A DNA stretch of 29,758 nt from a virus. Shown here one piece after another: positions 1 to 29,758 of this stretch. Positions within the stretch are counted from its first letter, which is position 1. Each line of letters opens with the position of its first letter. The stretch covers positions 1-29,758 of IMG/VR virus record IMGVR_UViG_3300048131_000128; one strand, written 5' to 3'. A program made the translations under genes and the position numbers. The notes below the pieces were generated by a model. That model worked only from the letters and a program-made list of their open reading frames with translations. It was not told the DNA's origin and searched no databases.

Positions 1-605
1 GATAAATTTATATTTCCAAAATCTTTTCCGTTGTATTCAATATTTTTAAAAACAAACTTATCATCTTCTTTTCTGAGAACTGTATTTTTAGGAATTGATA
101 TTTTTATATATGGTTCAGTTGAAGATACACTTAAATTATTCTTAACTAAGGTTTCTGAACCGTTTGAGGCGGGTATGGACCCGCATAAAGCTTTTAATTC
201 AGCTTCTACTATATTATCTAAGGTTAATTCATTTTCGTCATTAGATTCAACCGTAACAGCTTTTAAAGTACTTGTGCCATTTGTTTTAATATCAATTAAA
301 ATAGGTGAAACAGAGTTTTGGTCTTGATCGTATTCATATATCCCATCAATAGTATCAGATGTTACCATCCAATATATTTTATTTTTTAATGAATATTCTA
401 CGCTGCCAAGTGTTAAGGGATTTGTTAAACCTAAATTTGATATTTGTTTATTGCCTAATAAATTTTCTACAGCACCAACATCTGAGCCTTCAGAAGAGGA
501 TATATGTATATTTAAAGCATCTCGATATGAACCATTTTCGACTAATCTTTCATCTCGGTCTTTATCCATCCTTCCGGATACAAAGGTATGCTTTAGTTCT
601 GCCAT
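1..605 (-). CDS. Tail stabilisation/muzzle-like structural protein, 3' part outside window
   Basis: The reading frame starts at the ATG at 603-605 and stays open to the window edge, giving about 201 residues of a longer protein. It begins MAELKHTFVSGRMDKD, followed by DERLVENGSYRDALNI and then SEGSDVGAVENLLGN. I recognise this opening (F..G.M.KD.DERL..NG.YRDALNI) from large structural proteins next to the connector genes in crAss-like and marine podovirus-like phages, usually annotated as stabilisation or tail proteins. Its place, 3 bases after the connector gene at 609-1496, agrees. The role in sealing or extending the neck below the portal is inferred. Plus-strand frames in this stretch are shadows. 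The start is well placed because the conserved opening begins right at this ATG. Confidence 0.75.
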   Translation of the reverse strand, partial: MAELKHTFVSGRMDKDRDERLVENGSYRDALNIHISSSEGSDVGAVENLLGNKQISNLGLTNPLTLGSVEYSLKNKIYWMVTSDTIDGIYEYDQDQNSVSPILIDIKTNGTSTLKAVTVESNDENELTLDNIVEAELKALCGSIPASNGSETLVKNNLSVSSTEPYIKISIPKNTVLRKEDDKFVFKNIEYNGKDFGNINL

Positions 606-608
606 GAA

Positions 609-1496
609 TTAGTGTTTAATTTGTTTAGACTTGCCTCTAAGTGTTTGAATAATTTCTTCTGGACTTAATTGTGCTAGTCTAAGCTTTGCATTGCGTATAG
701 CGGCTCTTTTTTCTTTTTTAATTCTATTTATTTGATATTCAGGTATATTAGATTTAGCACAAGCTAGTCCATGCATAATGCATTTGTATAAAGCTTCTTC
801 AGCAAACTTGTGTACCTTCATATCGCTATCAGCATGGAGTCCATCTGATATATACTTTATTACAATAAATTTATCTTTTAAATTACTTGTAAAGCTTATT
901 ATACCAGTTAATTCATTTATCGTATAAAAACCATTTTTTGTAGCGTGCTGAGGGTCTAAACCAAATCTTTTACCATAATCAACATTATAACCATAACCTT
1001 CTTCAAGATAATCTATATTTGAATCTTGTTGAGCATCTGGCTCTGTGCCTTCTTTAAATCTACGACGTGATTCAGATTCACTGGCATATAATGGAAAGCC
1101 ATCGCTATCATTTAAATAATTATAATTGCTATCTTGTAAAATTGCAAAAGGTTCACTGGTTAATTTAGCTGGCTTAATTATTTGATGTAATCCAGCATCA
1201 TCAAGAAAATTCACTTCAGCCATTTTAACATAGTCATGAGGTAATGGCATAGATAAAGATGGAGGTAATTCAATTTCTTGTGTTTTTATATTACCCAAAG
1301 TATCATAATTAAGTTCAGCAATTCCTCGCTGAGCATGATAAAGTACTTCAGCACGCTTAGCTTTTTTAATTATTTTATCATCACCTATTTGTGAAACAAT
1401 AAAGTTATTTATTATATCGCCAATTGATATAAATTGATAAATGCCTTTATCACTAGATGTGTAATGTACTGAGGGTATTACTTTAGCTAATGCCAT
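609..1496 (-). CDS. Head-tail connector / ring protein (295 aa)
   Basis: This is a complete 295-residue soluble protein. It has no signal peptide or membrane segment. Residues 45-95 carry a helical stretch with HAQRGIAELNYD followed by ELPPSLSMPLPHDYVKMAEV. I associate this pattern with connector proteins that dock under the portal in marine and crAss-like phages, comparable in role to P22 gp4 or the crAss ring proteins. Residues 145-170 are acidic and polar, and residues 195-220 read like a beta segment (FYTINELTGIISFTSN). The C-terminus is basic and helical, with IKKEKRAAIRNAKLRLAQLSPEE at about 256-278. It sits 3 bases from each neighbour inside the neck module. The assignment rests on recognised family pattern and gene order, not on a computed match. 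Confidence 0.65.
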   Translation of the reverse strand: MALAKVIPSVHYTSSDKGIYQFISIGDIINNFIVSQIGDDKIIKKAKRAEVLYHAQRGIAELNYDTLGNIKTQEIELPPSLSMPLPHDYVKMAEVNFLDDAGLHQIIKPAKLTSEPFAILQDSNYNYLNDSDGFPLYASESESRRRFKEGTEPDAQQDSNIDYLEEGYGYNVDYGKRFGLDPQHATKNGFYTINELTGIISFTSNLKDKFIVIKYISDGLHADSDMKVHKFAEEALYKCIMHGLACAKSNIPEYQINRIKKEKRAAIRNAKLRLAQLSPEEIIQTLRGKSKQIKH

Positions 1497-1499
1497 TTA

Positions 1500-2189
1500 T
1501 TATGATTTTTCTTGTGTTATTTTTTTATTCTCTTTGCCGTCGGCAACTTGAATTATATCAGTTTGCTTAATTGATAACCCAGCATAAGTCAATATTTTAT
1601 TTACAAGTATCGTTTCTTCAGATGGATGCAATTCATAATTTTGATGATCAGCCGCTGAAGAATTATATAATGCTACTCCATCAACTTCAAAATATGTCCA
1701 GTTAACTTTTGCTGGTTTTTTAATATAAGAACATACCACTGTTGAAACTATATCTGTAGGATATATTAGTATTGAGTCGCTTTCTCTAATATATACAGGA
1801 TATGTTGTTGTTGGTTTTGCAAGAGGAGATTTATTTATATAAATGTACTCATTAGTTGAAATAGGTTCAACTTCATTATTATTATATTGCACGGTACCTA
1901 ATCTATATAAATTACTTGGCAAAGTATATTTGCCTGAAGATATACTTAAATTGTAATTTTCAATTTTAAATAAATTAATTTTTTCTTTTATATTTTTTAC
2001 AATATTAGCGTACTCATTATTTATTTCACCAGCTCTATTAAATTGATTTAAATCATAAAAATATTGTTCAAATATTTCTAATTGAGCTTGATTAGCCATA
2101 AGATTAAATTCTTGTGGCGTCATATAACCTCTATTCTCTTTATTCAGAATAGCTAATACTCTTTGGTATACTGTATCTACGCTAATCAT
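1500..2189 (-). CDS. Neck ring / tail tubular-like protein (229 aa)
   Basis: This 229-residue protein opens with a helical segment, VYQRVLAILNKENRGYMTP followed by EFNLMANQAQLEIFEQYFYD. That pattern is one I know from a protein lying between capsid and adaptor genes in crAss-like and Cellulophaga-type phages. After the helical first 75 residues, the middle (about 85-165) is rich in beta-like stretches and ends near VVCSYIKKPAKVNWTYFE, and a helix follows at about 190-210. Tail tubular or ring proteins of podoviruses have a comparable helix-beta-helix plan. It lies 3 bases upstream of the 295-residue connector and 55 bases after the 276-residue gene, with a hairpin between them. The exact ring position is inferred. 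Confidence 0.65.
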   Translation of the reverse strand: MISVDTVYQRVLAILNKENRGYMTPQEFNLMANQAQLEIFEQYFYDLNQFNRAGEINNEYANIVKNIKEKINLFKIENYNLSISSGKYTLPSNLYRLGTVQYNNNEVEPISTNEYIYINKSPLAKPTTTYPVYIRESDSILIYPTDIVSTVVCSYIKKPAKVNWTYFEVDGVALYNSSAADHQNYELHPSEETILVNKILTYAGLSIKQTDIIQVADGKENKKITQEKS

Positions 2190-2210
2190 ATGTTTTATAT
2201 TATAATGATA

Positions 2211-2230
2211 AGGGCCACCGAAGCGACCCT
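2211..2230 (-). terminator. Intergenic hairpin with C(UUCG)G tetraloop
   Basis: On the minus strand the two arms AGGGUCGC and GUGGCCCU can pair over all 8 positions (two G-U pairs and one U-G) around a UUCG loop closed by C and G, the classic extra-stable tetraloop. It begins 15 bases after the stop of the 276-residue gene and ends before the start of the 229-residue gene. The sequence after it (UAUCAUUAUAAUAU) is A/U-rich but not a clean U-run, so it may be a leaky terminator or an mRNA-stabilising or processing hairpin. Confidence 0.6.
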
Positions 2231-2244
2231 ATCACTATGGTGGT

Positions 2245-3075
2245 TTATTTTAATTTTTTTTCTATTGATTTATAAACCTCAACACCTTCGTCTGTTTTTA
2301 AATACGATGCAAATGCACTGTATGGATTTTCTTCAAAAGGTACTGACATTAATTTTTTATTATTAGTTGCCCAATGAAATGATTTTTGATCACCAGATAA
2401 ATTAATAATACCGCCTTCAACCGCTTTAATTGCAAAGTTTCTTAACTGTACATTATCATCTTCTACTAATGAAACAAAAGTAGCAGGGCTTCTTTTTGCA
2501 AATAACAATAAATCTCTTCTAATTTCTGAAGAAGTCATTTTTGATACTCCTGAACCTTGTTCAACTCTTAAAACAGCTTCTGCGTGGTCTATATCTAAAT
2601 CACGTGCTAAATTAAGTGCTGTAATTTCAAGTTCAAGATCTTGCAAATCATCTTTAGCTTCGGCAACTGCATCAGCCTCATAATAAGTTAAATTTTTTTG
2701 AGGATGATATACTGATAATAATTTTTGTAAAGCTTGGTCAGCTTTTGGTACAAATAATGAACCATTTTTAAAAACAATATGCTTTAAGGTTGAAAAACCA
2801 TTTTGTTCATCTTTGAACGGTGAGTTTTGATTAGAAGCATATCTTAATTCTCTACTCATACTTTTTTCTTCATCCCACCACATTAAAGGGTTTCTGCTAT
2901 GATGTCTTGACGCAAGGGTAAAAGTAATAGGTGCTTTATTACCTATTAAAATATAAGTTCTATCTTTAATTTCCCATTCATTTTTCTTTTGAATAGGTTT
3001 TGTTGGTTGTGGTGTTTCAATCACCTGTGCCACGGGAGCTTCTGGAGCTTCCATAGCTTCTTTTTTCTTAGCCAT
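2245..3075 (-). CDS. Virion-associated protein downstream of capsid gene (276 aa)
   Basis: I cannot name a function. The first 30 residues are rich in Lys, Ala, Pro and Glu and look disordered. Residues 35-110 form a compact domain (RTYILIGNKAPITFTLASR, then NPLMWWDEE) with a likely beta-strand start and many aromatic residues. Residues 130-190 are helical and charged (EADAVAEAKDDLQDLELEI). The C-terminal third includes FHWATNNKKLMSVPFEENPY and ends in a basic helix. The family is one I recognise from marine phage contigs at this same place, just after the major capsid gene. That position suggests a minor capsid, head-completion or auxiliary head role. Hairpins lie on both sides of the gene, so its expression may be set separately from the capsid gene. 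Confidence 0.6.
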   Translation of the reverse strand: MAKKKEAMEAPEAPVAQVIETPQPTKPIQKKNEWEIKDRTYILIGNKAPITFTLASRHHSRNPLMWWDEEKSMSRELRYASNQNSPFKDEQNGFSTLKHIVFKNGSLFVPKADQALQKLLSVYHPQKNLTYYEADAVAEAKDDLQDLELEITALNLARDLDIDHAEAVLRVEQGSGVSKMTSSEIRRDLLLFAKRSPATFVSLVEDDNVQLRNFAIKAVEGGIINLSGDQKSFHWATNNKKLMSVPFEENPYSAFASYLKTDEGVEVYKSIEKKLK

Positions 3076-3111
3076 AATATAATATAATAAAATTGATAAA
3101 AAGTAAAGATA

Positions 3112-3132
3112 GAGGCGCCTTAAAGACGCCCC
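3112..3132 (-). terminator. Hairpin after the major capsid gene
   Basis: On the minus strand GGGGCGUCU and AGGCGCCUC pair over 9 positions (one G-U and one U-G) around a 3-base UUA loop, starting 17 bases after the capsid stop codon. It is followed by UAUCUUUACUUUUUAUC, a U-rich but interrupted tract. The stem is strikingly GC-rich for this genome. A partial intrinsic terminator after the capsid gene would give more capsid mRNA than downstream neck mRNA; this role is inferred. Confidence 0.65.
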
Positions 3133-3148
3133 ATCCTTACATTAGTAA

Positions 3149-4588
3149 TTATGATTGAGCAACAGACTTGAATAAAGTAAAGTTGTTAGCTCCCTGAACA
3201 CATAAACATCTTTCAGACAAGAAGTGTACATTCATTTCATCAACATCAGAAGTGTAAACTCCACCTACAGATCCAGTGATCCAAGATTTCATTTTTCTAT
3301 CATCAGCTTCAGAAGCTCTGTAACGAACGTGTAGGAAAGGACGCTTGATGTTCTTACCTAGTTGCTGATCGTATACAGTTGAAGTACCAGCAGGTACCAT
3401 TACACCATCAATATCTTCAGTAAGTCCACGTGTAGCAGCATCATTTAAATATTTCCAGTCAGTTTTGTAGAAGTCATAAGAACCTCTGCGGAAACCGCTG
3501 AATCCTAGGTTAAGTGCCATATCCTCGCTATTGTTGAATACTCCGTAAGAAGTTCCACCATTATAGTGAGCATTTACAGCTCCTAGCATATCATCAAAAG
3601 CAAGCGCAGTAGCTCTGTTTAAGAAAAGCATGTTTTCTTCAATAGCTCCTTGCTTGTCAAGATTTTTAAGTATTTCATCAAAGTCTTGAAGAGCAGTTCT
3701 ATCAGCTCCAGAATTAGCTAAAGTAGCTTCTCCAGAGTTAAAGTTTTGATAAATATTTCCTCTGCTTTCAATAGCAGCGAAAAGACCTTCAGTACCTTTA
3801 TATCCTTGGTCATTAGCTTCAGAACCGTTACCAGCAGTAGCGGCTAATTCACCTTCAACCATTGACATTTCAAGATAATCTTCAAAACGTAAACGAGTTT
3901 CGTGCTCAGACTTTAAATACCATAAGTATCCAGATGCTCCATTTTCAGTAGTTACTTCAACCCATCCAATTTGTGCAGTATCAGAACCAGAGATAGAATA
4001 TTTATCTTTGATAATGATAGGTGAGTTGCTAAACTGTTGGAAACCAGCATCAATAGATCCTGTCATACCAGCTGAACCTTTAGCAAATTCAGAACCGTAA
4101 ACAAATACTTTTACAGCAACAGCAGAACCAGTTGATAAACCAGCAGCATCTAATGTTTGCTCAGCATAAGGAGCAACTGTAAATGTGTTTGTAGTTACAG
4201 AAAGTACTACAGCTTTTACTGTTACAAGTCCTTCAGCAACCGCAACAGTTTGTCCAGCGCGTACAGCGTGTCCATTTTCTGTGATTACGTTAGTTCCTGT
4301 ATTAGCAGCAGCAGCATCATAAGCGATGTGCAGTCTTCCTTGCTCTGACCAAATAATTTGATCTGATGCAGAAGGAATCTCAGCTCCAACCATACGTAAG
4401 AAAGAAGATACTGAACGATTTCCGTAACGCTCAACTTCTTTTTCATATACGTCTGGTAAGAATTGTTGTGCAAATGTTCCACCACCAGTGGCAGAATCAA
4501 AAGTCAGGTAATTTCCTGAAAAAAGTGTTTTAGTAGGTGAAGGCGTTAATCCTGCTGGAAACGATCCACCTGTTTCAAATAATCCCAT
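3149..4588 (-). CDS. Major capsid protein (479 aa)
   Basis: This is the probable major capsid protein, which forms the shell of the head. It lies directly after the scaffold gene and before the neck genes, the standard order. Residues 38-85 hold the stretch FAQQFLPDVYEKEVERYGNR and IIWSEQGRLH, which I know from capsid proteins of marine phages. Residues 90-165 are rich in Ala, Val, Thr and Gly (AGQTVAVAEGLVTVKAVVLS) and look like an inserted beta domain. Residues 225-345 are helical (HETRLRFEDYLEMSMVEGEL), as expected for the spine and P-domain region of an HK97-type fold. The base composition is visibly less AT-rich than in neighbouring genes, in keeping with high expression. No Shine-Dalgarno precedes the ATG; the leader is A/T-rich. 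No cleaved delta domain is obvious. Confidence 0.85.
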   Translation of the reverse strand: MGLFETGGSFPAGLTPSPTKTLFSGNYLTFDSATGGGTFAQQFLPDVYEKEVERYGNRSVSSFLRMVGAEIPSASDQIIWSEQGRLHIAYDAAAANTGTNVITENGHAVRAGQTVAVAEGLVTVKAVVLSVTTNTFTVAPYAEQTLDAAGLSTGSAVAVKVFVYGSEFAKGSAGMTGSIDAGFQQFSNSPIIIKDKYSISGSDTAQIGWVEVTTENGASGYLWYLKSEHETRLRFEDYLEMSMVEGELAATAGNGSEANDQGYKGTEGLFAAIESRGNIYQNFNSGEATLANSGADRTALQDFDEILKNLDKQGAIEENMLFLNRATALAFDDMLGAVNAHYNGGTSYGVFNNSEDMALNLGFSGFRRGSYDFYKTDWKYLNDAATRGLTEDIDGVMVPAGTSTVYDQQLGKNIKRPFLHVRYRASEADDRKMKSWITGSVGGVYTSDVDEMNVHFLSERCLCVQGANNFTLFKSVAQS

Positions 4589-4604
4589 TTTTAATTATTA
4601 TTTA

Positions 4605-5846
4605 TTATTGTTTAATTTTAACTCTTAATCTAGAGCTATCATCTCCACTAATTGCACGTATTTTAAATCCAGAATCAGTTGTAACCGCTTCGTGACCTTG
4701 ACGAGGTGCCATATCTACATTTTTAGATTTTGCCATAGACTCTTTAATAGCGTCTGCCTTGCCTTGTTCGTAAAAGTGATTTGCAATACTGTCTGCATTC
4801 ATAGCAGTAAATAATGCTTTATGATAACCAGCTGCATCAGATAATTCATTGTTATTGTCAACAAACCTGCTGACTAATGTATTTATATCTGATTGAGATG
4901 ATTTAACATTATCAATGTCTTTTACATTAAACCTGTATTTATTACTTCCAACTTTATATTCAAAACCTTTGAATTCATCAGAAAATAATTTATTAGTTTG
5001 TTGTTCAAAAACATTTCTTTGCTGTTCACGCAATTTTTGTGTTGATTCCTGCTCAACTTTATAATCGTTGTAAAACTGAACCGCTTCTTTTTGGTCTGGA
5101 GTTAACTTTGAACTTAACTTAAGATCATCGTAATATTGATTCTTCAGATTAGAAAGATTTGATTTAGCTTCAGCAATTGATTCTTTAAATAGTAATTTTT
5201 TTCTTTTTACATCTCGCTCTTCATCAACTTCTTCATCATATGAAAAATTATCATCAATTAAAAAATCAATTTCATCTGTTGATAAATGCGGTTTTGTTTG
5301 TTGATAGTACTCACGCAGTAATTGCATGTCATCCATACTATCATAATCTTTATTAAGACTTACGTAGTCTTCAAGTGTTCCGCCGGTGTCTTCCATAAAT
5401 TTGACTAACTTGTCAATATTTTCTGGTAACTCGTTGGTTTCTTGATTATTATTTACACTTTCCTCTTGTTCTTTAAGCTTATTAGGAATATCTTTTATTT
5501 TATCCGCTAATGTGAGCTCTTTTTCCTCTACTACCTCTTCCTGTACAAGCTCTAGCGTTTGCTCTTCTGCTTCACCTTCATTGTTATCGGGCCGTATTTC
5601 TTGGTCCATTTCCGGGCTATCTTCGGTTCGTTCGCCCACATCCACGCTTGTTGTTTCTTGCTCTTGAACGGCATTTGTTTCTTCTGTTTGAGGTTGTTGT
5701 CTTAAATCTATTTTTATGGTACCATCATCATCAACGGTAACATTTTTTGACGTTTCTTCTGTTTGAACTTCTTCTTGTGGTTGTTCTTCAGTTTTTTGTT
5801 CAACTGTTTCTTGTACAGTCTCTTCTTGGTTTGTTTCTTCTGACAT
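4605..5846 (-). CDS. Scaffolding protein (413 aa)
   Basis: This is a very acidic, Glu/Gln/Asp-rich protein placed between portal and capsid genes, as expected of an internal scaffold that shapes the procapsid and then leaves. Residues 1-140 are low-complexity acidic sequence, probably disordered. Residues 145-205 (LPENIDKLVKFMEDTGGTLE, then LLREYYQQTKPHLSTDEIDF) contain a helical motif I know from podovirus-like scaffolds. Residues 210-300 are predicted long charged helix by eye. The C-terminus is basic (SRLRVKIKQ), a feature often used by scaffolds to bind the capsid lattice. No protease catalytic motif is visible, so I do not call it a protease. It starts 33 bases after the portal stop. Confidence 0.75.
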   Translation of the reverse strand: MSEETNQEETVQETVEQKTEEQPQEEVQTEETSKNVTVDDDGTIKIDLRQQPQTEETNAVQEQETTSVDVGERTEDSPEMDQEIRPDNNEGEAEEQTLELVQEEVVEEKELTLADKIKDIPNKLKEQEESVNNNQETNELPENIDKLVKFMEDTGGTLEDYVSLNKDYDSMDDMQLLREYYQQTKPHLSTDEIDFLIDDNFSYDEEVDEERDVKRKKLLFKESIAEAKSNLSNLKNQYYDDLKLSSKLTPDQKEAVQFYNDYKVEQESTQKLREQQRNVFEQQTNKLFSDEFKGFEYKVGSNKYRFNVKDIDNVKSSQSDINTLVSRFVDNNNELSDAAGYHKALFTAMNADSIANHFYEQGKADAIKESMAKSKNVDMAPRQGHEAVTTDSGFKIRAISGDDSSRLRVKIKQ

Positions 5847-5879
5847 GATAAAATATTATAAAATTAATTAAGGGTATTA

Positions 5880-8303
5880 CTATCTTGGCTCAAAAGCCTC
5901 TAAGTTGAATCCGCTACCCATGGTGTCATTACCAGCAGATTCAAATGTTTGTTCGCCTTTTTTATCTTTGCGTTGTTCTATAAGTTGAGATTGTTGTGAA
6001 GCTTGTATACGAGTTCTTTCGTCTTTTCTGTCTTCTTTATATTTTTCTTTATTATTAAAAGCTTCACCCTCTTTATCTTTGAGAGCCATATTAAGATCAA
6101 ACTCATATTTCATAAGCTCTTTCTTAAGTTCTTTTTCTTGTTGCATTTTTTGCATTTCAAGATTATTTTCAATTTGAATTAGCTGAACCTTTTGCCCTGT
6201 TATTGCCTCATTCTTTTGAATTTCCATTTGAGCAGCTACTTGCGTATTTTGTGAATTAGCATCTGCTTGTGCTTGAATATTACGCTGTTGCGACTCTTGA
6301 TCTTGCTGTAGTTTCTTTCTTCTACGCACTTTTAATAATTGATTAGCAAGCTTAATATTTTTAATTTCTCTAATATCAATTGCATCCTCAAGATATATTT
6401 GATCTTTAGCTAATGCTTGTTGAATGTTATTTTCAAGCATTCCTTTTTCTTCTTCATCAGGAGATAATTCTATGTAAATACCAAAATCGTGCAAATGCAT
6501 AGTTTTAATATCCTCTAAAGTTCCTACATTAAATCTTCCAATGCTAGAAATAAAAGAATCTCTTGTTGGTGAAAATTCTAACACATCAGATATACGTAAG
6601 CTAATAGCCTCAGCTGTTTTAGCCGTAAGGTATAAGCTTGATTGTAATATGTGTCTTGTTGCTGTATTTGAATTTGCAGCCGCAAGTTTTTGCACACCAA
6701 CCAAAGCATTTTTATCTGGCATGGAACCATCTCTTGCTTCATTTAATCCTGTCACATCGCGGATCATTTGTAAATAATAATTATAAGTATTTATAAGTGA
6801 ACTTATTTTATTATTACCACCATTAGATGTTAATTCTTGAATTGGCACTTTGCCGGGATTCATATCACCATCTTGTGTAAGTGACCTACCAATAACAGAA
6901 CCTGTTTGAAAAAACATATTTAATGCTTCTTGAGGATTATAATTTGTTCCATTACCTAAATCTATTTCAGCTAAACCGTCTGCATCTAAATAAACTCCAT
7001 CTGGTATCATTCTTGATAATACCTGTTGTAATTTTAAATGTGTTAACTGAATCATATCAGCAAAACCTGTTATACGTCCTACTAATGATTCAATGCGTCC
7101 TTTATATAATCTAGGGGCTACAACGTGATAATTAAGCATTGCTTTTGTGGTATCGCTTTTAGGTCGAACCATATTTTTAGCAATACCCCATTTTAATATT
7201 TTTTTAGTTCCTAAAACAAATGCTCCATCATAAACAACTTCAATTGATCTTGATTCTTTACTAAATCTAGATCTGTCATCTTTAGGTGGATTAAATTGAT
7301 CGTTTTTTGGAATTGCTTTTTCAGCACCGGATGCTGTTTTCTTTATTTTAAATACTTCATTATTATATGTTTTATAATTAAAATATAAAACCTGAATAGT
7401 ATTAGCATCTAAAACACTGTCTTCATTAACAAACTTATTATGAGATGCTGGTGTTTGTACACCTTGCTTAGTTAAATTTTCTAAATCTTCTTCAGTTAAT
7501 TCTGGAAACTGTTGTTTTAATTCGTTAATTGTAACGCTTTTAACTTCACCTATATAATATATATCGTCAAAATAAGGTGAATATGTATATGAATAAACAA
7601 TATCTGCAGGGTCAACATACTTAAGTTTAATACCTTCAGACTTATTAAATTCATTTTTAACACAGCCAATTCCTACAACTGTTAAATCATAGTTTACTCT
7701 TCTTTGAAGTAAATCATAATTATTAGAATTCATTACAGAGTTAATAGCTTGCTCTTGTGCAATTTCAATGGCTTGTTTGTATTCAAGCTGCATATGTAAT
7801 GATAACTCTTCTTTAGACTCTGGCAAATTATTAGGATCGTTGCTATACACGTTAACTCCTAACTGCTGTTGTATTTGATCAGATATTTCTTTAGTCTGCA
7901 TATCATCCATAATGGAATCAACATAGTCTGTTCTTTGTTTTACAGAAGAAGGGTCTTGGCTAAAAGCCTTAACATCATATAGTCTATCTGACATTCCATT
8001 TACTACAATGTCTACAAACTTTGGGATAATAGGTACCGGTTTCCAATCTAAATTAAGATATGATAAATCACCATTAATAGATAATTCATCTTTATATTTT
8101 TTTACAGACTGTTCACCTCTTGCATATAGTCTAAGTCTATGATATTCATCTCTGTTAGAATAAAAACGCGTAGCTCCAGAGTCTCTTTTAAACCATTCGT
8201 GTTCAATAGCACGAGCCACTTTTAATCCATATTCTAAACTAGCCTTTTCAGCATCGCTTGCGATTTGACTCGGAAATGAACTTTTTAATATTGTTTCAGC
8301 CAT
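5880..8303 (-). CDS. Portal protein (807 aa)
   Basis: This is the probable portal, the dodecameric ring at one vertex through which DNA is pumped. It follows the terminase gene by 1 base. At 807 residues it matches the large portals of crAss-like and P22-type phages. Recognisable stretches are FVDIVVNGMSDRLYDVKAFS (about 96-115), a charged helical region at 130-190, RRVNYDLTVVGIGCVKNEF and LKYVDPADIVYS near 200-240, and a stretch around 490-560 (IRDVTGLNEARDGSMPDKNA). Residues about 655-780 are a long Gln/Lys/Glu-rich coiled-coil-like tail, comparable in place to the C-terminal barrel or extension of long portals. The opening MAETILKSSF follows an A/T-rich leader without a Shine-Dalgarno. Confidence 0.85.
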   Translation of the reverse strand: MAETILKSSFPSQIASDAEKASLEYGLKVARAIEHEWFKRDSGATRFYSNRDEYHRLRLYARGEQSVKKYKDELSINGDLSYLNLDWKPVPIIPKFVDIVVNGMSDRLYDVKAFSQDPSSVKQRTDYVDSIMDDMQTKEISDQIQQQLGVNVYSNDPNNLPESKEELSLHMQLEYKQAIEIAQEQAINSVMNSNNYDLLQRRVNYDLTVVGIGCVKNEFNKSEGIKLKYVDPADIVYSYTYSPYFDDIYYIGEVKSVTINELKQQFPELTEEDLENLTKQGVQTPASHNKFVNEDSVLDANTIQVLYFNYKTYNNEVFKIKKTASGAEKAIPKNDQFNPPKDDRSRFSKESRSIEVVYDGAFVLGTKKILKWGIAKNMVRPKSDTTKAMLNYHVVAPRLYKGRIESLVGRITGFADMIQLTHLKLQQVLSRMIPDGVYLDADGLAEIDLGNGTNYNPQEALNMFFQTGSVIGRSLTQDGDMNPGKVPIQELTSNGGNNKISSLINTYNYYLQMIRDVTGLNEARDGSMPDKNALVGVQKLAAANSNTATRHILQSSLYLTAKTAEAISLRISDVLEFSPTRDSFISSIGRFNVGTLEDIKTMHLHDFGIYIELSPDEEEKGMLENNIQQALAKDQIYLEDAIDIREIKNIKLANQLLKVRRRKKLQQDQESQQRNIQAQADANSQNTQVAAQMEIQKNEAITGQKVQLIQIENNLEMQKMQQEKELKKELMKYEFDLNMALKDKEGEAFNNKEKYKEDRKDERTRIQASQQSQLIEQRKDKKGEQTFESAGNDTMGSGFNLEAFEPR

Positions 8304-8304
8304 G

Positions 8305-10512
8305 CTACTTAATTATTTGCGAATGCATTCCTTTATTATTAAATCTTTTTATTTTTATTCCTAATGATTGTTTTTCGTATTTTGGTTTCGGATGATATAA
8401 ATGCCTATTGCAAGCCATAACAGCGAGCCCGGAACTAATAGTTGCATCATATTTTGTTCTTTTATTTATATCAAACTTTGCCCAATCATTCAGTGTTCTG
8501 TTAAAATATATATTCCCGCTACCCTCTTCATTATAACCAACATATTTATCTATATAAGTTTCTATAGCAGCAGCGTGAGCTTGTTTTATATCTTCTGACG
8601 TATTAGGTATACCTCCTATTTCTTTTTCCGTTACAGATAATTTATTCCAAATTTTATCAGGACGATTCATTGAGAATCCCCTGTAACCTCTTCGTTTTAA
8701 ATAGTATAGTAATCTAGGTTTATTGTTTTCTGCTAATATTGGCATACCGTAATACACTAAAGCCATAAGCATATCTTCAAAAAATATTTCAGCAGTTTGA
8801 GGTCTAGCAACATATTCTAAAAAAAATGTATTAGGTGGTGCATCTTCCATACTAAATTTAGTAAGACCATGCAGCGAACCTTTAGAGCCTACTCCATCTG
8901 TAGTTCCTGATATATCATATGAGTCACATCCAAATGCACCAATATGTTCATTACCAGGATATTTCATCCCATTCTTTATTATTACGTTGTTTTCTAGGTT
9001 TTTAGGAGGCGTCCAGCTAATAAAAAATCTACCGTTATTGTTAGGTGTAAATATTACTTTACTATCTTTTATTCCATTTTCCCAAGAAAACGATCCTTTG
9101 GTAACAAGCCCATCACGAGTGGCACTCTCATTAAAATCAATTTGCTCGTATATTTTACTTAAATTAAATATACTGTTCTTAGCTTCATCTCTAAATGCAT
9201 GTTCTTCAGTACGAGGGAATTGACGATAGTATTCATTTAATCCGTCACTATCATGTTTTAAACCTTCAACTTCGTTTTCCCAAAATTCTATGACTCCAGT
9301 ATCAATATACTCTTCATCATTTCCAAGGACGGGTTCTTGTGTAGTATCAAAGACAGGGTATCCAAAAGAATCAATGTATCCTTCGTAGTTCCATTCCATA
9401 GGTATGAACAAACTATATAATCCCGAGCTAGTCTGTCCATTTTTGTTGCGTCTTGTAACGTCTGAGTCATAATAAAGCTTTTTGAAGTTGTCACCACCTT
9501 TTTCTAATGCATTGGATGTTGATCCCATCATACACTTTCCTATAATTCTACTACCTAATCGTAATGTTGTTTTTGTTACACGCCAGTTGTTTAATATGTT
9601 ATCAGGTCTTTCCCATTTGCCCGATTCATCGTGTACTAATAATTTAAGCTTTTCACCGTCATAACTGTTGTCTCCGGTATTTTTCCAATCAATTGTTGTA
9701 TCAAGCCCTTCTAATATCTGTTTTTCACTGGTTTGGGTAATACTCTTTTTGGTAAGCTTCGACGCGGGGACTCTGTAGGCAAGTTCGGACTTGGGTCTGT
9801 CCATTCCGTCTTGTATTGGTTTGAAAAAGAACGGGTAGTTGACCGATATCGGTACCACCTTGTCCGTGAACATTTTCTTTGCATCGGATCCAGACTTTGA
9901 CAATATTCCAAATCTAGCATCTGATGTAATTGTAGCTTGGTTAACAGTCTCTGCTGATGACATAAAGCTAAATCCAGACCGTCTATTCTTGAGGTAGCAC
10001 ATTCCGTAACACCTTTTATCTGCTTTGCAAGCTTCCCAGAATATGAAGAATAATCTATTCGCTTCCCTATAGTCTGGTTTCCCAACATCAATTTTGGTGT
10101 GCTGCAGGTACATATAATGAGAGCCAGTGATAAAAGTAGGAACATTTTTATTAATAAACCAATAACCTTCCTCGCGTCTAGTAAATTCTCTATCAATATA
10201 TTCATACCATTTATTTTTAAAAGATTCTGGATATGACTCCCAATCAAATATACTTTTTACATTTTTAAGTTCCTTAGGGAACTCATGAGGCATCCATCTA
10301 CTGTCATTGTTATCTATTTCTTTTGGCGGCGGTGGTAATGCTATACACAATCCCTGTAGCTCAATGATTTCACCTATCTTGCCATTTTTGCTAATTACAA
10401 CAATGTCGTATTCTTTATTATATCCGTATAACCATTTATTATACCTATTTAATCTTTTGATTACGTTAGGTTTAACAGGAGTTACGGTTTTAACTAATGT
10501 CTGTTCGTACAT
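8305..10512 (-). CDS. terL: Terminase large subunit (735 aa)
   Basis: This is the ATP-driven packaging motor and headful or end-cutting nuclease. The ATPase domain holds a deviant Walker A, LKNRRSGFSF at 174-183, with no terminal GK[ST]; a Walker B, LLVHDE, with D295 and E296; and a coupling motif MMGSTSN at 328-334. The nuclease domain has an acidic pair in GCDSYD (D530, D533) and a final acid D689 in KYDATISSGLA, the RNase H-like pattern of terminases. The N-terminal 110 residues precede a conserved block TRREEGYWFINKNVPTFITG. The ATG overlaps the stop of the small upstream gene by one base (TAATG), and the portal follows after 1 base. The deviant Walker A is one I associate with marine and crAss-like terminases, so I do not read it as inactivation. 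Confidence 0.92.
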   Translation of the reverse strand: MYEQTLVKTVTPVKPNVIKRLNRYNKWLYGYNKEYDIVVISKNGKIGEIIELQGLCIALPPPPKEIDNNDSRWMPHEFPKELKNVKSIFDWESYPESFKNKWYEYIDREFTRREEGYWFINKNVPTFITGSHYMYLQHTKIDVGKPDYREANRLFFIFWEACKADKRCYGMCYLKNRRSGFSFMSSAETVNQATITSDARFGILSKSGSDAKKMFTDKVVPISVNYPFFFKPIQDGMDRPKSELAYRVPASKLTKKSITQTSEKQILEGLDTTIDWKNTGDNSYDGEKLKLLVHDESGKWERPDNILNNWRVTKTTLRLGSRIIGKCMMGSTSNALEKGGDNFKKLYYDSDVTRRNKNGQTSSGLYSLFIPMEWNYEGYIDSFGYPVFDTTQEPVLGNDEEYIDTGVIEFWENEVEGLKHDSDGLNEYYRQFPRTEEHAFRDEAKNSIFNLSKIYEQIDFNESATRDGLVTKGSFSWENGIKDSKVIFTPNNNGRFFISWTPPKNLENNVIIKNGMKYPGNEHIGAFGCDSYDISGTTDGVGSKGSLHGLTKFSMEDAPPNTFFLEYVARPQTAEIFFEDMLMALVYYGMPILAENNKPRLLYYLKRRGYRGFSMNRPDKIWNKLSVTEKEIGGIPNTSEDIKQAHAAAIETYIDKYVGYNEEGSGNIYFNRTLNDWAKFDINKRTKYDATISSGLAVMACNRHLYHPKPKYEKQSLGIKIKRFNNKGMHSQIIK

Positions 10513-10787
10513 TATTTAGATCTTCTTTCAGCAAATCCACCAAATGCTTCTTTCTTTTCAATGGGTTTATCTTCCATCAAATTCTTTTCAGCCTCTATGC
10601 GTGTAAGAATTTCAAAAGCATCGAATATTGCAAGCTTTTTAGTTGCAGCAGCATTTTTTAATCTATCAGCAGCAAGCTCATCATCGCCGCCTTCAACAAT
10701 TATTTCTTCCTCTGCTACCCGTATAAGTTCGTGTACTGCTTTATACCCAGCTTGTATTATACTCGACTTCAGTTCCTTTGCGTTCAT
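10512..10787 (-). CDS. Small helical protein before TerL, terminase small subunit candidate (91 aa)
   Basis: The protein is almost wholly helical by eye: residues 1-30 (KELKSSIIQAGYKAVHELIR), an acidic turn EEIIVEGGDDE at 27-37, then AADRLKNAAATKKLAIFDAF at 39-58, and a tail KKEAFGGFAERRSK. Placement directly before terL, size and helix content fit a small terminase subunit that recognises DNA and regulates TerL, but no helix-turn-helix can be asserted. The frame overlaps the end of the preceding 199-residue gene by 47 bases. No other ATG suits, and the conserved-looking opening starts here. The stop overlaps the terL ATG. Confidence 0.55.
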   Translation of the reverse strand: MNAKELKSSIIQAGYKAVHELIRVAEEEIIVEGGDDELAADRLKNAAATKKLAIFDAFEILTRIEAEKNLMEDKPIEKKEAFGGFAERRSK

Positions 10788-11340
10788 ATTTAATTGAAAT
10801 TGAATTAAGTGGTACTCTATATAATCTTTCGTTGTCTATAACAAATTCATATTCACTATTTGGTGTAAAACCTATTATATCATCATTGCCTAAACCAAAG
10901 TCTCTTAAATTGCTCCCTAAGTGCTTTAAAACGCCTGTGAGCGGCTCTTCTTTATCTTCTGTAAGATTATTTGTGCTTTTAATTGGTTTTACAAAGCAAA
11001 AACCCGGTGGCGTGTACCATTTACTACCTCTTTTATATAAAAATATTTGGTCACTAAAGCAAAAGTATTTGTCTTCTTTAAAATAGTTACGACTATTTTT
11101 TTCATTACCTCGCATGTCATAATATCTTCTAAATACATTATGATGAATAATTACTTCATCACCTATTTGTAAATTATATTCATCTTTAATAATTGGTGTT
11201 TCAATTATAATACCCAATCTATTTACAAACTTGTGATCTTCTACTGATGTATTTAATATTAACTCTTGACCTTCAACATCTTTTTTATTATTGTATCTAC
11301 CGTTAATTGGTTCAACAATATAAGCATACGTATGCTTCAT
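10741..11340 (-). CDS. Tandem GroES-like double-domain protein, putative co-chaperonin (199 aa)
   Basis: The sequence can be read as two GroES-type barrels. Half one (about 6-103) has IVEPIN, then GQELILNTS at 24-32 (an LIL tripeptide like a GroES mobile loop), GIIIETP at 43-49, and LQIGDEVIIHH at 57-67. Half two (about 115-187) has FVKPIKS, TGVLKHLGS, LGNDDIIGFTP and then EYEFVIDNERLYRVPL, ISIKYE. The last part lines up with YGIDFNGEYLQVI and DVVVI in the phage GroES at 22808-23068. Half two has no hydrophobic loop tripeptide. A role as a second co-chaperonin is inferred from this pattern, as no search was run. It lies between a 72-residue unknown (1-base overlap) and the small-terminase candidate (47-base overlap). 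Confidence 0.5.
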   Translation of the reverse strand: MKHTYAYIVEPINGRYNNKKDVEGQELILNTSVEDHKFVNRLGIIIETPIIKDEYNLQIGDEVIIHHNVFRRYYDMRGNEKNSRNYFKEDKYFCFSDQIFLYKRGSKWYTPPGFCFVKPIKSTNNLTEDKEEPLTGVLKHLGSNLRDFGLGNDDIIGFTPNSEYEFVIDNERLYRVPLNSISIKYERKGTEVEYNTSWV

Positions 11341-11558
11341 TAATATTCTAAATTAAATTCAATTGATACTGCCATGTTTTTATTAAACTCTTTCCAAGGT
11401 AAAACCTCATCGTTTTTTTTAATATATATTTTATAGCAGTCTTCCTCTTCTAGTATTTCTGATATAGTGTGACCCCCAAAAACTTCTTGCCCAACACTGT
11501 AGTGCATTGCATCGTTCTTATAATCACGCCCAATACTAATTTTTCTTATTAGATTCAT
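11340..11558 (-). CDS. Conserved small protein of unknown function (72 aa)
   Basis: A 72-residue acidic protein that opens MNLIRKISIGRDYKNDAMHY and continues VGQEVFGGHTISEI, then EDCYKIYIKKNDEVLPWKEF. I recognise this opening from small proteins near terminase genes in marine phages, but no function is known to me. The alternation of short hydrophobic runs suggests a small beta-rich fold. It is translationally coupled on both sides: its stop overlaps the ATG of the 199-residue gene (TAATG), and its start lies 23 bases inside the 49-residue upstream frame. No membrane segment or Cys cluster is present. Confidence 0.65.
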   Translation of the reverse strand: MNLIRKISIGRDYKNDAMHYSVGQEVFGGHTISEILEEEDCYKIYIKKNDEVLPWKEFNKNMAVSIEFNLEY

Positions 11559-11685
11559 TTTTATTATTATTTGATTCTTGCAAAATTGTAGAAATAGCTT
11601 GTACTTTAGCTAGTTCTTTAATTGGGAACTCGTTTAATATTTGAGTTATTTTATTAATTTGTTCTTGATTTAATTTAATTTCCAT
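11536..11685 (-). CDS. Small hypothetical protein (49 aa)
   Basis: This frame is read from the ATG at 11683-11685 to TAG at 11536-11538. It encodes MEIKLNQEQINKITQILNEF then PIKELAKVQAISTILQES and an Asn/Lys-rich tail. The first 36 residues would make one or two amphipathic helices. It fills most of the gap between the LamG gene and the 72-residue gene and overlaps the latter by 23 bases, typical of the tight packing here. The leader (ATATAAATAAAATG) is A/T-rich like other starts in the window. Function is unknown. The low-complexity tail and short length leave some chance that it is not translated. Confidence 0.5.
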   Translation of the reverse strand: MEIKLNQEQINKITQILNEFPIKELAKVQAISTILQESNNNKNESNKKN

Positions 11686-11712
11686 TTTATTTATATTTAG
11701 TTAATTATATTA

Positions 11713-11745
11713 TTACATGTTAGTTACAATCTTCAATTGCTCCAT
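11713..11745 (-). pseudogene. Ten-codon ORF remnant at the LamG stop codon
   Basis: The TAA of the 1107-residue gene overlaps an ATG (TAATG) that opens MEQLKIVTNM and stops. A matching start, MEDLKIYIKK, follows the other LamG gene at 27722. The shared opening suggests a leftover of a small gene that travels with these adhesins. Too short to call as a gene on its own. Confidence 0.25.
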
Positions 11746-14700
11746 TATTTTATTGCTAAATAGATGTAGGTTTCTCCACTACCATTCCATCCTGAATTAC
11801 TTGTTGATAATTGAAACCCATCGCTTAAAAAACTAAATCTACCTGCATATGTAGTGTCAGCATTAGATAAGTTAGGAAACAATACAATATCTTTTCCTCT
11901 TGAAGTATCGTATATCATCCAATTATCTGATAAGGATGTCGGTTTAAGTATTACAAATCTTGGAGCAAATTCTGTTGTAACTGATAATGTCCCTCCATTC
12001 CCTGTATAACTCCCTACCTTCTGATAACCTGTAACAGAGTGGAAGCAGTAGGCGATGTAAGTTGAACCACTTGAATTAGTTGATGTATCATTTCCTACAT
12101 TTACAACTGTACTTGTAGCTGGACTTGGAAATACACCAGAAGAAGTACCGCCTGCCGAAGTTGTGTTTAGTTTCATATAATTTGGTGGCGTATTTGTTGT
12201 ATCATACAATACAAACCAATCCTCTGTAGCACTTGTTCTTTTTACTATAACCAGTTCAGGTAACGAGCTTAATCCGTGTCCAAAACTTGCGTTAGAACCT
12301 GTCCCTGTATACTTCACAATACTAAACCCTGCCTCTGCATTTACACTTACTACACTATCTATAGTACCCTCTGTGTTTATCTGTGGTAAGTTGTCATCGT
12401 GGTCTCCTGCCTTGAAAACCCAAGCTACGTAATCCGTTGAACTGTCATTTACATAAGAACCTGACCCTGCTGAATTTACCGTAAATCCGTCTGTATATAT
12501 GTTGGTTATAGTATCAGTACTAGTAGTGTTTTCAGCACCTGTTGTACTAGAAAATAATCTGCCATACAAGCCTTCAGAGCCTCTTACAGAATCAACTAAA
12601 ACGTGGTGATGAGATGCATCCCTTGACTTAACCCACACAAGGTCGGGCTTAAAATCTGTATCAATACTTTGAGTTCCGCCATTACCTGTATAAGTAACAA
12701 CATCAAAGCTATTCTCTACAGTTGGAGTTGTAGTATCAGGGTCTGCTGCTATAGCTAGGTAGATGTAGGTTTCATTATTACCATTAAATCCAACATCATT
12801 ATTTTTTATCTGAAAACCATTACTTAAAAAATCTAAAACATTTATACCTGCTGATTCTGCATTACTTAAGTTTGCAAATAATCTTTGTGTTGCAGGGTTT
12901 GTTGTATCTCTCTTGTTATCCACTATATTCCAATGAGCCGTAGTTGAGGATGATTTAATCATTACAAATGCAGGTTCAAATCCTGTCTCTACAATAGTTC
13001 CATTAGTAGAGCCATTCCCTGTATAGCTACCGATTTTTTGGTAGTTGTCTACGCTGTGGAAGCAGTAGGCGATGTAGTCACGACTTGTATTAGTCCAATT
13101 TGTTGTAAAAGTAGTTGGATTTACAGTAAAAGATAAATCAGTGTTTTGAGCTCTTGTTAAATTTAATGCAAGTGAGTTTCCTGATGTTAAATCTTTTGTC
13201 CAAACATACCAATTTGATGCATCATCAACGTGCTTAATAATAATCATTTCAGGAGTAGAAGATAATCCGTGTCCCGCAGTTTGAGTAACATTAAAAATTG
13301 ATGTAAAATTCACAATACTAAACCCTGCATCCTGATTAGCCTTTACAGTACTTTCTATAGTTCCGTCGTTATTAGTAGCTGCTGCACCTTCTCCTGCATT
13401 GAAACACCAAGCTGCGTAGTCATCTCCTGACTTATTTGCATTAGCCTCTCCTGAATTTCCTTCATCAACCGCAAAACCATTACTTGAAACTGAATCAACG
13501 TGACCAAATACTGAATCTGCAGAACCTAAATAAGACGCATCAGAGTATTGAGGATGATTTATACCTGCGACAGTATTTTGCAAAATATGATTAGAACCTG
13601 TTGAGCGGTTTTTTATCCAAATAAAATCAGGAGAAAAATTTGTAGCCTCTTGGTAAATTACGTTAGAGGCAGTGCCATCGTAAGCGTAGGTTACGTTAGT
13701 TGCAGTACCATCGTATAATTGTTGCTCATCTCTTGCATCTCCTTCAAACTTATAGTGTGCTTGTAAACCACTTATAGATATTGTAGAAGAAGCTGTTTCG
13801 GCATATAAGGTGTTTACGTCTGATTGTGAAAGCTCTGTATTGTACACTCTTACTTGGTCTATTAAACCATCCGTCTTATGGGTTGAACCATAAGTCCCTA
13901 TAGTGGGAATGTAAGAACTTCTTGTTGTTGAACCTGCGTTTGTATTTGTGCCTGTTAATACTCCGTTTAAATACACTTTAACATCTCCATTATGCTTTAT
14001 TGTTCCAACAACGTGATTCCACTCACCAACGTTAGCTGCAACTGAAGAGAGAGCACTAATTTGAGTACCTGTACCTCCACCAAAACTTTGATCCATTTTA
14101 GGAAAACCATTAGTCCAAAGAGTTAATCTATAATCAATAAATGAGGAATCTGCAGGGTCAGACGTGGATGTACTACATAATATTGGGTTTCTGCTTGACA
14201 AAGTGTTTGGTTTTATCCAAGCGGATATTGAAAATTCTCCTGTTGTATTAACATCAAAAGCGGAGCTATTTGGTAAAGTAATTTTACTACTACTCCCATT
14301 AAATATAGCAGCACTTCCAAACTTCCCACTTGCTCCTCCTGTATCATTTGCATTACCATCTAATTGGTATAAAGCAACACCTGAATTATCATTAAAAATA
14401 TCCGTAGTAGATATAGTAGTAGAAGCGTGAGTTTCTCCATATAGAGTAGTTACTTCGGTAGAAGATAATGCTTTGTCGAAGATTCTTAATTGGTCTATTT
14501 TACCATTCCAATTATTAGTCACACCTGTAGTTCTCATTCTCGCACCTATATATTGCGATGGGAATGAGTAGCTGTTTGCTGTAAATGAAGTTGTATCCTT
14601 TAAAACACCATTAACATATAATTTAGATTCCGTTGTAGAACAAGTCCAAACTATATTATACCAAGCATTAATCCCTACTCCGTGTGTGGCTGAATTTATG

Positions 14701-15068
14701 TAAAGGTCTAGACCTGTAGATGATGCATTTCTGTTTAATAATTCTAAATTATTATTAGTGTCAAAACCTATACTTAAAAACGGTGTTCCATTTGATTGGT
14801 CTGATTGACCAAAAATTATACTAACCGTATTATTGGTGTTTCTATAAACCCAAGAGGATATGCTAAAAGATGTTCCGCTCAAAGGAATGACATTCGTAGA
14901 AATACTACTACTACTACCATTAAATACAGCACCTCTATTTATATACCCTCCTATACGTTGAGTACCTCCGTTACCTGTATAGAGTACAGTGTTAAAGTTT
15001 TCTGAAGCAAAAGTATTTGCTCCGCCAGTTGCCGCTGGTCCTGCGTTTATTAATTTCTTACCAAGCAT
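11745..15068 (-). CDS. LamG-repeat tail fibre / adhesin (1107 aa)
   Basis: This is a large, probably receptor-binding fibre protein. Residues 45-210 and 245-425 are two LamG/concanavalin-like lectin domains; each starts with AVFNGSSSSI or AIFNGSSSKI and ends in KIDQLRIFDKALSS or LIDQVRVYNTELSQ, the usual closing strand. An 11-residue micro-repeat (YDGTATNVTYA, YDGTASNVIY) follows at 452-472. Then come two tandem copies of a three-part unit (480-774 and 785-1107): a PDFIWIKNR-type part ending AAWCF or AWVFKAG, a part opening GTIxSxVxxNxxAGFSIV and ending YIAYCFHSV, and a part opening QKxGSYTGNG and ending ETYIYLAI. Residues 27-37 (TVLYTGNGGTQ) are a stub of the same unit. No chaperone or peptidase domain is seen. 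Its start overlaps the stop of the 161-residue gene (TAATG). Confidence 0.85.
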   Translation of the reverse strand: MLGKKLINAGPAATGGANTFASENFNTVLYTGNGGTQRIGGYINRGAVFNGSSSSISTNVIPLSGTSFSISSWVYRNTNNTVSIIFGQSDQSNGTPFLSIGFDTNNNLELLNRNASSTGLDLYINSATHGVGINAWYNIVWTCSTTESKLYVNGVLKDTTSFTANSYSFPSQYIGARMRTTGVTNNWNGKIDQLRIFDKALSSTEVTTLYGETHASTTISTTDIFNDNSGVALYQLDGNANDTGGASGKFGSAAIFNGSSSKITLPNSSAFDVNTTGEFSISAWIKPNTLSSRNPILCSTSTSDPADSSFIDYRLTLWTNGFPKMDQSFGGGTGTQISALSSVAANVGEWNHVVGTIKHNGDVKVYLNGVLTGTNTNAGSTTRSSYIPTIGTYGSTHKTDGLIDQVRVYNTELSQSDVNTLYAETASSTISISGLQAHYKFEGDARDEQQLYDGTATNVTYAYDGTASNVIYQEATNFSPDFIWIKNRSTGSNHILQNTVAGINHPQYSDASYLGSADSVFGHVDSVSSNGFAVDEGNSGEANANKSGDDYAAWCFNAGEGAAATNNDGTIESTVKANQDAGFSIVNFTSIFNVTQTAGHGLSSTPEMIIIKHVDDASNWYVWTKDLTSGNSLALNLTRAQNTDLSFTVNPTTFTTNWTNTSRDYIAYCFHSVDNYQKIGSYTGNGSTNGTIVETGFEPAFVMIKSSSTTAHWNIVDNKRDTTNPATQRLFANLSNAESAGINVLDFLSNGFQIKNNDVGFNGNNETYIYLAIAADPDTTTPTVENSFDVVTYTGNGGTQSIDTDFKPDLVWVKSRDASHHHVLVDSVRGSEGLYGRLFSSTTGAENTTSTDTITNIYTDGFTVNSAGSGSYVNDSSTDYVAWVFKAGDHDDNLPQINTEGTIDSVVSVNAEAGFSIVKYTGTGSNASFGHGLSSLPELVIVKRTSATEDWFVLYDTTNTPPNYMKLNTTSAGGTSSGVFPSPATSTVVNVGNDTSTNSSGSTYIAYCFHSVTGYQKVGSYTGNGGTLSVTTEFAPRFVILKPTSLSDNWMIYDTSRGKDIVLFPNLSNADTTYAGRFSFLSDGFQLSTSNSGWNGSGETYIYLAIK
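11748..13631 (-). repeat. Two tandem ~300-residue adhesin units within the 1107-aa gene
   Basis: The unit covers residues 480-774 (13631-12747) and again 785-1107 (12716-11748). A 21-base stretch encoding YIAYCFH is identical at 12039-12059 and 13056-13076, while most of the rest has diverged. A third copy of the unit lies in the partial LamG gene at the right end of the window. Confidence 0.75.
13650..13715 (-). repeat. 33-base tandem micro-repeat, two copies
   Basis: Two successive 11-residue units (YDGTATNVTYA, YDGTASNVIYQ) link the LamG domains to the following units in the 1107-residue fibre. The same motif occurs three times in the other LamG gene. It reads as an expandable hinge. Confidence 0.7.
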
Positions 15069-15553
15069 TAATCTAGGTTTATGCTATACACAACTACATC
15101 GCTTTTTTCTGTTAAAGCGTTGATTTCACTTTCTTTCGTTTCTACAGCAGATAATATTGCTGCTCTATCTGTTGTAACAGATTCTGGGACTGTTGTACCA
15201 CCATTTAACGCTCTAAGGATATACCAATCAGTATTAGCTAATTTGGAATGAGCAGAGGCTTTTAAATTAACTATTTTATTTGCCTTCATCTCGTCAAGTG
15301 TAGCGTCCCAAGTTTTATCAGTTTTAGTATACGTGTAAACAGTATTAGCTGAGTCAAAGAATATATCACTTAAATTATGAATAGCTGAGTTATAATCTTC
15401 TGGTAGCACTACATCAAACAATCCCGCTGCTCTAAGTGCAGCATCACTCATTGCTTGAGCATTTAAATGTGTTCCATTAGATGCATATAACACTTTTGGC
15501 ACACCTTCGTATACTTTTATAGTTCCGTTTTTATTTATTGCTTTCTTTCCCAT
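15068..15553 (-). CDS. Fibre-associated protein, tail-fibre-assembly-like (161 aa)
   Basis: The first 100 residues read as a small mixed domain (AINKNGTIKVYEGVPKVLYA, then SDAALRAAGLFDVVLPEDYN). The C-terminal part (about 103-155) has the pattern KIVNLKASAHSKLANTDWYI followed by LRALNGGTTVPESVTTDRAA and a helix. That part resembles the C-terminal helical region of phage tail-fibre-assembly and DUF4376-type proteins, where A..KLA.TDWY and a later RAAI are typical. It sits directly before the 1107-residue fibre and ends in a 1-base overlap with its start, so a role in folding or attaching that fibre is plausible but inferred. Confidence 0.55.
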   Translation of the reverse strand: MGKKAINKNGTIKVYEGVPKVLYASNGTHLNAQAMSDAALRAAGLFDVVLPEDYNSAIHNLSDIFFDSANTVYTYTKTDKTWDATLDEMKANKIVNLKASAHSKLANTDWYILRALNGGTTVPESVTTDRAAILSAVETKESEINALTEKSDVVVYSINLD

Positions 15554-15555
15554 AA

Positions 15556-15906
15556 TTATACTGCTTGCTTGCTAATAGTTGCCCATTGTTCTGTAGCTCC
15601 GTTTGTCGATGCTATCTGAATAAGATTGCTAACTGTTCCGTCATATGTCCCAGATATAACCTTTACAGATGCTGGTAGAGTTAGTACATAACTTCCTGTT
15701 AGTACAAGATCTTTAACCATACCTGTAGATACATTCGAAAATGTTAATGTTGTATCTGCTGTTAATGTTTTTGTAAATACTTGAGCTGTACTAAAGTCCA
15801 CAGCACTAGCAGATATTGCTGCTGCTGTTGTAAATTCAGCTCCAAGCTTATCGTATGATACAGCATCGTCATTTAATACTGCTGCTGTTACTTTAGTTAA
15901 TGCCAT
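15556..15906 (-). CDS. Small fibre-cluster virion protein (116 aa)
   Basis: A Thr/Ala/Val-rich 116-residue protein opening MALTKVTAAVLNDDAVSYDK. The pattern (ALTKVTxxVxxDxAVxxxKLG) is common at the start of phage fibre proteins, where it marks a short trimerising or attachment region. The remainder (FTKTLTADTTLTFSNVSTGM, then VLTGSYVLTLPASVKVISG) looks like a beta-strand repeat domain similar to fibre shafts, ending in NGATEQWATIS. It is probably a short virion decoration or a detachable fibre part. It lies 2 bases before the 161-residue gene and 10 after the 123-residue gene. No enzymatic motif is visible. Confidence 0.55.
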   Translation of the reverse strand: MALTKVTAAVLNDDAVSYDKLGAEFTTAAAISASAVDFSTAQVFTKTLTADTTLTFSNVSTGMVKDLVLTGSYVLTLPASVKVISGTYDGTVSNLIQIASTNGATEQWATISKQAV

Positions 15907-15916
15907 AATTATTTAT

Positions 15917-16288
15917 TTATTCTGTTATTAAATCCCAACTTGTTGTTTCTTCATTCCACTCGTATCTTTGTCCATCATCTGGCATAGCCACAGGAGCTTC
16001 CCATAAACAACTAGTTTCATTTAGTGTCCAGCTATCAAATGGTTTGGGTGGAATAAAAGCATTTCTTGTTTCATCGTATGTATATCCGACACCAGCATAA
16101 TTTTTTCTAAAAGGAGCGCCATTACTTGAGTGTACTCCTCCTTTTGTATTATAAGAGGTACGTTTACAAACTTGCTCTCTGATATTGCCATAGTGGATCT
16201 CCCAGTTTGTTGGACCATCTGTTTCGTCTTTTCCTACTATTACCTCGGTAACAATGTTTTGCATGTTTAAAAAAGCGTAATGTGCCAT
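15917..16288 (-). CDS. Marine-phage fibre-associated protein (123 aa)
   Basis: This belongs to a family I recognise from cyanophage and other marine phage tail-fibre regions. Hallmarks are the opening MAHYAFLNMQNIVTEVIVG, the centre SYNTKGGVH, then RKNYAGVGYTYDETRNAFIP, PKPFDSWTLNETSCLWEAPV and the end DGQRYEWNEETTSWDLI. The sequence is rich in Trp and Tyr and beta-like. Its function has not been established to my knowledge. It always appears beside fibre genes, so it could be a structural cap or a fibre chaperone. Here it lies 2 bases after the 850-residue fibre. Sharing with phages of unrelated hosts points to exchange among marine phages. Confidence 0.7.
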   Translation of the reverse strand: MAHYAFLNMQNIVTEVIVGKDETDGPTNWEIHYGNIREQVCKRTSYNTKGGVHSSNGAPFRKNYAGVGYTYDETRNAFIPPKPFDSWTLNETSCLWEAPVAMPDDGQRYEWNEETTSWDLITE

Positions 16289-16290
16289 AA

Positions 16291-18843
16291 TTAACTAAAT
16301 GATATATTTCCTGTTCCGCCAGTAAATACTGATACTTTATCCGATCCCTCTGTGAATGGTGAGCCGCTTGCTTCGGTAATACCAGAACCTACTGTTATAC
16401 TGTAAGCGCTTGGGTAGCGTAAAATTACTACTCCAGAACCACCATTTGCCGGGGTTCCCCCCTCTCCTCCAGCGCCGCCACCGCCGCCTGTATTAGGATC
16501 TCCAGCATCGCCATAATTAACTCCAGTTGGCCCGCTACCTCCAGCACCACCACCGCCAATGCCTCCAGCTCTCCTACCAACTGCGCTACTATCAGACCCG
16601 CCACCAGCTCCTCCAGCATAATAAACATCTGACCCAGAAATTTCTCCCACAGATGCAGTTCCAGCATTTGTAGAATTTAATATATTAACAGCTAATCCAT
16701 CGCCACCTACTCCTCCTGTAGCTGTTCTTAACTCACCATTGCCTCCTACAGAGCCAGCTCCACCGCCGCCTCCACCATCGCATCCAGAGGCTACTAATCC
16801 ATATCCTCCATCATAACCTTGTACTACTGGCGAAGTTACAGCTAATCCTCTTAAAGATGAATTATTTCCAGCATCTGCTCCAGAACCACCGCCAGAACCT
16901 CCAGTGCCACCAACTTTTGCTGGCGTAATATTATAAGCGCCACCAAATCCACCACCAGTAGAAGTAATTGTTGAAAAAACTGAATTATTTCCTTGAGTTC
17001 CTGTTGATCCGCCAGTACCTACCGTTACAGTGTAATTTGTTGCGGTAAATAAACTTAAAGAACTTTCAGCGCTACCGCCTCCTCCTGTAGTTGTTCCGTA
17101 GGAAGTTCTCAAACCTCCAGCTCCTCCTCCTCCGCCTCTTGCTGGAGAAGTAACGCCACCTCCGCCGCCGCCACCAGCGACCACTAAATAATCAGCGCTA
17201 AAATTTAATATAGGATTAGCTAAAGCTGTGGCAGTTTCATTAGCGGCATTATAAGCTATCCAACCTTGAGTAGCATCTACATAAACCATAGATACTCCGC
17301 CTCTTTCGTAATCTATTGATACATCACCAGATGAGCCATTAATATTATCAGAGGATGTTATAGTTATGTTATTTGTATCCGCAGTACCAGCGTAATCTAC
17401 TATAGTTAATTCATCACCAGCACTAGGTGAACTTGGAAGTGTTACAGTTATTGCAGCACTTGTAGTATTTACAAGGTATCCATTACCTGCTACAGCTGTA
17501 AAGTCTGCTGTTTTTATAGTAGACTGCCAGTCTGTTCCACCGCTTACTGTTACGTCACCTGTTTGACCATTGACGGAAGTTACTAAATTTTCATTACCAA
17601 TTGTTATAGTGCTAAATGCCATTACTTCAACAGTATACCCATTTTGAGGAGCTGTTGAAAATGTAATAGTATTACCACTTATGCTATACATACTTTTCTC
17701 TTGGTATATACCCTGTATAAATACGAATGTTTTATTTTCATTATCAACGCTTTGAGATAAGGTAAACGCTGTTGTTGACCCATTTCCCGTAAAGCTATTT
17801 TGATTTAATGAAGAAGCATCAACTGCTTTTATATGAACAACCTCTACGGCAGCACTGTTTGGTGGTGCGGTGGAGAACGTTAATGTGCTACCGGAAGTTG
17901 TATAATTATCTTTACTTTGATAAACACCATCAATGTATACTTGCGTAGCATTTTCATTCGTAATACTCATAGAAAGCACGAATGCTGTTGTTGACCCATT
18001 ACCTGTAAAACCGTCTCTAGCTATCACACCATCAACTGCTACCATGTGTATCAATTCAACAGATGTCGTATTGGGAGGTGCTGTAGAAAAGGTTACAGTA
18101 CTTCCGCTTGTAGTATAGTTATCTTTTGATTGGTAAACACCATCTATATATACTTGAACATTGTTTTCATTTACAATTGCAGTCGAGGTATTAAATGTTG
18201 TATCCGAACCGTCTCCTGTATATACATTTTTTTCTACAGTCACAGTTCCGCCACCTCCACCCGAAGAAGCTATTTCAATTTCTTGGGCACTACTCCTAGT
18301 AAGTGTAATATTATTACCAGCTGTAAGTTGTACCGTTGAATCTGTACCAGAACCAGCATCTAATAATATATCTACATTGTCACCATCTTGCGTAGCGCTT
18401 AATGTATATGTATCTCCCTGTGATCCTGTACCAAATTTAATATAACTACCCATAAGAGAATGAGCGCTGCATTGGTAGAATAGTATTGGGGGAGTTGATA
18501 CCGTAGGTATTATTTGTGTATATGCTCCAGAAGTTCCTGGAGTTCCATTAGTTGTTACACCTGTTGTATATGCAGTAGTTTTTGCAGCATCTTCATAAAG
18601 TCTTAATGGATGCCCATTATTTGAAGAATCTGATTGATCAAATTTATATGTGTTTCCAGGTGTTAATTCAATATAAGCACCCTCAACGTTATCTATAATA
18701 TATCCACTAGAACTTCCGTTACCATATTCTGGATGTGCAGCTGTTTTAGTTACAACTTTAACCGTTAATGTTTGAGCGGAATCGCTGTGTGCTATTGCAC
18801 GATGTGCTGAAAGCCCTAATGGCGATTGAAATTTAATGCTCAT
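16291..18843 (-). CDS. Tail fibre with cupredoxin-like N-terminus and glycine-rich tip (850 aa)
   Basis: This is a modular fibre. Residues 22-137 resemble a plastocyanin-like cupredoxin domain: a HPLRLY strand with H78 and the loop FYQCSAHSLMG with C125, H128 and M131, the four type-1 copper ligands. Residues 207-271, 276-343 and 348-409 are three beta repeats of the form NVQVYIDGVYQSKDNYT ... TFSTAPPN. Residues 424-434 (VNGQTGDVTVS) are a short motif common in fibres. Residues 555-805 are strongly glycine-rich (GGGGGGG, GGSGGGSGA), like adhesin tips of the polyglycine-helix type; the end GGSGVVILRYPSAY is typical of that class. Copper binding and host recognition by the tip are inferred. It lies between the 395-residue fibre and the 123-residue gene with gaps of 5 and 2 bases. 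Confidence 0.8.
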   Translation of the reverse strand: MSIKFQSPLGLSAHRAIAHSDSAQTLTVKVVTKTAAHPEYGNGSSSGYIIDNVEGAYIELTPGNTYKFDQSDSSNNGHPLRLYEDAAKTTAYTTGVTTNGTPGTSGAYTQIIPTVSTPPILFYQCSAHSLMGSYIKFGTGSQGDTYTLSATQDGDNVDILLDAGSGTDSTVQLTAGNNITLTRSSAQEIEIASSGGGGGTVTVEKNVYTGDGSDTTFNTSTAIVNENNVQVYIDGVYQSKDNYTTSGSTVTFSTAPPNTTSVELIHMVAVDGVIARDGFTGNGSTTAFVLSMSITNENATQVYIDGVYQSKDNYTTSGSTLTFSTAPPNSAAVEVVHIKAVDASSLNQNSFTGNGSTTAFTLSQSVDNENKTFVFIQGIYQEKSMYSISGNTITFSTAPQNGYTVEVMAFSTITIGNENLVTSVNGQTGDVTVSGGTDWQSTIKTADFTAVAGNGYLVNTTSAAITVTLPSSPSAGDELTIVDYAGTADTNNITITSSDNINGSSGDVSIDYERGGVSMVYVDATQGWIAYNAANETATALANPILNFSADYLVVAGGGGGGGVTSPARGGGGGAGGLRTSYGTTTGGGGSAESSLSLFTATNYTVTVGTGGSTGTQGNNSVFSTITSTGGGFGGAYNITPAKVGGTGGSGGGSGADAGNNSSLRGLAVTSPVVQGYDGGYGLVASGCDGGGGGGAGSVGGNGELRTATGGVGGDGLAVNILNSTNAGTASVGEISGSDVYYAGGAGGGSDSSAVGRRAGGIGGGGAGGSGPTGVNYGDAGDPNTGGGGGAGGEGGTPANGGSGVVILRYPSAYSITVGSGITEASGSPFTEGSDKVSVFTGGTGNISFS
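17617..18225 (-). repeat. Three fibre beta repeats of about 65 residues
   Basis: Repeats lie at 18031-18225, 17815-18018 and 17617-17802 within the 850-residue fibre. Repeats 1 and 2 are nearly identical as protein over the YIDGVYQSKDNYTTSGST core but differ at most synonymous sites. Repeat 3 is more diverged (FIQGIYQEKSMYSISGNT). Confidence 0.85.
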
Positions 18844-18848
18844 ATTTA

Positions 18849-20036
18849 TTAATCTATTTTAGTAACCAATACTCTAATATCTCCTGAAGCAGGTGCAGCC
18901 GCAAAAGAAATTGTTGCTGTATCCACTGTTGTTCTTACTACATCCGCAAATACAGTATCATAAGAACTATTATCATATAGTTGTATTATAACATCTCTTG
19001 AGTTTAAATTGTGTGTTACTGTTATTGATGTAGCTGATCCATCACCTATTGATGTAGAAAAGCTTCTTGCTGCTAAACCAGCAGGTGTTACTACTTTTGC
19101 TGTATCTGTGCCGGCTAATGCTTCAGCATCTGTTGCTAATTGAACAACACCTTTGTTTGTTGTAGATGAATCTTCTGCATCTATTGTTATACTACCAGCT
19201 GCATTTGTAATATCAATACCCTCGCCAGCTGTTATTGTAGCAAGCTGCATATCGTTATTAGAGCCATTACCTATAAGTATTTGACCATTGGTTGGAGCAG
19301 CACCGTCAACACTAGTAATGGAACCTGATAAACTAATATTATTTATATCTAAATTACCTTTAGTACCAGAAAATACTTCAGATGAATTAGTGGCTGATGT
19401 TAAAAATGTAAAATCACCAGTTGAATCATCAAAACCAAAAAATCCTAATTTAGCAGTTGAACCGTCGTGGTATCTAAATTCAATACCTCTATCTTTGTTA
19501 TCATCTGAAGATGGGGCTGTATCACCTCCTAAAGTAAATACAGGATCATCTATAGTTACTGTATTTGAATTTACAGTTGTGGTTGTTCCATTTACTGTTA
19601 AATCTCCTGTAACTTCTAAATCTCCAGACGTAGTTACTGTTACATCAGTTGCATCACCTATTGTAACATTTTCTGTAATTGCATTAAGAGAAGCAATTGT
19701 TGTTGCTGAATCAGTAACAAAATCATATATTTGATCTCCTGTAGCTAATCCTGTACCTCCATTTGTTATAGCTGCCGTTACAGTTGCAATACTAGGATTA
19801 GGACCGTTTGAATCTGTTATTTGTAATGTTGTTGAGGTAGATGTAACTACACTTTTAATATCTCCTGATGCATCAACAAAAGAAGTGCCATCATAAAAAT
19901 ATAATTTATTATCTGTAGAATTATAATAAATCTGACCTTCTTGAGGATTTGAAGGCGCAGTGGCTAATACATGGATCTTTGCGTTTTGTAATTCATTTTT
20001 GTTAAGATCTATGCTAGATAGATAATTTACTGCCAT
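18849..20036 (-). CDS. Tail fibre protein (395 aa)
   Basis: The opening LNKNELQNAKIHVLATAP followed by PQEGQIYYNSTDNKLYFYDG is a very common start of phage fibre proteins, a small beta module thought to anchor the fibre. The middle (about 95-250) is a run of Thr/Val/Asp-rich strands (EVTGDLTVNGTTTTVNSNTV) of the kind that form trimeric shafts, and includes GGDTAPSSDDNKDRGIEFRY. The end (about 330-395) is SFSTSIGDGSATSITVTHNL, then a strand-rich region ending RVLVTKID, resembling the C-terminal part of the next gene's 112-residue product. No catalytic domain is present. It precedes the 850-residue fibre by 5 bases. Which fibre part it forms is unknown. Confidence 0.75.
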   Translation of the reverse strand: MAVNYLSSIDLNKNELQNAKIHVLATAPSNPQEGQIYYNSTDNKLYFYDGTSFVDASGDIKSVVTSTSTTLQITDSNGPNPSIATVTAAITNGGTGLATGDQIYDFVTDSATTIASLNAITENVTIGDATDVTVTTSGDLEVTGDLTVNGTTTTVNSNTVTIDDPVFTLGGDTAPSSDDNKDRGIEFRYHDGSTAKLGFFGFDDSTGDFTFLTSATNSSEVFSGTKGNLDINNISLSGSITSVDGAAPTNGQILIGNGSNNDMQLATITAGEGIDITNAAGSITIDAEDSSTTNKGVVQLATDAEALAGTDTAKVVTPAGLAARSFSTSIGDGSATSITVTHNLNSRDVIIQLYDNSSYDTVFADVVRTTVDTATISFAAAPASGDIRVLVTKID

Positions 20037-20042
20037 TTTTTA

Positions 20043-20381
20043 TTAGTTTAAATATGCTTTGCCAGAAAAAGCAGAAGCAAATGTTAATGTTATTGAGCTA
20101 TTACTATTGTATATTATTTCTCCAATTACAACATTTTCTGAACTATCTACTACTGTTACAGATGGAAACTTTTCCATTGTATGCGTAATATTCCATGTCG
20201 TTGCTGCTGAAGATTGATTAAAAATAGTTGTAGACGCATTAAAGGTAGCTTTGCTTTGTATATATCCTAATAATGAATTTAAAGAATAATTTTTAGTACT
20301 ACTACCATTTGCGTCAGTTCCTATTAATTGATCATTATCAGTTAATACTGTGTCTTTTGTATAAGATGATATTCTAGCCAT
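20043..20381 (-). CDS. Short fibre/virion protein with shared attachment motif (112 aa)
   Basis: The protein opens MARISSYTKDTVLTDNDQLI with a following GTDANG and a Y.L..L..Y pattern. The 596-residue fibre at 25882-27672 starts the same way (MPRINTYPGDPSFTDDDKLL), so this is probably a common module that fixes different proteins to one virion site. The second half (TWNITHTMEKFPSVTVVDSS, then TLTFASAFSGKAYLN) looks like a small beta domain like the end of the 395-residue fibre. So it may be a minimal fibre. It abuts the holin gene without a gap and lies 6 bases before the 395-residue gene. The motif's function is inferred from its recurrence. Confidence 0.6.
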   Translation of the reverse strand: MARISSYTKDTVLTDNDQLIGTDANGSSTKNYSLNSLLGYIQSKATFNASTTIFNQSSAATTWNITHTMEKFPSVTVVDSSENVVIGEIIYNSNSSITLTFASAFSGKAYLN

Positions 20382-20798
20382 TTATCTGTGCATTTTATTT
20401 CCAAAGACTTTTTCGACTCCACGAGATCCGAAATAGCCTCCGATTACTATAGTTAATAATGAAGTTATATTATCTAATGAATACCCTAGATACCAACCTA
20501 TAACATAGGATATAACTAAAAACACTAAAACCAATGGACGAACATTAGAAGCCAGCCAAGAACCAGATCTTGCATCAGCAACCCAACGTTTTGTTACGCC
20601 GTCTATCTCAGCTCTTTCCATTTTTAATTTTTCAAGAGCAATTTCTTTATCAGAATCTGACATATCAGATCCTCCAATTATAGCCTGTATAACAGAGCCT
20701 ACAGGTGTATCACCCGCTATAGCTCCTACAACATTTGGAATTTTGTTAAGTAAAAATTGTCCGACAGCTGTGTCTTTAAATTTTTTCTTATCAGCCAT
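20382..20798 (-). CDS. Holin, GTA-type three-TM-like (138 aa)
   Basis: Predicted holin, which permeabilises the inner membrane at the end of infection so the endolysin can act. Residues 12-44 are moderately hydrophobic with Gly and Ala (GQFLLNKIPNVVGAIAGD). Residues 48-82 are a charged helical linker. A pair of clear membrane segments follows at about 86-106 (VRPLVLVFLVISYVIGWYLG) and 110-126 (NITSLLTIVIGGYFGSRG), and the end is basic (KVFGNKMHR). The RP....F...Y...G and GGYFGSRG..K patterns are those of the holin family found in gene-transfer agents and many marine phages. It overlaps the one-TM gene by one base and sits in the lysis group. Confidence 0.75.
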   Translation of the reverse strand: MADKKKFKDTAVGQFLLNKIPNVVGAIAGDTPVGSVIQAIIGGSDMSDSDKEIALEKLKMERAEIDGVTKRWVADARSGSWLASNVRPLVLVFLVISYVIGWYLGYSLDNITSLLTIVIGGYFGSRGVEKVFGNKMHR

Positions 20799-21079
20799 TA
20801 TTTTTTAGGTTTTCTACCTACTCTTGTTTTTCCTGTTGCTGCAGATGGTATATCTCCAATTTGGTTACCAACTTCTTTTACAGCAGCACCTATGTCTTTC
20901 ATTTCCTGCACAACTCTTTGCGCTCTTTCTTTTATTTTAGCCGCAGCCTCTTCTGCTGAATCAGCAATCATATCACGGTCTGCATCTTTAATTTTACCTG
21001 TATATAGATAAATTAAATAAAAGTTTAATAAAATTGATAAAATAGTTATAATAACTAGAGTAATTGTGATTATATTCAT
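20798..21079 (-). CDS. One-TM protein of the lysis group, spanin- or holin-accessory-like (93 aa)
   Basis: An N-terminal membrane segment (about 3-26, ITLVIITILSILLNFYLIYL) is followed by a long charged helix (30-75, KIKDADRDMIADSAEEAAAK then ERAQRVVQEMKDIGAAVKEV) and a basic tail ending RVGRKPKK. The plan of a short cytoplasmic start, one TM and a periplasmic helix fits an inner-membrane spanin subunit, but an outer-membrane lipoprotein partner is not visible nearby, so a holin-accessory or antiholin role is equally possible. It precedes the holin gene with a 1-base overlap, which supports a lysis role. Confidence 0.55.
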   Translation of the reverse strand: MNIITITLVIITILSILLNFYLIYLYTGKIKDADRDMIADSAEEAAAKIKERAQRVVQEMKDIGAAVKEVGNQIGDIPSAATGKTRVGRKPKK

Positions 21080-21094
21080 AATATAAAATTTAAA

Positions 21095-21427
21095 TTAACA
21101 ATTCCATCTTCTACGAGCAGCCTTACCTCTTTCACCAGTCCAGCCTTTTGATCTCGCACAAAATGATTTTCTTCTTTTGGCAGCTTTGCTACCGGGTTTT
21201 AATTTGCTAGGCGGTGTTGTAACCGCTGTTTTCAATTTACTTCCAGGGTTATCTCTTCTGTATTTTGCAGTACCCTTTGCTGTCATACCACCACCAGCAG
21301 CCGCTCCTGTTCCTGTTGGATTAGCTTTATTATAATAACCTAAGCTTTTCTTTTTAGAAGGTGCAGGTGGTTTTGATTTTTTCATTAAAGGTGCTTTTTG
21401 CACCCTTGAAGTAATTGGATCATTCAT
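21095..21427 (-). CDS. Small basic protein with conserved Cys at the C-terminus (110 aa)
   Basis: A very basic protein. Residues 12-35 are Lys/Pro-rich and disordered (LMKKSKPPAPSKKKSLGYYN). Residues 40-60 are GAAAGGGMTAKGTAKYRRDN. Residues 75-110 hold KLKPGSKAAKRRKSFCARSK and end ARRRWNC. I recognise the GMTAKG....N..G..L and RRKSFCAR motifs from a small-protein family widespread in environmental phages (recalled as DUF6321; not checked). Charge suggests nucleic-acid binding or packing in the head, and the two Cys could bind metal, but no function is established. It overlaps the endolysin gene by 8 bases. Confidence 0.6.
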   Translation of the reverse strand: MNDPITSRVQKAPLMKKSKPPAPSKKKSLGYYNKANPTGTGAAAGGGMTAKGTAKYRRDNPGSKLKTAVTTPPSKLKPGSKAAKRRKSFCARSKGWTGERGKAARRRWNC

Positions 21428-21884
21428 TTGTAATGTTTATATATTTTGTTCTACCATTTTCTTTAATAGCCTTAAGAACTCTCATTCTATTTTTACCTAA
21501 GCTATAACTAGCATGAACCCAAGCTGGGTTTTCATCATCACCAAACTCCCATATTAACTGATCAAATTCTAATTTATCTTTAATGTAATTAAAAAAGTCA
21601 GCATTAGAAGCTTTGCTATACACATCATCAATATCAATCGCTTCACCTTTACAATGTTGCGAACTAGTAGATCCTCCAATAGCTTTATTAAGCTCAGGTG
21701 ATCTATAAAATGATGATATATATATAGGTTCGTTAAATTTGTTTCTTAAGGGTTCAAAAATATGCTGTGCAGTTATTTGCATAGTTACAAGAGTATCGTT
21801 ATCTGGCATATTATCAATACCTAAACGCTTTGCCGTATTAGAACGCAAAGCCTCTTTCATACTTATGTGTTCACTTATTTTCAT
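21420..21884 (-). CDS. M15-family D-Ala-D-Ala peptidase, endolysin (154 aa)
   Basis: Predicted zinc peptidase that cuts peptidoglycan cross-links for cell lysis. The M15 pattern SxHxxGxAxD is present as SQHCKGEAID, giving zinc ligands H77 and D84. The last ligand is H124 in AWVHASYS. SSFYRSPELNKAIGG at 57-71 is the usual preceding region. The protein opens with MKISEHISMKEALRSNTAKR, the start of this M15 subgroup. There is no signal peptide, so export through a holin is needed, and a holin gene lies 622 bases further on. Length matches one-domain phage M15 endolysins. A structural role in cell entry is less likely given the lysis neighbours. Confidence 0.85.
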   Translation of the reverse strand: MKISEHISMKEALRSNTAKRLGIDNMPDNDTLVTMQITAQHIFEPLRNKFNEPIYISSFYRSPELNKAIGGSTSSQHCKGEAIDIDDVYSKASNADFFNYIKDKLEFDQLIWEFGDDENPAWVHASYSLGKNRMRVLKAIKENGRTKYINITNE

Positions 21885-21907
21885 TACATTAAATTAAATT
21901 ATTGTTT

Positions 21908-22042
21908 TTAGTTGCCTCTTTGAATTTTTTTATTTCCACGCATTGCACATCCACAGCTTCCAATTGGTTTCATACAGCTTGGGCAGTGAGGCGCTGGTGC
22001 TTTTTTTTGAGCATGTACTCTTTTGGTAATAGGTAAATCCAT
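21908..22042 (-). CDS. 44-residue Cys-cluster (zinc ribbon-like) protein
   Basis: Found by reading the gap between the endolysin and the HExxH gene. The ATG at 22040-22042 opens MDLPITKRVHAQKK and the frame ends in TAA at 21908-21910. Cys20 and Cys23 (CPSC) and Cys30 and Cys32 (CGC) form a CxxC...CxC cluster, with His19 next to it, so a small zinc-binding knuckle is likely. The start lies 5 bases after the stop of the upstream gene with an A-rich leader (TAAACAAAATG). Flanking residues are basic. Function unknown; a nucleic-acid-binding or protein-binding zinc knuckle is the simplest guess. Confidence 0.6.
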   Translation of the reverse strand: MDLPITKRVHAQKKAPAPHCPSCMKPIGSCGCAMRGNKKIQRGN

Positions 22043-22047
22043 TTTGT

Positions 22048-22371
22048 TTATTTTTTTGATTGTCTTCTATATGCTTCTGCTTCCCATTCTAATTTAGGAA
22101 AACCTTCTTTCATTCCTTTTCTAGGATACTTATTGCCTTTCCAATACACATAATCATCATCATAACTTAAATCTTTACGAAGTATTTGCTCTCTATGAAC
22201 TCTTTCGTGAGATTCAGCAACTTTTTGTTGTACCGGTGAAAGATTTTTATTAATAATAATAGTACCGTCATCTAATGTAACTCCGTGCACTCCTGGTCCT
22301 AAATTCTCTTTCAGTGAAGGTTTGCTTTCGTGTATTAGCGACATTATATCGCTTTTCATTTTATAACCCAT
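22048..22371 (-). CDS. Small HExxH metallopeptidase-like protein (107 aa)
   Basis: A 107-residue protein with HERVH at 55-59, a zinc-peptidase HExxH motif set in a likely helix (LSPVQQKVAESHERVHREQI, 44-63). A second acidic segment, LEWEAEAYRRQ at 94-104, could supply the third ligand, as in gluzincin peptidases where E sits in a helix downstream. The rest is DDGTIIINKNLS (a strand and turn). The size is close to the minimal HExxH domain seen in DUF4157-like proteins. Activity, substrate and role are unknown; the place in the lysis group could mean peptidoglycan or protein processing. It overlaps the 146-residue gene by one base. Confidence 0.6.
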   Translation of the reverse strand: MGYKMKSDIMSLIHESKPSLKENLGPGVHGVTLDDGTIIINKNLSPVQQKVAESHERVHREQILRKDLSYDDDYVYWKGNKYPRKGMKEGFPKLEWEAEAYRRQSKK

Positions 22372-22811
22372 TATCGTTCTTTATCTTTGTGCATATTATC
22401 TATAGCAGCATTAAATACTTTATCACTATAAGTTTTGTTTTTATTAAACACACTTCTTTGTGTTACAGGTAAATCTTCTTGTCCTAAAAGAATTCTATAA
22501 ATTCTTGAAATAAGATGTTTACACTGTGTTGAAACTTTATATATATTGTATTTAATTGTAGTATGATTTCTTTTTGTATATATATCTATCCATCCATTTT
22601 TACGTAATCGCTCCCAGCGATGTTTGTCCCATGAATGTATATATGTACCCTTAATGTAATCATTACGTGTAAAACGGCCAAGGCAATCAAAATGTATTAA
22701 TAATTCAAGATCAGCGTCGGTTAGCTTATATGTTTTACAAGCCCATTTTCTAACTAATCTATAATATTTAAAAAGACCAATGCGTCTAATATCATCAGAC
22801 TCTAATCTCAT
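22371..22811 (-). CDS. Winged-helix-like protein (146 aa)
   Basis: A basic protein with a pattern suggestive of a winged helix: LTDADLELLIHFDCLGRFTR at 36-55, then WERLRKNGWIDIYTKRNHTT at 66-85 (a helix followed by a hairpin 'wing'), then a YNIYKVSTQCKHLISRIYRI helix at 88-107. The last part (EDLPVTQRSVFNKNKTYSDK, then VFNAAIDNMHKDKER) is helical and basic. This arrangement is similar to MarR-like folds and is one I have seen in marine phage proteins. A DNA-binding role in late transcription is plausible but inferred. It is coupled to groES by a 4-base overlap. Confidence 0.55.
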   Translation of the reverse strand: MRLESDDIRRIGLFKYYRLVRKWACKTYKLTDADLELLIHFDCLGRFTRNDYIKGTYIHSWDKHRWERLRKNGWIDIYTKRNHTTIKYNIYKVSTQCKHLISRIYRILLGQEDLPVTQRSVFNKNKTYSDKVFNAAIDNMHKDKER

Positions 22812-23068
22812 AATATAACTACAACGTCCTGTTCTTTTATAACCTGTAAGTATTCACCATTAAAATCTATGCCGTACCCAGCATGCCGGTCATAATAAAT
22901 GTTATCGCCTGAGGTAATTCCTTCAACGTAATTACCAACAGAACGCACTTCAGCTTTTCTATATCGTATATCATCCTGATGTTTTTCTGTAAGAATTAAA
23001 CCTGATTCATTTGGTTTAACTTCTTCCTTAATTGATTTAATTATAATAAATTTATTTACAGCTTGCAT
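22808..23068 (-). CDS. groES: Phage co-chaperonin GroES (86 aa)
   Basis: This is the lid of the chaperonin chamber. The barrel signature is present: FIIIKSIK at the start, a mobile loop at about 19-33 with the LIL tripeptide (24-26) that normally docks to the GroEL apical domain, VRSVGN at 41-46, SGDNIYY at 53-59 and YLQVIKEQDVVVIL at the end. At 86 residues it is shorter than the 97-residue E. coli protein, mainly because the roof hairpin (after VGN) is cut down to a few residues. Its ATG overlaps the groEL stop by one base, so the two are likely translated together, and in the order groEL then groES. Confidence 0.85.
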   Translation of the reverse strand: MQAVNKFIIIKSIKEEVKPNESGLILTEKHQDDIRYRKAEVRSVGNYVEGITSGDNIYYDRHAGYGIDFNGEYLQVIKEQDVVVIL

Positions 23069-24621
23069 TATGATTCTCTTACGTTAGAAATTATACAATC
23101 TGCAGACATAATAGTTGTTGCTACTGATACCGCATTTTTTAAAGCGGTCTTTGTAACTAAAACAGGATCAATTATACCTTCTTTTACTAAATTAGTACCT
23201 TCTCCTGTGATAACATTAATTCCCCAACCCTTTTTCATATAAGGACCGTATTTTATACCTGCGTTATCTAATATTTTTTTATATGGAGCTTTAATAGCTG
23301 TAAATAATATTTTATATCCTATATTATCATTGCTTGCTATATCATCAGCTGCATTATGTAATGCAACACCAGCTCCAGGTACAATACCTTCTTTTAATGC
23401 TGCTTTAACAGCATAGATAGCATCTTCAACTCTATCTTTCTTTTCTTTCAGTTCAATTTTAGAGTTTGCACCTACATATAACATTCCAACTCCTCCTGAA
23501 AGCATTGCTTTACGCTGCTCTAGCTTTTTAAGTAAATAAGGATTCTTTTCTTCTTTAAGCTGCTTATTAATAACATCTATTCTATCTTTAACTTCATCAG
23601 TTAATTCAGATATAGTTATAACAGTGTTATTATCGTCCGTAACGGACTTTTGAGCTTCGCCTAGTATTGATTCATTAATTAAATCTAAATCGTCCCCTAA
23701 CTCTTCTGAAATGACTGTAGCACCTGTTAGTGCAGCTAAATCATCTAACATATCTCTACGTAAATTAGAAAAACCAGGCGGGTCAATAACATTTACTTTA
23801 ATGTTACCTTTAACCTTATTCATTATAAGCGCTGATTGAACTTGCTGTGAAACGTTGCCTATAATTAATATTGATCTTTTATTTTTAATAGCAAATTCTA
23901 ATACCGCTTGTATTTTTCTAATAGTTGAAATTTCTGAATCAACTAATAATATTAGCGGTTTTTCAAGTTCTGCTTTATTTTTTTCTTTATCAGTAATTAA
24001 ATGTTGTGATTTTAAACCACTATCAAACTGAACACCATCTATAATTTCTATAAACGTTTCATCAGTATCAGACTCTTCCATAAGGACCACGCCTCCTTCA
24101 CCAACTTTAGTATATGCATCTGCAATTAATTTTCCTAACTTTTTATCGTTATTAGTTGATATATTAGCAACGTGCTCTAACATTGCATCTTTAACAGGTG
24201 TTGAAGAGCTTTCTAAATAATTAATTACTTTTTTTGTAGCTTCTAGTATTTGTTCTTTAACAAGACGCAAATCTTTAGCTTTGCTTTTTTCAAACTCTTT
24301 TAAAATGGAGTGTGCGAGGACAGTACTAGTTGTAGTACCATCACCCGCTTCCTTCACTGTTTTTTGTGCTGCCTCTTTAACGAGGGTCGCGCCAATGTTT
24401 TCTACTGGGTCCATCAGCACCACACTATTCGCAACAGTCACTCCGTCTTTTGTTACTATAGGTTTTCCTAGTGCGTCTTCATATATAACACACTTACCCG
24501 ATGCCCCTAAAGTTGACGAGACTGCTTCGGCGAGTTTTTCAACTCCAGCCATAATTTTACTCTGAGCAGTATTGCCAAAGTTAAGTTCTTTAACAATCTC
24601 GCTTGGTTGATTAAATTCCAT
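23068..24621 (-). CDS. groEL: Phage chaperonin GroEL (517 aa)
   Basis: An ATP-driven folding chamber, shorter than the 548-residue E. coli protein. Equatorial signatures are intact: TLGASGK at 37-43, TKDGVTVA with D59, GDGTTT with D94, and VEDAIYAVKAALKEG with D400. These correspond to E. coli D52, D87 and D398, so ATPase activity is expected. The apical domain (about 195-375) is recognisable but many substrate-binding hydrophobics differ. The E. coli inter-ring residues R452, E461, S463 and V464 align with K448, K457, G459 and P460. The protein ends at ISNVRES without a GGM tail. It is followed by groES with a 1-base overlap and preceded by a 96-residue unknown. Host GroEL captured by mistake is unlikely given phage neighbours on both sides. 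Confidence 0.92.
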   Translation of the reverse strand: MEFNQPSEIVKELNFGNTAQSKIMAGVEKLAEAVSSTLGASGKCVIYEDALGKPIVTKDGVTVANSVVLMDPVENIGATLVKEAAQKTVKEAGDGTTTSTVLAHSILKEFEKSKAKDLRLVKEQILEATKKVINYLESSSTPVKDAMLEHVANISTNNDKKLGKLIADAYTKVGEGGVVLMEESDTDETFIEIIDGVQFDSGLKSQHLITDKEKNKAELEKPLILLVDSEISTIRKIQAVLEFAIKNKRSILIIGNVSQQVQSALIMNKVKGNIKVNVIDPPGFSNLRRDMLDDLAALTGATVISEELGDDLDLINESILGEAQKSVTDDNNTVITISELTDEVKDRIDVINKQLKEEKNPYLLKKLEQRKAMLSGGVGMLYVGANSKIELKEKKDRVEDAIYAVKAALKEGIVPGAGVALHNAADDIASNDNIGYKILFTAIKAPYKKILDNAGIKYGPYMKKGWGINVITGEGTNLVKEGIIDPVLVTKTALKNAVSVATTIMSADCIISNVRES

Positions 24622-24644
24622 TAAATTAAATTTTAGATTACTGT

Positions 24645-24935
24645 TTATTCAAATGTTTTTACCACTACAGGGCCTTCTGCTAATTTTAGCTTTTTTGTGT
24701 AGTGTTCAATAGAAGAGTCAATTGCTTTTTCAGCACCGTCAACAGTTTCTCTTCTTGTGACACTGATCCAGCTATCTTTATTGTCTTTCCATTCTGTTTG
24801 GTAATAACCATTTGGTAATTGTGTAATCCGCCAGTTTTTTTTCTTTGCATAACGTTTCCACTCTTTTTTGGTTTCTTCAGATATTTGGTTAGTTTCGTTA
24901 GACCACGTATTGGTCTTATAATAAAAATACGTCAT
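24645..24935 (-). CDS. Hypothetical protein upstream of groEL (96 aa)
   Basis: I do not recognise this gene. The product is rich in Lys, Glu, Trp and Tyr. It reads as a helix (ISEETKKEWKRYAKKKNW, 18-35), then strands (WRITQLPNGYYQTEWKD, and DSWISVTRRE), then a helix (VDGAEKAIDSSIEHYTKKLK, 65-84) and a short tail VVVKTFE. This alpha-beta-beta-alpha layout is a small compact domain. It starts 68 bases after the 292-residue gene and ends 23 bases before groEL, so it would be the first gene of a chaperonin transcript if a promoter lies in that gap. No Cys cluster, signal or membrane segment. Confidence 0.55.
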   Translation of the reverse strand: MTYFYYKTNTWSNETNQISEETKKEWKRYAKKKNWRITQLPNGYYQTEWKDNKDSWISVTRRETVDGAEKAIDSSIEHYTKKLKLAEGPVVVKTFE

Positions 24936-25003
24936 AGGTATTTGGTTTTAAGGTTTATAAATTGTTTTTGGTTATATATTATATTACATTCAATTATTTT
25001 TTT

Positions 25004-25882
25004 TTATGTTATTTCAGTTACTATATTGCCACTTGAATTTCTTATTTCACTTATCCATAAATCACTGTTCTGCGCTCTTGGTAGTGTATTTGAATTAGCT
25101 CCGCTAGTAGATGCGTATCCCATTTGAACAGCATAATCTATAGAACTACCTGTTTTTGTAAATGGATGCCACCCTATTCCTCCCCATATAAGAGCTGCAA
25201 AACTTTGCTGCCCTGTATTTGCTACATACACTCTGTCGTGAGTTTTTGGATAATTTCCTGGCCCATCATAAAATGTAGCAAGATTTTGAGATGATGTTAA
25301 ACTTGCTGCTAAAGCTGCTGTATGAGAATTATAAGCGCTATTGTTAAGAACAAATCCTCCATAACTTGAATTAGGTAAACCGTTTGTATTAGTCCCAACA
25401 TCTTTAAGAGTATTAGTAGTAACATTTACATTTTCAGTAATAGCTGTTACAGTTGAATTTGATTTTTGTATAGTAATCCAATAAAAATTAGATGGATCAG
25501 GCTGCGACCCTCCCCAAGATCCTCCATCTGGTTTCATTGCAAAATGAGCATAGTCATTTGTCATATATCCGCCGGTATAAGCACCTGCAAATGTTACTGC
25601 TTGTGATGTACCAGAATATAATACTGTCCCCACTTGTAATGAGCCTGAAAAATATGCATATAAACCAGTATTTATGTCAGGTGATTCAGAAGTAGTATAT
25701 AATCTTTTTGCTTCTACAGGTGTTTGGTTATTGCTACTTGTAATTATAAGGTCTACAAAATTTCCATTTTGAACATAATAGCCTAAAACTGTGCCAGTAC
25801 CTGGTGCTGTAATAGGGTCTATACCGCTTCCACTACCACTGCTTTGATTATATGTACCTTGTAATATACTAGCTGGAAACAT
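25004..25882 (-). CDS. Virion/fibre-associated protein (292 aa)
   Basis: The composition (Ser, Thr, Gly, Asn, Tyr) and many short hydrophobic strands suggest a beta-rich structural protein. It opens MFPASILQGTYNQSSGSGSG and continues IDPITAPGTGTVLGYYVQNG. Later segments include TVLYSGTSQAVTFAGAYTGG, HFAMKPDGGSWGGSQPDPSN and a C-terminal end SDLWISEIRNSSGNIVTEIT. No known domain is recognisable to me. Its start overlaps the stop of the 596-residue fibre gene by one base (TAATG), which suggests a joint role, for example as the distal part or tip of that fibre. No signal peptide or catalytic motif is seen. Confidence 0.55.
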   Translation of the reverse strand: MFPASILQGTYNQSSGSGSGIDPITAPGTGTVLGYYVQNGNFVDLIITSSNNQTPVEAKRLYTTSESPDINTGLYAYFSGSLQVGTVLYSGTSQAVTFAGAYTGGYMTNDYAHFAMKPDGGSWGGSQPDPSNFYWITIQKSNSTVTAITENVNVTTNTLKDVGTNTNGLPNSSYGGFVLNNSAYNSHTAALAASLTSSQNLATFYDGPGNYPKTHDRVYVANTGQQSFAALIWGGIGWHPFTKTGSSIDYAVQMGYASTSGANSNTLPRAQNSDLWISEIRNSSGNIVTEIT

Positions 25883-27672
25883 TATGCTTGTGATATTGTA
25901 TAGATAAATTCAGATGCTCCTAAACAAGTAACCTGTATATAGTTTACTGTACTGTTTGTTTGATCTAATGTACCTGATAATTTTGTACCTGTTATAGTTG
26001 GTGTACCCGAACCTCCAGTACCTGTTACTTTTATTATTTTAGTCATACCAATTTCATTATTGCTATACACAATAGAAGTATTAGTTGCGTCGGAAGGTAA
26101 TGTAACTTGGAATACCGCTGATGCTGCAAAATCTAAAGTTGCTGTTGCTGAGCTAGAACTTAGTGTTACTGCACTTGCTACGGTTTTAAATTGATTAGCA
26201 AGCTGAGTAAATGTTATTGAATCATTTGCAACACCCCCTGCAGCTACATAACTGAATGTGCCGTCACCGTCTGTTTGTATTAATTGTCCTGATGATCCGT
26301 TAGTTGTTAAACCATTAAGATTTGTTGGCAATATAGATCCAGCACCTGTACTTGACTTATCTGTCCATTCAAGATCACCATTACTATCAACACCTAATAT
26401 TTTACCTACAGAACCAGAATTGGTTGTAGTTATATCTGTTTTGCCTACAGCAAGCGCTGCAAACTCAACAGCTGTAGCACCTGAATTTACTTTTAAGTAT
26501 TGACCGCCAGTACCTGAAAAAGATGAAGGTGTATTAGGTAAAGATAAAAAGTCTACAGTTGTAGTGTTTATAGTAGCCCATGCTAAATTACCACCTGTAA
26601 TAGTCAAAAACTGTCCGTTAGATCCAACCGATGGAGATAGTTTATTTATAGTTACCGCACTATTTGTTATTTCATTTGTACCTACAGCGTCTAATGTAGC
26701 TAGTGTGCCTGCATTTGTTATAGCTGACATGTCATGTACATGGTTACCTGCTGCTACATTTCCAGATGTGGTGCCTGTTGATTTAAATGCAGCATCACCA
26801 AACGTATATGTTGGCCAGCTGCTAGAGGCTAAGCCACCTGCAATTTCAAATGTTAATGTATTTGTAGACTTAGTAATTGCATTTACATAATAGTTAGCTC
26901 CTGAATTAGCAACCCAAGTCATACCTGTTGCACCGTCCGATGCTAATACATAACCAGATACTGCAGAATTTGAAACACTAAGTTTGGGTTCTGTTATTGC
27001 ACCGTCTTGTATTTTACCAGTTGATACTGCTTCATTGTTTATGTTACCACCGCCTACACTATCAAGTGTTGCCAACGTACCTAAACTAGGTAAGTCCGCT
27101 ACAGTTATAGCGGTTTTTACTTGATTAGTAATATCCGTTACAGATAAAAATGCACCCTCACCAAATGTATAAGATTGGTTGGATGCACCGTTAACACTGA
27201 ATGTAAGTGTTTCTCCAGACTTTGTTATTCCGTCTAAATAAAAGTTTGTATCAGCAGGATTTGTAACTGTAGACCAACTAAAGCTACCGTCACCATCAGA
27301 TATTAGGTATTGTCCTGATGTACCATTACCATCTACATTTAATTGTGTTGAAGTTATACTATTCGTACCTACAACGTCTCCTAGTGCATGCGAATGATTT
27401 ACAGCTGCAAAATCAGTTGTTGCAGCAAAAGCGGCAGAACCAAAAGTAAATGTTTGATTGGTTGCACCATTTACAGAGAACGTTAATACATTTCCTGATT
27501 GTGTTATACCATCTAAATAGTAATTTGTATTAGTAGCACCTCCTGTATTAAAGTATGTGGTTAGCTGACCTAATGTATATGTAGCACTTCCGCCTGTAGC
27601 CGAGTCTATGCCTAATAACTTATCGTCATCAGTAAAAGATGGGTCCCCTGGGTATGTATTTATTCTAGGCAT
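25882..27672 (-). CDS. Repeat-rich tail fibre with two HxH motifs (596 aa)
   Basis: The opening MPRINTYPGDPSFTDDDKLL shares its pattern with the 112-residue protein at 20043-20381. Three repeats follow, each with a (F/Y)YLDGIT or YVNAIT start, a TLTFSVNGA-type strand and a YTFG.(A/G)AF end: about 49-85, 142-177 and 260-297. Between them lie NHSHALGDV with H93 and H95, and NHVHDMSAI with H311 and H313, resembling the HxH motifs that bind iron in the T4 fibre needle. Further segments such as SGQYLISDGDGSFSW recur (SGQLIQTDGDGTFSY), a common fibre-shaft unit. The end is a strand-rich domain (TIVYSNNEIGMTKIIKV-like). It is followed by the 292-residue gene with a 1-base overlap. Confidence 0.75.
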   Translation of the reverse strand: MPRINTYPGDPSFTDDDKLLGIDSATGGSATYTLGQLTTYFNTGGATNTNYYLDGITQSGNVLTFSVNGATNQTFTFGSAAFAATTDFAAVNHSHALGDVVGTNSITSTQLNVDGNGTSGQYLISDGDGSFSWSTVTNPADTNFYLDGITKSGETLTFSVNGASNQSYTFGEGAFLSVTDITNQVKTAITVADLPSLGTLATLDSVGGGNINNEAVSTGKIQDGAITEPKLSVSNSAVSGYVLASDGATGMTWVANSGANYYVNAITKSTNTLTFEIAGGLASSSWPTYTFGDAAFKSTGTTSGNVAAGNHVHDMSAITNAGTLATLDAVGTNEITNSAVTINKLSPSVGSNGQFLTITGGNLAWATINTTTVDFLSLPNTPSSFSGTGGQYLKVNSGATAVEFAALAVGKTDITTTNSGSVGKILGVDSNGDLEWTDKSSTGAGSILPTNLNGLTTNGSSGQLIQTDGDGTFSYVAAGGVANDSITFTQLANQFKTVASAVTLSSSSATATLDFAASAVFQVTLPSDATNTSIVYSNNEIGMTKIIKVTGTGGSGTPTITGTKLSGTLDQTNSTVNYIQVTCLGASEFIYTISQA

Positions 27673-27722
27673 TTTTTGTGTTGTTTATTTATTTTTTTTA
27701 TATATATCTTCAAATCTTCCAT
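27660..27722 (-). pseudogene. Twenty-codon ORF remnant after the partial LamG gene
   Basis: The frame opens MEDLKIYIKK three bases after the LamG stop codon and ends in TAA at 27660-27662, inside the start of the 596-residue gene. Its opening parallels MEQLKIVTNM after the other LamG gene. It is probably a truncated remnant rather than a working gene. Confidence 0.25.
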
Positions 27723-27725
27723 TGT

Positions 27726-29758
27726 TTATGCTATTGCTAAATAGATAAATGTTCCATTATTAGTGTTTAGATTTACTGATGAACCTGATGGTATTGTAAA
27801 ACCATTTGAAGTGAATGTTACTCCATATACACCGTTTGTAAATTCAGCACCACTTGAATGCGGTTCTAAAAATTTAGCAGTATTAAATCCTCCATCACCC
27901 CTTATACTATCAACAATCAACCAACTTCCTCCGAATGAAGCTCCTGCTGTTGCTCCTTTTATTAACACAAATCTTGGTTGAAATCCTACATCACTAACTG
28001 TAACACTTCCGCTTGTCCCCGTATAACTCCCTATCTTCTGATAACCATCTACTGAATGGAAGCAATATGCGATGTAGTTGCCTGAAGAACTGTTTACATT
28101 TGTATCTGAAGAAACAGTAAATTTATCGCTTACTGGCGAAGTGTTATTCCAAAAATTATAAGTTTGTGCTTGGGAAGATGTATTTAAATATAGATAATCA
28201 GTGTTTCCTAATGTTTCTGAATATACTGTCCAGTTTTTTGATGAACCGCCTACAACATTTAAATTTTTAATAATTATTAGTTGCGGTGCTGTTGAAAGTC
28301 CATGCCCTACAGTAGCCCCCGCTGTACTATTACCTGTATATTTTACAATACTAAAACCTGCATCCTGATTAGCAGAAACAGATGACGTAATGGTACCATC
28401 AGTGTTTGATACTGCCGTTCCCCCTGCTTTCCAGTTCCAAGCTACGTATGTTTGACCTGATGCATTAGTTGCCCCATTATCTCCTGTAGTAAAACCATTT
28501 GAATTAAAAGAGCTTACAGCGTTTGTTTTAGTAGACTCCGCATTTGTCCTGTTTGAATTTATTTCTTTTTGAACCCCTCTTACACTATCAAATATCGCGT
28601 GATTTTCTGTAGCGCTTCTTCTTTTTATCCAAACAAAATCGGGTTGGAATGAAGTTCCTACAAAACTTACATTAGTAGGTGTTCCGTCATAGCCGTAGGT
28701 TACATTTGTTGCTGTTCCGTTGTATACAGGGTGTTCAGCAGGATCTGAATATGTTATTGATGTTGCAGTACCATTGTAGTTTCCTGTTTCATCTGTTACA
28801 TCACCATCTAATTTATAATGAGCAGAAAGGTTAGCACTAGGCGCATTCGTTTCTGACACTAATGCTTCTACATCTGATGCTGATAAGGCAGATGAATAAA
28901 ATCTTACTTGGTCTATTTTGCCATCTATTCCGCTACTACCATTACCTCCTATATTAATAGGTTCTGTACCGCCTTGATTAATAGCATTTGTGCGAGTCAT
29001 TGTTTTGTTAAGAGAGCCATCTAAATAAAATTTAGCTTCTGTACCTGACCGAGTATATGTCATATGATACCATTGGCCAGCTGTGACTGTCCCTCCAGCG
29101 GAAGATTGTAAATAACTCGTTGTACCATCTCTTTCATAAAAATCAATACCACCTGAGCTTAATGTTCTAAATAAAAATACAACTCCTGGAGAGGCTCCCC
29201 ATCTACCAATAATTTGTTTATTTTGTCCAAGAACGTTAAGATACATCCGCCAGGAAATTGTCCAATTTTCAGTAGAAAAATCTATTGGCGTTGTGTTGGT
29301 AGAAGGAATTGATATTACACTACTACTTCCATTAAACACCGCACTCTGTCCATCATCTATTGCTCCACTTCCATATCTTCCGCTATCATTAGCATTACCC
29401 TCAAGCTCATAAAGTGCAATACCACTACTATCATTAAATATATCTGTTGTAGACTTTGTAGCCGATGCTGCTGTTTCCCCGTATAAGGTTGTTACTTCAT
29501 TTGATGATACGGCTTTGTCAAAGAATCTTACTTGGTCAATAACACCATTTAATATCGCAGTCGTAGATGTAAAAGAACCAATTTCAAAATTATTTGAATT
29601 AGTCATTGTTGGAGCAGACGTTATACCTGTCCCTGCTGAACCATTAACGTATATTTGTGCGTTTCCGCTTGAATCTAAAGTTCCTACAACGTGATACCAA
29701 ACACCTACTGATGCAGTAACCCCTGATGTGGCTTGTTGGTTATATGTGCTATTTTGTC
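27726..29758 (-). CDS. LamG-repeat adhesin, 5' part outside window
   Basis: The first internal Met is at 29606, but the same frame stays open to the window edge and reads VGVWYHVVGTLDSSGNAQIY and VNGSAGTGITSAP before it. That is the middle of a LamG domain whose closing strand (VIDQVRFFDKAVSS) follows, so the true start lies beyond 29758. About 676 residues are visible. A second LamG domain follows (about 85-245 from that Met), then a micro-repeat with three YNGTATNVTY-type units, and one copy of the three-part unit also found twice in the 1107-residue gene: FQPDFVWIKRR, NQDAGFSIVKYTG ... YIAYCFHSV, and QKIGSYTG ... FIYLAIA at the end. It is a paralogue of that fibre and presumably an adhesin. 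Confidence 0.85.
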   Translation of the reverse strand, partial: QNSTYNQQATSGVTASVGVWYHVVGTLDSSGNAQIYVNGSAGTGITSAPTMTNSNNFEIGSFTSTTAILNGVIDQVRFFDKAVSSNEVTTLYGETAASATKSTTDIFNDSSGIALYELEGNANDSGRYGSGAIDDGQSAVFNGSSSVISIPSTNTTPIDFSTENWTISWRMYLNVLGQNKQIIGRWGASPGVVFLFRTLSSGGIDFYERDGTTSYLQSSAGGTVTAGQWYHMTYTRSGTEAKFYLDGSLNKTMTRTNAINQGGTEPINIGGNGSSGIDGKIDQVRFYSSALSASDVEALVSETNAPSANLSAHYKLDGDVTDETGNYNGTATSITYSDPAEHPVYNGTATNVTYGYDGTPTNVSFVGTSFQPDFVWIKRRSATENHAIFDSVRGVQKEINSNRTNAESTKTNAVSSFNSNGFTTGDNGATNASGQTYVAWNWKAGGTAVSNTDGTITSSVSANQDAGFSIVKYTGNSTAGATVGHGLSTAPQLIIIKNLNVVGGSSKNWTVYSETLGNTDYLYLNTSSQAQTYNFWNNTSPVSDKFTVSSDTNVNSSSGNYIAYCFHSVDGYQKIGSYTGTSGSVTVSDVGFQPRFVLIKGATAGASFGGSWLIVDSIRGDGGFNTAKFLEPHSSGAEFTNGVYGVTFTSNGFTIPSGSSVNLNTNNGTFIYLAIA
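28662..28778 (-). repeat. Three degenerate 10- to 11-residue micro-repeats
   Basis: Three units (YNGTATSITY, YNGTATNVTY, YDGTPTNVSF) lie between the LamG domains and the following unit. The first two are separated by eight residues (SDPAEHPV), and the last two are contiguous. The same motif occurs twice at 13650-13715. Confidence 0.6.

Follow-up and report, generated by a model that had tools for sequence, protein, structure and literature searches.

Single-ring and double-ring chaperonins

Single-ring chaperonins are already known from phages OBP, AR9 and EL (the last in ATP), from mitochondrial Hsp60 (mtHsp60) and from the E. coli GroEL mutant SR1 (R452E/E461A/S463A/V464A). The OBP chaperonin came out of purification exclusively as a single ring (PMC5934643), and that of EL forms double rings without ATP and single rings in ATP (PMC7185714). 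So far, the single-ring chaperonins described from phages, those of OBP and AR9, are remote and lidless, and most of the argument over whether GroEL-GroES needs two rings has drawn on engineered mutants and mtHsp60. E. coli GroEL carrying E461K is deposited as a 14-chain structure (2eu1), in which the contact is rearranged to E434 (PMC2741606). On the side of the lid, in a single-ring GroEL system to which wild-type GroES binds too tightly to cycle, GroES carrying I25L or I25F appears to work and to inhibit the GroEL ATPase less (PMC5575113).

The groEL gene and its phage

The DNA analysed here, called the window, is a 29.8-kb virus record (IMG/VR IMGVR_UViG_3300048131_000128). Its groEL gene at 23068-24621 (-), recognised by ORF, Pfam, PHROG and fold match to GroEL structures, encodes a phage group I chaperonin of 517 aa, the window GroEL. 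The protein is a full-length Cpn60: Pfam Cpn60_TCP1 (PF00118) covers aa 30-513 (1.1e-53), PHROG assigns it to phrog_5725, chaperonin GroEL, and its AlphaFold model (pLDDT 86) matches GroEL structures at E 1e-47 through the equatorial, intermediate and apical domains. It aligns with E. coli K-12 GroEL over its whole length at ~39-40% identity. The ORF is a real, intact group I chaperonin gene.

The window terminase is 62% identical to that of a 61-kb podovirus from Manatee Spring and ~46% identical to those of Elemovirus phages, and its other matches are in phages of Cellulophaga, Tenacibaculum and Maribacter. From these matches, the host is most likely a bacterium of Bacteroidota. The window also encodes two large structural or fibre-like proteins, at 11745-15068 (-) and 27726-29606 (-), which share a stretch of ~600 aa at 41% identity. 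The fibre-like protein of 1107 aa holds a second copy of the C-terminal module, ~40% identical, and the repeats resemble those of lectin-type proteins (LamG-like, by eye).

In the GroEL tree, the window clade forms one branch (100/99), with Maribacter phage Panino and elemoB just outside it, and the GroEL of Cellulophaga phage Calle_2 branches elsewhere than these two; long branches lead to several of the phage GroELs, so their exact placement is unsure. The GroELs of Vibrio phage 2.275.O, SJC03, a 735-kb phage and a gut phage branch among bacterial GroELs and keep both the ring-ring contacts and the tail, which rules out that loss of the contacts is inherent to phage GroEL.

Ring-ring contact sites

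An earlier note on this DNA had proposed a single-ring chaperonin from a hand alignment of the four positions changed in SR1. Alignment to E. coli K-12 GroEL, and then among 215 sequences, bears out the hand placement of R452, E461 and S463 on K448, K457 and G459. V464 alone is uncertain: the small alignment pairs it with P460, but the 215-sequence alignment leaves it opposite a gap, because the window segment is ~6 residues shorter than that of E. coli, and P460 is one possible match. The note had further argued that the R452-E461 salt bridge would become two lysines that repel. Both lysines are present in the window GroEL, but the pair is not conserved in the clade, where the residues at 452 and 461 vary freely, and Lys-Lys repulsion as a conserved feature is thus ruled out. 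Nor would the pair be sufficient by itself, because E461K GroEL and human mtHsp60 still stack; this makes four SR1 positions of one protein a weak basis for judging ring number. On the alignments, what the clade conserves is the loss of the interface, not the Lys-Lys pair.

To compare the clade with bacteria, 119 distinct clade GroELs (relatives from IMG/VR) were set against 81 bacterial GroELs (GTDB genomes, E. coli included), using as contact list A109, E434, E461-R452, S463 and V464 (PMC2741606) and K105 (PMC7174398). Of the six canonical contacts (105, 109, 452, 461, 463 and 464), 0-4 are kept in 119/119 clade GroELs and 5-6 in 81/81 bacterial ones, so that the two distributions do not overlap. 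In bacteria the positions are nearly fixed, with K/R at 105, A/S at 109 and R/K at 452 in 81/81 each, and E/D at 461 and V/I/L at 464 in 80/81 each, whereas the 119 clade sequences have nearly any residue there. Position 434 is the exception, being variable among bacterial GroELs too.

Site rates from IQ-TREE place positions 105, 109, 452, 461 and 463 at the 96-98th percentile in the clade and at the 30-54th in bacteria. These contact-site rates were matched by 0/50,000 rate-matched draws and by 0/100,000 draws from polar control positions, P values that serve as guides and are not exact, since clade members are related sequences and independence is overstated. The median rate of the bottom-face segments was 1.83 in the clade, against 0.22 for the remaining equatorial domain; in bacteria the two medians were 0.51 and 0.49. 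At the codon level, dN/dS is 0.25 on the bottom face and 0.06-0.11 elsewhere in clade GroEL. The value of 0.25 rules out positive selection and is one of relaxed constraint inside a folded protein. Charge pairing is lost as well: opposite charges at 452/461 occur in 18/119 clade GroELs, where shuffling gives an expected 17.7, versus 80/81 bacterial ones, and no coupling of charge was seen when it was sought in the clade at 105/434 and 434/461. A net positive bottom face was ruled out as a clade trait, the mean being -1.0 in the clade and -1.3 in bacteria; the window GroEL itself has +2.

A shortened bottom face

The segments that carry the contacts have also been cut back. Segment 420-440, around E434, has 13-15 aa in all clade members versus 19-23 in bacteria, and in the window GroEL the E434 site (aa 426-434; 23320-23346 (-)) is, by segment length, 7 residues shorter than in E. 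coli. Segment 456-482, which holds the end of helix P and helix Q, has 21-23 aa in 111/119 clade GroELs versus 25-28 in bacteria. Its counterpart in the window, the site of R452/E461/S463/V464 and of helix Q (aa 446-466, with K448, K457, G459 and P460; 23224-23286 (-)), lacks helix Q as judged from alignments and model. Segment 96-115, the end of helix D, has 17-19 aa in 85/119 clade GroELs and exactly 20 in all bacteria. In the window this K105/A109 site (aa 108-116; 24274-24300 (-)) is shortened and hypervariable by alignments, rates and model. The AlphaFold model of the window GroEL predicts that helix P stops at residue 453 and helix D at 113, with no helix Q. The absence of the GGM tail was read correctly in the earlier note: translation of the C-terminus (23071-23091 (-)) gives a chain ending ...IISNVRES, and tails in the clade run to 7-14 residues from E. 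coli position 520 onward. In the GroELs of the crAss-like phages phi14:2 (a Cellulophaga phage) and cr108_1, annotated as shorter proteins of ~490 aa, the ring-ring segments are more reduced still and the helix P-Q region is nearly gone.

The conserved core

The ATPase residues D59, D94 and D400, earlier said to be kept, do correspond to E. coli D52, D87 and D398; their codons lie at 24445-24447 (-), 24340-24342 (-) and 23422-23424 (-), and each aspartate is invariant in 119/119 clade GroELs. Median clade rates are very slow for the within-ring beta-sheet (0.07) and the ATP pocket (0.03). Given these slow sites beside fast contact sites, ring formation and ATP use look selected, and ring stacking does not. 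The intra-subunit bridges D155-R395 and E409-R501, taken as controls, are kept in 119/119 clade GroELs. Among the allosteric bridges, D83-K327 is mostly charge-swapped (K/R at 83 in 100/119, D/E at 327 in 76/119; K90 and a partner Asp in the window), and the within-ring bridges E386-R197 and E257-R268 are lost in the clade, so that the clade has diverged beyond the ring-ring face as well.

The substrate/GroES groove is conserved within the clade, at a median rate of 0.16. At two groove positions the clade has changed: E. coli L234 (window aa 238) is Gln in 119/119 and Leu/Val/Ile/Met in bacteria, and E. coli Y203 (window aa 207) is His in 100/119 and Tyr in bacteria. L234Q and Y203H would amount to a fixed change in how clients or the lid are recognised.

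The GroES lid and a second GroES-like gene

Downstream lies groES (86 aa; 22808-23068 (-)), whose start overlaps the groEL stop (TAATG) and whose product scores 34.1 bits with Pfam Cpn10 (cut-off 21.1). GroES was found in 123/123 clade loci, directly downstream of groEL in 118. In an alignment of 124 clade and 75 bacterial GroES, the mobile loop SGLILT (22988-23005 (-)) places its Leu at E. coli GroES I25, and positions 25 and 27 of the loop stay hydrophobic in the clade. Position 25 is Leu in 106, Phe in 16 and Ile in 2 of the 124 clade proteins (Leu/Phe 122/124); the 75 bacterial proteins have Ile in 64, Leu in 10 and Phe in 1 (Leu/Phe 11/75). That L25 is unique to the clade is ruled out by those 10/75 bacterial GroES, and some of the bacteria with Leu have an intact ring-ring interface. 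The clade's I25L/F matches the GroES forms reported to work with single-ring GroEL, a match that is striking but not specific.

Beside the terminase, at 10741-11340 (-), is a gene for a 199-aa protein with a predicted tandem GroES fold, Cpn20-like (phrog_13932, co-chaperonin GroES; model), which has homologues in 73 clade or related loci. The predicted structure finds its best match, over the full length, in chain 7ekq_R (TM 0.57-0.59), the Cpn20 subunit of a Clp complex, and the N-terminal half bears an ELILNT loop resembling the GroES mobile loop. We hypothesise that this protein may serve as a second kind of lid.

Ring number and alternative explanations

From the sequence and the single-chain model, we infer that the window GroEL is a GroES-capped group I chaperonin without the conserved equatorial contact surface, and that it is probably a heptameric single ring, or else forms rings that stack weakly or transiently. 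We hold this reading with good though not full confidence. The earlier proposal, too, was of one ring or of a cycle that passes through single rings; it remains the best reading, now on a clade-wide basis that is stronger than the reasons then given. It is carried by the unconstrained contact sites, the loss of charge coupling, the shortened bottom-face segments, the predicted absence of helix Q, the kept core and GroES I25L/F. In the mechanism we propose, seven subunits would form one ring, which ATP and GroES would close. With no trans ring to send the eject signal, the lid would leave because of a weaker GroES-GroEL fit, owing to I25L/F. During infection, such a system would fold the phage's proteins, and its rings would not pair with those of host GroEL.

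Counting against a single ring is phage EL, whose contacts are equally foreign and which nevertheless assembles double rings when ATP is absent (PMC7185714). Rings of the clade might likewise pair stably by way of another interface, peculiar to the lineage, for example with 1:1 in-register contacts as in EL, the old contacts having drifted once they were replaced. That EL does stack through other contacts (PMC7185714) and that E461K GroEL shifts its contacts (PMC2741606) lend this some weight, as does the conservation of some residues near the contact sites within the clade, with Ile at E. coli 460 and often Tyr at 462. A new stacking interface, however, predicts a conserved bottom face, and the bottom face is instead hypervariable between close relatives, which counts against replacement. 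It is also shortened, with no compensating insertion like helix N2 of EL, and the helix-Q deletion is shared with OBP, whose purified chaperonin is exclusively single-ring (PMC5934643). We consider such an interface unlikely. Less probable still is that the protein acts as a holdase or decoy and not as a folding machine, for example by keeping proteins from aggregating with no closed chamber, or by combining with subunits of the host GroEL. The groove changes L234Q (119/119) and Y203H (100/119) would suit that role, and phage EL prevents aggregation without encapsulation (PMC7185714), but the invariant ATPase aspartates, the slow-evolving groove, the presence of GroES at every one of the 123 loci with its hydrophobic loop kept, and the dN/dS of 0.06-0.11 outside the bottom face all count against it.

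Beyond the preferred reading of a GroES-capped chaperonin with a single or weakly stacking ring, we tentatively raise a fuller one, which is possible but which we would not yet bet on: that this whole marine Bacteroidota phage clade has a naturally obligate single-ring, lid-dependent GroEL served by two kinds of lid. One would be a canonical Cpn10 that I25L/F has tuned to come off in the absence of a trans ring, the other a Cpn20-like tandem protein that may enter mixed lids as in chloroplasts. In the literature searched, no phage clade was found to unite a GroEL-like sequence and a GroES of its own with loss of the stacking surface; the virioplankton survey of Marine et al. 2017 lay outside that search, and a prior mention is possible. 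A natural GroES-coupled clade of >100 sequences, whose stacking surface is relaxed and whose lid has changed to match, would let evolution, besides mutation, test the two-ring question. Compact folding cages, perhaps ones that do not mix with host GroEL, would be a further gain.

Comparison with known chaperonins

With E. coli GroEL/GroES and SR1, the window system shares the group I fold, the ATPase aspartates and a cognate GroES, and all four positions mutated in SR1 are altered in the window GroEL also. It differs in being ~39% identical, in its shortened contact segments and in the lack of helix Q and the GGM tail. SR1 traps wild-type GroES (PMC5575113), whereas the window GroES has Leu at I25. 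Human mtHsp60-Hsp10 is likewise lid-dependent, leaves the R452-E461 bridge unused and is active as single rings (PMC7174398). mtHsp60 keeps S464 and a Lys-Glu contact, however, and stacks in ATP (PMC7174398); the window GroEL is without these contacts, and in sequence it is no closer to mtHsp60 than other GroELs are.

Among phage chaperonins, OBP gp246 and AR9 gp228, which have been seen as single heptameric rings, also lack the GGM tail. OBP lacks the helix-Q segment, as does the window GroEL, in a low-identity alignment where the OBP gaps are approximate. OBP and AR9 are remote homologues that need no co-chaperonin (PMC9598537), whereas the window protein is GroEL-like throughout and has its own GroES. 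EL gp146 shares a shortened helix D and a loop in place of helix Q (PMC7185714). EL makes 1:1 contacts by means of a lengthened helix N and an extra, inserted helix N2 (PMC7185714). An insertion of this type was sought in the 420-440 segment of the window clade and not found; aligned to EL, as the earlier note had proposed, the clade shows a deletion there, at low identity and with approximate EL gaps. EL did not bind E. coli GroES, and the window GroEL has a groES of its own. Also alike are the GroELs of the Bacteroidota phages Elemovirus, Panino and Calle_2, in which the contact sites are degenerate and the tail is missing as in the window, although they are only ~36-40% identical to the window GroEL. 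The Elemovirus annotations already list both GroES genes, one paired with groEL and the second by the terminase, the same arrangement as in the window.
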